NCBI RefSeq assembly: GCF_029690045.1
Contig: NZ_CP121464.1
Location: 3,906,001 to 3,970,000 of the forward strand
DNA from: Janthinobacterium rivuli
Lineage (GTDB): Bacteria > Pseudomonadota > Gammaproteobacteria > Burkholderiales > Burkholderiaceae_D
DNA length: 64,000 bases
Reading direction: 5' to 3'
Below the pieces are notes generated by a model. It made no database searches. It saw only the letters and a program-made list of their open reading frames with translations, and was not told where the DNA came from. Position 1 is the stretch's first letter; every line of letters begins with the position of its first letter. The translations under genes were made by a program, and so were the position numbers. Positions 1-64,000 of this stretch are shown here, one piece after another.

Positions 1-57
1 TGCCGTCAGTTTGCGCAAGGGGATCGTGATGGTCTTGAAGAAGATATTGAAGATTAA
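1..57 (+). CDS. 3' end of an unidentified gene (partial)
   Basis: The window opens inside a frame whose last 18 codons end in TAA at 55-57. The visible tail is acidic and ends EEDIED. That is too little to assign a family. It overlaps the small frame starting at 29, so one of the two may not be real. Confidence 0.3.
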   Translation, partial: CRQFAQGDRDGLEEDIED

Positions 58-151
58 TCTGAACACCGCCCGCTTCCAGCAGGCGCCGCGGTGCATCGCG
101 GCTGGAGTCCTCTGGATCATTGCTACGTCGGTGACTGCGCCCGTTCTCTAA
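29..151 (+). CDS. possible small one-helix membrane protein (40 aa)
   Basis: An ATG at 29 follows an AAGGGG Shine-Dalgarno-like stretch. It opens 40 codons ending in TAA at 149-151. The product has a basic start (MVLKKILK) and a hydrophobic C-terminal half that could be one membrane helix, a layout common among small phage proteins. The frame also stays open back to base 2, so it could instead be the end of a longer gene entering the window. No family is recognised. Confidence 0.35.
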   Translation: MVLKKILKINLNTARFQQAPRCIAAGVLWIIATSVTAPVL

Positions 152-278
152 GGGCTGCCACTGGAGCGCGCTGGCAGATTGACGCCGAACACGTCTACGC
201 AAATTTGATTTGAGCCGCTGCTGAATCTGAAGGCAGCAAAAACGCACTAAAATGGAAACTCAATCACTGGAGGACACC

Positions 279-452
279 ATGGACGACGACGATAAGTACT
301 TCCCCCGCCTTGATCGCTATGCGACGCTAGAAATGCCACCACCCTCAACTCCTTGCAGCCCCCTCAGGCGAATTCGCATCGCGAAGCAAATTCAATTGCT
401 TCACAACTGGATCGATGCCAATACGACCTGGCCCGAGAGCTACCGCGACTAA
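279..452 (+). CDS. hypothetical protein (57 aa)
   Basis: A GGAGG ribosome binding site at 269-273 lies five bases before the ATG at 279. It therefore favours this start over the in-frame ATG at 252. The product begins MDDDDKYFPRLDRY, has a proline-rich middle and a basic stretch (RRIRIAKQ), and ends WPESYRD. No domain is recognised. Its stop overlaps the stop of the convergent gene at 449-769. It lies in the phage-like region, so a small phage or island protein is the likely identity. Confidence 0.5.
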   Translation: MDDDDKYFPRLDRYATLEMPPPSTPCSPLRRIRIAKQIQLLHNWIDANTTWPESYRD

Positions 453-769
453 GTCGGGGCGCTTGGTAGGCCGTAGCGCTGGCCGCCGCGCCGGGCGTGC
501 TGAATCATGGCCTGGTGCGCGGCCTCGGTGCGCTCGCGCATCCAGGCATCGAAGCCGATAACCTCGACCAAGTGCGTCTCGCGCGGCACCGGCTCATACG
601 CGGCCAGCACCATGTCGAAGCGTTCCGCCTCTTCCGGGTAGAACTCGCACTTCACCGTGACGATCTCGCCAGCAGCGCAGCGTAACTCGAACGAAACGCA
701 GTGCTTCGGTAGGCCGAGCAGCGCGATCAGTTGCGGGCCCAGCGTCTGGACTGTCATCAGGCTGTTCAT
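449..769 (-). CDS. phage-type hypothetical protein (106 aa)
   Basis: A minus-strand gene whose ATG overlaps the stop of the upstream gene (766-969) as ATGA, the usual sign of translational coupling in phage operons. The product has an N-terminal hydrophobic stretch (LIALLGLP), a middle that looks like beta strands (SFELRCAAGEIVTVKCEF), and a helical basic end. It is typical of short conserved prophage proteins, but I do not recognise a function. Confidence 0.6.
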   Translation of the reverse strand: MNSLMTVQTLGPQLIALLGLPKHCVSFELRCAAGEIVTVKCEFYPEEAERFDMVLAAYEPVPRETHLVEVIGFDAWMRERTEAAHQAMIQHARRGGQRYGLPSAPT

Positions 770-969
770 GGGTTGCTTTCAAGTGGGGGCGCAGGCGGCA
801 TCATGCGCGCGGTGGCGCTGGCAACACACGCTGGGCAATGGGTAAGCGCCTGCAGCAGCCGGCGCGCCTCTTCGGCCTGCGCCAACTGCGTGGCCAGTTG
901 GTCGATGCGGCGCATGTCACCAGCTTGGGTCGCTCGGATGATCATGTCGCGGTAGTGGCGCGGGTTCAT
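766..969 (-). CDS. phage-type hypothetical protein (67 aa)
   Basis: A short minus-strand gene, stop-to-start coupled to 449-769 and starting one base after the stop of the small membrane gene at 971-1117. The product opens MNPRHYRDMIIRATQ and continues as a helical, Gln/Ala/Arg-rich segment that could be a short coiled coil. It has a CPAC pair near residues 45-48 and a proline-rich tail. Two cysteines are not enough to call a zinc site. Function unknown. Confidence 0.55.
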   Translation of the reverse strand: MNPRHYRDMIIRATQAGDMRRIDQLATQLAQAEEARRLLQALTHCPACVASATARMMPPAPPLESNP

Positions 970-970
970 A

Positions 971-1117
971 TCACACGGTCCAGGCGTGCAGCGCCGGCTT
1001 GGCCAGTGCCCACAACCAGGGCCAGGCCAGTAGCACGAGCGCGACGATGGCGGCGCCGATCAGCGCGCCCACCAGGATCAAGGTGATGATCATCCCGCGG
1101 AAGTCGATATCGAACAT
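971..1117 (-). CDS. small single-pass membrane protein (48 aa)
   Basis: The ATG at 1117 is preceded on the minus strand by GAGG seven bases upstream, so I prefer it to an in-frame start at 1186. After MFDIDFRG comes a long hydrophobic segment (about residues 9-35) ending in a Trp-rich LAWPWLWAL stretch, with a short basic and aromatic tail. One membrane helix is likely. It heads the small-gene group 1117 to 449 just downstream of the tRNA-Gly. It could be a phage accessory or holin-like protein, but nothing specific supports that. Confidence 0.5.
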   Translation of the reverse strand: MFDIDFRGMIITLILVGALIGAAIVALVLLAWPWLWALAKPALHAWTV

Positions 1118-1193
1118 GCTGACCTCAAATAGAAAAGCCACCAGCGCAGTGATGCGGCCGGCGGCGAAACCCGGCGTGCCGGGCAAGGAGAAC

Positions 1194-1268
1194 TGGAGCG
1201 GGTGACGGGCCTCGAACCCGCGTCGCCGGCTTGGAAGGCCAGCGCTCTACCACTTGAGCTACACCCGC
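1194..1268 (-). tRNA. tRNA-Gly(UCC)
   Basis: The minus strand folds as a complete cloverleaf. GCGGGTG pairs with CACCCGC in the acceptor stem, the D-arm contains TAGCTC, the anticodon loop is CTTCCAA (anticodon TCC, glycine), the T-loop is GGTTCGAGGCC, and CCA is encoded. It lies inside the phage-like region between small phage genes, so it is probably phage or island cargo rather than part of a chromosomal tRNA operon. Confidence 0.93.
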
Positions 1269-1538
1269 GTATCTGGTTGCTGGTTACAGCGTCCGGCGCC
1301 GAATAGCCGCGACTACAAAGCGCGTCGGCTGGGTGGTGCTTATACTGCTCGTAGTTTTGGGCTGATTGATGCGCTAAGGCCTCGCCAGTGCCAAACTACC
1401 CGCTGCGCCAATGGCTAAATGCGCGGTAAGTCGCCTTCACATTTGCGCCGTGCGGCGCTGGGGCTGGATTCTTCGCTACTTCATGGCGCACCTCCTTTCA
1501 GGCCTGCGGTGGCATGATCGCGCGCGCATCCTGCCAGT
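1269..1538. other. gap with no convincing gene
   Basis: This stretch between the tRNA-Gly and the short gene at 1539 shows no long frame. On the minus strand a very strong AAAGGAGG lies before an ATG at 1484, but that frame is only ATG-AAG-TAG. A 31-codon GTG frame (1491 to 1396) overlaps the same site with no proper spacing. It may be the ruined start of a phage gene. Confidence 0.4.
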
Positions 1539-1649
1539 TCAGTTTCGTTCGTCGCGTTCGGCGCGCGTCTGGCGCTCAGCAGCGATCAATGCCCAGCCCA
1601 GCTCGCGGCGCACCTCTTCCCGCGGAGGTAGCAGGTCGAGCACAGGCAT
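1539..1649 (-). CDS. hypothetical short protein (36 aa)
   Basis: The minus-strand ATG at 1649 has GGAG seven bases upstream. A longer in-frame version would start with a GTG inside a terminator hairpin (1734-1752), which is unlikely. The product, starting MPVLDLLPPREEVRRELGW, is a charged helix with no recognised domain. It may be a small phage protein or the remains of a longer one. Confidence 0.35.
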   Translation of the reverse strand: MPVLDLLPPREEVRRELGWALIAAERQTRAERDERN

Positions 1650-1728
1650 GCGGCGCTCCAGGTAGTCTTGAGCAAAGTGGTGTTGGTATTGTTTTGGACT
1701 GGACGGCCTTGAAAATGGGCGCGCAATA

Positions 1729-1760
1729 GAAAAAGCCACCTAAAGGGTGGCTATGTTTTT
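1729..1760. terminator. bidirectional intrinsic terminator
   Basis: AGCCACC (1734-1740) pairs with GGTGGCT (1746-1752) across a five-base loop. A T-run follows on the plus side (1756-1760) and an A-run precedes it (T-run on the minus strand). It separates the minus-strand small genes from the AT-rich membrane-protein gene at 1985. Confidence 0.7.
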
Positions 1761-1984
1761 ACTTCTATCACAATCCGCATGATGAACTATACAATTTTAA
1801 CGCGAGCGAATCCCTCAATGGATGGGTGCCCGGCGAATTCCCGCTATCGGTGCCGCATCATGCGATCAGTACGAGTGTGGAAAGTCTGCTTAGATTACAT
1901 CAAAAAAATAAAAATCACAAGTCAAATCTCGACAGCGAGCGATATTGCTACTAAAATAATCTCCTCACGAGAATGGAGACGCCA

Positions 1985-2929
1985 ATGTCTGATACTTCGC
2001 CTCAACCGGTACAAGATAAAAATAAAACTGTGTGTATAGAACACGAAAAACTTAAGCTACATTTTGCCTATCTAGTGGTTATTCTAGTTTTTTCGATGAT
2101 CTTACTGGCGACAGGCCAGTTTACACCTAAGGAAAAGTTCACGGAATACCTGTCCAATGCCGCTACTCTCGTCTCAGTGGTGCTTGGCCTAGTAGCTATT
2201 TTTTATTCCTTTATTTCAAATGATGGCCTATCAAAAAGTTTAGGATCAATAAACAATGTATCTGAACAAATCGCAAAAACAAGAGAAGAAATAAGTATTT
2301 ATGTGGATCGCACAAAGGAAACAGGAGATCTTGCGGAATCTGGCGCAAAATTATTAAGCTCTGCCACACTCGAAATAAAACACAATCTTAGTGAGTTATC
2401 TTCAGCAATGGAAGCGATAAGAGTTCAAACCTCAGATTTCGGCACTATAATTAGCGAAATACCTTCCAAATTTGAGAAACTTGAAATCACCTTCCAAGAT
2501 GCCGCGAAAGGATTTGGAGTAAAAGAAAAGAGCAGGGACGAGCATACTCCATCTGCAGAACTCGCACCGGCTCTTGTCCAGCAAGTTCTTGAAACATCCT
2601 CATTAGCCTGCAATCTTGTCATCATCGCATGCGTGTTCGCATTTCAGTCCAAGAAACAATTGGACCTTGAGAATTTTAGCAAAATAATGGAAACAAAATT
2701 AGACGATCTGATGTCCGGCTACATTATTGCACTGAATGCATTTGGAGCAATTTCGATTAGATATATAAATTCTCGCAATTTCGAAATAGTTGAAGCAAAC
2801 AAAAACATTGAAAAAATTGCCGAGAAGTATTATATTGAATACCTAAATTCATCTTTTAACGATGATAAAGCGGAGAAGGAAATATGGAAAAAAAGGCTAG
2901 ATGCTGTAAAGGATTTATTTTTTCCTTGA
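1985..2929 (+). CDS. two-helix membrane protein with coiled-coil domain (candidate prophage moron)
   Basis: The start is chosen at 1985 because GGAG (1975-1978) sits six bases upstream; an ATG at 1973 would overlap that site. The product of about 314 residues has two hydrophobic helices near the N-terminus (about 27-46 and 59-78) and then a long polar region rich in Glu, Lys and Ser that looks coiled-coil. Two weaker hydrophobic patches follow, around residues 210 and 240, and the tail is charged. Base composition is strikingly AT-rich beside its neighbours and it faces the other way from the phage module, as expected of laterally acquired cargo. I do not recognise the family. Two membrane anchors plus a cytosolic coiled coil resemble phage-exclusion or SLATT-like effectors only in general shape. 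Confidence 0.75.
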   Translation: MSDTSPQPVQDKNKTVCIEHEKLKLHFAYLVVILVFSMILLATGQFTPKEKFTEYLSNAATLVSVVLGLVAIFYSFISNDGLSKSLGSINNVSEQIAKTREEISIYVDRTKETGDLAESGAKLLSSATLEIKHNLSELSSAMEAIRVQTSDFGTIISEIPSKFEKLEITFQDAAKGFGVKEKSRDEHTPSAELAPALVQQVLETSSLACNLVIIACVFAFQSKKQLDLENFSKIMETKLDDLMSGYIIALNAFGAISIRYINSRNFEIVEANKNIEKIAEKYYIEYLNSSFNDDKAEKEIWKKRLDAVKDLFFP

Positions 2930-3106
2930 CCATGTAATTAGAAATTTAAGCTCTGAAATTAAATCTTAATTTAGAAGCAGCGCGAGCATTGTGTGTCTGA
3001 ACAAAGTCATCTAATTCACTAACCATATCCAAAATCTTTTCGCGCTCGAATCCCCCCGCTTCAACGGCCGCTTTGCCGGTGCCATCGCAAACAGCGCAAA
3101 CCTTCA

Positions 3107-4017
3107 GTGACGGTTTAAAAACTTCGTAGCAACTTTTGTGTCAAAGCGTCTTTGACGTTTTGGAGTAGCTGTCATGTGGACACAAGAGAATCGTAGCAAG
3201 CATCAACAGGTACGGACACCGCTCAAACGTGGTTATCCTACGGATGTGAAAGATGAAGAGTGGCACCTGATCGCACCGCTGCTGCCGAAGCAAGCGAAGA
3301 CGGGAAGACCGCGCAAAACGGATTTGCGCGCAGTGATCAATGCGCTGCGATACATGGTGCGGTCCGGATGCGAGTGGCGCATGCTGCCCAATGATTTTCC
3401 GCCCTATCAGACGGTTTATTACTGGTTCCGGCGACTGATGCGGCGCATGCTGTTTCGCACCATTCATGACTTGGCGCTGATGCTTGATCGCTTGTCCAAT
3501 GAGCGGGAGGTGCTGCCGAGTGCCGGCATTGTCGATAGCCAGAGCGTGAAAGCGCCAGGGGCACGAACGAGAGGCTATGACGCCAACAAGAAAGTCAGTG
3601 GGCGCAAACGCCATATTGCGGTCGACACGGATGGTCGCTTGCTGGCGATGAACCTGACACCAGCCGATATCGCCGACTCCACTGGTGCTCAGATGGTACT
3701 CGACGGCTTGGTCAAACGCTGGCCGTGGGTGAAGCATCTGTTTGGGGATGCGGCATACGACCGCAGACAACTGATGGACAAGGCAGAGTTTCTCGACTTT
3801 ACGGTGGAGGTCGTGCGGCGCCTGCAGCGGCAGCAAGGTTTCGCTGTTCAGCCAAGGCGCTGGGTGGTCGAGCGAACGTTTGCATGGCTGATGCGTTACC
3901 GACGCTTGGTGCGCGACTATGAACAGCGCATTGACGTGTCGGAAAACATGATTTACTTGGCCATGGGATCGCTGCTACTGCATCGACTAAATTTCCGCTA
4001 AGTTATTAAACCGTCTC
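3107..4017 (+). mobile_element. IS5-family insertion sequence, complete
   Basis: The element is 911 bases. The left end reads GTGACGGTTTAAAAACTT and the right end, inverted, GAGACGGTTTAATAACTT. It is flanked by a 3-base duplication TCA (3104-3106 and 4018-4020). The bounds are confirmed independently, because deleting the element and one TCA restores the frame of the interrupted gene. One intact transposase gene fills it. Three-base TNA duplications are known for some IS5-family groups. Confidence 0.92.
3174..4001 (+). CDS. IS5-family DDE transposase
   Basis: A single 275-residue frame preceded by GGAG eight bases before the ATG. It carries an N-terminal DUF4096-like part (DEEWHLIAPLLP, SGCEWRMLPNDFPPYQTVYYWF). 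The DDE catalytic residues appear in IVDSQSVK (first Asp), FGDAAYD (second Asp) and VVERTFAWLMRYRRL (Glu, the Y-(2)-R-(3)-E-(6)-K-like signature). No frameshift or internal stop is seen, so the element may still be active. It reads opposite to the phage gene it interrupts. Confidence 0.95.
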   Translation: MWTQENRSKHQQVRTPLKRGYPTDVKDEEWHLIAPLLPKQAKTGRPRKTDLRAVINALRYMVRSGCEWRMLPNDFPPYQTVYYWFRRLMRRMLFRTIHDLALMLDRLSNEREVLPSAGIVDSQSVKAPGARTRGYDANKKVSGRKRHIAVDTDGRLLAMNLTPADIADSTGAQMVLDGLVKRWPWVKHLFGDAAYDRRQLMDKAEFLDFTVEVVRRLQRQQGFAVQPRRWVVERTFAWLMRYRRLVRDYEQRIDVSENMIYLAMGSLLLHRLNFR

Positions 4018-4488
4018 TCAGGCCTTTGAAGCCCATTTTGGCAACGAAACTTGTTCCGCAACATTCTTTGCAGCAACCATCCAGCCAATGCGCTAACGAC
4101 GCGTATGCGACTCGCCGGTACAACGCTTGAGCCGCCTGCTGGTCCCATGCCGTATTCGACTTGATCCAGCCACGCGAGCGGCCCTTTTCCGTCACGGCCG
4201 CCGTCCAGATACGCAACAGCTGTGCAAGATTGGCCGAGTTTCCCTCGAAGAGTTTATTGATCGCGCCGTCCGCATACTTGACGCGGCACAGCAGCGAGCC
4301 GAGATCTCCCGCCAGCGCCGCTGCCGCGATCGCATCAAGGTCGTGATGAAACGCATCATCCCGAAGATTTGAAGATTGCAACGATGCTACAAATTTTTCT
4401 GCGAAGCCCATGAATTCCCTTTCATTCCGTACGTCAACGTTAACACCCTTTTTTGACCTGTGCCAGCCCTGCCACTCTTCGGCGCCGC

Positions 4489-4914
4489 TCAGACGCGCAG
4501 CACGCCGGTCCGGTTGAATTCGCGCACGGCCGCCAGGCCAGCACGCGCAATTGCGACGTTCGGCACGCCGCGCAGGAAGACCATCGTTTTGCCAACGCCC
4601 TCGCGCAGCACGCGCATTTCATCGCCATTAACACCGAAGGTGCCGGTTCGCTTGGCGCGCGCCTGGATTTCAGCAATCGCCTCGACCATGGCCTGAGCCA
4701 CTGGCAGGATGTCGTGGCCTGCTGGCGCAATGCGGCGCGCCATATCGGCATTGCTCAGCAGGTCGTAGACGTGCTGCTCCTGAAAGTGGCCCTTGCCCAT
4801 GGCCTCGCTGGCCTGGAAGCCTGGCATTTCGAAGGCAATGTCTCGGCGCGCGCCAGGCGGCAGCACGGCCGGCTTCGGGATGTACCGTTTGCGCGGCTTC
4901 TTGTTGGCGGCCAT
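4489..4914 (-). CDS. phage-type conserved hypothetical protein (141 aa)
   Basis: The start is set at 4914, where ATGA overlaps the stop of the upstream nuclease gene; the frame is open further upstream but there it shadows that gene. The product opens with a very basic stretch (MAANKKPRKRYIPKP) and then a mainly helical region with no cysteines or metal motif. It is part of a coupled run 6225 to 4489. Conserved small proteins like this are common beside phage nucleases. Its role is unknown; the basic N-terminus might bind nucleic acid. Confidence 0.7.
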   Translation of the reverse strand: MAANKKPRKRYIPKPAVLPPGARRDIAFEMPGFQASEAMGKGHFQEQHVYDLLSNADMARRIAPAGHDILPVAQAMVEAIAEIQARAKRTGTFGVNGDEMRVLREGVGKTMVFLRGVPNVAIARAGLAAVREFNRTGVLRV

Positions 4915-5261
4915 CAGAATTCCTCCACTTTCCAACCGCCGCCCGCCTTCTTCGGCAGCGCCTGCACGGCGACAAAGCGCAGCGGGTACATGTCGGCCGC
5001 GATCTTGATCTTCGCGCGCGCATCGTCTTGCCAGAAACCCTTCACTTCGTGCGCCTCCAGCGCGCCGCCCGCCAGCAACACGGCAAAGTCTGGCGTGTAA
5101 AACGTGTTGTCCGCCAGGCGGAATTTCAGACCTTCGAACTTGTACCACTCCACCTCGCCGGCGGCCTTGCGCTGCTCCAGCGTCAGCGCATATGCCTGTT
5201 CGGTCTTGTTCATGGCGCCGACCTTGAGGCGGCCCAGCGCCTGCAAGCCACGGGCCATCAT
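4914..5261 (-). CDS. DUF1064-like phage nuclease (PD-(D/E)XK fold)
   Basis: About 115 residues, with the start at 5261 overlapping the previous stop as ATGA. The core reads NTFYTPDF, then EAHEVKGFW, then ARAKIKIAADMYP. The spaced Asp, Glu-x-Lys and Lys are the pattern of PD-(D/E)XK phage nucleases of the DUF1064 type, proposed to act in recombination or junction resolution. The family is recognised from these motifs. Enzyme activity is inferred. Confidence 0.75.
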   Translation of the reverse strand: MMARGLQALGRLKVGAMNKTEQAYALTLEQRKAAGEVEWYKFEGLKFRLADNTFYTPDFAVLLAGGALEAHEVKGFWQDDARAKIKIAADMYPLRFVAVQALPKKAGGGWKVEEF

Positions 5262-5740
5262 TGCGGACGCTCCAGGCGATGCGTGGCCGCCATCACGATC
5301 ACTGCGCGCGCCGCAGCATCCCTGTCCGGATAGCACCGGTAGACAACGTCCTGGCCGTCGATCTCAGCGTCCGTGCGAATAAAGCGCACTTGCACCTCGT
5401 ACTCGCCGGTGAAGCGCTTCGCGGCCTCGCGGATGAACTCCTGGCGCACGCCCAGAGGCAGCACGATCAGGCGCAGGCCTGGCCGGTGAATGCCGATCTG
5501 GCGCATCACCTCCAGGTTGGCGCTGGTCTTGTGCAGCCCGAACGAGGCGAAGATGGCGCGCTGGCCGCCGGCCAGGGCCCAGCGCACGATGTCGCGGGCG
5601 TGCGGCTTGAGGCCAGGGTGGATGTCGGCCAGCGGCACGTCGAAGCCTTTGCGCTGGGCCAGCTTGATCTTGGCGCGCAGGAATTCGCTGTACGCCGCTT
5701 CTTTCAGGTGTTTTTGCTCTTGCGGGCTAAAGGCGCTCAT
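5258..5740 (-). CDS. N-terminal fragment of a phage SNF2/DEAD-type helicase
   Basis: 160 residues. The first ~130 match the start of phage helicase or helicase-methylase proteins: a conserved helical lead, FASFGLHKT at the place of the Walker A loop, and RLIVLPLGVRQEF. Helicase motifs II to VI and any methylase domain are absent. After DGQDVVY the sequence changes character (RCYPDRDAAARAV) and stops. Such proteins are normally several times longer, so this is probably an in-frame deletion product. The ATG overlaps the stop of ybcO and its own stop overlaps the next ATG, so the operon layout is intact. Confidence 0.65.
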   Translation of the reverse strand: MSAFSPQEQKHLKEAAYSEFLRAKIKLAQRKGFDVPLADIHPGLKPHARDIVRWALAGGQRAIFASFGLHKTSANLEVMRQIGIHRPGLRLIVLPLGVRQEFIREAAKRFTGEYEVQVRFIRTDAEIDGQDVVYRCYPDRDAAARAVIVMAATHRLERPQ

Positions 5741-6225
5741 GGGTGTTCCAATGTAGGTTGAATGGCGGCAGGCGCTGCATCGAGCAAGCCCATCGACCGT
5801 AAAATTTCGTGGGTGTGGGACACGGCCGCGCGAAAGGCAGCCTCCAGGCCGGCCAGCGACAGATCTGCCGGGCGCGGGCGCCTGCCGTCGAGCACGTCGT
5901 GGCAGGCGCTGCAGCCGAACGCCGCGGCCGTGTCTGGCGCCTTCAGGCCCATGCCCTTCCCGTCTGCCAGGTAGTTCGAATGGCAGAGCACGGTAGTGTC
6001 AGGGTCGAAGTTGCAGACGGTCAGGCGCAGCGTGCAGTCCTGGCCGCGTGCAGCGCGCCGGATTGGCGTCGAGACAGGGCCTTTGGACTTCAGGCCCGCC
6101 TTGCGCTTCGGTGCCGTGCGCTGGTGCGACTGCACGGAGAGCATGCCGGTGCTGGGCATGGGCGAGGTGCGCTTGAATGGCGTGCGTACTAAGGGTTTCC
6201 CGGGCTTCATGGGTGAGCGCTTCAT
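5737..6225 (-). CDS. YbcO/DUF1364-family phage nuclease
   Basis: 162 residues. A basic proline-rich N-terminus (MKRSPMKPGKPLVRTPFKR) is followed by the DUF1364 core: CTLRLTVCNFDPDTTVLCHSN, then GMGLKAPDTAAAFGCSACHDVLDGRR. The cysteines, the CHSN and CSACHD histidines and the following Asp-Gly form the HNH-like metal site of this family. E. coli YbcO of prophage DLP12 is the known member. In phages it sits in the recombination region before the late regulator, as here. All key residues are present. Confidence 0.85.
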   Translation of the reverse strand: MKRSPMKPGKPLVRTPFKRTSPMPSTGMLSVQSHQRTAPKRKAGLKSKGPVSTPIRRAARGQDCTLRLTVCNFDPDTTVLCHSNYLADGKGMGLKAPDTAAAFGCSACHDVLDGRRPRPADLSLAGLEAAFRAAVSHTHEILRSMGLLDAAPAAIQPTLEHP

Positions 6226-6281
6226 TTCCCACCGCCAATACTTGACGTGTTACGATTCTGCCAACCAGACTTGGATTCGTT

Positions 6282-6947
6282 ATGAAATTTAGAAGTAAAG
6301 TAAGACTTAGCTTGATCGCCTTTGCAATTTTTGTAATTGCTGGTAGTTGCCTCATATACGTATTCAGGACGGCCAAAGACTTGGCCGCATGGGTGCAGGC
6401 GATCGGCTCTATCGCAGCTATACTCGCCGCTATCGCAGTTGCTTGGTATCAGGCTGAAGTAACCCGCGAGCGCGACCGACAAGACCGGGAAGCTGATCTG
6501 TGCGGCTTGTTGCTCAGCATCCGAGATGAGCTGTTTTTGAACCTCACGATGGCGCACGAAATAGTTGGGAGAGAACTGGAAGAAACAGCGGCTGGAACTA
6601 TTTATTTCGGAATATTTCCAGTGCCCGAGGATCCCTTTGTTATTTTCAACTCGCTCTCGCATAAGTTGCCAATGATCACAAATGAGCGGCTGCGATTGCA
6701 GATTATTAAGACTTATGCGATAGCAAAAGGCGTTGCTCAAACTTTTCGTTTTAACAATACGCTTCTTTCCAGCTATGAAATTGCAAGAAAAATTGCGCGA
6801 AAAAGCGAGGAAGCAGTTGATGTCGTTGAGGCGGAGTTGATCGAAGTGCAACTGTGTGATTACGGAGACAGTTTGCGGGCGCACTACAAGAAGCTGAGGG
6901 CCGAGGCTGATACTCTCAACATTCTTTTTCGTGAAATGGGTATGTGA
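6282..6947 (+). CDS. two-helix membrane protein of unknown function (candidate prophage moron)
   Basis: 221 residues. Two hydrophobic helices lie at about 8-28 and 37-56 with only a short loop between, followed by a basic stretch (RERDRQDREAD) and a cytosolic, mostly helical domain to the end. It runs opposite to the phage module and lies between ybcO and the truncated PAPS-reductase gene. Its base composition is lower in GC than the flanking phage genes. The family is not recognised. Position and orientation suggest a moron gene, for example for superinfection exclusion, but that is inference. Confidence 0.7.
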   Translation: MKFRSKVRLSLIAFAIFVIAGSCLIYVFRTAKDLAAWVQAIGSIAAILAAIAVAWYQAEVTRERDRQDREADLCGLLLSIRDELFLNLTMAHEIVGRELEETAAGTIYFGIFPVPEDPFVIFNSLSHKLPMITNERLRLQIIKTYAIAKGVAQTFRFNNTLLSSYEIARKIARKSEEAVDVVEAELIEVQLCDYGDSLRAHYKKLRAEADTLNILFREMGM

Positions 6948-6952
6948 CATTT

Positions 6953-7948
6953 TCACAACTCACTTTCAGAAAACAGCCGTGGCTGCACGGCGCCATTTGC
7001 ATAGACCGTATCCATGATGGTCGTGGCGATTGGCTCATCGCCGTCCCAGCCTTGGGGCCAAGTCTCCAGTGCGATCAGCTCGCGGATGCGCGCCTCCTCT
7101 TCGGCGTTGATCAGGTCGATCTCGGGCCGGCCGGTAGCCCGCGCCACAGCGTTGACCGTAGCCTGAATGGTCAGGATGCGATCCAGGCCCATCAGTCGCG
7201 CCTCGAACGTCAACGGGCCCATACGCTGCGGATTGGCCGCCACCGCTCCGGACTTGAGGATTTCTCGCCCGGCCTTGCGCAGCCGGTGCTGTGGCTCGCG
7301 CAGTTCACGCCACAATGATTTGATGCCCTTGAGTGGGGCCAGGTAGGCCCATTGCGGGTTCAGCAGGATCGTATCGAGCGCTTTATCCTCAGCCGCCAGC
7401 GGGCAACCGATGCAGCCGGTACGCGCGTTCACATCTTCGGCCTCGTCGCCGCCGTAGGCGTCGGCAATGATCGCAGTGCTCCAGTCGCCGAATTCCGCCT
7501 GTGGTGCCCAGTGACGCAGCCATTCCCATACATGGCAGACGCGCCAGTGCAGCAGCGGCGCCAGCGTGGACAGACGGCCGCGCAAGCCTTTCGCTTCGGG
7601 CAGCACCTTTTGATACCAGCCCTGCCCGCACTCGGCGCCGTCTTTGCTGCAGCTCATTTCGATGCGGCGATCGCGGATCGCACTTTCACCCTGGCGCACG
7701 CCGGTGATCATCAGGATCTGGCCATCGAGCTGGTCCAGGCGGTCACGTAGCGCCTGCTCCATCGGGTCGATCTTGATCTGGCGGGTGCACCAGCGCAGCG
7801 TGTTGTTGTTCGGCGGCGGCACGCCACGGCCCAGGATGTAGACCATGAACCGCTTGTCCATCGGCGCTGTGACGACCTCGACGCGTATGCCGCGCTCTTC
7901 CAGCTCGTCCATGATCTGGCGCGCCGCGATAGCCAGCGGCGGCAGCCG
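6953..7948 (-). pseudogene. PAPS-reductase/DndC-like gene lacking its N-terminus
   Basis: From an ATG at 7912 about 319 residues can be read, and the frame is open back to a TAA at 7949-7951. The body fits the phage PAPS-reductase/DndC-like family: VYILGRGVPPP, LRWCTRQIKIDPM, ITGVRQGES...R, and a CIGC pair. The N-terminal P-loop that this family needs (SGGKDS) is missing because the reading runs straight into integrase sequence at about 7949. The remnant should not bind nucleotide. In phages such genes are linked to nucleoside or DNA modification. Confidence 0.8.
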
Positions 7949-8454
7949 TTAACAACAAGCGCGAAGTTTTTCTGACAGTCGAGCAGGTCAAAAAAATTGC
8001 TTCGTTTTGTACACCGATTGCCCAAGCGGCAATATGGGCAGCACTTCTGACTGGGGCTCGGCGTGGCGAACTGTTCCAGATGGAAAGCTCGCATATTGGC
8101 CGCGACACTATAACGTTCCCTGCAAGCAATACGAAGACGCTACGCATGCGCGTCATACCAATCATCCCGGCGCTTCGGCCTTGGCTTAAATACTTTCCGC
8201 TGGAAATGACATTGTACGGAGTGCAATCTGCCTGGCGCCGCGCCCGCGTGAAGGCGGGCATGCCGCATGTGAATTTTCACGACCTTCGGCATTCATGCGC
8301 CAGCATCATGTTGGGACTGGGAGTTGACCTTTACACGATCAGCAAGATCCTGGGTCACGCGAATATACAGACGACTCAGCGCTATGCGCACCTGCAGGTG
8401 GATGCACAGCGCGAAGCGCTGAACAAGCTATCGCAATTGGTCGTCGCAAAATAA
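7933..8454 (+). pseudogene. tyrosine recombinase (phage integrase), C-terminal fragment
   Basis: Translating in frame from about 7951 gives ~167 integrase residues ending in TAA at 8452-8454. All the C-terminal catalytic motifs are there: TGARRGEL (first Arg), HDLRHS (His and second Arg), LGHA (His) and QRYAHL (Tyr nucleophile). The frame is closed by TAG at 7930, so the N-terminal arm-binding and core-binding domains are gone. It sits 88 bases from the 3' end of tRNA-Val, where an integrase of a tRNA-targeting prophage is expected. The fragment has no start signal. Confidence 0.88.
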
Positions 8455-8479
8455 ATTACACTGAAAAATTACACTCAAC

Positions 8480-8510
8480 AAAAAAGCCGACCTTTTTAAA
8501 GATCGGCTTT
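8480..8510 (-). terminator. intrinsic terminator of the tRNA-Val transcript
   Basis: AAGCCGA (8484-8490) pairs with TCGGCTT (8503-8509), with an inner CTTT/AAAG pairing. Read on the minus strand the stem is followed by TTTTTT. It lies 33 bases beyond the CCA end of tRNA-Val. Confidence 0.75.
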
Positions 8511-8542
8511 ACGTGTAAGTGATTGATTTCACTTGATATTCT

Positions 8543-8617
8543 TGGTGGGAAGTGCAAGTTTCGAACTTGCGACCCCTGCAGTGTGAATGCAGTGCTCTAC
8601 CCCTGAGCTAACCTCCC
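8543..8617 (-). tRNA. tRNA-Val(CAC)
   Basis: A complete minus-strand cloverleaf. The 5' GGGAGGT pairs with ACTTCCC (one wobble), the D-arm is TAGCTCAGGGGTAGA, the anticodon loop is TTCACAC (anticodon CAC), the T-loop is GTTCGAAAC, and CCA is encoded. It follows dnaQ on the same strand and its 3' end faces the integrase fragment. It is therefore the likely attachment gene of the decayed prophage and marks the island/chromosome border. Confidence 0.95.
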
Positions 8618-8698
8618 GAAGCGAGGCGAATTATCGCATAGGTGTTGCGGCATCTGCAAGGGCTGGCAAGAGGAAATTTACCATACCATCGCTTTTTC

Positions 8699-9415
8699 TC
8701 AGGCGGCCGCTGGAGGTGCCGTGACGGCGGTCCAGATGCACTGGCCTTTGGCTGCCTTGTCGAGGCCGGCGATGGTGGCTTCGTGGGCGGCGAGTTCGTC
8801 GGCCGTGGCGCTCTGGAAGATGACTTCGGCCAGTGGCACAATTTCCAGGGCGGCGCCGTCGGCGGCCACTTCCACTTCTTCTTCCATGCTCAGGCTGTTT
8901 TGCCCACGCGTCATGGCCAGGTAGACGTCGGCCAGCAACTCGGAGTCGAGCAGCGCGCCGTGCAGCTTGCGGTGGGCGTTCGAGACGCCATAGCGGTCGC
9001 ACAGGGCATCGAGCGAGTTGCGCTTGCCCGGGTGCATTTCTTTTGCCTGCACCAGGGTGTCGATCACGCCAACCACTTGCTCGTGCACGGGCGGCAGGTT
9101 CAGGCGCTTGAATTCCGCGTTCAGGAAGCCGATATCGAACGGGGCGTTGTGGATGATGAGTTCGGCGCCGGCGATGTAGGCACGGAACTCGTCGGCGATT
9201 TCCGCGAATTTTGGCTTGTCGCTAAGGAATTCCGTCGTCAATCCGTGGACGGCCAACGCGCCCTCTTCCGAATCGCGCTCGGGATTGATGTAATGGTGGA
9301 AATTATTCCCCGTCAACATGCGGTTGTTCAGCTCGACCGCCCCGATCTCCAGGATGCGGTCGCCCGTACGCGGGTTCAGGCCGGTGGTTTCAGTATCGAG
9401 AACAATTTGACGCAT
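8699..9415 (-). CDS. dnaQ: DNA polymerase III epsilon subunit (proofreading exonuclease)
   Basis: 238 residues. The three exonuclease motifs of the DEDDh family are clear: Exo I DTETTG at residues 7-12, Exo II HNAPFDIGFL near 90, and Exo III HGALLDSELLADVYL near 150. It removes mismatched 3' nucleotides during replication as part of the Pol III core. The C-terminal part after about 180 is the polymerase-binding tail. Length is normal for DnaQ. It is the third gene of a minus-strand group (methyltransferase, rnhA, dnaQ) ending with tRNA-Val, a common arrangement in betaproteobacteria. Confidence 0.96.
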   Translation of the reverse strand: MRQIVLDTETTGLNPRTGDRILEIGAVELNNRMLTGNNFHHYINPERDSEEGALAVHGLTTEFLSDKPKFAEIADEFRAYIAGAELIIHNAPFDIGFLNAEFKRLNLPPVHEQVVGVIDTLVQAKEMHPGKRNSLDALCDRYGVSNAHRKLHGALLDSELLADVYLAMTRGQNSLSMEEEVEVAADGAALEIVPLAEVIFQSATADELAAHEATIAGLDKAAKGQCIWTAVTAPPAAA

Positions 9416-9502
9416 GGCGGATTCATTCGTAAAAGCAAAAAGCGAAGGGCACAGTATAGCAAACCTGTGCCCTGCGATTACAACTCCCGAGCTTGGATAT
9501 GC

Positions 9503-9952
9503 TTACGCGCGGACCGTTTCCACGCCCAAGTTGGCCAGCTGATCGGCCCGCTCGTTGCCCGGATGGCCATTATGGCCGCGCACCCAGCGCCATTCCACTT
9601 CGTGCACGGCCTGGGCAATGTCGAGCGCCTGCCACAGGTCGACGTTTTTCACGGGTGCCTTGGCCGCCGTTTTCCAGCCGCGCGCCTTCCAGCCGTGGAT
9701 CCATTCGCTGATACCCTTTTGCACGTACTGGCTATCGGTATACAGCACCACCTGGCAAGGACGTTTGAGCGCCGTCAAGGCTTCGATCACTGCCTTCAAT
9801 TCCATCCGGTTATTCGTCGTATTCAGTTCCCCGCCATAAATTTCTTTCTTGGCGCCATCGGCCACCATCAGCGCACCCCAACCGCCTGTGCCGGGGTTGC
9901 CCTTGCATGCGCCATCGGCGTAAATCTCTACCTTGTCTTCAAACTTAGCCAT
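9503..9952 (-). CDS. rnhA: ribonuclease HI
   Basis: 149 residues, the usual size. Catalytic residues are visible: Asp in [12 protein letters not shown], Glu in [12 protein letters not shown], Asp in LYTDSQYV, and the [16 protein letters not shown] segment with the handle-loop His and last Asp. It degrades the RNA strand of RNA-DNA hybrids such as R-loops and primer remnants. Its start overlaps the end of the upstream methyltransferase gene by eight bases, and dnaQ follows 87 bases downstream. That supports co-transcription of replication-repair functions. Confidence 0.96.
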
Positions 9953-10721
9953 CTTGCTGTTCCCGCCTTTTATTCGTGACCGGTGCGCCTGCGGGCGCCG
10001 TCGCCGGTTTTTTGGTCCACGCCGGACCGATCAAACGCATCCCTTTGACGCGCTTGATCGCCTGCACTATATACACTGCGCCCAGATATGGCCACCAGCG
10101 CGCACCGGCCCTGTCCATGAAAGCGTTGCGGCGCAGCCATTTTTCTGTCCTGCAGGCAGGTGCGTAGCAGCCGAAGTAGCTTTGGCTGACGCCCATGTTC
10201 AGCAATTTTAACCAGTCTTTCATGCGCGGCATAGAGATCAGCTCGCCTGCTTGCGGCAGGTAGTGGCGGCCCGTGATCCGCCCCACCCCCTGGCGCATGC
10301 CCCACAGGCTGGCCGGATTGAAGCCGCAGACGATCACGCGCCCCTCCGGGATCAGCACGCGCTCGACTTCGCGCAAGACCTGGTGCGGCTCGGCGGCAAA
10401 TTCGAGTACATGCGGCAAGACCACCAGATCCAGGCTTTGCGAGTCGAACGGCAACTCGTCGAAGGCCGACACCAGGGTCGGGCGGCGCTCCTGCGGCGAG
10501 CGCGACGGCAGGCGCGCATCGAGCAGCCATTTGTTCGGCATGCGGTTGGCGGCCAGCGCATCGAGCTGGGGCAAGCCGATCTGCACGGCATTAAAACCGA
10601 AGATATCGACGGTCAGGCTGTCGAGGCATTGCTGCTCCCAGGCGCGCACGTACAGACCGGCCGGCGTCTGCAGCCAGCCGTCAAGCGCTATAATGGATTT
10701 TTCGGATGCCACACTGTCCAT
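9945..10721 (-). CDS. SAM-dependent methyltransferase (type 11-like)
   Basis: 258 residues. The C-terminal half of the fold is recognisable: [36 protein letters not shown] is motif II/III of class I methyltransferases, followed by [14 protein letters not shown]. The glycine-rich SAM loop is less regular than usual. The substrate is not evident. The gene heads the rnhA-dnaQ unit and is divergent from gloB with only 19 bases between, so the two promoters must overlap the opposite coding starts. This neighbour set is conserved in related genomes, from memory. Confidence 0.8.
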
Positions 10722-10740
10722 TCAGTTTTCTCTTTTGCTC

Positions 10741-11550
10741 ATGACACAATCCCCTGAACACGCTTTATCGGTACTTGCCGTGCCCGCCTTTGCCGACAAT
10801 TACCTGTGGCTGATCCATGACGGCCGCCACGCCGCCGTGGTCGACCCCGGCGATGCGACACCCATCCTCGATGCGCTGCAAGCCCATCAATTGACCTTGT
10901 GCGCCATTTTACTCACGCATCACCACGCCGACCACACGGGTGGCGTGCCTGAATTGTTGCAGCATTTCGCCGTCCCCGTCTTCGGCCCGCGCAATGAGGC
11001 TATCACAGCCATCACGGAACCGCTTGCCGAAGGCGATGTCGCCCATGTGCCCGAGCTGGGTTTGCAGATGAGCGTCATCGACGTGCCCGGCCATACCAAG
11101 GGACATATCGCCTACGTGCGCCAGCGCGACGAACGCAGCGGCGCACCGTGGCTGCTTTCCGGCGACACCCTGTTTGCGGGCGGCTGCGGCCGCCTGTTCG
11201 AAGGCACGCCGGGCCAGATGGCCGATTCCTTGGGCAAGCTGGCCGCCCTGCCCGACGATACCGAGGTATTTTGCGCGCATGAGTACACCTTGTCCAATTT
11301 GCGTTTTGCCAACGCTGTCGAACCGGGTAATGTGGCCTTGCAGGAACGCATCGCCATCGATACGGAAAAGCGCCAGCAGGGTTTGTCGACCGTGCCGTCG
11401 ACCATCGCCCTTGAAAAGGCCACGAATCCCTTCCTGCGCTACCGCGAACCGGCGATCCTGACCAGCCTGAAGGTGGAAGGCAAGCTGACGGCAGATGCCT
11501 CACCCGTGGAAGCGTTCGCTGCGCTACGAATGTGGAAGAATAATTTTTAA
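10741..11550 (+). CDS. gloB: hydroxyacylglutathione hydrolase (glyoxalase II)
   Basis: 269 residues from the ATG at 10741. The metallo-beta-lactamase metal motif [10 protein letters not shown] is near residue 60, with further ligands in [19 protein letters not shown] and AHEYT. The C-terminal NPFLRYRE segment is the glutathione-binding signature of glyoxalase II. It hydrolyses S-lactoylglutathione to lactate and glutathione in methylglyoxal detoxification. A longer in-frame version reaching upstream would overlap the divergent methyltransferase and is rejected. A shared terminator follows. Confidence 0.95.
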
Positions 11551-11567
11551 GCGAACTCTTCCACAAT

Positions 11568-11609
11568 AAAAAATCCCAGCAGATGCTTAAGGCATCGCCG
11601 GGATTTTTT
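11568..11609. terminator. bidirectional terminator between gloB and aceB
   Basis: AAAAAATCCC and GGGATTTTTT flank an inner GATGC/GGCATC pairing with a small loop. Runs of A and T on both sides allow it to end both convergent genes. Confidence 0.8.
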
Positions 11610-11629
11610 ATGCTGCTATTTGATCAGGA

Positions 11630-13228
11630 TCAGATTTCTTCGTACAGTGGCAAGGTCAGGAATTCGGCGAACGATTCCGACGTCGACATTTCCTCGAAAA
11701 TCTGGCCGGCGCGCACATAGGTCGGGCCGTTGCCGCCTGGCGCATCGCGCTGCACCTTGGCCAGCTCTTCCGGAATCATGGCGCGCACCATCTCGGCCGT
11801 CACCTTGCGGCCATCTTCCAGCACGCCCTTGCTGGAACGAATCCACTGCCACACTTGCGAGCGGCTGATCTCGGCCGTGGCCGCGTCTTCCATCAGGTTG
11901 TGAATAGGCACGCAACCATTGCCGGCCAACCAGCTGCCCAGGTAATGGATGCCCACGTTGATGTTGTAGCGCAAGCCCGCTTCCGTGATCGGCGCTTCCG
12001 GCTGAAAGTTCAGCAGATCCGACGCTTTCACGTCGATGTCGGGACGCTGTTTCTCGATCTGGTTCGGCTTGTCACCGAGCACTTTGGTGAATTCGCCCAT
12101 GGCCAGTTCCACCAGGCCCGGATGGGCAACCCAGCCGCCGTCGTAGCCGTCGGTGGCATCGCGCGCCTTGTCGTTGCGCACGCCGCCCATGGCGATGTCG
12201 TTCTTTTCCGGATCGTTCTTGATCGGGATCAAGGCTGCCATGCCGCCTATCGCTGGTGCGCCGCGCTTGTGGCAAGTTTTCAGCAGCAGCAAGGCGTAGG
12301 CCCGCATGAAGGGCGCCGTCATCGTGACTTTCGCGCGGTCGGCCAGGCAGAAATCCTTGTCCAGCTTGAATTTCTTGATGCACGAGAAGATGTAATCCCA
12401 GCGGCCCGCATTCAGGCCCGAGCTGTGTTCTTTCAGCTCGTACAGGATTTCATCCATCTCGAAGGCCGCCAAGATGGTTTCGATCAGCACGGTCGCCTTG
12501 ATCGTGCCTTGTGGCAAGCCCAATTCGTTTTGCGTCATGACGAAGATGTCGTTCCACAGCCGCGCTTCCAGGTGCGATTCCATCTTCGGCAGGTAGAAAT
12601 ACGGACCGGCGCCGCGCGCCAGTTGTTCCTTGGCGTTATGGAACATGAACAGGGCGAAATCGAAAATGCCGCCGGAAATGCGCTTGCCATCGACCAGCAC
12701 GTGCTTTTCATCAAGGTGCCAGCCTCGCGGGCGCACGACAAGGGTCGCGATCTTGTCGTTCAGCTTGTAGGATTTGCCATTTTGCTCCAGCGAAATCGTC
12801 TTGCGCACGGCGTCGAACATATTGATCTGGCCCGTCAGCTGGTTATCCCAGTTCGGCGTGTTCGAATCTTCGAAGTCCGTCATGTAGCTGTCCGCGCCGG
12901 AATTGAAGGCGTTGATGACCATCTTGCGCTCGACGGGACCCGTGATTTCCACGCGGCGGCATTCCAGCGCCTTCGGGATCGGCGCGATCTTCCAGTCGCC
13001 ATCGCGGATGTGCGCGGTTTCTGGCAGGAAATCAGGACGCTCGCCCGCGTCGAGGCGCTTGGCCCGTTCCACGCGCACGGCCAGCAATTCCTGGCGGCGC
13101 GGCTCGAAAGCGCGCGTCAGCTTGGCAATCAGATCCAATGCGGCCGGCGTCAAAATCTGTTCATAGCCGGGCTGGATGTCAGCCGTGATTTGCATGCCTT
13201 CTGGAAGTGCGATCGTGTTCTGCGTCAT
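11630..13228 (-). CDS. aceB: malate synthase A
   Basis: 532 residues, typical of the A isoform. It condenses glyoxylate with acetyl-CoA to malate in the glyoxylate shunt, in the cytosol. Diagnostic stretches include [10 protein letters not shown], the [13 protein letters not shown] segment, a [11 protein letters not shown] segment before the catalytic barrel, and [11 protein letters not shown] followed by the [17 protein letters not shown] signature near residue 370. The ATG at 13228 gives the expected N-terminus. A LysR-type regulator is transcribed divergently and may control it. No isocitrate lyase gene is visible here. Confidence 0.96.
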
Positions 13229-13352
13229 GAAGTTCTCCGGTTTTTAGTCAATATAAGAAAAGGTAATCTGGTGATCCAAGTATAAGCCGAACGACTGCGC
13301 GGACAAGCTGGACAGAGGCGCAAAAACACTCTGCCGGGCGGCGCGTTTGTTC

Positions 13353-13369
13353 TATAGTATTGCACTATA
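13353..13369. promoter_or_regulatory. 17-base palindrome, likely LysR operator
   Basis: TATAGT-ATTGC-ACTATA is a perfect inverted repeat with the T-N11-A form favoured by LysR regulators. It sits in the divergent aceB/LysR gap, 76 bases before the LysR start, and could also overlap a -10 element. Confidence 0.55.
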
Positions 13370-13444
13370 AGGCATGGAAACGAGATTAAAAATCACTTCA
13401 TCTATGCGTTTTTATCACAAGTGATGGCATCGCGGGAGCACGGC

Positions 13445-14356
13445 ATGGGACAGTTCAGACAAATATCGACCTTCGTGGAAGTGGTGGCCAAGGGCAGCCT
13501 GTCGGCCGCCGCGCGCGCCGAGGGCATCGCTCCGGCCATGATAGGCCGGCGCCTCGATGCCCTGGAGCAGCGCCTCGGCGTCAAATTGCTGCAGCGCACG
13601 ACGCGCAAGCTGGCCTTGACGAATGAAGGCGCCGCCTTCCTGGAAGATTGCCAGCGCATCCTCGGTGAACTGGAAGAAGCGGAAGCGGCCGTGGCCGAGC
13701 GCAGCGTCAAGGCCAGCGGCCATCTGCTCATTTCCGCGCCGGCCGGCTTCGGCCGCCAGCACGTGGCGCCTTTGATCCCCTCTTTTGTCGCCGAGCACCG
13801 CGACGTGACGGTGTCGCTGAACCTGAACGACCGCCTCGTCGACCTGATCGGCGAAGGCATCGACGTGGCCATCCGCATCGCCAGCCTATCCGATTCTTCG
13901 CTCGTGAGCACCAAACTGGCCGACAACCAGCGCGTGCTCGTCGGTTCGCCCGCCTATCTGAAACGGGCGGGCACGCCCCGTATTCCGGCCGACCTGGCGA
14001 AACACAATTGCCTGGCGATCAGCAGCGAAGGCAGCCAACGGGGCTGGACCTTCCGCGAAAACGGCAAAAATGTGATTTTAAAGGTGGCGGGCAATATGGT
14101 CTGCAACGATGGCGAAGTGCTGCACGACTGGGCGCTGGCCGGCAAGGGCCTGGCGTGGCGCTCAATGTGGGAAGTGGGCGCCGAGATCGCCTCGGGCCAA
14201 CTGGTGACGGTACTGGACCAGTTCGCCGCCCCGGGCAATGACATTTATGCCGTGTTCGCCCAGCGCCGCCACTTGCCGCTTCGCATACGGGCGTTTGTGG
14301 ATTTTTTGAGGCACAGTTATTCGCAACCCGACTACTGGCGCGAACGGGCAATCTAG
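13445..14356 (+). CDS. LysR-family transcriptional regulator
   Basis: About 303 residues from the ATG at 13445, which has GGGAG six bases upstream; a frame from 13421 lacks such a site. The N-terminal winged helix-turn-helix is clear (FVEVVAKGSLSAAARAEGIAPAMIGRRLDALEQRLGV), followed by LLQRTTRKLALTNEG. The C-terminal periplasmic-binding-like effector domain contains the SQRGWTF segment common in CrgA/AaeR-like subfamilies. It lies back to back with aceB, and a palindrome in the shared gap is a good candidate operator. The effector is unknown. Confidence 0.9.
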   Translation: MGQFRQISTFVEVVAKGSLSAAARAEGIAPAMIGRRLDALEQRLGVKLLQRTTRKLALTNEGAAFLEDCQRILGELEEAEAAVAERSVKASGHLLISAPAGFGRQHVAPLIPSFVAEHRDVTVSLNLNDRLVDLIGEGIDVAIRIASLSDSSLVSTKLADNQRVLVGSPAYLKRAGTPRIPADLAKHNCLAISSEGSQRGWTFRENGKNVILKVAGNMVCNDGEVLHDWALAGKGLAWRSMWEVGAEIASGQLVTVLDQFAAPGNDIYAVFAQRRHLPLRIRAFVDFLRHSYSQPDYWRERAI

Positions 14357-14400
14357 TCACTGCAAGCTATATGGAAGAACGCAGCTGAGCGTAGGTTGGC

Positions 14401-14495
14401 GTAGGTCGGCTTAGCGCAGCGTAAGCCGACACCAGCCCATACATCTTCCCAACGCCACCCTTGTCGGCTTACGCGCAAGCGCTAAGCCGACCTAC
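14401..14495. repeat. inverted pair of GTAG-type REP palindromes
   Basis: One unit (14401-14431) starts GTAGGTCGGCTTA and closes TAAGCCGACA. A second, inverted unit (14462-14495) carries the same foot and stem with a longer inner arm. The stems GTCGGCTTA/TAAGCCGAC are perfect. A degenerate GTAGGTTGGC precedes at 14391. Related units lie at 21639-21737 and 44698-44732. The GTAG foot and the inverted pairing are features of REP/BIME elements mobilised by RAYT (TnpA-REP) transposases. Confidence 0.85.
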
Positions 14496-14574
14496 GTGGC
14501 TACCTGACGACGCAAAGCATGGCAAAAGAGCCACTCAATTCATCCAAAACCCGTACTTCACGGAAATTTAGACG

Positions 14575-14601
14575 AAAAAAAATCCTCGGAGACCGAGGAT
14601 T
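14575..14601 (-). terminator. intrinsic terminator of the cold-shock gene
   Basis: AATCCTCGG (14581-14589) pairs with CCGAGGATT (14593-14601) across a three-base loop. On the minus strand it is followed by a run of eight T. It lies 26 bases after the stop of the cold-shock gene. Confidence 0.88.
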
Positions 14602-14626
14602 TCTTTATTTCGTTTGATCCAGCGTA

Positions 14627-14830
14627 TTAGATTGGCTGAATGTTCGAAGCTTGCTTGCCTTTAGGGCCAGCGGTCACTTCAAAAGAAACGCGTTGGTTCT
14701 CTTGCAGGGACTTGAAGCCGTTCGACTGGATAGCCGAGAAGTGAGCGAACAGATCTTCGCCGCCTTCGTCAGGGGTAATAAAGCCGAAACCCTTCGAATC
14801 ATTGAACCATTTTACGATGCCAGTTGCCAT
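14627..14830 (-). CDS. cold-shock domain protein (CspA family)
   Basis: 67 residues, the full length of the family. Both RNA-binding motifs are present: RNP1 as KGFGFITP and RNP2 as DLFAHFSAI, in the usual five-strand barrel sequence starting [11 protein letters not shown]. Such proteins bind single-stranded nucleic acid and melt RNA structure at low temperature or in general growth. A transcript of about 100 leader bases is expected from the promoter-like element near 14940, which fits the long structured leaders of csp genes. Which paralogue this is cannot be told. Confidence 0.95.
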
Positions 14831-14937
14831 TACAATTTCCTATTTCAGTTAAGTTGGGCTTGCGCCCGTTATATCGTTTGAAGCAAGAAAGAAATGACAG
14901 ACAAACTGCACTACTACCTCGAATCCAACGATGCCCA

Positions 14938-14943
14938 ATTATA
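14938..14943 (-). promoter_or_regulatory. extended -10 promoter for the cold-shock gene
   Basis: On the minus strand the sequence TTGGTATAAT gives a perfect TATAAT with a TG-type extension. It lies about 108 bases before the cold-shock ATG. No clear -35 is seen, as is usual for extended -10 promoters. Confidence 0.5.
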
Positions 14944-15128
14944 CCAACAAAACTGAGAAAAACCATTCTTTCGCAAAATAAACTTGCGAACACTACTTTA
15001 ATAGCCAAATCCCCGTCTTGCGGCGCCCTGTACCAGCGGCATGGAGACACTATATCCTAATCTGCGACGCGAGTGCTTTGCGTTGTATCAAATGAATCAT
15101 TGCAACCACATTACTATGGCGCGGTCAC

Positions 15129-15491
15129 TTACGCGGTGAAATGGGTGGCGGCCGCGTCGCGTCGCGCCCAGTCCAGTAGCGCCACCACCTGCGCCCGCAC
15201 GGCAGACCATTCCGCCACCGCTTGCGCAGGGGTGTTGAGCATGGCGCGCACCAGCTGTTCGATGCGCCGGCATTCCTGCCCCAGCGCGGCAAAGCCAAAG
15301 GTAGCGGCCGAGCCGGCCACCGCGTGCAGGGCGCGGTGCAGTTCCGTCAACGGCTCCAGACGGGGGCCTTCGCTGTCGCAGCGGCCGCTTGCTTGCGCAA
15401 TCGTTTGCAACAGGGCCGGCACGCCGGCCGCATATTTTTCGTTCAGGGCGCGCAAACGCGCGCGGAAATCCGGGTCGATCAAGGTTGCCAT
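15129..15491 (-). CDS. HPt (histidine phosphotransfer) domain protein
   Basis: About 120 residues, starting MATLIDPDFRARL. The central LHRALHAVAGSAATFGFAAL is the HPt signature: the phospho-accepting His in LHAVAGSA, followed by the small-residue turn and a second helix. Such stand-alone domains relay phosphate between hybrid histidine kinases and response regulators in the cytosol. No kinase or receiver gene is adjacent, so the partner is unknown. It lies 22 bases downstream of upp and is probably read from the same transcript. A longer frame upstream is the shadow of upp. Confidence 0.85.
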   Translation of the reverse strand: MATLIDPDFRARLRALNEKYAAGVPALLQTIAQASGRCDSEGPRLEPLTELHRALHAVAGSAATFGFAALGQECRRIEQLVRAMLNTPAQAVAEWSAVRAQVVALLDWARRDAAATHFTA

Positions 15492-15513
15492 CGCAATACT
15501 CGCCTGACGTGGA

Positions 15514-16164
15514 TTACTTGGTGCCGAAGATACGGTCGCCGGCGTCGCCCAGGCCTGGCACGATGTAGGCGTGGTCATCGAGGTGCGAATCGAGCGAGGC
15601 GCAGAACATCTTGACGTTCGGATGCGCATTCTGGAACACGGTCACGCCTTCCGGTGCGGCAACCAGGGCCAGGAAGATGATCTGTTCATCCGTCACGCCC
15701 CGTTTTTTCAGCACATCGACGGCATACACGGCCGAATTGCCGGTCGCTACCATCGGGTCGCACAAGATAAAGGTGCGCTCGTTCAGGTCGGGCAGGCGCA
15801 CCAGGTATTCCACGGGCATATGCGTGGCCGGATCGCGGTACACGCCGATGTGGCCCACGCGTGCCGATGGCACCAGGTTCAGCAAGCCATCGCTCATGCC
15901 GATGCCGGCGCGCAGGATGGGCACGATGGCCAGCTTCTTGCCAGCAATGACAGGCGCATCGATGGTGACCAGCGGGGTCTTGATTTCGCGCGTCGTCAGC
16001 GGCAGGTCGCGCGTAATTTCATAGCCCATCAGCAAAGTGATTTCCTTGAGCAACTCGCGGAAGGTGCGCGTCGACGTGTCGTGCTCGCGCATGTGGCTCA
16101 GTTTGTGCTGGATCAAAGGGTGATCGGTAATGAACAAATTCGGGAAGCGTGGATCTTGTTTCAT
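15514..16164 (-). CDS. upp: uracil phosphoribosyltransferase
   Basis: 216 residues from ATG 16164 ([11 protein letters not shown]). It joins uracil to PRPP to give UMP in pyrimidine salvage. The PRPP-binding motif is [17 protein letters not shown], close to the family D-P-M-[LV]-A-T-G-x-S. The uracil-binding C-terminal region includes [16 protein letters not shown], and [15 protein letters not shown] near the N-terminus is also typical. The frame continues upstream of this start into non-homologous sequence, so the long version is rejected. The ribosome binding site is weak (AGAGAAAG). Confidence 0.96.
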
Positions 16165-16309
16165 CTTGTTTTTCTTTCTCTGTAGCTGGCGCGGCGGCAA
16201 GCCTGGGCCGCAAGCGCGCTGTGTATCGATAAAATGATGGATTGCAGCATTATCCCAGCCCCCAGCCCGCCTGTGGCCGGAATTTTCGAAATAATCGGAT
16301 TTATTGAAA

Positions 16310-17992
16310 TCAATACTCGCGCAGCGCGCGCGCCAGGATGGCCTTGCAATCGGTGCCGGCCGGCAAGCGGCCATACGCGCCGCCCGGCGCTTGCACCAGC
16401 CGCGACTGCAGGAATGCCTGCGCCACAAACGGCGGCGCATGGCGCAGCAGCAAGGCCGCCTGCACGGCCAGCACGATGCGTTCGGATAATTGCCGGGCGC
16501 CGAATTCATCCGTTTGCGGCCCGTCCAGATCGGCCAGCAGCCGCGCGCGGTAGCCCGAGAAAATGGCATCGTCATCGCCGGCCAGCGCCAGCTCGGACGC
16601 CAGCGCATCGCGCGCGGCCGGCGACTTGCCGAAGGCGCGCAAGACGTCGAGGCACATGACGTTGCCCGAACCTTCCCAGATCGAGTTGACGGGCAGCTCT
16701 CTATATAGACGCGCCAGCGGCGCGTCTTCCACATAGCCGGTGCCGCCCAGCACTTCCATCGCTTCGAAGCCGAAGCCGGGCCCCCGCTTGCAGATCCAGT
16801 ACTTGCCGGCCGGCGTCAGCACGCGCGCCAGCATCGCTTGCTGCGCATCGTCCTTTTCATCGAAACAGCGGGCCAGGCGCAGCGCAAAGGCCGTGGCGGC
16901 TTCCGATTCAAGCGCCAGGTCGGCCAGCACGTTTTGCATCAGCGGCTGTTCGGCCAGCGGCTTGCCGAACACGGCCCGCTGGCGCGCATGATGCAGCGCC
17001 TGCGTCAGGGCGGCGCGCATGATGCCGGTGCTGCCCAGCACGCAATCGAGGCGCGTGTGGCTGGCCATTTCCAGGATGGTGGGTATGCCCCGCCCCGGCT
17101 GGCCCACCAGCCAGCCGTAGGCATTGGTGAACTCCACTTCCGACGAGGCATTCGAGCGATTGCCCAGCTTATCTTTCAGGCGCTGCACGCGGATAGCGTT
17201 GCGGCTGCCGTCGGGCAGGTAGCGGGGCAGGAAAAAGCACGACAATCCGCCCTCGTCCGCCTGCGCCAGGATCAGATGGGCATCGCACTGGGGTGCCGAG
17301 AAAAACCATTTGTGGCCGACGATGCGCCAGGCGCCGGCAGCCTCGCCGCCGAACAGGGTACGCGCCTCGGCCGGGGGCACCTGCGTCGCGCGCGTGGTAT
17401 TGCTGCGCACGTCCGAGCCGCCCTGCTTTTCCGTCATGCCCATGCCGACCAGGGCGCCGCGTTTCTGTTCCACGGGCAGCGAGCGGGGATCGTATTCGCG
17501 CGAGAGGATTTTCGGCAGCCAGCGCGCAGCGATGTGCGGCAGGTCCAGCGCCTGGCGCAGGGCCGGCACCGAGGCATACGTCATCGTCACGGGACACTGC
17601 GCGCCGTTTTCCACCTGCCCCACTAATAGATAGGCAGCCGCGCGCGCCACCTGTGCGCCGGGGCCGGGCGCGGCCCAGGGCGAAGCGTGCGCGCCGGCGC
17701 CCACGAGGATGGCCATCAGCTCATGCCAGGCCGGATGGAACAGCACTTCGTCGATGCGCCGGCCGGCCCGGTCGAACTGCTGCAACTCGGGCGTGTGGAT
17801 ATTGGCCAGGCGCGCCAGCGCATAGGTTTCGGCGCGGCCCAGCTTTTCGCCCAGCGCGTCGAGCTCCTGCAAGGCCGCGCCGCCGCCCTCGCGCAGCAGC
17901 GCTTCGATCAGCGCCGGGTCGCAGGCGAACAGATTGACGTTTTCAAAGGGCGTGGCCTGATTAAAAACTTCATGCGTGTCAAAGGCATTCAT
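16310..17992 (-). CDS. AidB-like acyl-CoA dehydrogenase family protein
   Basis: 560 residues, starting at ATG 17992 just after GGGAG. The fold is that of the long AidB branch of acyl-CoA dehydrogenases. It has an N-terminal extension with HPAWHELMA, the FAD-contact segments [13 protein letters not shown] and [15 protein letters not shown], and the C-terminal [35 protein letters not shown]. coli AidB belongs to the alkylation (Ada) response and binds DNA. Whether this protein has that role or is a metabolic dehydrogenase cannot be read from sequence. No ada-type gene is nearby. Confidence 0.85.
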
Positions 17993-18388
17993 GGGAGTCT
18001 CCCGCGATTTGTTATCATGGCGCCCTTGCCGTCGCTGGCGCACCGTCAACACCGTCTGCCAGCCAGACTAGCGCAAAGCGCATGGCGGGGCAAGCGCGCC
18101 AGTGGAAGCAGGCGCAGATAAATGTTTCCATGTGGAATGAAAATGCCCGCATGCCCCGCGCGACATGATTTTTTTCATGGAAGGCAGGAATATTTACAAA
18201 ACCTGAAGCAATGTTGCTCTATTTCATGTAATCGGGTGCTTTTCAATGATACATTTCGTGTGGATCGCGTTCCGATAGCCGCCCTTTCGGCCCCTATGGC
18301 ACGCGGCACGCACGACGCAGTCTTTCCGTTGGCGCCCTGCCCTGCAGCGAGCGCCGGCACTGATAACAAAAAGGTAAAAGCCAGCACG
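17993..18388. other. divergent intergenic region, no gene seen
   Basis: This 396-base gap separates the minus-strand acyl-CoA dehydrogenase from the plus-strand GGDEF/EAL gene. The frame of the latter stays open upstream to 18122, but those codons show no domain and lie beside a more plausible start at 18389. Promoters for both genes are expected here. I see no convincing -35/-10 pair or repeat. Confidence 0.4.
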
Positions 18389-20128
18389 ATGTTTTCCAGT
18401 ACCCCATCCGCCGCCCACCGCGAGGCTCGCCACGAGTTGGACAACCTCATGGAAGAGGCAGGCGACGTCGTGTTCCGGCTCGATACGGACGGCCTGATCC
18501 TGTTCGCCAGCAAGCGCGCGGCCACCCTGTTTGCCGCGCCCTCGGGCATGTCCGGCCACTTGCTGCTGCCGCTGGCCGCCGAAGCGTCGCGCGCGGCGCT
18601 GCAAGCGGCGCTGGAAGACGCCCTGGAAGAACCGGGCCGCCTGGAAGTGCGCCTGCAAACGCCGGACCAGGAAATCTGGTTCGAACTGCGCCTGTCTTCT
18701 TATATGAACGCGGCCGGCATGGCCGAACTGCTGGTGGTCGGGCGCGACACGTCGGCCCAGCACAATACGGAAGAACGGCTGCGCCACATGGCCACGCACG
18801 ATGCGCTCACGGGCTTGCCGAACCGCTTGCTGCTGTCGGACCGCATCCGCATGGTGATCGCCCAGGCCGCCCGTTCGGGCCAGGGCTTTTCCGTCGCCAC
18901 CATCGGCCTCGATGGCTTTAAAAAGGTCAACGATGGCCTGGGCCACCCGGTCGGCGACGCCGTGCTGCGTCTGGCCGCGGCGCGCCTGCGCAAGACCCTG
19001 CGCGACAGCGACACCCTGGCGCGCGTGGGCGGCGATGAATTCGTCGCCGTGCTGCCCGGCAGCGCCACGGATGCGCAGATCAAGCTGGTGACGGGCCGCC
19101 TGCTGGCCACCCTGCAGGCGCCGTTCGAAGTGGATGGCCACACGATCTACGTGGGAGCGTCCGTGGGCGTGGCTATCTATCCGCTGCACGCGGAAGATGA
19201 AGTGCGCCTGGTGGCGCTGGCCGATGCGGCCATGTCGCGCGCCAAGGAAACGGGCAAGGCCCGCTGCCTGGTCTACAGCCCGCGCCTGAATGGCCCGTCG
19301 GAACACGATATTTCGCTGGAAGCGGCCATGTTCCAGGCCGTGCGCGAAGGCGAGTTTTTACTCTTTTACCAGCCCATCGTCGACGCGCACACGCGGCAAA
19401 TCCAGGGTTTCGAAACCCTGATGCGCTGGAAGCACCCGACCCTGGGCCTGGTGCCGCCCGTGCGCTTCATCCCGATTGCCGAAGCCAATGGCCTGATCAA
19501 CCTGCTGGGCGCCTGGGCGCTGAAAGCGGCCTGCGTGCAGCTCAAACAGTTCCAGGAAGTGGCCAAGCGGCCGCTGTACATCTCCGTCAACATCAGCCCG
19601 CGCCAGTTCCGCAACGACAAATTCCTCGACGTGCTCGATGACGCCATCGCGTTTTCCGGGCTGTCCGGCGAACACCTGGTGCTGGAAATTACGGAAGGCA
19701 CCCTGATGATCGACCCCGTGCATGCGGAAACCATCCTCGTCAAGATGACGGAGCGCCGCGCGCGCATCGCCATCGACGATTTCGGCACCGGCTACTCCTC
19801 GCTCGCGTATCTGAAGCGCTTCCCCATTTCCGTGCTGAAGATCGACCGCACCTTCATCAAGGACTTGCCCGAATCGAGCAAGGATGCGGCCATCTGCAAC
19901 ACCATTCTCGACCTGGCCAAGCATTTGAACCTGTCCGTGGTGGCCGAGGGCGTGGAAACCGAAGAGCAGATGCATTTCATCGAGTCGCGCGGTTGCCAGT
20001 ATGTGCAAGGCTACCTGACGGGCAAACCGATGCCGGCCCATGCGGCGCTAGCGGCCTTGAGCGACAAAACCTATGCGGCGCTGGTGCCTGCGCCGTCTGC
20101 CAATGAACCGCGCGGAGGGGTGCAATGA
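18389..20128 (+). CDS. PAS-GGDEF-EAL cyclic di-GMP enzyme
   Basis: About 579 residues from ATG 18389. An N-terminal PAS-like domain (EEAGDVVFRLDTDGLILFAS) leads to a GGDEF domain with intact RVGGDEFVAV and an RDSD inhibitory site five residues before it, so feedback-controlled diguanylate cyclase activity is possible. The C-terminal EAL domain has ETL instead of EAL, but keeps the catalytic set seen in NISPRQF, LEITEG, IDDFGTGYSSL, KIDRTF and AEGVET. A phosphodiesterase is therefore still likely. No membrane segment is seen. The stop overlaps the start of the HDOD gene as ATGA, so the two proteins are made together. Confidence 0.9.
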   Translation: MFSSTPSAAHREARHELDNLMEEAGDVVFRLDTDGLILFASKRAATLFAAPSGMSGHLLLPLAAEASRAALQAALEDALEEPGRLEVRLQTPDQEIWFELRLSSYMNAAGMAELLVVGRDTSAQHNTEERLRHMATHDALTGLPNRLLLSDRIRMVIAQAARSGQGFSVATIGLDGFKKVNDGLGHPVGDAVLRLAAARLRKTLRDSDTLARVGGDEFVAVLPGSATDAQIKLVTGRLLATLQAPFEVDGHTIYVGASVGVAIYPLHAEDEVRLVALADAAMSRAKETGKARCLVYSPRLNGPSEHDISLEAAMFQAVREGEFLLFYQPIVDAHTRQIQGFETLMRWKHPTLGLVPPVRFIPIAEANGLINLLGAWALKAACVQLKQFQEVAKRPLYISVNISPRQFRNDKFLDVLDDAIAFSGLSGEHLVLEITEGTLMIDPVHAETILVKMTERRARIAIDDFGTGYSSLAYLKRFPISVLKIDRTFIKDLPESSKDAAICNTILDLAKHLNLSVVAEGVETEEQMHFIESRGCQYVQGYLTGKPMPAHAALAALSDKTYAALVPAPSANEPRGGVQ

Positions 20129-21621
20129 ATCCAGGTCATTTCACGGTGCCGACACAGCTCGGCAAAAACACCCTGGACCTGCTGTGGGCGCGCACGCGCC
20201 AGCAGGGCGACATGCCCGGCTTCGCGAAAGCCATCAGCGCCATCCTGGGCGCCATGCGCGGCGAGGACGACCACGAATTCGACATCACGCAAACGGTGCT
20301 GTCCGACCCTGTCCTCACGCACAAGGTACTCAGGCTGGCCAACAGCGGCATGTATTCGGCCTTCGGCCAGCGCGTCAACACGGTGTCGAAAGCCGTGCTG
20401 GTGCTGGGCATCGACGCCATCGGACACCTGGCGCTGGGCCTGAAACTGATCGAGGAACTGTCGCAGGCCTCGCCCGATTCCGTCAGCGCCCACGTGGAAA
20501 TGGAAAAGGCCGTGCTGGCCGGGATGGTGGCGCAGCAGGTGGCCACCAGCGCCGGCAGCCTGCAGGCGGAGCAAGCCGTCGTCTGCTCGATGCTGCACAC
20601 CCTGGGCCGCATGATGGTGACGTTCTACATGACGGACTTCTGGGCCCGCATGCAGGCGCACGCCGGTCCCGGCAACGAGGCGGCCGCCGCGCGCGAAATC
20701 CTCGGCCTGTCGCTGCCGGAAGTGGGCTATGCCACGGCCGCCCACTGGGGCTTGCCGCAACACCTGATCAACGGCATGCGTCCGATGGACCCGTCGCCCG
20801 ACAATTCTCCCGTCAGCGGCGCCGACTGGATGGCGGGCCTGTCGACGATGGCAGCGCGCTGCGCCGACTCGCTGTGGCATGACGATGCGGCCGGCGCGGC
20901 ACAAGTGCATGCGCTGATCGACGATTACGCGGGCACTCTGGGCATCACGGCGACAGACCTGGTGGTGGCCGTGGACAAGGCCAAGGCGATGGCGGCGGCC
21001 GACCTGTCTATCGCGCCCCTGTCGAAACCGGCCGAACGGCGCGCGCGCCAGCTGGCGTCCACGCGCATGCGCGCCGAAGGCAACCGCGTGCTGATCGGCG
21101 GCCTGGCCGACCTGCGCGGCGCCATCGGCAGCGCCAGTCCGGGACAGATGGTCTCGATGGCGCTCGAAACGCTGCACCAGGGCTTTGATTTTTCGCGCTC
21201 AGTGGCGTTCGTGCGCAACCACAGGGATCATTTGTATTCGGCGCGCATCAGCATGGGCGAAGGCATGGCCGACCTGCAGGACCTGATGGTGTTTGGCGAC
21301 GCGTATGAGCCGAACGTCTTCCACGCGGCCCTCAATAGCGACCGCGTGATTTTCATCGACAATGCGCGCGACCCGAAATTTGCCGCCAAGCTGCCGCAAT
21401 GGTGGAAATCAACGTTGTCGGAAGCGCGCAGCTTCGTCGTGCTGCCCCTGTCGGCCAACGGCCACCCCACGGGATTTTTATATGGCGACTGGGACGACAG
21501 CTTCCCGCCGATTCAATTGAATCAGACGGAATTCAACCTGATCAACGATATCCGGGCGTTGCTGGTGCAGTCGGTGGAGATGCGGCACCAGCTGGAGCTG
21601 GTGGCGAATAAGGTGGCGTGA
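20125..21621 (+). CDS. HDOD-domain signalling protein with C-terminal GAF-like domain
   Basis: 498 residues, with the ATG overlapping the stop of the GGDEF/EAL gene. Residues about 30-230 form an HDOD domain (DPVLTHKVLRLANSG, NTVSKAVLVLGIDAI, CSMLHTLGRMMV). This is the HD-related fold that has lost most metal ligands and usually acts as a signalling scaffold. The C-terminal 170 residues look like a GAF sensor (FDFSRSVAFVRN, ARSFVVLPLSANGHPTGFLYGDW). Coupling to a c-di-GMP enzyme suggests a shared signal pathway. No enzymatic residues are evident. Confidence 0.85.
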   Translation: MNPGHFTVPTQLGKNTLDLLWARTRQQGDMPGFAKAISAILGAMRGEDDHEFDITQTVLSDPVLTHKVLRLANSGMYSAFGQRVNTVSKAVLVLGIDAIGHLALGLKLIEELSQASPDSVSAHVEMEKAVLAGMVAQQVATSAGSLQAEQAVVCSMLHTLGRMMVTFYMTDFWARMQAHAGPGNEAAAAREILGLSLPEVGYATAAHWGLPQHLINGMRPMDPSPDNSPVSGADWMAGLSTMAARCADSLWHDDAAGAAQVHALIDDYAGTLGITATDLVVAVDKAKAMAAADLSIAPLSKPAERRARQLASTRMRAEGNRVLIGGLADLRGAIGSASPGQMVSMALETLHQGFDFSRSVAFVRNHRDHLYSARISMGEGMADLQDLMVFGDAYEPNVFHAALNSDRVIFIDNARDPKFAAKLPQWWKSTLSEARSFVVLPLSANGHPTGFLYGDWDDSFPPIQLNQTEFNLINDIRALLVQSVEMRHQLELVANKVA

Positions 21622-21638
21622 CCGGACGCCAACAATGT

Positions 21639-21737
21639 TGTCGGATTACGCGCTTTGCGCTAATCCGACCTACATTTTGCCGCTACGCATGGCATAGGTC
21701 GTAGGTCGGATTAGGGCCGCAGGCCCGTAATCCGACA
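21639..21737. repeat. inverted pair of GTAG-type REP palindromes
   Basis: A unit in inverse orientation (21639-21673) ends CCGACCTAC. A direct unit (21701-21737) begins GTAGGTCGGATTA and closes TAATCCGACA, with an inner GGGCC/GGCCC arm. The stem here is GTCGGATTA rather than the GTCGGCTTA of the 14.4 kb copy. The pair lies between the convergent HDOD and aroC genes. Confidence 0.85.
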
Positions 21738-21749
21738 CCACAACATTCC

Positions 21750-22844
21750 TTACTTCAACTTCGGCGTACTCACCGACACATCGCCGCATTGCGCGCGGTG
21801 CATCAGGGCGTGGTCGATCAGCACCAACGCCAGCATGGCTTCGGCGATCGGCGTGGCGCGGATGCCCACGCACGGGTCGTGGCGGCCAAACGTTTCCACC
21901 ATCACGGGATTGCCTTCTTTATCGATCGAGCGGCGCGGCGTGCGGATCGACGAGGTCGGCTTGATGGCGATCGAGACACTGATATCCTGCCCCGTCGAGA
22001 TGCCACCGAGTACGCCGCCCGCGTTATTGCCGATAAAGCCTTCCGGCGTCAGTTCGTCGCCATGCTCGGAACCTTTTTGCGCCACCGAATCGAAACCGGC
22101 GCCGATTTCCACGCCCTTGACGGCATTGATACCCATCATGGCGTAGGCGATGTCCGCGTCGAGCTTGTCGTAGATGGGCTGGCCCAGGCCGACAGGCACG
22201 TTTTGCGCGATGACGTCGATGCGCGCGCCGATGGAATCGCCGTCGCGGCGCAACTGGTCCATGGCATCTTCCATGCGCGCGATCAGGTCCGCGTCGCCGC
22301 TGGCGGCAAAGAACGGGTTCGCATGCACGTGTTCCCATGACTGAAACGGCACGGGAATGTCGCCCAGCTGGCTCATGCAGCCCTTGAACGTGGTGCCGTA
22401 CTGCTGCAGCAGCCATTTCTTGGCGATCGCCGCCGCCCCCACCACGGGCGCCGTCAGGCGCGCCGAGGAGCGCCCGCCGCCGCGCGGATCGCGCACGCCG
22501 TATTTATGCCAGTAGGTATAGTCGGCATGGCCGGGGCGGAAGCTTTCCGCGATATTGCCGTAATCCTTGCTGCGCTGGTCTTCATTGCGGATCAGCAGCG
22601 CGATGGGCGTACCCGTCGTCACGCCCTGGTACACGCCGGAGAGGATTTCCACCGTATCGGATTCCTGGCGCTGCGTCACATGGCGCGACGTGCCCGGCTT
22701 GCGGCGGTCCAGCTCAGGCTGGATATCGGCTTCCGACAGGATCAATCCAGGAGGACAGCCATCGATCACGCAGCCGATGGCCGGACCATGCGATTCGCCG
22801 AAAGTGGTAACAGTAAACAGCTTGCCAAAAGAATTGCCGGACAT
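21750..22844 (-). CDS. aroC: chorismate synthase
   Basis: 364 residues from ATG 22844, giving the standard start [21 protein letters not shown] frame reaching 22874 would need TTG and lacks homology. It makes chorismate from EPSP with reduced FMN, the last common step to aromatic amino acids and folate. Signatures include the N-terminal [36 protein letters not shown], and the C-terminal [17 protein letters not shown]. The length is typical and all core motifs are intact. Confidence 0.97.
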
Positions 22845-23270
22845 AGTAGGAAGTGTGAGGACTGGAAAACTCAATTCTACCAGCCTGCGGGGAATGCCAT
22901 GCCGCTAATGCCCCACCACGGCCCGATATTCGCCCACCCATCTCGCCATTTTAAAATCCCGTGTATTTTTTCATATAAAAAATACCAGAGATGAGTTGCA
23001 ATCATACAATACAAGAAATATTGCTCCACAGAATAGATTTAAAAAAACATTTTGCTTATTAAATAGCTATATACTTGGATCAAAGCGCGCCACACAATAC
23101 TGATGTCAAACCGATTTGGACTGCGCCGAGAGCACGTCACAAATGCCCAGGGCTAGGCGTCGTTGCCGAAGACAGTACGCAAGTACAGTACGGTAAAGGC
23201 AACGCAACAACGCCATGGGCTTTTGCGACGCGCTCGTAAAAAATATCGAGTCATCCTGGAGAAGCTATAC
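22845..23270. other. AT-rich divergent gap with a palindrome and a repeat-like block
   Basis: The 426 bases between aroC and the response-regulator EAL gene hold an AT-rich stretch (about 22,960-23,070). In it GTATTTTTT (22963-22971) and AAAAAATAC (22977-22985) form a 9-base stem. Further on lies a block resembling sequence near 56.5 kb (listed separately). The downstream frame is open to 23163 but the ribosome binding site supports 23271. Confidence 0.5.
23146..23205. repeat. copy of a dispersed CCGAAGACAGTACG repeat block
   Basis: The block contains CAGGGCTAGGCG, TCGT, CCGAAGACAGTACG and GTACA in that order. The region at 56515-56555 carries CAGGGCAAGGCG, CGTCGT, CCGAAGACAGTACG and GTACA in the same order and spacing within a few bases. 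This suggests two copies of one intergenic repeat. Confidence 0.5.
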
Positions 23271-25532
23271 ATGCCCGCACCGATCATCCCCCTTGACGCC
23301 AACAAGGACGATCACGACGACCTGGTATTCCTCGATGAGCAACCAGCGCCGCCGCTGGCCGTCGCACCGCGCAGCGTCTGGCGGGTGATGATCATCGACG
23401 ACGATGAAGACGTCCACTCCACCACCACTTTCGCCCTGGGCAACCTGGAAATGCAGCACCGCCCGCTGGAATTCGTGCATGCATATTCAGCCGGCCAGGC
23501 GCGCGAACTGCTCAAGCATGAAGACGACATCGCCGTCATCCTGCTCGACGTGGTGATGGAACAGGATGACGCGGGCCTGCACCTGGTGCGCTACATCCGC
23601 GAAACCCTGAAAATGACGGACGTACGCATCATCCTGCGCACGGGCCAGCCCGGCTATGCGCCGGAAATCGACGCCATCCGCGATTTCGACATCAACGACT
23701 ACAAGACCAAGTCCGAACTGACGCGCATCAAGCTGTTTACCACGGTGACGGCCGCCATCCGCTCGTATGAGCAGATCCGTTCGATCAGCAGCAGCCGGCG
23801 CGGCCTGGACCGTATCGTCCACGCCAGCACGCAGCTGATGGCGCTGCACGGCGTGCAGAATTTCTCGGCCGGCGTGCTGGCGCAGATCGCCGACCTGCTG
23901 GGCATCCGCGCCGACGGCGTGCTGTGCGTGCAGGATTTGCAGGACAATGGCGCACGGGAACTGCTCGTCTCGGCCTGCACGGGCAGCTTTTCCAGCTTGC
24001 CGCACAGCGCCCTGTGCGGCTTGCAAAACCCCCGCGTGATGGCCGCCATCGAGCACACCCTGGCGCAGCGGCGCAATGTGTACGCGCACGACTACGCCAC
24101 CCTGTATTTCGCGGGCAAGGCCAGCCGCGACGCGGCCGCCTACCTCGTGCTGCCGCGCCCCCTGTCGGCCATCGATGAAAGCCTGCTGGAAGTCTTCTGC
24201 AGCAACGTCGCCGTGGGCCTGGACAACGTCGAGCTGGTGTCGCACCTGCACAATGCCGCCTTCTACGATCAATTGTCGAAGCTGCCCAACCGCACGCGCC
24301 TGGTGGAAATCCTCGACGCCACCCTCGCCGGCCCCGCGCGCGACGACGCCACCCTGTCGCTGGTGGACCTCGACCATTTTGCCGAGACCAACGACGCGCT
24401 GGGCCACCAGTTCGGCGACATGCTGCTCGTGGCCGTGGCGGGACGCCTGCAAACCCAGCTGGGCCCCCAGCTGACGGTGGCGCGCCTGGGCGGCGACATC
24501 TTTTGCGTGCTGGGCGACTCCTCGCAAGTCAATCCTAACAACATCCTGGCCCTGTTCCAGGCGCCGTTCTGCATCGATGGGCAGGACGTGCAATTGTCCG
24601 CCACCCTGGGCCTGGTGCGGCTGGGCGAACATGCGGGCACGGGCGCCGATGCGCTGAAGGATGCCGATATCGCCCTGAAGCGGGCGAAAAGCCAGCAGCG
24701 CGCCGGGCATTTCTATTTCTCGCGCAGCATGGGCATCGAAATCCGCGAACGAGTCCGCATGATGCACGCGCTGCGCACGGCTTTCAGCCAGGGCCAGCTG
24801 TTCGTCGTGTATCAGCCGCAGATCGACCTGACCACGCGCCGCCCCGTGGGCGCCGAAGCGCTGCTGCGCTGGCAGACGCCGGATGGCAAGTTCATCTCGC
24901 CCGACCGCTTCATCCCGATTGCCGAATACTCGGGCATCATCATCGACTTGGGCGAATGGGTGCTGCGCACGGCGTGCCGCGAACTGGTGCTGCTGCGCGA
25001 GCAGGGCCACCGCAACTTCGTCATGTCCGTCAACGTGTCGCAAGTGCAGTTCCGCCACCCGCTGTTTTTGGACATGCTGCGCGCGGCGCTGGAAGAGACG
25101 CAGGCGCCGCCCGAGTTCATCGAACTGGAAATCACGGAATCGATGGCCATGGAAGAGCCGGACCTGCTGATCAAGATGCTGTGGCAGATCAAGCAGACGG
25201 GTGTCAGCATCGCCATCGACGACTTCGGCACGGGTTTTTCCTCGCTATCCTATTTGCAGCGCCTGCAGGTCGACCGCCTGAAAATCGACCGCGCCTTCGT
25301 CACCGAGATCACGGGATCGGCGCGCGGCAGCAGCATCGCCGAAATGGTCATCCAGCTGGGCCGCAACCTGGGCCTGGCCGTGATCGCGGAAGGCGTGGAA
25401 GACGAGCGGCAGGCGCAAATTTTGCAGGCGCTGGGCTGCCCCATGGCGCAAGGGTTCCTGTTCGCCCGCCCGATGACGGCCACGGCGCTGGGCACCTGGC
25501 TGAACAACGAGGCGCTGCAAGGGGCCGCATAG
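23271..25532 (+). CDS. response regulator with degenerate GGDEF and active-looking EAL domain
   Basis: 753 residues, starting at ATG 23271 behind GGAG. A receiver domain opens the protein (IIDDDEDVHSTTTFAL acidic pocket; phospho-Asp in VILLDVVMEQD). A DUF3369-like sensor region follows. The GGDEF domain reads LGGDIF, so cyclase activity is unlikely. The EAL domain is complete: GAEALLRW, NVSQVQF, LEITES, IDDFGTGFSSLSYL, KIDRAFV and AEGVED. It should hydrolyse c-di-GMP under control of a histidine kinase encoded elsewhere. No membrane segments. Confidence 0.9.
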   Translation: MPAPIIPLDANKDDHDDLVFLDEQPAPPLAVAPRSVWRVMIIDDDEDVHSTTTFALGNLEMQHRPLEFVHAYSAGQARELLKHEDDIAVILLDVVMEQDDAGLHLVRYIRETLKMTDVRIILRTGQPGYAPEIDAIRDFDINDYKTKSELTRIKLFTTVTAAIRSYEQIRSISSSRRGLDRIVHASTQLMALHGVQNFSAGVLAQIADLLGIRADGVLCVQDLQDNGARELLVSACTGSFSSLPHSALCGLQNPRVMAAIEHTLAQRRNVYAHDYATLYFAGKASRDAAAYLVLPRPLSAIDESLLEVFCSNVAVGLDNVELVSHLHNAAFYDQLSKLPNRTRLVEILDATLAGPARDDATLSLVDLDHFAETNDALGHQFGDMLLVAVAGRLQTQLGPQLTVARLGGDIFCVLGDSSQVNPNNILALFQAPFCIDGQDVQLSATLGLVRLGEHAGTGADALKDADIALKRAKSQQRAGHFYFSRSMGIEIRERVRMMHALRTAFSQGQLFVVYQPQIDLTTRRPVGAEALLRWQTPDGKFISPDRFIPIAEYSGIIIDLGEWVLRTACRELVLLREQGHRNFVMSVNVSQVQFRHPLFLDMLRAALEETQAPPEFIELEITESMAMEEPDLLIKMLWQIKQTGVSIAIDDFGTGFSSLSYLQRLQVDRLKIDRAFVTEITGSARGSSIAEMVIQLGRNLGLAVIAEGVEDERQAQILQALGCPMAQGFLFARPMTATALGTWLNNEALQGAA

Positions 25533-25556
25533 CCGCCACCTTGGATCGTCAATGCA

Positions 25557-25586
25557 AAACGCCGGCGTTTGCCGGCGTTGTTTTTA
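25557..25586. terminator. intrinsic terminator
   Basis: AACGCCGGC (25558-25566) pairs with GCCGGCGTT (25571-25579) around a four-base loop, followed by GTTTTT. It lies between the convergent EAL and CBS genes and mainly serves the plus-strand gene. Confidence 0.88.
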
Positions 25587-25601
25587 CTCGATGAGCGTCG
25601 C

Positions 25602-26048
25602 TTAATCGGTGGTTTCGGCCGGCCAGTCGCGGATATACGCTTTCAGCATCTGGTTCTCGAAGCTTTGCGCTTCGAGCACGGCGCGCGCCACGTCGTAGAA
25701 GGAGATGACGCCCAGCAAGGTCTTGGCATTCATGACGGGCAGGTAGCGCGCATGTTTTTCCAGCATGATGCGGCGCACTTCGTTCACTTCCGTATCCGGC
25801 GTCACGGTGATCGGGTGGTCATCCATGTGCTTGCGCACGGTGCCGCCGCCGATCTGGCCCGCGTTTTCATGCAGCGCATTGAGCACCTCGCGGAAGGTCA
25901 GCATGCCGACCAGGTCGCCAAATTCCATGACCACCAGCGAACCGATGTCTTTTTCAGCCATGGTATTGGCCGCGTCAAGCAGGGGCTGGTCAGGCGTGAC
26001 CGTGTAGAGGATATTGCCCTTGACTTGGAGAATTTCAGATACTTTCAT
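25602..26048 (-). CDS. tandem CBS-domain protein
   Basis: 148 residues made of two CBS domains, about 8-60 (LYTVTPDQPLLDAANTMAEKDIGSLVVM, MLTFREVL) and 72-130 (PITVTPDTEVNEVRRIMLEKHARYLPVM, GVISFYDVARAVLE). CBS pairs bind adenosyl nucleotides and act as energy-state sensors, usually on a partner protein. None is fused here. Small stand-alone CBS proteins of this kind are frequent in betaproteobacteria. The target is unknown. Confidence 0.92.
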   Translation of the reverse strand: MKVSEILQVKGNILYTVTPDQPLLDAANTMAEKDIGSLVVMEFGDLVGMLTFREVLNALHENAGQIGGGTVRKHMDDHPITVTPDTEVNEVRRIMLEKHARYLPVMNAKTLLGVISFYDVARAVLEAQSFENQMLKAYIRDWPAETTD

Positions 26049-26176
26049 ATTGGCCGTCCTGTCCGCGTGATTGGTATTTTAGTTATTCTAGCCCTTACTG
26101 CGACTGTAGCCTATGCCTGCGGAAAAATCCAGCCTTGCGCGCAATCAAATCGAGGGGGATTGCGCAGCACTTTGCA

Positions 26177-26800
26177 TCACGCGCGGCGGCGGAACCAACC
26201 AGCTATGGAGAGACGCTCGCGCGCCGTCGGCAGCACTTCGTGCAGCATCTCGCCCGACATGAACATGGCCATGCGCCCCGCTTGCGGCAAGATGTCCACC
26301 ACGGGCCCACCCTGCGGGTGCAGGCGCAGCGCGCCGCCGTGCCCGGGCAGCCAGTCGTCGTTCAGGTACAGCACGACGGACACGGTGCGCTTGTCGTCAT
26401 CGCGGAAGCGGTCCAGATGGGCCCGGTAAAAAGCGCCCGGCGCGTATAGCGCGAAATGGCTTTCGTACTCTTCCAGCCCCAGGAACAGCTCGCGGTTGAG
26501 CATGCAGCGCAGCGCTTCCATGTGCGCCAGATAACGGTCGCACGCCGCTGAACGGCCCGTTTCCAGCCATTCGATATGGTCGCCGCGGATGTCCGGCTGC
26601 AGCAGCGGTGCATGGCCGCTGCCCACGCCGGCGCCCTTCATCTTGCCGCTGAGCATGGATTGCACGCATTCGGCGGCCAGCTGGCGGCTCAGTTCAGGGG
26701 AGATGAAATGCTCTTGCATGAGCCAGCCTGCGTGGCACAGGCCGTCGACGATAGAAGGTCCGGGTACGGCGAGGTCGCCGTCGAACGATATTGCGGGCAT
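26177..26800 (-). CDS. 2-oxoglutarate/Fe(II)-dependent oxygenase (prolyl-4-hydroxylase-like)
   Basis: About 207 residues. ATG 26800 is chosen because AGGAAAG lies just upstream; alternative starts at 26821 and 26896 have no site. The double-stranded beta-helix carries the iron ligands HLDRF (His-x-Asp) and, about 60 residues later, the distal His of EMLHEVLPT. Arg in ARERLSIAGWF would hold 2-oxoglutarate. The substrate is unknown; prolyl hydroxylase-like enzymes of this group can act on proteins or small molecules. A weak hairpin (26139-26165) lies just after the gene. Confidence 0.88.
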   Translation of the reverse strand: MPAISFDGDLAVPGPSIVDGLCHAGWLMQEHFISPELSRQLAAECVQSMLSGKMKGAGVGSGHAPLLQPDIRGDHIEWLETGRSAACDRYLAHMEALRCMLNRELFLGLEEYESHFALYAPGAFYRAHLDRFRDDDKRTVSVVLYLNDDWLPGHGGALRLHPQGGPVVDILPQAGRMAMFMSGEMLHEVLPTARERLSIAGWFRRRA

Positions 26801-27096
26801 AAAATCTTTCCTGGTGGACATGCGATGAGAGTTCGCCTGAAGCCCAGGATTTCGCTGGCACGTAGCAGCCTTCCCTGCGGCGCGGCGCACGCGCACAGGT
26901 CAAACAGCCCGAATATCGCTGATCCGGTATCCTACCACCGCCACACCGTGCCGGTCACTTTTTTTACACTGCAGGTTACACGCCAGCTGAGCCTGACCGT
27001 CCGCCAGCACGGCGCCATGCGCCCTGCACGGGAGCCCTTTTGCTCAGAGGTAAATCAGGTTACGATCTTGCCACTATAAAACTTGGCGGAGACACC

Positions 27097-28407
27097 ATGA
27101 GCGGCCCGAAATACCCCGGTTTCGATACCTTATCCCTGCATGCGGGCGCGGCGCCCGACCCGGCCACGGGCGCGCGCGCCACGCCCATCCACTTCACGTC
27201 TTCGTTTGCCTTCAAGAGCTCGGAACATGCGGCTTCGCTGTTCAATATGGAGCGGGCCGGCCACGTGTACTCGCGCATCTCGAATCCCACCAACGCCGTG
27301 CTGGAAGAACGCATCGCCGCGCTCGAAGGGGGCGTGGCCGGCATCGCCACGGCCAGCGGCCAGGCCGCCATGCACCTGGGCTTGTCCACCATCGCCGGCG
27401 CCGGTTCGCACATCGTTGCCTCGCGCGCCCTGTACGGCGGCTCGCACAACCTGCTGGCCTACACCTTGAAACGCTTCGGCATCGACACGACGTTTGTCGA
27501 CCCGCGCGACGTGGACGCCTGGCGCGCCGCCATCCGCCCGAATACAAAAGTGCTGTTCGCGGAAACCCTGGGCAATCCCGGCCTCGACGTGCTGAACATC
27601 CCCCAGATTGCCGCGCTGGCGCACGAACACCAGCTGCCGCTGATGCTCGATTCGACGTTTACCACGCCGTATTTGCTGCGCCCCTTCGAGCATGGCGCCG
27701 ACCTGGTGTTCCACTCGGCCACCAAATTTTTATGCGGGCATGGCACGGCCATCGGCGGCTTGCTCGTTGATGGCGGCACCTTCGACTGGCAAACGGCATA
27801 CGACAAGACGGGGCGTTTCGCCGAACTGTGCGAGCCGTATAACGGCTTCCATGGCATGGTCTTCGCCGAGGAATCGACGGTAGCGCCATTCGCCCTGCGC
27901 GCGCGGCGCGAAGGCTTGCGCGATTTCGGCGCCGTCATGAGCCCGCACAACGCCTTCGCCATCCTGCAGGGCATCGAAACCCTGGGTTTACGCATGGACC
28001 GCCACGTGGCCAACACGCGCAAGGTGATCGATTTTCTGCTGGCCAATCAGGCCGTCGAATCCGTGTCCTACCCCGAACTGCCGTCGCATCCCGACTATGA
28101 ACTGGCGAAAACCCTGCTGCCGAAAGGCGCGGGCGGCGTGTTCACCTTCCGCCTGCGCGGCGATCGCGCGGCCGGCCAGCGCTTTGTCGACAGCCTGAAG
28201 ATCTTCTCGCACCTGGCCAATGTGGGCGACGCCAAGTCGCTCGTCATCCACCCCGCCTCCACCACGCATTTCCGCGTGCCCGACGATCAACTCGAGCAGG
28301 CGGGCATCACGCAGGGCACCATGCGCCTGTCCGTCGGTCTGGAAGACGCGGACGATTTGATCGAAGACCTGGCCCGTGCCCTGAAACTGTCGCAGAAAGG
28401 CGCCTGA
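27097..28407 (+). CDS. metY: O-acetylhomoserine sulfhydrylase (PLP enzyme)
   Basis: 436 residues from ATG 27097, which follows GGAG by five bases. It belongs to the Cys/Met PLP family, making homocysteine from an activated homoserine and sulfide. The PLP-binding Lys is in HSATKFLCGHG, with the cofactor contacts ASGQAAMHL and LMLDSTFTTPYL. The insert around ELCEPYNGFHGMVFAEES and the QGIETLGLRMDRH segment fit MetY better than the shorter MetB/MetZ. It could also use O-succinylhomoserine. A hydrolase gene starts one base after its stop. Confidence 0.9.
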   Translation: MSGPKYPGFDTLSLHAGAAPDPATGARATPIHFTSSFAFKSSEHAASLFNMERAGHVYSRISNPTNAVLEERIAALEGGVAGIATASGQAAMHLGLSTIAGAGSHIVASRALYGGSHNLLAYTLKRFGIDTTFVDPRDVDAWRAAIRPNTKVLFAETLGNPGLDVLNIPQIAALAHEHQLPLMLDSTFTTPYLLRPFEHGADLVFHSATKFLCGHGTAIGGLLVDGGTFDWQTAYDKTGRFAELCEPYNGFHGMVFAEESTVAPFALRARREGLRDFGAVMSPHNAFAILQGIETLGLRMDRHVANTRKVIDFLLANQAVESVSYPELPSHPDYELAKTLLPKGAGGVFTFRLRGDRAAGQRFVDSLKIFSHLANVGDAKSLVIHPASTTHFRVPDDQLEQAGITQGTMRLSVGLEDADDLIEDLARALKLSQKGA

Positions 28408-28408
28408 G

Positions 28409-29221
28409 ATGCTGCTCACCATCGACCATACCGCCGCCTACTGCTACACGGGTGGCAAGCCATTCAACCCGAACCAGCCGACGGCCGTCTTCATCCACGG
28501 CGCGCAGAACGACCATTCCGTGTGGGCCCTGCAAACGCGCTATTTTGCCCACCACGGCTGGAACGTGCTGGCCGTCGATTTGCCGGGCCACGGGCGCAGC
28601 CTGGGTGCGGCGAAAAACACGGTGGAAGAGCTGGCGCGCTGGATACTGGCCGTGCTGGACGCTGCCGGCGCGGCCAGGGCCATGCTGGTCGGCCACAGCA
28701 TGGGCTCCCTGATAGCGCTGGAAGCGGCATTCCTGGCGCCCGAAAGGATCAGCCACCTGGCCATGCTGGGCTCCACCTACCCGATGAAAGTCTCGCCGGC
28801 CCTCCTGGAAACATCACTCAACGATGAACAGGCGGCCATCGACATGGTCAATATCTGGTCGCACTCGTCGATCGCGCAAAAGCCGTCGTTCCCCGGCCCC
28901 GGCTTTTATGCCATGGGCGGCGCGCGGCGTCTGAAACAGCGCATCGCCGCCCTCAACCCCGATCACGTGTTTCACACGGATTTTTTTGCCTGCAATGCCT
29001 ACGCGAACGGCGAAATCGCCGCCGCTTCGGTACACTGCCCCACTTTATTTATTTTTGGCGCGCGCGACATGATGACGCCGCCCAAATCGACCCGCCTGCT
29101 CACGTCTGCCATCGCGCATGGCACGGTGGTGCAGGTCGACAGCGGGCACGAATTGATGGCCGAGCAGCCCGACGCCGTGCTCGACGCGCTGTTTGCGTTT
29201 GCGCAAACGGCAGCGGCATAA
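28409..29221 (+). CDS. alpha/beta-hydrolase
   Basis: 270 residues. The nucleophile elbow GHSMGSLIALE (Ser near 95), the oxyanion-hole region VFIHGAQNDHSVW, the acid in LFIFGARDMMTPP and the last His in VDSGHELMAEQPD complete the triad. VDLPGHGRS is a family hallmark. It starts immediately after metY and is probably co-transcribed. MetX-like acyltransferases share this fold, but the motifs here look like a hydrolase of unknown substrate. Confidence 0.88.
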   Translation: MLLTIDHTAAYCYTGGKPFNPNQPTAVFIHGAQNDHSVWALQTRYFAHHGWNVLAVDLPGHGRSLGAAKNTVEELARWILAVLDAAGAARAMLVGHSMGSLIALEAAFLAPERISHLAMLGSTYPMKVSPALLETSLNDEQAAIDMVNIWSHSSIAQKPSFPGPGFYAMGGARRLKQRIAALNPDHVFHTDFFACNAYANGEIAAASVHCPTLFIFGARDMMTPPKSTRLLTSAIAHGTVVQVDSGHELMAEQPDAVLDALFAFAQTAAA

Positions 29222-29255
29222 GCACCGGCCATACGGCTTTTTTTAGGATGGATGC

Positions 29256-30662
29256 ATGATGTTATTGAATACCCTGCACGATGAATTGACTGGCCGCGGC
29301 AGCGGCACGGAAGCGGAGCGGCACGAACGCTATAAATGGCTGGAACAGCTGCGCTTCACTAACCCGCTGGCGGACGAAGGCGGCCCCATGGCCGGCATTC
29401 CATACTACCAATGGTGCCGGCTGCCGCAGGCGCTCGTCGTGGCGGGCCAGCACACGGATCTGCTGGTCGGCACCACGAGCTCCCAGTACCTGGTCTTCGA
29501 GGGCCGCCACGCGGCAGCCTTCGCGGCCGAACTGGACCTGCAATACGACGCCAACAACCGCATCGACCGCCCCGGCGGCCTCGACGAGCTGCTCGACGCC
29601 TATGAAGAGCAGGAGGACGGCAGCTGGACCACCTTGCCGAATGAACCGCCAGCGGCACCGCTGGCCGGCTGGGACGATGTGTACTTCCGCGTGCGCGACC
29701 TGAGCGACGGCAGGACCATCCAGAGCGTGACCACCATCGCCTACGAGAGCAGCCGCTTCCCTGGCTACACCCTGCTGGGCACGACCTTTGTGGGCGTCGG
29801 CGCCATCGTCCACGACGACGAAACGGCGCAGTATATGCAGCAAATCTTCGCCGACTGGGCCATCCAGCGCGAATGCGCCGCCACCTGCCCGGTTGCATCC
29901 ACGCCCTGGCCCCACGCGCCGCGCCAGGTGCCGCCCGAGACGTTCGGCACTGCGTTCGACTTTGGCCGCAACCTCGCTTACCTCGACGCCCTGCTGGCCG
30001 CCTACGGACGCGCGCAGGCGCAGGCGGAAAACGACGGTGGCGACGCGGCTTACTGGGCGTGCGCGGCCGCCAGCACGGCTTACCAGGTCCTCTCGCTGCG
30101 CTACACGGCAGGCTTGCCCTTGCCTGACGTGGAACCGGCGCTGGAATCGGCCGTCGCCGCCTGCGAAACGGCGCGCGCGGCCCTGGCCGCAGCCTACGAT
30201 GACGACGCCTTGCCGGCCTTTGATTTCGAACAATTGACGGATTACGCGCGCACCCTGCAGCTGCTGGGCGCGACCCTGCTGTTCGGCCGCCACGACCTGA
30301 CTGCCCGCCTGGCCGCCCTGCAGACGGCCTTCGATGGCGAAGACGGCGTGTACGAGGCGCTGCTGTCGACCATCGATCCCCAGCGTCCCGCCGTCGACGA
30401 ATGGTATTTCGCAGAACCCTATTCAGCCCTGTTCGAGTGCCTGGATGCGGACGATGCCGCGCAGCAGCTGGAACACCTGCGGCAGTACCTGGCCAGCTGG
30501 CATGGCGCGCTGGTGCGCGAAGACTGGTTCAACGGCCATTTGCGTGCACACGGCCTGGGCGGCTACTACGGCTTGTGGGCCTTCGAAGCGGCTGCCGCGG
30601 CCAAACAGCTGGGCCTCGATCGCAGCGCGCTGGCGCACTGGGTCATGCCGCCATCGCCCTGA
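29256..30662 (+). CDS. PoNi-like (DUF1911) immunity-type protein
   Basis: 468 residues in two parts. The first ~215 residues show no domain I recognise. The C-terminal part (about 230-468) is mainly helical and ends with EWYFAEPYSALFE, QYLASWHGALV and the GGYYGLWAFEAAAAAKQLGLDRSAL stretch. That matches the closing signature of DUF1911, which together with DUF1910 defines PoNi immunity proteins against polymorphic PoNe nucleases. No toxin, Rhs or VgrG gene is adjacent. The WG-repeat gene follows after 29 bases. The family call rests on motif memory and needs a profile search. Confidence 0.6.
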   Translation: MMLLNTLHDELTGRGSGTEAERHERYKWLEQLRFTNPLADEGGPMAGIPYYQWCRLPQALVVAGQHTDLLVGTTSSQYLVFEGRHAAAFAAELDLQYDANNRIDRPGGLDELLDAYEEQEDGSWTTLPNEPPAAPLAGWDDVYFRVRDLSDGRTIQSVTTIAYESSRFPGYTLLGTTFVGVGAIVHDDETAQYMQQIFADWAIQRECAATCPVASTPWPHAPRQVPPETFGTAFDFGRNLAYLDALLAAYGRAQAQAENDGGDAAYWACAAASTAYQVLSLRYTAGLPLPDVEPALESAVAACETARAALAAAYDDDALPAFDFEQLTDYARTLQLLGATLLFGRHDLTARLAALQTAFDGEDGVYEALLSTIDPQRPAVDEWYFAEPYSALFECLDADDAAQQLEHLRQYLASWHGALVREDWFNGHLRAHGLGGYYGLWAFEAAAAAKQLGLDRSALAHWVMPPSP

Positions 30663-30691
30663 ATCCCCCGTTCACTTTTAGACAAATATCA

Positions 30692-32704
30692 ATGATCAAC
30701 ACTGCAGCCCTGTTCAGCACCACCTTCCTGCCCGGCCAGGCCGGCTTCGACACCGAGACGATCACGGGCCTGGCCGAATGGCGGCTGGACGTACCTACGC
30801 TGTTCAAGCTGCTCATCGGCGCCGGCACGCAAGCTGTCGCCTGGCCCATCTATGGCGATGGCGAAGACTGCGCCTGCGTGCTGGCCGCGCCGATGGCGCA
30901 GGCGCAGGCCAGCTGGCAAGCCTTGTCCGCGCTGATGGACAGGCCGCGCGACGCGGCCGCCATCGTCGCGCGCAGCGCCATCAGCGCCTTGCTGGCGAAC
31001 GGCCAGCCATGGCTGATCCTCGACTACGTGCAGCTGATCCCGCACGATATCGGCACGCCGGAATACGCGGCCGGGCTCGAGGCCTTGCGCGCCGAGGCGC
31101 AAGCCTTGCACTCTGCCCTGCTGCGCGGCGAGCGGGAAGCGCTGGCGCCTCTGCTGGCCGCCGGCGCCGCATCGCCCGCCACCGGTTACTGGTCGGCCAC
31201 GGCCGTCGCGCAGCTGGCCGATGTGGAGGAACTGGGCACGGACGAACTGCCTTTCCTGCAAGGCCTGGAAGTGGTGGGCTGGGAAGAAGATGTGCTGTGC
31301 CATGAAGTGAGCGCCGCCGGCGAACCGGACGTCACCGGCCTGGTCACGCCCTATGGCCGCTGGATCGTGCCGCTGTCGCAGCGCTATGTGGACCTGGGTG
31401 TGTACTATGCGGACGATGGCTGGATCACCTTTGCCACGGCGGACGCCCCCGATGCGCACGGCGTGCTGGACCTCAACGGCACGGTGGTGCTGCCGCCCGC
31501 CCCCGGCGCCCTGTATGTGATCAGCCCCCATCTGTTGCAGCAGATCGATGCGGACGGCGCCAGCCGCTTGCTGCACCTGCCCGACGGTGCGCTGCTCATC
31601 GACAGGGTGGATAACGTGTGCCAGCGCGAAGATGGCTTGATCGACATCGAGCGTCAGACAGACCAGACAGACGATGACGCCAAGCGCAATGTGCACGGCG
31701 TGCTCGACAAGACGGGCAAGGTCGTGGTGCCGCCCGCCTACAGCTCCGTGCAGGATTTTGGCACGAAGAAAAAAATCGCCATCGTCAGCCAGCGCGTCGC
31801 CGGGCGCTTCCTGTTTGGCCTGGTCAATAGCCAGGGCGAGCTGCTGGCGCCCTGCCAGTATGAGGCCATCGATTGCGCCACCACCTCGTCGCCGCCCAAG
31901 CTGCGCAAGAACCTGATTTTCGCCATCGACGCGCAAGGTCTGGCCTGCATGCTGACGCTCGATGGAAAACAGGCCTTCACGCCCCTGTATCCGCCCGCCC
32001 ACCATTTGCGCGGCGTGGCCGTGCAAAGCGACTTTTTATATGTCGTCAAGGATGGCATGGCCTGGAGCATGGATTTCACGGGCCAGTTGCTGGAGCAGTT
32101 CGACACCGTGGAAAACTTCAAGGCGGCGATCACGGCCCAACTGAGCGAGTCTATCGGCCTGGGCAAGAAAAAACCCGAGAAGAAGCCCGCCAAGCGCCGC
32201 AGCTTCACGCCCGCGCAAATCATGGCCAAGGCGGACCGCGAGCAGTTGCGCAGCATGGCCGCCCTGCTCTTGCAAGGCGATGCGGAACTGGCCGCGCGTT
32301 GCGTGGACATCACTTTGGAAGAGCTGGCGCAGGACGATCCGGAAGAGGAATACGAAGGCGACTCGCCCGAGGCGGCCTGTTTCTTCCTGCTCTGGTCCAC
32401 GGCCTCCCACACGCAGGGCCACGGCACCACCCTGGACTGGAAAGCCGTCGATGAAGTGCCCCGCATAGCCCAGCATATCGAGCTGTCCGCGCTGCAGGAC
32501 TTCCGCTGGAAGGAACGCGAGGATGGCGATGCGATGGCCGAGGGCCTGGCCGCCATCGCCGCCCACCTGGCGCCGCACCAGCTGCGCCTGGTCAACATGC
32601 ACGGCGGCGAAGACACGTATTATCTGGGCGTGGTGCGGGCGCAGGATGCGGCGGCGTTCAGCAAGGTGGCGCTGCAGGCGGCTTTGCGGCCCGTGCTGCT
32701 GTGA
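30692..32704 (+). CDS. WG (KWG)-repeat protein
   Basis: 670 residues from ATG 30692; the frame is open further upstream but there it shadows the previous gene. The centre (about 205-490) holds repeats of the WG/KWG type with the pattern Gly-x-[hydrophobic]-[Asp/Asn]-x-x-Gly-x-x-[Val]-x-Pro-Pro (GVLDLNGTVVLPP, GVLDKTGKVVVPPAYSSV, LVNSQGELLAPCQYEAI). A lysine-rich linker near 490 leads to a C-terminal domain ending DTYYLGVVR. WG-repeat proteins often sit in immunity or toxin gene arrays. No signal peptide is seen, so it is probably cytosolic. Function unknown. Confidence 0.7.
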   Translation: MINTAALFSTTFLPGQAGFDTETITGLAEWRLDVPTLFKLLIGAGTQAVAWPIYGDGEDCACVLAAPMAQAQASWQALSALMDRPRDAAAIVARSAISALLANGQPWLILDYVQLIPHDIGTPEYAAGLEALRAEAQALHSALLRGEREALAPLLAAGAASPATGYWSATAVAQLADVEELGTDELPFLQGLEVVGWEEDVLCHEVSAAGEPDVTGLVTPYGRWIVPLSQRYVDLGVYYADDGWITFATADAPDAHGVLDLNGTVVLPPAPGALYVISPHLLQQIDADGASRLLHLPDGALLIDRVDNVCQREDGLIDIERQTDQTDDDAKRNVHGVLDKTGKVVVPPAYSSVQDFGTKKKIAIVSQRVAGRFLFGLVNSQGELLAPCQYEAIDCATTSSPPKLRKNLIFAIDAQGLACMLTLDGKQAFTPLYPPAHHLRGVAVQSDFLYVVKDGMAWSMDFTGQLLEQFDTVENFKAAITAQLSESIGLGKKKPEKKPAKRRSFTPAQIMAKADREQLRSMAALLLQGDAELAARCVDITLEELAQDDPEEEYEGDSPEAACFFLLWSTASHTQGHGTTLDWKAVDEVPRIAQHIELSALQDFRWKEREDGDAMAEGLAAIAAHLAPHQLRLVNMHGGEDTYYLGVVRAQDAAAFSKVALQAALRPVLL

Positions 32705-32725
32705 TTTTTACAAGACAAGGAATCC

Positions 32726-33040
32726 ATGCACGCGAAAAAATTCATCGATGATGTCGTCGCATCCAATGCGTCGCTGCTGGCGCTATATGCGCAGGGAAGC
32801 GAGGGACAGACCCGGCTTGGCGCCCTGCTCGACGAGCTGGCACTGGCCGAGGGCCAGCGCCAGCAAATCCTGGCCCTGATCAAGCTGGCGATCGATGACG
32901 CGACGTACCAGCTGGTGTGCGGCATCGAGGGCAGCGCCTCGCTCGGCGATAGCCAGCAGGATTACACGCTGCTCGACGAAGAGGGCAATACGCTGACGGG
33001 CGCGCTCGATGCCCTGCTGTACGAGCGGCTCAACCCCTGA
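32726..33040 (+). CDS. small acidic hypothetical protein (104 aa)
   Basis: The start at 32726 lies 21 bases after the WG-repeat gene with AAGG nearby. The product begins MHAKKFIDDVVASNASLL, has two amphipathic helices (about 25-60), and ends in a charged region (YTLLDEEGNTLTGALDALL). No family is recognised. Size, acidity and position make a small immunity-type protein possible, but this is inference. It is convergent with the BrkB-like gene, seven bases away. Confidence 0.6.
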   Translation: MHAKKFIDDVVASNASLLALYAQGSEGQTRLGALLDELALAEGQRQQILALIKLAIDDATYQLVCGIEGSASLGDSQQDYTLLDEEGNTLTGALDALLYERLNP

Positions 33041-33047
33041 TTGCCCG

Positions 33048-34424
33048 TCAGGCGCAGCGCACGTCCCCAAAATGCTGGGCCAAGGTCAAGCCCAGGCCCT
33101 GCTCCACGGCGTTTTCCACCTGCGCCGCCAGCGCGGCCGCTTCTTCGGCCGCCTTGATGTCGCGTTCATTCGTGGAACCGGCCGGATAGCCGGAGTTCAC
33201 GCGCATGCCGCCGAAGACAAACAGGCGGTAGACATCGGCCAGGCTGATGCGGTTGACATTGCCCAGCAAGACCCAGTGGTCGGAACTGTCGGCCACGCGC
33301 TTGCCCCACTGGACCCGCACGGCGCCATCCACGTTAACTCGTCCTACCCAGCCCTGCTGCACCATCTTGTCGAGCAGGGTTTCCATTTCTTCAAAGCCCA
33401 GGCGCGTGCTGCGGCGAATTTCCGCCGCGCCCACCAGGGCCGAATCGGCGCAGTGACAGGCCTGGTGCAGCACTTTCAGGATGGCCACGGCGTCGACGAA
33501 TTCACTGCCCGGCGCCGCCTCGTACCACCAGCGTTCATATTTCACGACGGGCAAGGCGGCCACCAGCAAGGCGCCCACCAGGGTGATCATCCAGCTCAGG
33601 TATATCCATACGAGGAACAGCGGCAAGGCGGCCAGCGCGCCGTAGATGCGCGAATACGTGGGGAATTCCTGGATGAATTCGCCGAAGCCGCGCTTGGCCA
33701 CCTCGAACGCCAGCGCCGCCAGCAAGCCGCCCCAGGCCGCGTCGCGCCAGTCCACGTCGCGGTTCGGCACGGCGATGTAGAGCAGGGTAAACGCCAGCAT
33801 GGTCAGGCCGATCGACACCAGGGTATAAAACACGGCGCCGATGAAAGGTACGGCGCCCACCACGCCGCTGGTGGCCATGAAGAGGCGCGACGTCACCGTC
33901 AGCGACACGCCCACCAGCAGCGGTCCCAGGGTGACGATGGCCCAGTAAACCAGCAGACGCTTGGTCCAGCGGCGCTCCTGGCGCACTCGCCAGATGCGGT
34001 TGAAGACGCGCTCGATCAAGCCCATCATGCCCACCGACGTGACGATCAGGGCGCCCGCGCCGATGGCCGACAGCCGCGTGGCCTTCGAGGCGAACGTGGT
34101 CAGATAATCGAGGATGGTGTTCGATATGCCCTTGGGCATGACGCTTTGCACGAAATAGTCTTCCAGCGCGTGGCGGAAGGTGTTGAATAGCGGGAAAGTG
34201 GTGAAGATCGCCAGCGCGAGGGTCAGCAGCGGCACCAGCGCGAACACGGTGGCGAACGTCAGGCTGCCGGCCACTTGCGGCAGGCTTTCCTCGCGCACGC
34301 GGCGGCGCGCGAACTGCAGCAGGTCGCGCGTTTCGGACCATGTCAGGCCACGCACAATGTCGGCACCGATGTGCAGGGTGCGCCACAGGTATTGAAAGAA
34401 CGGGATTATATATTTTGAAAACAT
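33048..34424 (-). CDS. YihY/BrkB-family inner-membrane protein
   Basis: About 458 residues from ATG 34424. The N-terminal two thirds carry six or so membrane helices with the family features QVAGSLTFATVFALVPLLTLAL and IYGALAALPLFLVWIYLSWMITLVGA. The last ~150 residues are cytosolic and resemble a winged-helix extension (RSTRLGFEEMETLLDKMVQQGWVGRV), as in the longer betaproteobacterial members. The family was once called ribonuclease BN, which is wrong. BrkB was named for serum resistance in Bordetella. Its molecular role is unknown. Confidence 0.92.
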   Translation of the reverse strand: MFSKYIIPFFQYLWRTLHIGADIVRGLTWSETRDLLQFARRRVREESLPQVAGSLTFATVFALVPLLTLALAIFTTFPLFNTFRHALEDYFVQSVMPKGISNTILDYLTTFASKATRLSAIGAGALIVTSVGMMGLIERVFNRIWRVRQERRWTKRLLVYWAIVTLGPLLVGVSLTVTSRLFMATSGVVGAVPFIGAVFYTLVSIGLTMLAFTLLYIAVPNRDVDWRDAAWGGLLAALAFEVAKRGFGEFIQEFPTYSRIYGALAALPLFLVWIYLSWMITLVGALLVAALPVVKYERWWYEAAPGSEFVDAVAILKVLHQACHCADSALVGAAEIRRSTRLGFEEMETLLDKMVQQGWVGRVNVDGAVRVQWGKRVADSSDHWVLLGNVNRISLADVYRLFVFGGMRVNSGYPAGSTNERDIKAAEEAAALAAQVENAVEQGLGLTLAQHFGDVRCA

Positions 34425-34449
34425 GTGCAAAATCAGAACGGCGCCATGA

Positions 34450-35506
<1,057 letters not shown>

Positions 35507-35510
<4 letters not shown>

Positions 35511-36922
35511 CTGAAAAAGCCGATTTTCTCGCCGCGTGCCGCGACCTGCTGGGCGAAGCCTACGTACTCACCAACGACGCCGACACGGCGCCCTTCCTCA
35601 CCGACTGGCGCGACCGGTTTACGGGCAAGGCCCTGGCCGTGCTGCGCCCCGCCACGGTGGAACAGGTAGCAGGCGTGCTGCGCGCCTGCGCGCAATGGCA
35701 AGTCCCCGTCGTGCCGCAAGGCGGCAATACGGGACTGGTGCTGGGCAGCATACCCGACGACGCTGGCACGGCCGTCGTGCTGTCGCTGGCGCGTTTGAAC
35801 GGCATCCGCGCGCTCGACCCCGTCAACCGCACCATCACGGTGGATGCGGGCTGCATTTTGCAAACCATCCAGGAAGCGGCCAGTGCCGCCGGCTGCCTGT
35901 TCCCCCTGTCGCTGGCGGCCGAAGGCAGTTGCACCATCGGCGGCAACCTGGCCACCAACGCCGGCGGCACGGCCGTGCTGCGTTACGGGAACACGCGCGA
36001 GCTGTGCCTGGGCCTGGAAGTGGTCACGCCGCAAGGCGAAATCTGGAGCGGCATGCGCGGCCTGCGCAAGGATAATACGGGCTACGATTTGCGCGACCTG
36101 TACATCGGCGCCGAAGGCACCCTGGGCGTCATCACGGGCGCGGTGATGAAGTTGTACCCGCAGCCAAAAGCCTGCATCACGGCGCTGGCCGCCATGCCCA
36201 CGCCCGCCCACGCCCTGCGTTTATTAAGCCTGATGCAGGACAATTGCGGCGCCAGCCTGACGGGTTTTGAACTGATGTCGCAATACTGTTTGCAACTGGT
36301 GGCGGAACAGTTCCCGCAACTGCCGCGGCCTTTTGCTGAAGCCCACGGACAGTACGTGCTGCTGGAATTATCCAGCAGCCAGTCCGAGGCGCACGCCGTC
36401 GAATTGCTGGAAGCGAGCATCGGCGCGGCCCTGGAAGACGAGTTGATAGCCGACGCCGTCGTCGCCAGTTCCGTGGCGCAGTCCGAGGGACTATGGCAGC
36501 TGCGCGAGCACATTCCGCTGGCGCAGGCGCAGGCGGGCAAGAACATCAAGCACGATATCTCGCTGCCGATTTCCTGCATCGCCGACTTCATCAGCGTCAC
36601 GGATGCGGCCCTGGCAACGGCCTTCCCCGGCTGCCAGCTCGTGTGCTTCGGCCACCTGGGAGACGGCAACCTGCATTACAACGTGGCGCCGCCACTCGGC
36701 ATGACGGACCGTGACTTCCTGTCCAACCAGGATGCCATCAACCACATCGTGCATGACCAGGTCCATGGCTTTGGCGGTTCGATTTCGGCCGAACACGGCA
36801 TCGGTGCCCTGAAAAAAGCGGATCTCGCCCGCTACAAGTCGCCGCTGGAACTGCAGCTGATGCGCGCTGTCAAACAGGCGCTGGACCCACAGAACATCAT
36901 GAATCCGGGGAAGATATTGTGA
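35507..36922 (+). CDS. FAD-linked 2-hydroxy acid dehydrogenase (GlcD/D2HGDH-like)
   Basis: 471 residues. The N-terminal PCMH-type FAD domain includes VVPQGGNTGLVLGSIPD and CTIGGNLATNAGGTAVLRYG. The C-terminal FAD-oxidase domain has CFGHLGDGNLHYNV and the closing EHGIGALKKADLARYKSPLE, which provide metal and substrate contacts. Likely substrates are D-lactate, glycolate or D-2-hydroxyglutarate; the sequence alone does not decide. ATGA overlaps at both ends tie it to its neighbours. Confidence 0.9.
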
Positions 36923-37347
36923 GATCGCCGTCCCTCCTGCTCTGCGCCATGGCCTTGCTGGCCGGCTCCGCCAGTGCGCAGGACGTCTACAAATGCGTGC
37001 AGGATGGCCACACCAGCTATAGCGCCACGCCCTGCACGGCCGGCCAGCTGCAGATACTGGAAATCCCCTCGCCGCCGCCGGCCGTCGACAAGGGCGCGGC
37101 CACGCGCCAGGAACGGGTGGCCAGCCAGCTGGAAGCGGCGCGCCAGCAGCAGGAAAAACTGGTAGACCAGGCCCGAGAACGGGGCGCCAAACAGAAGGAA
37201 GCGCGCGACAAGCATTGCGCCCAGCTGCGCCTGGAACAGAAATGGGCGGCGCAGGATGCCGTCGGCGCAGGCGACAAAAACCGCGATGCCGCGCAACTGA
37301 AAGCGCGGCGCGCCGGCGAACGCCTGGCCGTCGAATGCTTGAATTGA
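36919..37347 (+). CDS. DUF4124-type periplasmic protein
   Basis: 142 residues from a GTG start that overlaps the previous stop (GTGA). A signal peptide with cleavage after ASA-Q (residues 1-20) precedes a short DUF4124-like domain, VYKCVQDGHTSYSATPC, with two cysteines that may form a disulfide. The rest is a charged, helical, Gln/Lys-rich region that is probably coiled-coil. It is likely periplasmic. The 3' end overlaps the permease gene by 13 bases. Function unknown. Confidence 0.8.
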   Translation: MRSPSLLLCAMALLAGSASAQDVYKCVQDGHTSYSATPCTAGQLQILEIPSPPPAVDKGAATRQERVASQLEAARQQQEKLVDQARERGAKQKEARDKHCAQLRLEQKWAAQDAVGAGDKNRDAAQLKARRAGERLAVECLN

Positions 37348-39926
37348 GTGCGCCGGCAGCAAATCCCGCGGGCACGCGCCTGCTGTCGCGCTGGCTGCTG
37401 CTGGGCGAGTGGCGCGCGCATCCCGTGCGCGCCTTCGTCGCCATCCTGGCCATCGCCATCGGCGTGTCGCTGGGCTTTGCCATCCACCTGATCAACGCGG
37501 CCGCCTTCAATGAATTTTCCACGGCCGTCAAAAGCCTGTCCGGCCAGGCCGACGTGCAGGTGGCCGGGCGCGAAGCGCTGTTCGACGAAGCCGTCTACCC
37601 GTGGCTGGCACAGCGCGACGGCGTGGCCGTGGCTTCGCCCGTGCTGGAACTGCAAGCCGGCGTGGCCGGCAAGCAGGACGGCGGCCCGCTGCACATCCTG
37701 GCGCTCGACGTCTTCCGTGCCGGCTTCATCTCGCCCGACCTGATCGGCGCGCCCGCCGAAGGCCAGCCTTTCGACACCCTCGCCGACGACGCCATTTTCC
37801 TGTCACCCGCCGCCCTGCGCTGGCTCAAGGTGGCCGAAGGCGACAGCATCGCCCTGCAATCGGGCACGGGCACGGTGGCGCTGCGCGTGGCAGGTTCGCT
37901 GCAGCGGGCGCGCGCCGGCCAGCGTATCGCCGTGATGGATATCGGCGCGGCGCAGTGGCGCTTTAACAAGGTGGGCAAGCTGTCGCGCATCGACTTGAAA
38001 CTGCGCCAGGGCGTGAACCGCGACGCCTTCCAGGCGGACCTGGCGCGCACACTGGAAGCGCAGTATCCGGGGCGTTTCCAGGTGGGCCAGCCGAATGACG
38101 AAAACCAGAATAGCCGCAACAATAACCTCAGCCGCGCCTACCGGGTCAACCTGACGGTGCTGGCCCTGGTGGCCCTGTTTACGGGCGCCTTTTTGGTCTT
38201 TTCCACGCAGGCGCTGTCCGTCATCCGACGCCGCGGCCAGTTCGCGCTGCTGCGCGTGCTGGGCATGGAGCGGGGCCAGTTGCTGCGCCAGGTGCTGCTG
38301 GAAGGCGCCAGCCTCGGTGTCGTCGGTGCGGCGCTGGGCATCGCTGGCGGTTACGCCATGGCCGCCGTGGCCCTGCGCTTCTTCGGCGGCGACCTGGGCG
38401 CCGGCTATTTCGCGGGCGTGCAGCCGCAGGTGCAGTTCACGCCCGTCGCCGCCTGCGTGTATTTCGCGCTGGGCCTCGGTGTCGCCCTGCTGGGCTGCGC
38501 CGCGCCCGCGCTGGAAGCGGCCCGCGCGGCCCCCGCCATCGCCCTGAAATCGGGCAGCGAAGAAGTCGTGACGACGCGCCTGGCGAAAACCTGGCCGGCG
38601 CTGGCTTGTCTGCTGCTGGCTGGCGCATTGACATTCCTGCCGCCCGTGTTCGAACTGCCGCTGTTCGGCTACCTATCCATCGCGCTGCTGCTGATCGGCG
38701 CCATCGCCCTGATGCCGCAGCTGGCCGCCGTCGTCTTCCGCTTCCTGCAGCGTGCCTGGCTGCGCACGGAAACGAGCAAACATGCGCCCGTGCGCAGCCT
38801 GACCCTGGCACGCCTGGCCAACGCCTCGGGCCAGGCCGGCATCGCCCTCGGCGGCGTGCTGTCGAGCTTTAGCCTGATGGTGGCGATGGCCATCATGGTG
38901 TCGAGTTTCCGCGTCTCCGTCGACGACTGGCTGCTGCAGATCTTGCCGGCCGACGTGTATGCGCGCACGGCCGCCAGCGGCGGGACGGCTGGCCTGAACC
39001 CGCGCGAACAGGCCAGCATCACCGCCCTGCCCGAGGTGGCCAGGGTGGATTTCCAGCGCGTGCGCTCGCTGTCGCTGGCGCCCGACCGCCCGAATGTGGC
39101 GCTGCTGGCCCGCCCCATCAATTTGCCAGACCCGGGCAAGAGCATGGTACTGGTGGGCGACACGCTGCCTGTGCCAGCGGGCGCAAAACCTGTCTGGCTG
39201 TCCGAGGCGGCGGCCGACCTGTACAACGTCAAACCGGGCCAGCAAATCGACCTGCCGCTGGCGGGCGGCTTGCACAAGTTCTTCGTTGCCGGCATCTGGC
39301 GCGATTACGCGCGCTCGTCCGGCGCCATCCAGATGCCGCTGGACGATTACCGCGCGCTGACCGGCGACAATGACGTGAGCGACGCGGCCCTGTGGCTGGC
39401 CAAGGACGCCACGGGCGACGCGCTGCAGCAGCGCCTGAAAAGCCTGCCGTTTGGCGCCAGTCTGGAAGTATCGAACCCCTCGGCCATCCGCGCCCTGAGC
39501 CTGCAGATTTTCGACCGCAGCTTCGCCGTCACGTATTTATTGGAAGCCATCGCCATCGTCATCGGCCTGTTCGGCGTGGCCGCCACGTTCTCCGCGCAAA
39601 CCCTGGCGCGCGCGCGCGAATTCGGCATGCTGCGCCACGTGGGCGTGACGCGCGGGCAGATCTTGTCCATCCTGGCGATCGAAGGCGGCGCGCTGACGGC
39701 GCTGGGCATCGCCACCGGCTTTGTCCTCGGACTGTTGATCAGCTTTGTGCTGGTCTTCATCGTCAACCCGCAATCGTTCCACTGGACCATGCAACTGCAC
39801 CTGCCATGGCCATTGATCGCCACCGTGGCCGGCGCCCTGCTGACGGCAGCCGCCGCCACGGCGCTGATCGCGGGCAGGCAAGCCCTGTCCGCTGGCCCCA
39901 TCCGCGCCGTCAGAGAGGACTGGTAA
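37335..39926 (+). CDS. FtsX-type ABC transporter permease (large, two-domain)
   Basis: About 863 residues from ATG 37335. It has the layout of large LolC/E-, MacB- or AttF-like permeases: an N-terminal helix (VAILAIAIGVSLGFAIHL), a periplasmic domain, three helices (about 270-430), a middle pair, a second periplasmic domain, and three final helices with the FtsX core (ATFSAQTLARAREFGMLRHVGVTRGQI). It should work with an ATPase of the LolD type, but none is adjacent. The lipocalin-like gene overlaps its stop (TAATG). This permease-plus-hydrolase pair recalls the attEFGH arrangement. Confidence 0.85.
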   Translation: MLELSAPAANPAGTRLLSRWLLLGEWRAHPVRAFVAILAIAIGVSLGFAIHLINAAAFNEFSTAVKSLSGQADVQVAGREALFDEAVYPWLAQRDGVAVASPVLELQAGVAGKQDGGPLHILALDVFRAGFISPDLIGAPAEGQPFDTLADDAIFLSPAALRWLKVAEGDSIALQSGTGTVALRVAGSLQRARAGQRIAVMDIGAAQWRFNKVGKLSRIDLKLRQGVNRDAFQADLARTLEAQYPGRFQVGQPNDENQNSRNNNLSRAYRVNLTVLALVALFTGAFLVFSTQALSVIRRRGQFALLRVLGMERGQLLRQVLLEGASLGVVGAALGIAGGYAMAAVALRFFGGDLGAGYFAGVQPQVQFTPVAACVYFALGLGVALLGCAAPALEAARAAPAIALKSGSEEVVTTRLAKTWPALACLLLAGALTFLPPVFELPLFGYLSIALLLIGAIALMPQLAAVVFRFLQRAWLRTETSKHAPVRSLTLARLANASGQAGIALGGVLSSFSLMVAMAIMVSSFRVSVDDWLLQILPADVYARTAASGGTAGLNPREQASITALPEVARVDFQRVRSLSLAPDRPNVALLARPINLPDPGKSMVLVGDTLPVPAGAKPVWLSEAAADLYNVKPGQQIDLPLAGGLHKFFVAGIWRDYARSSGAIQMPLDDYRALTGDNDVSDAALWLAKDATGDALQQRLKSLPFGASLEVSNPSAIRALSLQIFDRSFAVTYLLEAIAIVIGLFGVAATFSAQTLARAREFGMLRHVGVTRGQILSILAIEGGALTALGIATGFVLGLLISFVLVFIVNPQSFHWTMQLHLPWPLIATVAGALLTAAAATALIAGRQALSAGPIRAVREDW

Positions 39927-41002
39927 TGCGCCGTGTTTTCATGTTGTTGTTGACGCTGGCCTTGCCTGCCCTGGCCGTGCCGCCCGCCTTCGCCCCCGTC
40001 ACGCCGCTGCCGGCTGGCCAGACGCTGCGCCTGCCGCACGACTTCGGCGCCCATCCCGCCTATAAAACGGAATGGTGGTACGCCACGGGCTGGGTCAAAA
40101 CCGCAGGCGGCGAGCAACTGGGCTACCAGGTGACCTTCTTTCGCAGCGCCACGGCTACCGATACGCTGAACCCCAGCGCGTTTGCGCCGAAACAGCTGAT
40201 CATCGGCCATGCGGCCCTGTCCGATCCGAAGGTGGGCAAGCTGCTGCACGACGAGAAAAGCGCGCGCGAGGGCTTCGGCCTGGCTTACGCCAAGGTGGGC
40301 GACACGGACGTCAAACTCGACGACTGGCGCATGCGGCGCCATGCCGACGGCACGTATCAGGTCAGCCTGGCCGCGCGCGAATTCAACTTGCAGCTGACCC
40401 TCGCGCCCACGCAGCTCGTGCTGCTGCAGGGCCAAGGCGGCTATTCGCGCAAGGGCGCGCGTCCCGCGCAATCGAGCTACTACTACAGCGAACCGCAGCT
40501 GCGAACCACGGGCACGATCGCGCGCGCGGGCGGCAAGGCCGAAGCCGTGACGGGCACCACCTGGCTCGATCACGAGTGGTCCAGCCAGGTGCTCGATGCG
40601 GACGCCAGTGGCTGGAACTGGATAGGCGCCAACCTCGATGACGGCGGCGCCCTGATGGCCTTCCAGATCCGCAGCAAGACAGGTGCTAAACTATGGGCGC
40701 ACGCGACATGGCGCGATGCCTCCGGCAAGATGACGCAGTTCGCGCCCGGCGACGTCGATTTCACGCCCACGCAGCTGTGGCGCTCACCCCGCACGCAGGC
40801 CGAATACCCGGTCGCCACGGAGATCCGCACGGGCCCCACGCGCTGGCGGATCAAGCCGCTGCAGCCGGACCAGGAGCTTGATTCGCGCCGTTCGACGGGG
40901 GCCGTATACTGGGAAGGCGCCGTGACCGTGGAGCGTGATGGCCAGCCGGTGGGCCGCGCCTACCTGGAAATGACGGGCTATGTCCAGCCGATGAAGTTAT
41001 AA
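39926..41002 (+). CDS. AttH/CrtC-like lipocalin-family protein
   Basis: 358 residues. A signal peptide (residues 1-18, ending ALA) is followed by the lipocalin/CrtC fold with the diagnostic HPAYKTEWWYATGWV near residue 45, and later GTTWLDHEWSSQ and WNWIGANLDDGGALMAFQIRS. It ends with the TGAVYWEGAVTV strand and EMTGYVQP. The family includes carotenoid hydratases and AttH of the antimicrobial-peptide-related ABC systems. The upstream FtsX-type permease, overlapping by three bases, points to the AttH role rather than carotenoid metabolism. Confidence 0.85.
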   Translation: MRRVFMLLLTLALPALAVPPAFAPVTPLPAGQTLRLPHDFGAHPAYKTEWWYATGWVKTAGGEQLGYQVTFFRSATATDTLNPSAFAPKQLIIGHAALSDPKVGKLLHDEKSAREGFGLAYAKVGDTDVKLDDWRMRRHADGTYQVSLAAREFNLQLTLAPTQLVLLQGQGGYSRKGARPAQSSYYYSEPQLRTTGTIARAGGKAEAVTGTTWLDHEWSSQVLDADASGWNWIGANLDDGGALMAFQIRSKTGAKLWAHATWRDASGKMTQFAPGDVDFTPTQLWRSPRTQAEYPVATEIRTGPTRWRIKPLQPDQELDSRRSTGAVYWEGAVTVERDGQPVGRAYLEMTGYVQPMKL

Positions 41003-41041
41003 ACAGTACCGCAAGCAAAAAGTAAATCAAAGCGAAAAACA

Positions 41042-42895
<1,854 letters not shown>

Positions 42896-42906
42896 ACAGA
42901 ACCATC

Positions 42907-43581
42907 ATGAACGCACTTTTCCACGCCAACCTGGGCATCACCGATTTCTGGACCTTTTTATTGGGGACCATCTTCATCGTCATCCTGCCCGGCCCCAATT
43001 CCATGTACGTGCTGTCGGTCGCCGCGCAACGTGGCGTTCGGCCCGCCTACCAGGGCGCCTTCGGCATCTTCGCCGGCGACCTGATTTTGATGGTGCTGTC
43101 GGCCTGCGGCGTGGCCTCGCTGCTGAAAGCCAGCCCGGCCCTGTTCTACGTCGTGAAATACATCGGCGCGGCCTACCTGGGCTGGATCGGCCTGCAAATG
43201 CTGATCGGCTGCTGGCGCAAGCTGCGCGCGCCCGCGCCGGTCGATGGTGAAGCGCCTGCCGCGCCAGCGTCCGTCAAGGAAAGCGATCCATTCCGCAAGG
43301 CGCTGATCATCAGCCTGATGAATCCGAAAGCCATCCTGTTCTTCATCTCGTTTTTCATCCAGTTCGTCGACCCGGCCTTCCCGAATCCCGTGCTGTCCTT
43401 CGTCGGCCTGGGCCTGATTTGCCAGGTGATCAGTTTTACCTACCTGACGGCCATCATCTTTGTCGGCGCGCGCCTGGCCGACACCTTCCGCCGCCGTCGC
43501 CGCCTGTCGGCCGGCATGGGCGGCGGCGTGGGCGCCATGTTCATCGGCTTCGGCGCGAAACTGGCCACGGCCACCCTGTAA
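42907..43581 (+). CDS. LysE/RhtB-family amino-acid exporter
   Basis: 224 residues with about six hydrophobic segments. The family start FLLGTIFIVILPGPNSMYVLSVAAQRGVR is very clear, followed by LGWIGLQML, NPKAILFFISFFIQF and a final GGGVGAMFIGFGAKLA. A Pro/Ala-rich cytosolic loop lies around 115-130. It probably exports an amino acid such as threonine, lysine or a leucine-type residue. Its pairing with a threonine-aldolase-like gene immediately downstream would fit amino-acid overflow. Confidence 0.9.
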   Translation: MNALFHANLGITDFWTFLLGTIFIVILPGPNSMYVLSVAAQRGVRPAYQGAFGIFAGDLILMVLSACGVASLLKASPALFYVVKYIGAAYLGWIGLQMLIGCWRKLRAPAPVDGEAPAAPASVKESDPFRKALIISLMNPKAILFFISFFIQFVDPAFPNPVLSFVGLGLICQVISFTYLTAIIFVGARLADTFRRRRRLSAGMGGGVGAMFIGFGAKLATATL

Positions 43582-43590
43582 GGAATTACC

Positions 43591-44682
43591 GTGAACGAGC
43601 TCGAACTGCGCCAGCGCTGCCATACCGTCCTGCCGGGCCACCGCCAACCGACGCCTGCGGCCACCTTCGCCGCCATGGCCGCCTGGTGCGAGGCCAACGA
43701 TGTGGCGCACGATACCTATGGCGAAGGCGCGCTGATCGAACAGTTCGAGAACAAGATCGCCGGCCTGCTCGGCTTCGAGGCGGCCGTGTTCTGCATCACG
43801 GGCACCATGACGCAGGTCACCGCCCTGCGCCTGGCATGCCAGGACCGGGGCTCGCCCCTGGTGGCGCTGCATCCGACTTCGCACATCCTGCGCCACGAGC
43901 GGGGCAACCATGAATTGCTCGATCACTTCAAGGGCTTGATGCTCGGCGACCCGCACCGTCCGTGGACGGTGGACGATTTGCGCGCCGTGCCCGATGCGCT
44001 GGGCGCCGCGCAGGTCGAACTGCCGATGCGCGAAATCGGCGGCCAGTGCCCGTCGTGGGACGCATTGAACGACATCAAGCGGCACTGCCGCGAGCACAAC
44101 ATCCATTTGCACATGGATGGCGCGCGTCTGTGGGAGGCGCAAGCAGGTTTCCAGCAGTCCCTGCCCGCCATCTGCGACGGTTTTGATTCCGTGTACGTGT
44201 CGCTGTACAAGGGCATCGGCGGCCTCGGTGGCGCCATGCTGGCCGGCAGCCGCCCCTTTGTGGAACGGGCGCGCGAATGGTTCCGCCGCCAGGGCGGCAA
44301 TATCCTGCACCGCACGCCCTACGTGGTGGCCGCCGCCATGCAGTTCGACGCGCGCATCGCCGCCATGCCGCGGTATTTTGGGCGCACCCAGTGGCTGTAC
44401 GCGCTGCTGCGCGATTTTCCATCGATAGCCGTCAATCCCGCCCAGCCGCAGGCCAACATGCTGCACCTGCATTTGCCCGTCTCGCGCGAGCGGGCCATCG
44501 CCATCCGCAACCAGGTGGCAGAAGACCACGGCATCTGGCTGTTCGGCCGCGCCAGCCACGCTGCGCTACCCGGGCACAGCGTGGTGGAATGGTATGTGGG
44601 AGATAACTTGCTGGAACTGCCGGACGACAGCGTGCGGCTGGCCTTGACCTTGCTGGACCAGGCGATGCGCATCAAAGCCTGA
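43591..44682 (+). CDS. threonine-aldolase-like PLP enzyme
   Basis: 363 residues from a GTG start with AAGGAA before it. The fold is the beta-eliminating lyase/threonine aldolase type. The early HDTYGEGALIEQFENKIAGLLGFEAAVF, the HMDGARLWEA segment (Asp contacting PLP) and the Lys in SLYKGIGGLGGAML are all present. Low-specificity L-threonine aldolases split threonine or allo-threonine to glycine and acetaldehyde. Annotation as ltaE is likely, but the GHRQPTP start differs from the classic DTVT opening, so the substrate is uncertain. Confidence 0.8.
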   Translation: MNELELRQRCHTVLPGHRQPTPAATFAAMAAWCEANDVAHDTYGEGALIEQFENKIAGLLGFEAAVFCITGTMTQVTALRLACQDRGSPLVALHPTSHILRHERGNHELLDHFKGLMLGDPHRPWTVDDLRAVPDALGAAQVELPMREIGGQCPSWDALNDIKRHCREHNIHLHMDGARLWEAQAGFQQSLPAICDGFDSVYVSLYKGIGGLGGAMLAGSRPFVERAREWFRRQGGNILHRTPYVVAAAMQFDARIAAMPRYFGRTQWLYALLRDFPSIAVNPAQPQANMLHLHLPVSRERAIAIRNQVAEDHGIWLFGRASHAALPGHSVVEWYVGDNLLELPDDSVRLALTLLDQAMRIKA

Positions 44683-44697
44683 GCGGCGTTGGTCGGG

Positions 44698-44732
44698 GTA
44701 GGTCGGGTTAGCGCGCAGCGCGTAAGCCGACA
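44698..44732 (+). repeat. single GTAG-type REP palindrome
   Basis: The unit begins GTAGGTCGGGTTA and closes TAAGCCGACA, with an inner GCGCGC/GCGCG arm. It is the third locus of the REP family seen at 14.4 kb and 21.6 kb, here as a solo unit right after the aldolase gene and before the shared terminator. Confidence 0.8.
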
Positions 44733-44755
44733 ACTTCCGAAAACCCATGCACCCC

Positions 44756-44782
44756 AAAAAAAAGCGCCCGAAGGCGCTTTTT
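44756..44782. terminator. bidirectional terminator between aldolase and fadL
   Basis: AAAGCGCC (44761-44768) pairs with GGCGCTTT (44773-44780) around CGAA, with A-runs before and T-runs after. It can end both convergent genes. Confidence 0.85.
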
Positions 44783-44819
44783 TCATTTCATGGCGGCCGG
44801 GTTGGCCGCCACTACCTGC

Positions 44820-46262
44820 TTAGAACTTGTAGTTGTAAGCGAGACCGATCAACTGCATGCGGGTCTTGAACAGGCCCTTGGTGGTTTCACCGTTGCCGGT
44901 GCAGCCAGTCTTGACAGGCGAGCAGTCGTTTGTGTAATTGACAGCAGCATCCTTGAAGTCGATATAGCTGTAGGCCAGGTCGATCGAGGAATTGGCGTTC
45001 AGCTTCCAGTTCGCGCCGATCGAGTACTGCATGCGGTCGCTGTCCGGCAGCGCTGGGTGGCGCAACTCGGCGCTGCGCACTGGCGCCTGGTCATGCGCGA
45101 TACCGGCGCGCAGCAGCAGGTTTTCGCTGTATTTGTAGTTAGTGCCCAGCGACACGCGGTAGGTATCTTTCCAGTTCTGGCGAATGCGCTCGGCGCCTTC
45201 AGCCGTCGGCGGGAACTGGATGTCCAGGTTTTCCAGGCGCGAAGTGCGGGTCCAGGTGACGTCACCCATCAGGGCCCAACGATCATCCATCTGGTGGAAG
45301 GCGTTGACCGACAGGGTTTCCGGCGTGCGCAATTCCACCAGCGCCTTGGAATTGACCTTGTTCGAGGCCTTGGCGATGAAGGCGTTCACGGCCGGGTTGC
45401 TCGTCACTTGCGAGAAGTCCCAGATGGTGCTGCCTTTCAGCTGGTGCGAAATCGACGAGCGGTAAGCGATACCGAAACGCGTTCCTTCGTTCAGCTGGTA
45501 CAGATAGCCGAGGTTGAAGCCAAAGCCCCAGTCATGACCATCCATCGACGCGTGGCCGTCATTGATCTGTCCCTGCAGCGCAGTTCTCGCGGAGACAAAC
45601 GCTGCCATGCCCTGCGTTTTCAGGATATTGCCCAGGAAGGCCGTCGATGCGGCTGGCGCTTTCTCACCCAGGAAAGCAACCGTGCCCGGCACGTCCACGC
45701 CCTGGCCCAGTTCCGCCTTCATGTATTCGGCCGTGACGCCGAAACCGAACGAGTGATGCTGGTCCAGCTTGAACGACACGGAAGGATTCAGAGCGATGGC
45801 TTCGAGCTTGATATTGGTGATCGCATAGCGGCCATGCCAGTCATTGCCATAGTCAAGCTTGGCGCCATACGGCACGAACAGGCCGGCACCGACAGTCCAT
45901 TGATCATTGATCTTTTTGCTGGCATACAAGGCAGGCGCGACCACCGCGTCCGGGGCGTAATCCTTGGTGGCCGTGAACGGCGTGCGTTTACCCTGCCAGA
46001 ACTGCTGCGAGCCCGTATCCTGGTAGGTCGAATGCGGCACGACGATGGTGCCGCCACCGACGAACTGCGTGCCTTCCAGGCGCGACAGGCCGGCAGGGTT
46101 GTAGAAAATGGTCGATGCGTCGGCCGCTTCGGCGCCGCTGGCATCAGCCGTGCCTTGGGCGGAAACGCTTTGCGAGCCGAAACGGTAGCCCGATGCTTGT
46201 GCTGTGGAGGAAATGCCGGCGAACGCGGCAACGATCAGGAGGGGCAGATATTTATGTTTCAA
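44820..46262 (-). CDS. fadL: FadL/OMPP1-family outer-membrane transporter
   Basis: 480 residues. The start is a TTG at 46262 that opens directly into a signal peptide (MKHKYLPLLIVAAFAGISSTAQA, cleavage about 23). The mature start SGYRFGSQSVSAQGTADASGAEAADASTIFYNPAGLSRLEG is the FadL N-terminal hatch with the NPAG motif. Barrel strands follow, and the protein ends in an aromatic (AYNYKF), the signal for outer-membrane assembly. It takes up long-chain fatty acids or other hydrophobic compounds. A TetR-like palindrome lies upstream. Confidence 0.93.
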   Translation of the reverse strand: MKHKYLPLLIVAAFAGISSTAQASGYRFGSQSVSAQGTADASGAEAADASTIFYNPAGLSRLEGTQFVGGGTIVVPHSTYQDTGSQQFWQGKRTPFTATKDYAPDAVVAPALYASKKINDQWTVGAGLFVPYGAKLDYGNDWHGRYAITNIKLEAIALNPSVSFKLDQHHSFGFGVTAEYMKAELGQGVDVPGTVAFLGEKAPAASTAFLGNILKTQGMAAFVSARTALQGQINDGHASMDGHDWGFGFNLGYLYQLNEGTRFGIAYRSSISHQLKGSTIWDFSQVTSNPAVNAFIAKASNKVNSKALVELRTPETLSVNAFHQMDDRWALMGDVTWTRTSRLENLDIQFPPTAEGAERIRQNWKDTYRVSLGTNYKYSENLLLRAGIAHDQAPVRSAELRHPALPDSDRMQYSIGANWKLNANSSIDLAYSYIDFKDAAVNYTNDCSPVKTGCTGNGETTKGLFKTRMQLIGLAYNYKF

Positions 46263-46402
46263 GTTGGTCTCTCTTTATTATATGAAGGTCTTCGGCACAC
46301 TATCGCGGGCATCCCAAACTGCCCCGTCTTGCACTTTTCTTGCCGCCGTGAACTCCAATTCACTGACGGCATGAGCGAAGCATATAATATTTTTTAGAAA
46401 AA

Positions 46403-46416
46403 AGCGAACGTTCGCT
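46403..46416. promoter_or_regulatory. palindrome upstream of fadL: operator or terminator
   Basis: AGCGAACGTTCGCT is a perfect 14-base palindrome about 140 bases before the fadL start. A TATTAT element lies just downstream on the minus strand. That fits a TetR-family operator over the fadL promoter. It is also flanked by A- and T-runs and could end the upstream GGDEF/EAL transcript. Confidence 0.45.
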
Positions 46417-46459
46417 CTTTTTATGAAACAGCGTTGTTTTTCTCGTCCATCGCGCCGTT

Positions 46460-49219
46460 CTACAGTGCCAGCGCAGGGGCTGGCAGCGGTATCAGAAAGC
46501 GCTGATGCATCAGCGACAGCATCTGTTCGGCGGGCACGGGGCGCGAGATGAAATAGCCCTGCACCTCGTTGCATTGCAGGGCGCGCAGGATGTCGAGCTG
46601 CTCGCGCGTCTCCACCCCTTCGGCCACCACGCTCATGCCCAGCGCATGCGCCATCGACAGGATGGCGCGCACGAACACCTCGCCCTGCTCCGAGCGGCCC
46701 AGCTCCATGGTGAAGGCGCGGTCGATCTTCAAGCCATCCATGGCGAACTTCTGCAGCTGCGACAGCGACGAGTATCCGGTGCCGAAATCGTCGACCAGCA
46801 GGCGCACGCCCAGCGCGCGGATGGCAGACAGCTGCTCCACGGCGCGGTTCTGTTCATCCATCATGGCCGATTCCGTGATTTCCACCTCGATCAGGCGCGC
46901 ATCGATGCGGTGGCGCGTCAGGGCGGACGCCAGCACCTGGTGCACGTCGCCGCGGCCGAACTGGCGCGCCGACACGTTGATGGACACGGGCACCAGTTCC
47001 AGCCCGCTGGCCTGCCAGCGCGCCATCTGCAGGCACACCTTTTCGATGACGACTTCGCCCAGCTGCGAAATCAGGCCGCTGCTCTCGGCCACGGGGATGA
47101 ATTCCAGCGGCGGCACCATGCCGTGCTGCGGATGTTGCCAGCGCACGAGCGCCTCCATGCTGCACAGCTGCCCGCTCATGGCGTCGACGCGCGGCTGGTA
47201 GACGACGAGAAACTGATCCTGCTCCAGCGCCGCCACCAGGCTTTGCTCGAGTTCGCGGCGGTTACGGATGGTTTCGAACAGTTCCGGCTGGAAAAAGCGA
47301 TGATGGCCCTTGCCCGCCACTTTCACGGCATACATGGCGATGTCGGCGTTCTTCAGCAGCACATCCGTCTCGGCGCCATCGCGCGGATACAGGCTGATGC
47401 CGATCGAGGCGCCCATCTTGTGGCGTTCGCTGCCCAGGTAAAACGGTTCGTCGAAGGCGATGGCGATGCGCTGCGCCACCTGCTCGGCGCGGCTGTCGTC
47501 TTCCACCGGGTCGAGCACGACGACGAATTCGTCGCCGCCCAGGCGCACCACGTGGTCGCCCGGGCGCAGCACGGCCTTCAGGCGCAGGGACGCGGCGCGC
47601 AGCACTTTATCGCCCTCGGCGTGGCCCTGCGTATCGTTGATATCCTTGAAGCCGTCCAGGTCGATGAACAGCAGCGCCAGCATGTGCCGCGCGATGGCGG
47701 CGCGGCCCAGGGCGCCGGGCAGGAATTGCTGCAGCCAGTAGCGGTTGGGCAAGCCCGTCAAGCCGTCTTCATTGGCCAGGCGGCGCAAGTCGCGCTCGTG
47801 CTCCTTGGCCGTGCTGATGTCTTGCAGGGTGACGGCCAGGCGGTCGCCGCTGCGCACCACGCGCCGGCGTATCCAGCGCAGCTTGAAGGGGTTGCCTTCC
47901 GGCAGTTCGATCTCTTCCTCGGAAAAACCGGAGACCATGGCGGCCCGGTAATTATGGATCAGGTCGCGGAAATACGGCTCGTGGGCGCGCGACTGCAGGC
48001 GCATGCCCAGCAACTGTTCGCGGCGCACGCCAAAGTAGCCGGCGCCCGGCTCGTTGCAGTCGACCATCTCGAAATCGAGGATGCTGCCATCCGCGCCGCG
48101 CAAGGCGGCAATGATATAAAAGCCGTCGCTCGTGCCTTCGGTGGCCATGCGGTAGGCATTGCGCACGCCTTCGGACTGGTGGTGGCGCCACGCCAGGCGC
48201 AGCGACAGCACGGTGGCGACGGCGGCAAAGGCCAGCAGCAGCACGGTGACTGCGGAGGCGATGCCGAGATAAATCGTGCGCGTTTCCTCGTAGGGATGCA
48301 GCATTTCGCCGTCCGACAGTCCGACCACGGCCGTAAACGGATAGGCTTTCAGCGCCTGCCAGCCCACATAGCGATTTTGCTTGTCAGAAAAAGCGATCCT
48401 GCCGCCGGAATGCATGGCGCCGCTCTCCGTTTCCAGAAAGCTGGTATCGAGGAATGGCGTGCCCTGGCCGCGCCGGGTCGGCAGCACGCGCGAGCCCAGG
48501 CGCGTGCTGAACAGCTCGCCCTCTTCGCCCACCATGGCCGACATGCCGAACTTGCCAAAACTGACGCTATTGTAGAATTCGGAAAAATAGCTGGAATGAA
48601 TGGAAATGAGCAGCACGCCGTCGAAATTGCCATCCTCGTCTTCCAGCCGGCGCGTGAAATGCACGAGGCTTGCGTCGGCGTCGGGCGCCGCCGCACTGCC
48701 TGCATTGACGGCGCTGGCCCGTCCCAGCGCGATGCGCAGCGCGCTGGAATTGCTGCGCCAGTGGCGCAACAAAAAATCGCTGCGCTCGTTGACGCGCAGG
48801 CGCTGCAGCGGCGCCGTGGCCGTCACCGGGTGGCCCTTGCGGTCGAGGATGGCGACGATGGCAAATTGCGGCAAGGCATACATGCCCTGCATCTTCAATT
48901 GGTCGAGACGCAAGTGGCCGCGCGAGTTTTCCCACTCATACTTGAGCTGCAAGGTCAGCTGGTCCATCTGCTCCAGGGTGCGCAACAGATACTGGCCATA
49001 TGCTTTCGACAACGAAGACACGCCGTCGAGCGCCTGCTGCTGCGCCACCTTCTTTTCCGCCTCCAGCTGCAGCAAGGTGGCCGTCCACAGTACCGCGCAC
49101 AGGACCAGCCCCAGCAAGGGCCAGGCCAGGATCAGGCGCAGGTTGGCTTTGAGAAAATCGGCCCTGCTCATCTCCACCACGGCGGCGTTGTTATTATTTA
49201 CAAATTGTCGCAAGAACAT
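46460..49219 (-). CDS. membrane sensor with PAS, GGDEF and EAL domains
   Basis: About 919 residues from ATG 49219; a TTG at 49264 is rejected. One helix (about 27-47) and a second (about 320-342) enclose a periplasmic dCache-like sensor domain. A cytosolic PAS domain follows, then GGDEF with intact RLGGDEFVVV and an RPGD inhibitory site. The EAL domain is also complete: SMEALVRW, NVSARQF, VEITES, VDDFGTGYSSLSQL, KIDRAF and AEGVET. It is therefore a possible bifunctional c-di-GMP enzyme controlled by an external signal. It is the third GGDEF/EAL gene in this window. Confidence 0.93.
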   Translation of the reverse strand: MFLRQFVNNNNAAVVEMSRADFLKANLRLILAWPLLGLVLCAVLWTATLLQLEAEKKVAQQQALDGVSSLSKAYGQYLLRTLEQMDQLTLQLKYEWENSRGHLRLDQLKMQGMYALPQFAIVAILDRKGHPVTATAPLQRLRVNERSDFLLRHWRSNSSALRIALGRASAVNAGSAAAPDADASLVHFTRRLEDEDGNFDGVLLISIHSSYFSEFYNSVSFGKFGMSAMVGEEGELFSTRLGSRVLPTRRGQGTPFLDTSFLETESGAMHSGGRIAFSDKQNRYVGWQALKAYPFTAVVGLSDGEMLHPYEETRTIYLGIASAVTVLLLAFAAVATVLSLRLAWRHHQSEGVRNAYRMATEGTSDGFYIIAALRGADGSILDFEMVDCNEPGAGYFGVRREQLLGMRLQSRAHEPYFRDLIHNYRAAMVSGFSEEEIELPEGNPFKLRWIRRRVVRSGDRLAVTLQDISTAKEHERDLRRLANEDGLTGLPNRYWLQQFLPGALGRAAIARHMLALLFIDLDGFKDINDTQGHAEGDKVLRAASLRLKAVLRPGDHVVRLGGDEFVVVLDPVEDDSRAEQVAQRIAIAFDEPFYLGSERHKMGASIGISLYPRDGAETDVLLKNADIAMYAVKVAGKGHHRFFQPELFETIRNRRELEQSLVAALEQDQFLVVYQPRVDAMSGQLCSMEALVRWQHPQHGMVPPLEFIPVAESSGLISQLGEVVIEKVCLQMARWQASGLELVPVSINVSARQFGRGDVHQVLASALTRHRIDARLIEVEITESAMMDEQNRAVEQLSAIRALGVRLLVDDFGTGYSSLSQLQKFAMDGLKIDRAFTMELGRSEQGEVFVRAILSMAHALGMSVVAEGVETREQLDILRALQCNEVQGYFISRPVPAEQMLSLMHQRFLIPLPAPALAL

Positions 49220-49376
49220 GGTGCAGCATCTGCCGTTTCTATGTATTTCTTTAAGGACACACAAATTACCACAGAGTCATGTTTGCAGGTAAGACAGCAG
49301 CGTAATTATGTGCGTGGGCCGCGGCCCGCCTGTCGCGCCTGCGTTACAATCACCATCCTTACCGTTGGAGAAATAC

Positions 49377-50351
49377 ATGCAGCAATATCAAGATTTGATC
49401 AAGACCGTGCTCGAAACGGGCAGCTGGCAAGACAACCGCACGGGCATCCGCACCCTGAGCGTGCCGGGCGCCATGATGCGTTTCGACTTGGCCAATGGCA
49501 ATTTCCCTGCCGTGACGACCAAGAAACTGGCTTTCAAATCCGTGATCGGCGAATTGTGCGCCTTCCTGCGCGCCTCGCGCAACGCGGCCGAGTTCCGCGC
49601 GCTGGGCTGTAAAGTCTGGGACCAGAACGCGAATGAAAATGCGCAATGGCTGGCCAACCCCTACCGCGAAGGCGAGGATGACCTGGGCCCCGTCTACGGC
49701 GTGCAATGGCGCCAGTGGCCCGCCTATAAACTGCTGGCCGCCGACCAGCCCGCGCAAATTGCCGACGCGCAAGCGAACGGTTTTACCTTGATCGCCCCCA
49801 TCGTCGAAGACGGCGTGCAAAAAGTGCTGCTGTACAAGGCCGTCGACCAGTTGCGCGAATGCATGGACACCATCATGACGAACCCGGGCAGCCGGCGCAT
49901 CCTGTTCCACGGCTGGAACCCGGCCGTGCTGGACGCCGTCGCCCTGCCCGCCTGCCACTTGCTGTACCAGTTCATCCCGAACGCCAGCACGCGCGAAATC
50001 TCGCTGTGTTTATATGTGCGCAGCAACGATATCGGCTTGGGCACGCCGTTCAACATCGCCGAAGGCGCCGCTCTGCTGCACCTGGTGGCGCGCCTGACGG
50101 GCTACACGCCGCGCTGGTTCACCTATTTCATCGGCGACGCGCACATCTATGAGAACCACCTCGACATGGTGGAAGAACAATTGAAGCGCACGCCGTTCCC
50201 GGCGCCGCGCTTCGTCATTTCCGACCGCGTGCCCGACTACGCCAAGACGGGCAAGTATGAGCCGGAATGGCTGGAAAAGATCGAGCCATCGGATTTCTCG
50301 CTGGAAGGCTATGAACATCACGCGCCCATCAAGGCCGCGATGGCCGTCTGA
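49377..50351 (+). CDS. thyA: thymidylate synthase
   Basis: 324 residues from ATG 49377, which has GGAG before it. It methylates dUMP to dTMP with methylene-tetrahydrofolate. Key features are [19 protein letters not shown], the active Cys in [27 protein letters not shown], and the folate-binding [14 protein letters not shown]. It is longer than the 264-residue E. coli enzyme because of an insert in the small domain around residues 85-170, as in some betaproteobacteria. The stop shares bases with the next ATG (TGATG). Confidence 0.96.
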
Positions 50352-51394
50352 TGGCAGTCACAGCACTCGCCGCCCTGCACCGCAAGCTGTTTGACGAAAC
50401 GGATGGCAGCAAGTTCGCCCGGCTGAAAGAGCGGCTGATCAAAAAGCATGCCGCGGACGAGCGGCTGGCCGTGCTCGAGATCCTGATGGCGTATGCGCGC
50501 GATGGGCAACTGCTGCACTGGCGCAGTTTTTTGATGAGCGATATCGTGCATCTGGTGGAAGGCAGTCAACATGCGGCCTTTTTCACCTGGGCACTGGAGC
50601 AGCCCGCACTGGCGTACTGTGCCGTAGATGGCTTGCTGAAAAGTACAGGCGTGGACGCATATGCGCCCCTGGTGGCGCTGGCGGCGTCGAGCGCCACCAG
50701 CCTGGAAGTGCGCGCCAAGGCGATCAAGAGCCTGGCCGTGTTCAGCCGCCAGCCGTTTGACCAGGGCTTGCCTGCCGATCCCGGCCACTGGAAGGCAGAG
50801 CAGCTGCGACTCAGCGCCGTGCTGGTCTGGCAAGCGGATGGCTACCCGGACGGCGCAGGCTACAAGGCGCCCGCCACGCATTACTCGCTGACCCAGCCGC
50901 TGTCGCGCCTGGAAAAGGCAGCCACCTTCCTGGAACGACAACTGGCGCTGCGGCGCCAGCGCGAACAGGACCTGGCGCAACCGTCGAACTGGCTGACGCT
51001 CGCCAGCGCCGAGGACATGGCCGCCATCGACGCGCACTGGGTATTGCCGGAGATATACCGCCGCTTCCTGGAATGGTATTCGCCGCTGCGCGTGCATGTC
51101 GACGGCAAGCGCTTTCCCCAGGGCCTGCACCTGTACGGCGCGGCCGAGCTGGTGAAGGCCCAGCACGGCTACTCCGTCCATCCCGAGCGCCATCACGCAA
51201 TCGCGGGCTGGCCGCCGAAGCTGGTGGTGATTGCCGATGCGGGCGGCGACCCGTACTGTGTGCATCTGGAAGAAAGAAGCATCGACGGCGACTTGCCCGT
51301 GTACCGCGCCAGCCATGGCACGGGCGAATGGCGCTTTGAACAGCATACGGACGATTTCATCGACTTCCTGCAAGAAATCGCGCTGGCGGTCTAG
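50351..51394 (+). CDS. SUKH (SMI1/KNR4)-like protein coupled to thyA
   Basis: 347 residues. The N-terminal ~190 residues are helical and HEAT-like (DERLAVLEILMAYARDGQLLHW, VRAKAIKSLAVFSR). The C-terminal half looks like a SUKH domain: VLPEIYRRFLEWYSPLRV, LYGAAELVKAQHGYSVHPE, WPPKLVVIADAGGDPYCVHLE, FDEF-like end TDDFIDFLQEIA. SUKH proteins are frequent immunity proteins to nuclease toxins, but many have housekeeping roles. It is translated directly from the thyA stop (TGATG). No toxin gene is beside it. Its stop overlaps the convergent TonB receptor gene. Confidence 0.65.
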   Translation: MAVTALAALHRKLFDETDGSKFARLKERLIKKHAADERLAVLEILMAYARDGQLLHWRSFLMSDIVHLVEGSQHAAFFTWALEQPALAYCAVDGLLKSTGVDAYAPLVALAASSATSLEVRAKAIKSLAVFSRQPFDQGLPADPGHWKAEQLRLSAVLVWQADGYPDGAGYKAPATHYSLTQPLSRLEKAATFLERQLALRRQREQDLAQPSNWLTLASAEDMAAIDAHWVLPEIYRRFLEWYSPLRVHVDGKRFPQGLHLYGAAELVKAQHGYSVHPERHHAIAGWPPKLVVIADAGGDPYCVHLEERSIDGDLPVYRASHGTGEWRFEQHTDDFIDFLQEIALAV

Positions 51395-53658
51395 CCTGCT
51401 TCTCCCGGCCCGCCCGGACCGGGGCCGCCTGGTCCGCGTCCGCCCGGCGGACCGAAACGCGGTTCGCGCTCGCCCTCTTTCGCCGCCGACGTGGTGCCGC
51501 CCAGGCGGTACGACAGCCCCACATAAATCATCCGTCCATCGAAGCGCCGCGTGCTCGTCTCGCGCAGCGAGGCGCTGTTGATGACGGTTTCCATCTTGTT
51601 GCTGCTGAACACATCGGTCACATTCATGACCAGGCTCAGCTGCTGCGTCACCGTGTGGCGCCAGCTGACATTCAGGGTATTGTTCGGCGAGCGGTAGCCC
51701 TGCCCCGACAGCATCTTGCCCTGCATTTGCAGGGCAAGCTGCAGCTGGTTGGCGGTGTTGAACTGGTAATTGAGGCGCGCGCGGCCGCTCAGGGCATTGG
51801 CCGTGCGCGTGCTGCGGTTGCCCAGGTCGTCCGAGCTCGTTTGCTGGCTGCGCGCCAGGTTGCCGCTCGTGTTCAAGGTCAACGATGGCGTCAGCTTGCC
51901 GCTGACGCTGAATTCCAGGCCGCTAGAATGGCTGCCTTCGCCGTTTTCCCGCGTGGTCAAGAGCACATTGTCGCTGATAAAGTAGCGGTAATCGACGATG
52001 GCGTCCGTGTCGCGCCGGTGGTAGGCGCGCAAGCTGCTTTCCAGGCCCGCGATTTTCGTTTCATAGCCGATCTCGAACGAATCCGTCTGCGTCGGTTTCA
52101 GCTTCGGGTTGCCGGCCGACACATTGAACTCGTCGCGGTAGACCACGTACGGGTTCAGGTCGCCCGCATTCGGGCGGCGGATGCGGTGCGCATAGCTGAA
52201 GCGCACATTGCTCTCGTCGCTGACCTTGTAGGTGGCGAACAGGCTGGGGATGTAATTGACGTAGTTGTTGCTGGCCTCGACGCTGCTGGTGATCTGGCGC
52301 ACGTTCAAGTCCGTGTATTCGGCGCGCAGGCCGGCCAGCGCGCCCCAGCGTTCGCTCAGGCGCATCTGGTAGGAGCCGTACAGCGCGATGGTGCGCTCGT
52401 CGAGCTCGAAACGGTTGCTGCGCATGGGGTTGACGGTTTCCGCCAGGCTGGCCGGGTTGATGTCCGTATATAAAGTGTCAAAACTGCTCTTGTTGTCAGC
52501 CACCTTGTAGCCCAGCTTGGCCGTGCCGCCCGCCAGCGGACGCTCGTAGTCGCCGCTGAAGTCGACGATGCGGTTGCCCGTCTCGCTATGCTGGCGCGCG
52601 CGGCTGTCGAAAGCGTTGACGGGCGTCACCGCGTAGGTATTGGCGTAATCGCTGTCGCTCTCGTTGGTCGACGAGGACACGCGCAAGTCGATTTTGAGGG
52701 TTTCGCCTGGCAATTCTCCCTTGTGGTCGTAGCGCGCGCCCCAGCTGTAGTTGCGGCTGTCGCCGTTGCGCACGGTGCTGCGCACATAGTCGCCGATGGT
52801 GCTGCCCGTGCTGTCTCCATTGATGTAGCGGTCGAGCGAGCGCTGGTCGTTGCTGCGCCCGTTATATGACACGCTGGCGGCCAGCGTGTCATTGGCGTTC
52901 AGATTGTAATTGACGGTGCCGTGCAAGCCCAGCGAGTCATTCAAGCCATTGTTGCTGGATTGCTGGCTGCTGGGGGCGAAAGCGCCCGTGTCGCGTTCCA
53001 GGCGTTCGCGGCTGACCTCGCCCACGGAATTGCGGCCGTCATGGCGCACATTGATGCCGCCCTGGTAGCCCCACGGACCTTCGTTGTAGGTGCCGGACAC
53101 GGCACTGTTGTAGCGCCCCGCGATACCGGCATTCGCGTTGACGGTGGCAAAGCCGCCCGGCTTGCGGTTGCGCCGCATCACCAGGTTCAGGATGGGGCCG
53201 CCACCGGCCTCGTTGCCGAACTGGGCGCCGGGATTGTTGATCACTTCCACGGATTCGATATCGTCGGCCGCCATGGCATTCAGGGTGGCGCCGCGCGAAT
53301 CGCCCTGCAGCATGGCCGACGGCTTGCCATCGATCAATATCTGCACATTGCTGCTGCCGCGCAAGGAGACGGAACCATCGGGATCGACGGCCACCGACGG
53401 CACATTGTTCAAGGCATCGGCCGCCGTGCCGTTGCTGCTGCCCACGTCGGACTTGACGTCGTAGACTTGCCGGTCGATACGGCCCGTGGGGCGCTCGGCC
53501 GTCACGCTGACGGAAGGCGTAGACTCGGCGGCGGGCGTTTTGGCCGGTGCGGGCTTGACGACGGTGTCGCCGCTGGTAGTCGTGGTTTGGGCCTGGACAG
53601 CGGCGCCGGAGACGAGCAGGCTGCCGCCCGCCAGACAGTGAAAGAGGATTTTATGCAT
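51391..53658 (-). CDS. TonB-dependent outer-membrane receptor with Gly/Pro-rich tail
   Basis: About 755 residues from ATG 53658. A signal peptide (cleavage after AVQA) is followed by a linker and the plug domain (GTAADALNNVPSVAVDPDGSVSLRGSSNVQILIDGKP, PGAQFGNEAGGGPILNL). The beta-barrel ends in RMIYVGLSYRL. Instead of stopping at a terminal aromatic it continues with about 35 residues ending RGPGGPGPGGPGEAG. The CarboxypepD-like plug and the barrel resemble outer-membrane receptors for siderophores or sugars of the FecA/OMR group. The substrate is unknown. Confidence 0.88.
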   Translation of the reverse strand: MHKILFHCLAGGSLLVSGAAVQAQTTTTSGDTVVKPAPAKTPAAESTPSVSVTAERPTGRIDRQVYDVKSDVGSSNGTAADALNNVPSVAVDPDGSVSLRGSSNVQILIDGKPSAMLQGDSRGATLNAMAADDIESVEVINNPGAQFGNEAGGGPILNLVMRRNRKPGGFATVNANAGIAGRYNSAVSGTYNEGPWGYQGGINVRHDGRNSVGEVSRERLERDTGAFAPSSQQSSNNGLNDSLGLHGTVNYNLNANDTLAASVSYNGRSNDQRSLDRYINGDSTGSTIGDYVRSTVRNGDSRNYSWGARYDHKGELPGETLKIDLRVSSSTNESDSDYANTYAVTPVNAFDSRARQHSETGNRIVDFSGDYERPLAGGTAKLGYKVADNKSSFDTLYTDINPASLAETVNPMRSNRFELDERTIALYGSYQMRLSERWGALAGLRAEYTDLNVRQITSSVEASNNYVNYIPSLFATYKVSDESNVRFSYAHRIRRPNAGDLNPYVVYRDEFNVSAGNPKLKPTQTDSFEIGYETKIAGLESSLRAYHRRDTDAIVDYRYFISDNVLLTTRENGEGSHSSGLEFSVSGKLTPSLTLNTSGNLARSQQTSSDDLGNRSTRTANALSGRARLNYQFNTANQLQLALQMQGKMLSGQGYRSPNNTLNVSWRHTVTQQLSLVMNVTDVFSSNKMETVINSASLRETSTRRFDGRMIYVGLSYRLGGTTSAAKEGEREPRFGPPGGRGPGGPGPGGPGEAG

Positions 53659-53855
53659 TTGCTTAAAAAATAATGGAGACGCTACGGATGAAGCGCTACG
53701 CCGCAGCGTGAGGGCACATGTGTGGGCACATTCAAAGCATGCCACGATTGCAAGGAGCAAAGCAAATGCGAACCATTGTTATTTACTTCAATTTACAAAT
53801 CTCTCGCACTTGTGGTCATACAGCCTCATCCGATGAACTTTGCGCTACCGTTACG

Positions 53856-55205
53856 CTACCTGAGCAAGCCATTGCCGCGCGCCAATTTCAGCCAGCCCGG
53901 ATACTCCGTCATCAACAAATCATACAGTTCCGCATCGCTGTGCTCATCGGGCGAGCTGACGGAAAAGTAATTGGCATTGTCGACCAGGCGGCCCTGCAAT
54001 TCGTCGAGCTTTTCCAGGAAAGGGAAATCGGAATCGGCAAAGGCGGAAAGAAACTTGCTTTTCGACTTGCGTCCCTTGCCGATGCCCATGAATTGCCAGA
54101 AGATGGGCTCATTGCTGGCCCAGCGCAATTGTTTCTCCGTCGTCGCCTGATCGCTGGTGCCGCCATCCGTGACGAACATGACGTACACGGGCAACTCGGC
54201 CGCGACGGCGCGCGTGCGCTCGCCGCCGGCAGCGTCGGGGAAGTAAAACGCGCGTATCGCCTGCATGGCGGCGCCGTAGCGCGTGTCGCCTTCCAGCGGA
54301 TGGCGCTGTATCGCCTGGCCCACGTAGGTATTGCAATTGCTCAATGCCATCGGCGCCGGATGGTGGACGTTTTTGCCGAAGAGGAAAACGTCGATCTCGC
54401 CATCGTCGTCGAACTTGCAGCCCAGGGCCAGGATGCGTTCGGCAAAGCGCTGCACCAGCCCCTCTTTATACAGCCGCCCCATCGAGCCGGAAATGTCGAG
54501 GCACAGACACACCTTGGCGCGGTGGTCCGACAGTCCCACTTTTTGCAGCGACACGCCGGCCTGCTTGACCAGGCTGACCAGTTGCGGCGCTTCCCGTTCG
54601 ACCCGTTTTTCCAGGTTGATCTTCGCCTGCATGACGGCCGACGCCGCTGACGCGGCGGGAGCGGCAGAGGTGGCAGGAGAGGCCTGGTCGACTTCGCCGC
54701 CGAAGTGGCGCACCAGCGCATCGAGTCCCCCATTGAAACCTTGTCCCACGGCCATGCAGCGCCAGCCGCCATCCTTGCGGTAGAGTTCAAGCAGCATGAC
54801 GGCTTTTTCCTGTGCGAAATCCGAGCCGGCAAACGCAAAGCGTGCCAGCTCGCGTCCTCCCGCCTGCAGCCGCACATGGCCAGCTTGCAGCTGCGACATC
54901 ACGCCGCCGCCATCGATGGACGCCGTCACGACGAGGCGGTCTATGCTGGCCGGCAAGCGCGCCAGTTGCAAGGCAAACTCGGTCATGTCGCCAGCGCTGC
55001 CCGCGCGCGCTTCCACGCCGCCGCACGGCGTGCGCGGCTGGTTGAAAAAGGTCATGTAGCGCTCGTCGGACAGTTTGCCGCTGGCATCGAGGCCGAAGCA
55101 GGCCACGTCGAGCGCCAGGCCCTGCGCGGCCACGCCGACCTGCAATACGCCATCGGGAACGAGATTGGCCAGCGGCAAGCGCTGTCCCTTGGACAAGGTT
55201 TCCAT
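53856..55205 (-). CDS. TerD-vWA fusion (TerF-like)
   Basis: 449 residues with a strong GGAGG start signal. Residues 1-170 form a TerD domain (GLALDVACFGLDASGKLSDERYMTFFNQ, FAQEKAVMLLELYRKDGGWR, GQGFNGGLDAL). After a linker of Ala/Ser, a von Willebrand A domain covers about 220-449 with a full MIDAS: LDISGSMG, GDTRYGAAM and TDGGTSD. TerF is the known stand-alone vWA partner of Ter systems. Here it is fused to a TerD module very similar to that of the upstream gene. Such proteins are proposed to act in a membrane-linked metal-stress complex; that role is inferred. Confidence 0.9.
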   Translation of the reverse strand: METLSKGQRLPLANLVPDGVLQVGVAAQGLALDVACFGLDASGKLSDERYMTFFNQPRTPCGGVEARAGSAGDMTEFALQLARLPASIDRLVVTASIDGGGVMSQLQAGHVRLQAGGRELARFAFAGSDFAQEKAVMLLELYRKDGGWRCMAVGQGFNGGLDALVRHFGGEVDQASPATSAAPAASAASAVMQAKINLEKRVEREAPQLVSLVKQAGVSLQKVGLSDHRAKVCLCLDISGSMGRLYKEGLVQRFAERILALGCKFDDDGEIDVFLFGKNVHHPAPMALSNCNTYVGQAIQRHPLEGDTRYGAAMQAIRAFYFPDAAGGERTRAVAAELPVYVMFVTDGGTSDQATTEKQLRWASNEPIFWQFMGIGKGRKSKSKFLSAFADSDFPFLEKLDELQGRLVDNANYFSVSSPDEHSDAELYDLLMTEYPGWLKLARGNGLLR

Positions 55206-55214
55206 CAGTGCCTC

Positions 55215-56474
55215 CTAGGCGATATAGCGGCGTGGATTGTCCGCATTGCAATCATCTTCATCTTCCTTGTCCTCGCCCTTGAAAACGACGGGACCGTTGA
55301 AGGCCAGTTGCAGGTTCTCGCCCTGCCAGCTCAGCCATGGCGTCGCTTCGCTGCCCGGCTCCGACGTCTTGCCCGACGGTTCCAGAATGATGCTGTCGGG
55401 CGTGATGCGCGCCATGCCGATCACATAGGTGTAGACGGTATCGTCGTCGGCCGCCTTGGACAAGCGAAAATCGAACGCGCACTCGACGATCTGCTCGCCA
55501 TATTGCATGACCATCTTCGGCCGCATGGACGCGACCGAGACGGCGCCGTTGGCCACCGCCGAATACACGCTGAAGACGAGGCCCACCGTGCCGCCGTAAT
55601 GCTGCGCCAGCGCGGGATTGACTTCCACCGTTTCCGTAGCCGGCTCCTTGCCGGATGCGCCCGCCACGTCGCCCAGGTGGCGCACGAAGGGCATGGCGCC
55701 AAAATTGCCGGGCGTATCGGGCGCCTGGATGAAGCGCATCTGGCCGTTCGGCAAGAGGATGCCGACCCGCAAATCAAGGTCGTCGTTATCGTCGTCGCCA
55801 TCGCCGTTATCGACCCAGCTGGCCTTGACGGTGAGCTTGCCCGGCGCACCCGCGCCCTTTTCCAGCGACACCTTGTGCGTCTGGCCCGCCTTGGTCAGCG
55901 AAATTTTCGACAGGGAAATCTTGGGCGGCGGCGCCGGTTCAGGTTCAGCAACCGCCTGCGCCACTACACCGCCAAAATGGGCGACCAGGGCATCGAGGCC
56001 GCCATTGAAACCCTGGCCCACGGCCATGAAGCGCCAGCTCCCATCCTTGCGGTAGAACTCGCCCAGCATGACGGCTTTTTCTTGCGCAAAATCAGCGCCC
56101 GCATATGTGTAGCGGGCCAGCTCGCGCCCGCCGTCGAGCAGGCGCAGATGGCCGCTGCCCAGCTGCGCCATGGTGGCGTCGCCATCGATGGCGGCCGTGA
56201 CGACCAGGCGCTCGATGGACGCCGGCAAACGGTCCAGCTGGTAGCTGAAGCCGGCCGCGTCGCCGGACGGCGCCGCGGTTTCCACGCCGCCACACGGCGT
56301 GCGCGGCTGGTTAAAGAAAGTCATGTAGCGGTCGTCGGACAGCTTGCCGGCGGCATCGAGGCCGAAACAGGCAAAATCGAGCGCCACGCCGGCGCTGGCG
56401 AGGCCCAGTTGCACGACATTGCCCGTGACGAGGCCGGACAGCGCCAGGCGCTGCCCCTTGATCAGGTTTTCCAT
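55215..56474 (-). CDS. TerD domain with TerA-like C-terminal domain
   Basis: 419 residues. Residues 1-165 are a TerD module nearly parallel to the one at 53856 (GQRLALSGLVTG, ALDFACFGLDAAGKLSDDRYMTFFNQP, FAQEKAVMLGEFYRKDGSWRFMAVGQGFNGGLDAL). A short Pro-rich hinge leads to a second, acidic domain starting KISLSKISLTKAG, with VDNGDGDDDNDDLDLRVGILLPNG. This is like TerA and may bind calcium through the aspartates. It lies nine bases from the vWA fusion gene, so the two are co-transcribed. A duplication of the N-terminal module followed by different C-termini is the simplest reading. Confidence 0.85.
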   Translation of the reverse strand: MENLIKGQRLALSGLVTGNVVQLGLASAGVALDFACFGLDAAGKLSDDRYMTFFNQPRTPCGGVETAAPSGDAAGFSYQLDRLPASIERLVVTAAIDGDATMAQLGSGHLRLLDGGRELARYTYAGADFAQEKAVMLGEFYRKDGSWRFMAVGQGFNGGLDALVAHFGGVVAQAVAEPEPAPPPKISLSKISLTKAGQTHKVSLEKGAGAPGKLTVKASWVDNGDGDDDNDDLDLRVGILLPNGQMRFIQAPDTPGNFGAMPFVRHLGDVAGASGKEPATETVEVNPALAQHYGGTVGLVFSVYSAVANGAVSVASMRPKMVMQYGEQIVECAFDFRLSKAADDDTVYTYVIGMARITPDSIILEPSGKTSEPGSEATPWLSWQGENLQLAFNGPVVFKGEDKEDEDDCNADNPRRYIA

Positions 56475-56504
56475 GGGACTATTTATTCAGATGTGAGAGC
56501 TTCG

Positions 56505-56685
56505 GACAACGGCTCAGGGCAAGGCGCGTCGTCCGAAGACAGTACGAATGTACATATGCGTTGAAACGCCTGACAAAACCGTAGCGAGCGGCAACGAGTT
56601 GTGGCCGAGACGCGGAGCTGTGCTTTAGCACAGTGAGCATCGGAGGCCGCAAATCGCGACGCGCAGTAGGTTTTGACAGGTGTTT
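56505..56685. repeat. palindromic intergenic repeat inside the Ter cluster
   Basis: Between terD and the TerA-like gene lies a structured block. ACGCCTGACAAAACC (56566-56580) and GGTTTTGACAGGTGT (56669-56683) are inverted copies with one mismatch each side of a smaller hairpin (GCTGTGC/GCACAGT). The left part carries CAGGGCAAGGCG and CCGAAGACAGTACG, also seen at 23146-23205. It has the look of a non-autonomous mobile repeat. It may also separate transcription of terD from the two downstream genes. Confidence 0.6.
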
Positions 56686-57261
56686 TTATGCGTTGATACC
56701 AAAAGAGCGGGCCAGAGGGCCCAGGCCGCCTTTGAAACCCTGGCCGATGGCCTTGAATTTCCATTCGCTGCCGGCACGGTAGATTTCACCGAAGATCATG
56801 GCCGCTTCCGTCGAGCCGTCTTCCGACAGGTCGTAACGGGCGATTTCCGCGCCGTTGTCGCCGTTCAGGCAGCGGATATAGGCCTTGCCGACCATGCCGA
56901 AGTTCTGCTTGCGGTTTTCCGCGTCGTGGATGGTGACGGCCACGGCGATCTTGTCGATATCGGCCGGCACGTTGGCCAGGTCGACGGCAACTTTCTCGTC
57001 GTCGCCATCGCCGCCGCCTGTGGTGTTGTCGCCCGCGTGCACGATAGAGCCGTCAGCCGACTTCAGGTTGTTATAAAAAATGAAATCGGCATCGGAACGG
57101 GCCTTGCCATCCGTTTTCAGCAGGAAGGCGCTGCCGTCCAGGTCGAATGCGGCGCCATCGGTGGCGCGCGGGTCCCAGCCCAGGCCAATCACGATTTTCT
57201 TCAAGCCAGGAGCTTCCTTGCTCAGGTTGACATTGCCGCCTTTTTGCAAACTGATCGCCAT
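56686..57261 (-). CDS. terD: TerD-family tellurium-resistance protein
   Basis: 191 residues, single-domain TerD/TerE type, with AGAGGA before the ATG. The calcium-binding pattern is complete: [23 protein letters not shown], then [21 protein letters not shown] and the closing [17 protein letters not shown]. TerD proteins bind calcium and are part of stress systems that also give tellurite and phage resistance phenotypes. No terB, terC or terZ gene is nearby, so the local system is reduced to three genes. Confidence 0.93.
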
Positions 57262-57431
57262 GGTGTTTCCTCTTTATTTAATTAATGGGTTGCATTCGGT
57301 GTTTCAGGTCACGTCGCCGGCACTCCGGCTTGATGAGCCATGAGCCTACCATAAAGTGACGGCTTGCCAGCCGCGCACTATTGAAAATAATGCCATGAGG
57401 AAAATACCGAGCCGCTGCCTCGAGGTGAAAA

Positions 57432-58274
57432 ATGGCGGATAATGCCACTCGACAAAAAATTTCACCCTCCTTGAACCCAGGCTTGTCCTTGAACAATACC
57501 AAGTTGAACAATACCAAGACACGGCTCGACTGCATTCCTGGCACCCTGTGCGACGCGCGCCTGTGGTCGCGCCTGGCGCCTGCCCTGGGCGACGCCTTCG
57601 ATCTGCGGCACGTGCCCCTGCACCAGGCGCGCACGCGCCCCCAGATGCAGCAGATGATCGCCAACCACAGCGCCCAACACGCCCATCTGGTGGGCTTTTC
57701 GCTGGGCGCCTACCTGGCGCTCGAACACGCGCTGGCGCACCCGCGGCGCGTGAAATCCCTTACTTTGATCGCCAATTCGGCCCAAGGTTTGCTGCCGGCG
57801 GAAGTCAACGCGCGCCAGCGTATCGTCGCCATGCTCGAGCGCAATGCCTATACGGGCATCACGCGCCAGCGCCTGCGCGAACTGCTGCACCCGTCACACC
57901 TGGACGATGCCGCCATCACGGGCCTGATCCAGCAGATGGGGCTGGACCTGGGCAAGGACGTGCTGCTGGCGCAATTCATCACCACCATAGCCCGCCCCGA
58001 CTTGATGGCGCGCTTGCCGGAACTCGATTTCCCCGTGCTGATCGTGGGCGCCGAAGACGACAAGCTCGTCCGTCCCGACGATCTGCGCGCCATGGCGGAG
58101 CGCCTGCCGCAAGCCACATTGCACATCCTGAAAGACGATACCGGCCACATGATTCCCTTGGAAGCACCGGGGCAACTGGCCGACGCCATGCGTGCGCATC
58201 TGGAGGCCGCCGGCAATTTCAACGATAATGACGGGCATCGGGCTACGCCCCCACCTTTTTCACAGAACCAATGA
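57432..58274 (+). CDS. alpha/beta-hydrolase coupled to folA
   Basis: 280 residues. The start at 57432 follows GAGG by six bases. The first ~30 residues are variable and include the tandem LNNTKLNNTK. The hydrolase core begins at LDCIPGTLCDARLWSRL. Ser is in VGFSLGAYLALEHAL, the acid in LIVGAEDDKLVRPDDL, and His in DTGHMIPLEAPGQL. Its stop overlaps the folA start by ATGA, so DHFR is read from this transcript. Substrate unknown. The N-terminus may have been lengthened by the 15-base duplication. Confidence 0.85.
   Translation: MADNATRQKISPSLNPGLSLNNTKLNNTKTRLDCIPGTLCDARLWSRLAPALGDAFDLRHVPLHQARTRPQMQQMIANHSAQHAHLVGFSLGAYLALEHALAHPRRVKSLTLIANSAQGLLPAEVNARQRIVAMLERNAYTGITRQRLRELLHPSHLDDAAITGLIQQMGLDLGKDVLLAQFITTIARPDLMARLPELDFPVLIVGAEDDKLVRPDDLRAMAERLPQATLHILKDDTGHMIPLEAPGQLADAMRAHLEAAGNFNDNDGHRATPPPFSQNQ
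57489..57518 (+). repeat. tandem 15-base duplication inside the hydrolase gene
   Basis: TTGAACAATACCAAG occurs twice without a gap (57489-57503 and 57504-57518), adding five codons in frame (LNNTK) before the hydrolase core. It is a likely slippage product. Confidence 0.9.
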
Positions 58275-58756
58275 GCCATTTGACCATCATCGTCGCCACC
58301 GACCAGCAAGGCGGCATCGGCATCGACAACACCCTGCCGTGGAAATTGCCGGAAGACCTCGCGCATTTCAAGCGTCTGACGACGGGCCACCCCATCCTCA
58401 TGGGCCGCAAGACCTTCGATTCCATCGGCCGCCCACTGCCGAACCGCCGCAACATCGTCATTACGCGCAATCCGGACTGGCGCCACGAGGGCGTGGAAGC
58501 GGTGTCGTCGGTGGAAGCGGCCATCGCCCTGCTGGACGGCGACCAAGGCTATGTCATCGGCGGCGCGGAGATCTACAAGCAGGCATTGCCCCTGACACAG
58601 CGTTTGATCATCACGGAAATCGGCCAGACCTTTGACTGCGACGCCTTTTTCCCTGCCGTGGACCATGCCGTGTGGCAAGAAACCTCGTACGAGGCGCACG
58701 TGTCGGAGAAATCCGGCCTGCCTTACGCCTTTGTCACGCTGGAACGCAAAGCCTGA
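58271..58756 (+). CDS. folA: dihydrofolate reductase
   Basis: 161 residues, normal length. The DHFR motifs are intact: HLTIIVATDQQGGIGIDNTLPWKLPEDLAHFKRLTTGHPILMGRKTFDSIGRPLPNRRNIVITR at the start (Asp in EDLAHFK contacts folate), and VIGGAEIYKQALPL for NADPH. It regenerates tetrahydrofolate, so it complements thyA at 49377, although the two are 8 kb apart here. The start is coupled to the upstream hydrolase gene. Confidence 0.97.
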   Translation: MSHLTIIVATDQQGGIGIDNTLPWKLPEDLAHFKRLTTGHPILMGRKTFDSIGRPLPNRRNIVITRNPDWRHEGVEAVSSVEAAIALLDGDQGYVIGGAEIYKQALPLTQRLIITEIGQTFDCDAFFPAVDHAVWQETSYEAHVSEKSGLPYAFVTLERKA

Positions 58757-58947
58757 TAAGGTTGAAAGTGATTAGCAGAATGTTGCTGTAATACCCCTGT
58801 CACACCCATGCGTCACGCTAGCGCAAGCTTGTGACGCTGCAGGGTGATATTTTTTTCCCGCAGAGGCCGCATTTCTGCGAGAATCCCGTTCTTATTTTTT
58901 TTCTGCGGCTGCCCGGTTGCGTTACCGCCTGGCTGTCGCGCCCTAGT

Positions 58948-58985
58948 CCGCCCCTCCACATAAGTCAGGGGCGGCTTGCTTTTTT
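58948..58985 (+). terminator. terminator-like hairpin in the decarboxylase leader
   Basis: CCGCCCCT (58948-58955) and AGGGGCGG (58967-58974) form an 8-base stem followed by CTTGCTTTTTT. This lies immediately before the ribosome binding site (GGAG) of the decarboxylase. It may end upstream transcription or act as an attenuator for the gene. Confidence 0.6.
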
Positions 58986-58995
58986 GGAGACATGC

Positions 58996-61260
58996 ATGAA
59001 ATTTCGTTTCCCTATCGTCATCATTGACGAGGATTTCCGTTCTGAAAATACGTCCGGCCTGGGCATTCGCGCCCTTGCCGCCGCAATGGAAAAAGAAGGC
59101 ATGGAAGTGCTGGGCGTGACCAGCTACGGCGATTTGTCGCAATTTGCCCAGCAACAATCGCGCGCGTCAGCCTTCGTGCTGTCGATCGACGATGAAGAAT
59201 TCGGCGGCGGTTCCATCGAGGAAACCGACCACGCCTTGAAGTCGCTGCGCGCCTTTGTCGAGGAAATCCGCTACAAGAACGCCGACATCCCTATTTATCT
59301 GTACGGCGAAACGCGCACCTCGCGCCATATTCCGAACGATATCCTGCGCGAACTGCATGGCTTCATCCACATGTTCGAAGATACGCCGGAATTCGTCGCG
59401 CGCCACATCATCCGCGAAGCGAAATCGTATCTGGACGGCCTGTCGCCGCCATTTTTCCGCGCGCTGGTGCACTACGCCAACGACGGTTCCTACTCGTGGC
59501 ATTGCCCTGGCCACTCGGGCGGCGTGGCCTTCCTGAAGTCGCCGATCGGCCAGATGTTCCACCAGTTCTTCGGGGAAAACATGCTGCGCGCCGACGTCTG
59601 CAACGCCGTCGAGGAACTGGGCCAGCTGCTCGACCATACGGGTCCGGTCGCCGCGTCCGAGCGCAATGCGGCGCGCATTTTCAATGCCGATCATTGCTAT
59701 TTCGTTACCAACGGCACCTCGACCTCGAACAAGATGGTGTGGCACTCGACCGTGGCGCCAGGCGACATCGTCGTCGTCGACCGCAATTGCCACAAGTCGA
59801 TCTTGCATTCGATCATCATGTGCGGCGCCATTCCCGTGTTCCTGATGCCGACGCGCAATCACCTGGGCATCATCGGCCCCATTCCGCTGCATGAATTCAC
59901 GCCGGAAAGCATTGCCCGCAAGATCGAGGCAAATCCGTTCGCGCGCGAAGCGAAGAACAAGAAGCCGCGCATCCTGACCATCACGCAATCGACCTACGAT
60001 GGCGTGATCTACAACGTGGAAACCCTGCGCGAGATGTTGGATGGCAAGATCGACACCCTGCACTTCGATGAAGCGTGGCTGCCGCATGCCACCTTCCACG
60101 ATTTCTACAAGAATATGCACGCCATCGGCAAGGACCGTCCGCGCGCCAAGGAATCGATGATTTTCTCGACCCAGTCCACGCACAAATTGCTGGCCGGCCT
60201 GTCGCAGGCCTCGCAAATCCTCGTGCGCGAATCGGACACGGTCAAGCTGGACCAGGACGCCTTCAACGAGGCTTACCTGATGCACACGTCGACGTCGCCG
60301 CAGTACTCCATCATCGCCTCGTGCGACGTGGCCGCGGCCATGATGGAAGCGCCGGGCGGCACGGCCCTGGTGGAAGAATCGATCATGGAGGCGCTCGATT
60401 TCCGCCGTGCCATGAAGAAGATCGACCAGGAATGGGGTCAGGACTGGTGGTTCCAGGTGTGGGGTCCGGCCACCTTCAACGACGAAGGCATGGGCCAGCA
60501 GGAAGACTGGATGATACGCGCCGAGGATGACTGGCACGGCTTCGGCGATCTGGCGCCCGGATTCAACATGCTCGACCCGATCAAGGCGACCATCGTCAAC
60601 CCGGGCCTGTCGCTGGACGGCCAGTTCGGCGAGACGGGCATTCCCGCGTCCATCGTCACCAAATACCTGGCCGAGCACGGCGTCATCATTGAAAAATGCG
60701 GCCTGTACTCGTTCTTCATCATGTTTACCATCGGCATCACCAAGGGCCGCTGGAATACCCTGCTGACTGCCTTGCAGCAGTTCAAGGACGACTACGACAA
60801 GAACCAGCCGATGTGGCGCATCCTGCCGGAATTTGCAGCGGCCAACCCACGCTATGAAAAAATGGGCTTGCGCGACCTGTGCCAGCAGATCCACGATTTC
60901 TACAAGGCCTACGATGTGGCACGTCTGACGACGGAAATGTATCTGTCCGACATGATCCCGGCCATGAAGCCATCGGACGCCTTCGCCAAGATGGCGCACC
61001 GCGAAATCGAGCGCGTGGCCATCGACGAACTGGAAGGCCGCATCACGTCCATCCTGCTGACGCCGTATCCACCGGGCATCCCGCTCTTGATCCCGGGCGA
61101 ACGCTTCAACAAGACCATCGTCGACTACCTGCGCTTCGCGCGCGACTTCAACGAGCGTTTCCCCGGCTTCGAGACGGATGTGCACGGTCTGGTGAAACGC
61201 GAAGTCGATGGCAAACGCGGATATTTTGTTGATTGCGTGAAATTGGACGAGAACGTCTAA
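58996..61260 (+). CDS. PLP-dependent Orn/Lys/Arg decarboxylase (fold type I)
   Basis: About 754 residues from ATG 58996, with GGAG eight bases before. It has the three-part layout of inducible or biosynthetic basic amino-acid decarboxylases: an N-terminal receiver-like wing (IVIIDEDFRSENTSGLGIRAL), a large PLP domain with SGGVAFLKSP, the stacking HCPGHS, DEAWLPHATF and the PLP Lys in STQSTHKLLAGLSQAS, and a C-terminal domain. It yields cadaverine, putrescine or agmatine with CO2 release. Arginine or lysine is the more likely substrate, but specificity cannot be read here. No adjacent antiporter gene is present. Confidence 0.9.
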   Translation: MKFRFPIVIIDEDFRSENTSGLGIRALAAAMEKEGMEVLGVTSYGDLSQFAQQQSRASAFVLSIDDEEFGGGSIEETDHALKSLRAFVEEIRYKNADIPIYLYGETRTSRHIPNDILRELHGFIHMFEDTPEFVARHIIREAKSYLDGLSPPFFRALVHYANDGSYSWHCPGHSGGVAFLKSPIGQMFHQFFGENMLRADVCNAVEELGQLLDHTGPVAASERNAARIFNADHCYFVTNGTSTSNKMVWHSTVAPGDIVVVDRNCHKSILHSIIMCGAIPVFLMPTRNHLGIIGPIPLHEFTPESIARKIEANPFAREAKNKKPRILTITQSTYDGVIYNVETLREMLDGKIDTLHFDEAWLPHATFHDFYKNMHAIGKDRPRAKESMIFSTQSTHKLLAGLSQASQILVRESDTVKLDQDAFNEAYLMHTSTSPQYSIIASCDVAAAMMEAPGGTALVEESIMEALDFRRAMKKIDQEWGQDWWFQVWGPATFNDEGMGQQEDWMIRAEDDWHGFGDLAPGFNMLDPIKATIVNPGLSLDGQFGETGIPASIVTKYLAEHGVIIEKCGLYSFFIMFTIGITKGRWNTLLTALQQFKDDYDKNQPMWRILPEFAAANPRYEKMGLRDLCQQIHDFYKAYDVARLTTEMYLSDMIPAMKPSDAFAKMAHREIERVAIDELEGRITSILLTPYPPGIPLLIPGERFNKTIVDYLRFARDFNERFPGFETDVHGLVKREVDGKRGYFVDCVKLDENV

Positions 61261-61292
61261 AAACATCGACGTTCGTTGAACTTCATTAATAG

Positions 61293-61323
61293 CGCCGCCT
61301 GATGCAAATCAGGCGGCGTTTTT
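61293..61323 (+). terminator. strong intrinsic terminator
   Basis: CGCCGCCTGA (61293-61302) pairs with TCAGGCGGCG (61309-61318) around a six-base loop, followed by TTTTT. It lies 32 bases after the decarboxylase stop. Confidence 0.93.
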
Positions 61324-61417
61324 CATTGCGGGCTACCGCGCACGCTTGCGCCAGATCAAACGGCTGGGGTGTCGGGCTTCTAAGATGGGCCACTCGTGCC
61401 CTCGTGATGGCTGGCAT

Positions 61418-62791
61418 ATGGCGCTCAAGGTCTGGCTGGAAATTATGCAGCAGGCGGCGGCTGGCAGCGGCGCCTTGCTGATGACGGCCTTGAAGCAGGC
61501 TCAGGTAACTGTAGCCCGGCGGCACGATGGCGGCGAGGACGCTGCGGGCATCGTGCTGTTTGCCGAGGCCGATAGCGCGCTGCTGCAAGCGCTGCCGGTG
61601 CTGTGCGGCCATGCGCGCGTGCTGGCCATTGCCGCCTGCGGCCATCCCCCGAGCTGCGCGCAGCAGCGCGCCCTGATGGCCGCGGGCGCCCTCGATGTGC
61701 TGCTGTGGCCTGGCGGCGTCATCGATACGGGCCAGGTGCTGGCGCGCCTGCAGCGCTGGCAAGCCGTGGCGCAGTTGCTGGCGTCCGGCGCCGTGCGCCA
61801 GCAGCTGGTGGGCGACAGCGCGGCCTGGACCGCCTTGCTGCACCAGGTGGTGGAAATGGCCGCCTTCAGCCAGGCACCGATGCTGATCACGGGCGAGACG
61901 GGCACGGGCAAGGATTTACTGGCGCAACTGGTTCACCGTCTCGGCAACTGCAGGGGCGACTTCATCATTCTCGACTGCACCACCCTGTCACCGGAACTGG
62001 CCGGCAGCGAACTGTTCGGCCACGAACGGGGCGCCTTTACGGGCGCGGCGGCGGCGCGCGACGGCGCGTTTGCCCTGGCCGACGGCGGCGTGCTGTTCCT
62101 CGACGAAGTGGGCGAACTGCAACTGCCCCTGCAGGCGCAGCTGCTGCGCGCCATCCAGGAGCGCAAATACAAGCGCGTGGGCGGCAATACCTGGCAACCG
62201 ACGCAATTTCGGCTCGTCTGCGCCACCAACCGCGAACTGGAAGACGAGGTGGCGCGCGGCGCCTTCCGTGCCGACCTGTATTACCGCATCGCCGGCTGGC
62301 GCTGCCAGACGCCACCCCTGCGCGAGCGCCAGGACGACATCCTGCCGCTGGCCCGGCATTTCCTCGCCGAACTGGCGCAACGGCCGCCGCCCGCGCTGGA
62401 CGCCGCCGTGAGGGAATACCTGCTGCTGCGCGACTATCCGGGCAATGTGCGCGAACTGCGCCAGACCGTCACGCGCATCTGGCACCGCCATTGCGGCCCC
62501 GGCCCCATCACCATCGGCGCCCTGCCGCCCGAAGAACGGCTGCTGGCGCCGCCCTGGCCCGACCAGCACTTCGAGGCGGCCGTGCGGCGGGCCCTGGCGC
62601 AGGGCTGCAAGCTGTCGCACATCACGCGCTGCGCCACCGACGTGGCCATCCGCCTCGTGCTGGCCGAGGAAGGCGGCAACAACCAGCGCGCCGCCGCCCG
62701 CCTGGGCGTGAGCGACCGCGCGCTGCAGATACGCCGCAAGGCGGCCAGCTGCGCAGCGCAGCTGGCACCGCCTGATGTTGTGCCGCCATAA
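61418..62791 (+). CDS. sigma54-dependent transcriptional activator (NtrC family)
   Basis: About 457 residues from the ATG at 61418; a frame from 61346 gives an odd extension and I do not favour it. The N-terminal ~135 residues resemble a receiver domain but lack the usual phospho-Asp pocket. The AAA+ domain is complete: Walker A TGETGTGKDLL, GAFTGA-containing GHERGAFTGAAAARDG, Walker B GGVLFLDEVGEL, and the sensor region PGNVRELRQ. A FIS-type helix-turn-helix ends it (NNQRAAARLGVSDRALQIRRK). It should activate RpoN promoters. The signal and targets are unknown, and the neighbouring decarboxylase and acyltransferase show no obvious -24/-12 site. Confidence 0.88.
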   Translation: MALKVWLEIMQQAAAGSGALLMTALKQAQVTVARRHDGGEDAAGIVLFAEADSALLQALPVLCGHARVLAIAACGHPPSCAQQRALMAAGALDVLLWPGGVIDTGQVLARLQRWQAVAQLLASGAVRQQLVGDSAAWTALLHQVVEMAAFSQAPMLITGETGTGKDLLAQLVHRLGNCRGDFIILDCTTLSPELAGSELFGHERGAFTGAAAARDGAFALADGGVLFLDEVGELQLPLQAQLLRAIQERKYKRVGGNTWQPTQFRLVCATNRELEDEVARGAFRADLYYRIAGWRCQTPPLRERQDDILPLARHFLAELAQRPPPALDAAVREYLLLRDYPGNVRELRQTVTRIWHRHCGPGPITIGALPPEERLLAPPWPDQHFEAAVRRALAQGCKLSHITRCATDVAIRLVLAEEGGNNQRAAARLGVSDRALQIRRKAASCAAQLAPPDVVPP

Positions 62792-62824
62792 GACCGGCAA
62801 CAGCCAGACGGCTATAGTCGGCCC

Positions 62825-63997
62825 ATGTCCAGCCCAGCCTGCCATCGCCTGTCCATCTGTTTCGACCTGTCGCGCCCCGGCGCGGCGCCGCAACTGCGCG
62901 CCATGGAAGGCTTGCGCGGCCTGGCCGTGCTGCTGGTGTTTCTCGTCCACTATGTCAGCCTGGAAGCGCCGTGGCGCGGCGATGGCGGCGCCGTCACGCC
63001 GCTGGCGACGGCCCTGCACAGCATGGGTAATGCGGGGGTCGACCTGTTTTTTGTGCTCAGCGGCTATCTGATCTATGGCTCGCTGATGTCCCGCCAACAA
63101 GCGCTGCTGCCCTACCTGCGCCGCCGCGCGCGCCGCATCTATCCCGTCTACAGCTGTGTCTTCGTCCTGTACCTGCTGCTGTCGTGGGCCCTGCCGTCGG
63201 AAAGCAGGATACCGGCGGCATGGCCGCAGGCAGTCGCTTACCTGACCAGCAATTTCCTGTTGCTCAGCGGCTTCACGGCGGCGCCACCGTTCATCAGCGT
63301 GGCCTGGTCGCTCAGCTACGAAATGCTGTATTACCTGCTGATCCCCCTGCTCATCCTGGTCTTCGATTTGCGCCGGCGCAGCCGCAGCTGGCGCGGCGGC
63401 TTCTTCGCCGTGCTGACCTTGCTGGCAGGCGGCCTCTTCGCCATCTTCGGCGGACCCGCCCGTTTGCTGCTGTTTATCGCCGGCATCCTTGTCCATGAAG
63501 CGCTGGCAGCACCCGCCTGGCGCGCGCCGCCACCCGCACTGGCCGCCTGCGCCGTGCCGTGCGCGCTGGGTTGTTTGTTGCTGCCGCTGGCACTGCTGTT
63601 GAAACTGGCATTGCTGGCGTGTGCCTTTTTCCTGCTTTGCCTGTGCTGCTTCCAGGCGCGCGCCAACTGGCTGGCGCGCCTGTTTTGCTGGACGCCCTTG
63701 CGCTGGCTCGGCAATATCAGCTACTCCTACTATCTGATCCACGGCCTGGCGCTGAAAGGCGCCTTCCTGGCGCTGGCGCTGCTCCATCCGCCGCAAGCGC
63801 ATGGCCTGGCCTTCTTTTTGCTGCTGATGCCGCTGATGCTGGCCTTCAGCCTGCCACCGGCAATGACACTATTCCTGCTCGTCGAGCGGCCGTTGTCATT
63901 GTCGCCATCGCAGGCGTCCGTGCCTGCGATGGCGACTGCGCCTGCTGCGGTGTCTAGCCCTGCCTTGCCAGCCGCAGGAAATTCTCCCCCAGGATGA
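62825..63997 (+). CDS. acyltransferase-3 family membrane protein (OafA-like)
   Basis: 390 residues. After a short N-terminal stretch, the family signature begins with LRAMEGLRGLAVLLVFLVHYVSLE (catalytic-type His), then GVDLFFVLSGYLIYG, and RRARRIYPVY. About nine hydrophobic segments run to the end, with LGNISYSYYLIHGLALKG near 300. OafA/YrhL-type enzymes add acetyl or other acyl groups to sugars on surface polysaccharide. The Ala/Pro-rich C-terminus ends at TGA 63995-63997, so the gene is complete in the window. Confidence 0.92.
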   Translation: MSSPACHRLSICFDLSRPGAAPQLRAMEGLRGLAVLLVFLVHYVSLEAPWRGDGGAVTPLATALHSMGNAGVDLFFVLSGYLIYGSLMSRQQALLPYLRRRARRIYPVYSCVFVLYLLLSWALPSESRIPAAWPQAVAYLTSNFLLLSGFTAAPPFISVAWSLSYEMLYYLLIPLLILVFDLRRRSRSWRGGFFAVLTLLAGGLFAIFGGPARLLLFIAGILVHEALAAPAWRAPPPALAACAVPCALGCLLLPLALLLKLALLACAFFLLCLCCFQARANWLARLFCWTPLRWLGNISYSYYLIHGLALKGAFLALALLHPPQAHGLAFFLLLMPLMLAFSLPPAMTLFLLVERPLSLSPSQASVPAMATAPAAVSSPALPAAGNSPPG

Positions 63998-64000
63998 GCG

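Follow-up and report, generated by a model that had tools for sequence, protein, structure and literature searches.

The chromosome of Janthinobacterium rivuli carries three neighbouring genes for TerD-domain proteins, which raises the question of whether these proteins form a reduced Ter system of their own or serve a larger one. The cluster lies in a 64,000-nucleotide stretch of contig NZ_CP121464.1 (positions 3,906,001 to 3,970,000), the whole of which is referred to here as the window. As the original prediction had proposed, ORF and Pfam analyses identified three Ter ORFs, all on the minus strand, with a single-domain TerD upstream. This first protein (191 aa, 57261-56686) matched Pfam PF02342 with an E value of 2e-83 over its full length (278.9 bits vs a cut-off of 25.3; profile positions 1-187 of 187), and shares 61% identity with plasmid TerD and 64% with plasmid TerE. 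The second (419 aa, 56474-55215, minus strand) consists of a TerD module (residues 1-172 approximately; Pfam TerD, residues 3-167, E 3.3e-35), a linker and a C-terminal domain at about residues 186-419. No Pfam or NCBIfam family matched its C-terminal half at E 0.1, and we coined the label TERAL for TerD fusions of this kind, i.e., those whose C half has no Pfam match. The third protein (449 aa, 55205-53856, minus strand) is a TerF, in which a TerD module (Pfam TerD, E 3.5e-31) is joined to a vWA-TerF-like domain (PF10138, E 5.4e-54, over the cut-off). Residues D237-x-S-x-S241, T308 in DTRYG and D347 in TDGG, which we take to be the MIDAS positions of the vWA family, are all present, so that the predicted complete MIDAS was borne out. 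By a simple pattern search, both the DxSxS and [ITV]TDG motifs were found in 22 of 26 TerF-type ORFs.

TERAL and TerF are separated by only 9 bp. The terD-TERAL spacer (211 bp, 56475..56685, minus strand) contains a dispersed intergenic repeat, a 50-bp partial copy of which is present at window positions 23139-23187, with further partial copies in several Janthinobacterium loci; the length of this spacer varies from approximately 70 to 390 bp across 16 named Janthinobacterium trio loci. Elsewhere in the window, the ORF at 1973-4001 has a third-position GC content of 0.34, compared with 0.7-0.85 for most others, and is followed by an ORF whose product presumably resembles an insertion-sequence transposase. 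Also in agreement with the prediction, no TerB, TerC or TerZ was detected in the window cluster, which comprises terD, TERAL and TerF only. It is therefore not a canonical ter operon, in which terC and terD are clustered with terB or with terZ/terA.

The rest of the genome, a single contig of 6.33 Mb, supplies much of what the cluster lacks. TerD domains occur in seven places at three loci. One of these (L016, C1:2018001-2038000) is a StiP-type ter operon that encodes DUF475/TerC, TerD, AIM24, ATP-grasp and PRTase proteins, together with a HAD-type hydrolase (Hydrolase_3, 28.8 bits vs 20.9), StiP-PELOTA, a C-C lyase and a true TerA; another (L017) encodes DUF475, TerD, AIM24 and a TerZ-like protein. 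At two loci other than the window, DUF475/TerC adjoins TerD, and a search for separate terC and terB genes yielded two further TerC-family and two TerB-family genes elsewhere. With ATP-grasp, PRTase, HAD, StiP and C-C lyase all present, the genome as a whole encodes a StiP-type Ter system. No PF10138 protein (TerF) and no TERAL C-domain other than those of the window were found in this genome, and the window's TerD is one of three TerD/TerE-type single-domain proteins. The description of a reduced Ter system thus applies to the window alone, since other parts of the genome encode DUF475/TerC, a TerZ-like protein, TerA and the biosynthetic enzymes.

The conservation of the trio was assessed in a sample of 40 genomes of the genus, which may overlap with the named Janthinobacterium loci. 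PF10138 was detected in 33 of these genomes, TerD in 39, the TERAL C-domain in 29 and StiP in 38. The genes terD, TERAL and TerF lay in this order, within approximately 3.6 kb, in 28 of the 40 genomes, a count that was read from match coordinates, with the full-length TerD rows among the TerD matches listed. The three-gene order with its paired fusions is hence conserved in relatives, contrary to a caveat attached to the original prediction. The trio was complete in 28 of 29 TERAL genomes and 28 of 33 TerF genomes; TERAL and TerF are far apart in G010, and terD adjoins TerF with no TERAL match in G015. In four genomes (G009, G015, G023 and G033), a vWA-TerF match fell into two pieces, which points to a variant TerF whose vWA domain bears an insertion; G009, G023 and G033 have this form as an additional copy, and G015 has it alone.

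Named Janthinobacterium loci with TERAL carried the trio in 16 of 17 cases, with strain CG3 (L055) having TERAL alone. Lysine-decarboxylase/DHFR/hydrolase genes were found on one flank in all 16 trio loci, and TonB-receptor and thyA genes on the other in 14. The gene at window positions 51391-53760, whose product we take to resemble a TonB-dependent receptor, lies directly downstream of TerF and is kept there in 14 of the 16 loci. Over four comparisons each, dN/dS values were 0-0.09 for TerD, 0.09-0.18 for TERAL (up to 0.22 for its N-module alone) and 0.06-0.13 for TerF. The trio locus is conserved, syntenic and under purifying selection.

In one Janthinobacterium MAG (L033, 8001-9008), the TERAL match spans just 336 codons, the loss apparently falling in the N-module, and terD and TerF matched over about their usual lengths. 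This shortened gene and the fuller operon at C1:2018001-2038000 are what could be cited for the window locus being a decaying partial copy of a ter operon elsewhere in the genome, as the original prediction had allowed. The fuller operon indeed exists; however, it lacks both TerF and TERAL, so the window locus cannot be a copy of it. Because of this difference and of the purifying selection (dN/dS 0-0.18) at a conserved site, we regard decay as extremely improbable.

To relate the trio to the wider Ter system, we surveyed 57 loci with TERAL relatives, the survey being limited to those in which one of two conserved peptides is shared. Sixteen of these were the standard Janthinobacterium trio, and the genomes of 40 of the other 41 were searched for StiP. 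StiP exceeded the cut-off in all 40, with L045 and L050 giving partial matches (E ~1e-28); in L067, which lies outside the 40 genomes searched, StiP was present in the fetched TERAL locus itself. StiP was likewise found in 29 of 29 TERAL-positive genus genomes, Janthinobacterium CG3 being counted in both sets. In 10 of the 40 genomes, StiP lay within the stretch fetched around TERAL, which reached up to 8 kb on either side and was in some cases truncated by a contig end, and in 30 it lay outside; in L035 and L069, it was further out on the same contig as TERAL. In Undibacterium, TERAL and TerF are located inside the StiP operon itself.

In a class-level sample, StiP exceeded the cut-off in only 8 of 274 genomes (14 at E 0.001). 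Matches to the C-domain alignment (A3) were obtained in seven of the 274 genomes, six of them weak, and all seven were among the eight StiP genomes (hypergeometric 4e-13, or 1e-11 without the genome under study, kinship uncorrected). Within the genus, TERAL/StiP co-occurrence was not significant (hypergeometric p 0.07, kinship uncorrected), and is weak evidence when taken alone because StiP is present in 38 of 40 genomes. TERAL genomes are also phylogenetically clumped, in Proteus, Psychrobacter and Massilia. Nine of the 11 genus genomes without TERAL retain StiP; therefore, the StiP system can do without TERAL. TerF was present in 20 of the 40 TERAL genomes and absent from the other 20, such that TERAL and TerF are not obligate partners.

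These distributions bear on two alternative views of the locus. If the trio were a self-sufficient Ter variant, its three proteins would be enough for stress protection without TerB, TerC and TerZ, and the near-constant grouping in TERAL (28/29) and TerF (28/33) genomes is what one would expect. All 28 trio genomes, however, also carry StiP, a marker of the biosynthetic ter operon; TerC-TerD is reported as a minimal functional unit in E. coli (PMC12054061), and the trio is without TerC. In the genome under study, DUF475/TerC adjoins TerD at two further loci, and the operon at one of them includes a TerA ortholog as well. The distinct minimal form proposed in the original prediction is thus unsupported, and we consider self-sufficiency very unlikely. 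A separate role, e.g., in Ca2+/metal homeostasis or envelope stress, would make the association with StiP-type Ter systems mere co-occurrence. The trio does stand apart from the other ter loci, and most TERAL-less genus genomes (9/11) keep StiP. Nevertheless, this view appears unlikely given that no TERAL was found without StiP in the 40 other genomes, as against a StiP frequency of 8/274 in the class sample, and that 10 of the 40 have StiP at the same locus as TERAL. Most likely, the trio serves the StiP-type Ter system as an accessory locus that acts in trans, with a biochemical role that is putative.

The C-terminal half of TERAL had been predicted to be a TerA-like acidic domain. The region comprising residues 178-419 (55218..55943, minus strand) was analyzed in the 18-sequence C-domain alignment and by hhalign against the TerA C-domain. 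An acidic motif is conserved in this alignment, and the invariant positions of the TERAL C-domains comprise DNGD, NDDLDLR, H-x-GD and E residues. The TERAL C-domain was identical to that of plasmid TerA at 49 of 191 positions (25.7%, score 31), whereas the TerA of the L016 operon in the same genome reached 101 of 199 (50.8%, score 486.5). Canonical TerA was rejected as an identity for TERAL, its C-domain being 26% identical to plasmid TerA vs 51% for the genome's own TerA. Profile comparison by hhalign related the TERAL and TerA C-domains at 97.7% over 104 columns, with the TerA side built from five sequences, and the TerA C-domain to TerD at 96.2%; TERAL C-domain vs TerD directly gave only 17.7%. 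By these comparisons of sequence, TERAL is a family distinct from TerA, with distantly related C-domains, and its C-domain is probably a divergent second TerD-superfamily domain. TerA (385 aa in the plasmid operon L080) and TERAL have in common a two-part architecture of TerD and C-domain. The predicted likeness to TerA therefore holds as distant kinship, and the TerA ortholog itself lies at another locus of the genome. A single cluster contains both TERAL and a TerA-type protein in Roseospira (L058), Nioella (L061), Abditibacterium (L045) and a Rhodobacteraceae MAG (L069), and several TERAL-family proteins are labelled tellurite resistance protein TerA by their source. In Undibacterium (L034 and L095), TERAL follows the C-C lyase, which is the place of TerA in Massilia operons (L081, L082 and L094).

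The N-terminal TerD modules of TERAL and TerF in the window had been described as near-identical, which overstates their likeness: BLASTP gave an identity of 63% across 219 aa, and the figure for the 172-residue module is 72.5%. The shared N-module pattern itself is real and recurs in other lineages. The window TerF module is 72.5% identical to that of its TERAL neighbour, compared with at most 66.1% to the TerF modules of other genera compared. In N-module trees, from which modules of 110 residues or fewer were dropped and in which long branches are present, the modules were not grouped by C-domain: starred branches forced at least 8 TERAL, 4 TerF and 5 TerA label changes over 31 rows. AU tests rejected a single clade for TERAL (p 7e-10), TerF (p 4e-37) and TerA (p 1e-16), the groups being defined by C-domain but tested after the first tree had been seen. 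In addition, 15 regions around StiP were fetched, 11 of which gave N-modules for a 40-row tree; L087, L091, L092 and L093 were without usable TerA or TerF. In this tree, module and C-domain were not wholly uncoupled: the TerA label was clustered (7 changes vs a shuffled mean of 12.4, with 0 of 500 shuffles as low), whereas the TERAL (79/500) and TerF (205/500) labels were not. A starred clade of nine rows joined the TERAL N-modules of Massilia and Janthinobacterium CG3 to TerA modules, and one of seven rows joined the TERAL N-modules of standard Janthinobacterium and Undibacterium to TerF modules. A single starred clade united the window TERAL and TerF modules with those of both fusions from Undibacterium and of TerF from Massilia.

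Among 26 within-genome pairs with different C-domains, eight were more alike than either member was to its own type elsewhere, where "elsewhere" left out near relatives (two Janthinobacterium rows and two close Massilia). These comprised six of eight directly adjacent pairs, one of five non-adjacent pairs in one operon (from Undibacterium, counted here though tabulated as trans) and one of 13 pairs at different loci; the two Janthinobacterium pairs represent one event. The N-modules of TERAL and TerA in the Rhodobacteraceae MAG (L069) show 95% identity, and at the DNA level the identity drops from 85-98% before the module end to 60-77% beyond it. Judging from these patterns, the N-modules of adjacent fusions have been repeatedly replaced or homogenised. 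The adjacency pattern points to local gene conversion or local fusion as the mechanism at work, which functional interchangeability of the modules would have permitted. As the likeness is mostly between adjacent genes, local gene conversion would account for it without functional pairing, and the matched modules could be a neutral by-product of tandem conversion or fusion that implies no joint function. The end of high DNA identity at the module boundary in L069 is in keeping with this, and we give the neutral reading somewhat less than an even chance. The swapped modules are, however, under purifying selection, and must therefore be at least functionally interchangeable. A neutral origin would be compatible with an accessory locus, but would go against an adaptor function for the modules. 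The exchange itself suggests that TerD acts as an adaptor.

The genome has much in common with the E. coli IncHI2-type plasmid operon (L080), which consists of terZABCDEF with divergent StiP, PRTase and ATP-grasp genes: the TerD and TerF families, StiP, PRTase, ATP-grasp and TerA are present in both. In J. rivuli, however, these parts are spread over three loci, and the window is without terZ, terB and terC and has TERAL beside TerF. The 10.6 kb of plasmid sequence fetched showed no AIM24, DUF475 or C-C lyase, all three of which the J. rivuli genome encodes. The window TerF, encoded away from the biosynthetic operon, shows 35% identity with its plasmid counterpart across 424 aligned columns. 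The account of Ter components in PMC7824862 lists a biosynthetic PRTase and HAD, TerD, TerC and the TerF vWA, all shared by this genome; that account makes no mention of a TerD fusion distinct from TerA, or of exchanged N-modules.

With somewhat better than even confidence, we interpret the trio as a conserved satellite, fixed in the chromosome, of a Ter system that is spread among three loci and would work through an adaptor mechanism. It would supply the only TerF, the only TERAL and one TerD, with the membrane parts (DUF475/TerC), AIM24, TerA, ATP-grasp, PRTase, HAD, StiP and C-C lyase coming from elsewhere. The TerD N-modules would serve as Ca2+-dependent adaptors, interchangeable among the fusions, through which these reach a shared membrane-associated TerC/TerD assembly, and the variable C-heads would carry the specific work: the MIDAS vWA of TerF may recruit or oligomerise partners, and the TERAL C-domain may sense or transmit a signal tied to the StiP pathway product. 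This adaptor-and-head scheme derives from the domain families, from the Ter components described in PMC7824862 and from PMC12054061, in which TerC-TerD is reported as a minimal functional unit in E. coli. A more specific proposal, which we put forward tentatively and consider rather improbable, is that TERAL is a TerD-fusion family so far unrecognised, dependent on the StiP biosynthetic pathway and acting as the dedicated sensor or effector of that pathway, with stable C-heads, exchanged N-modules and heads docking on the same assembly. Two reports count against expecting a strong tellurite phenotype: terF of pTE53 is reported as dispensable for tellurite resistance (PMC8123226), and insertions in terF are reported to have left phage inhibition, oxidative stress and colicin resistance unaffected (PMC12054061).

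For the family, TERAL exposes a labelling problem, in that "TerA" names have been given to proteins without the plasmid-TerA-type C-domain. The exchange of N-modules makes the idea of TerD as an adaptor testable, and TERAL, which was not seen without StiP, offers a handle on the product of the biosynthetic half of the Ter system and on its reader.
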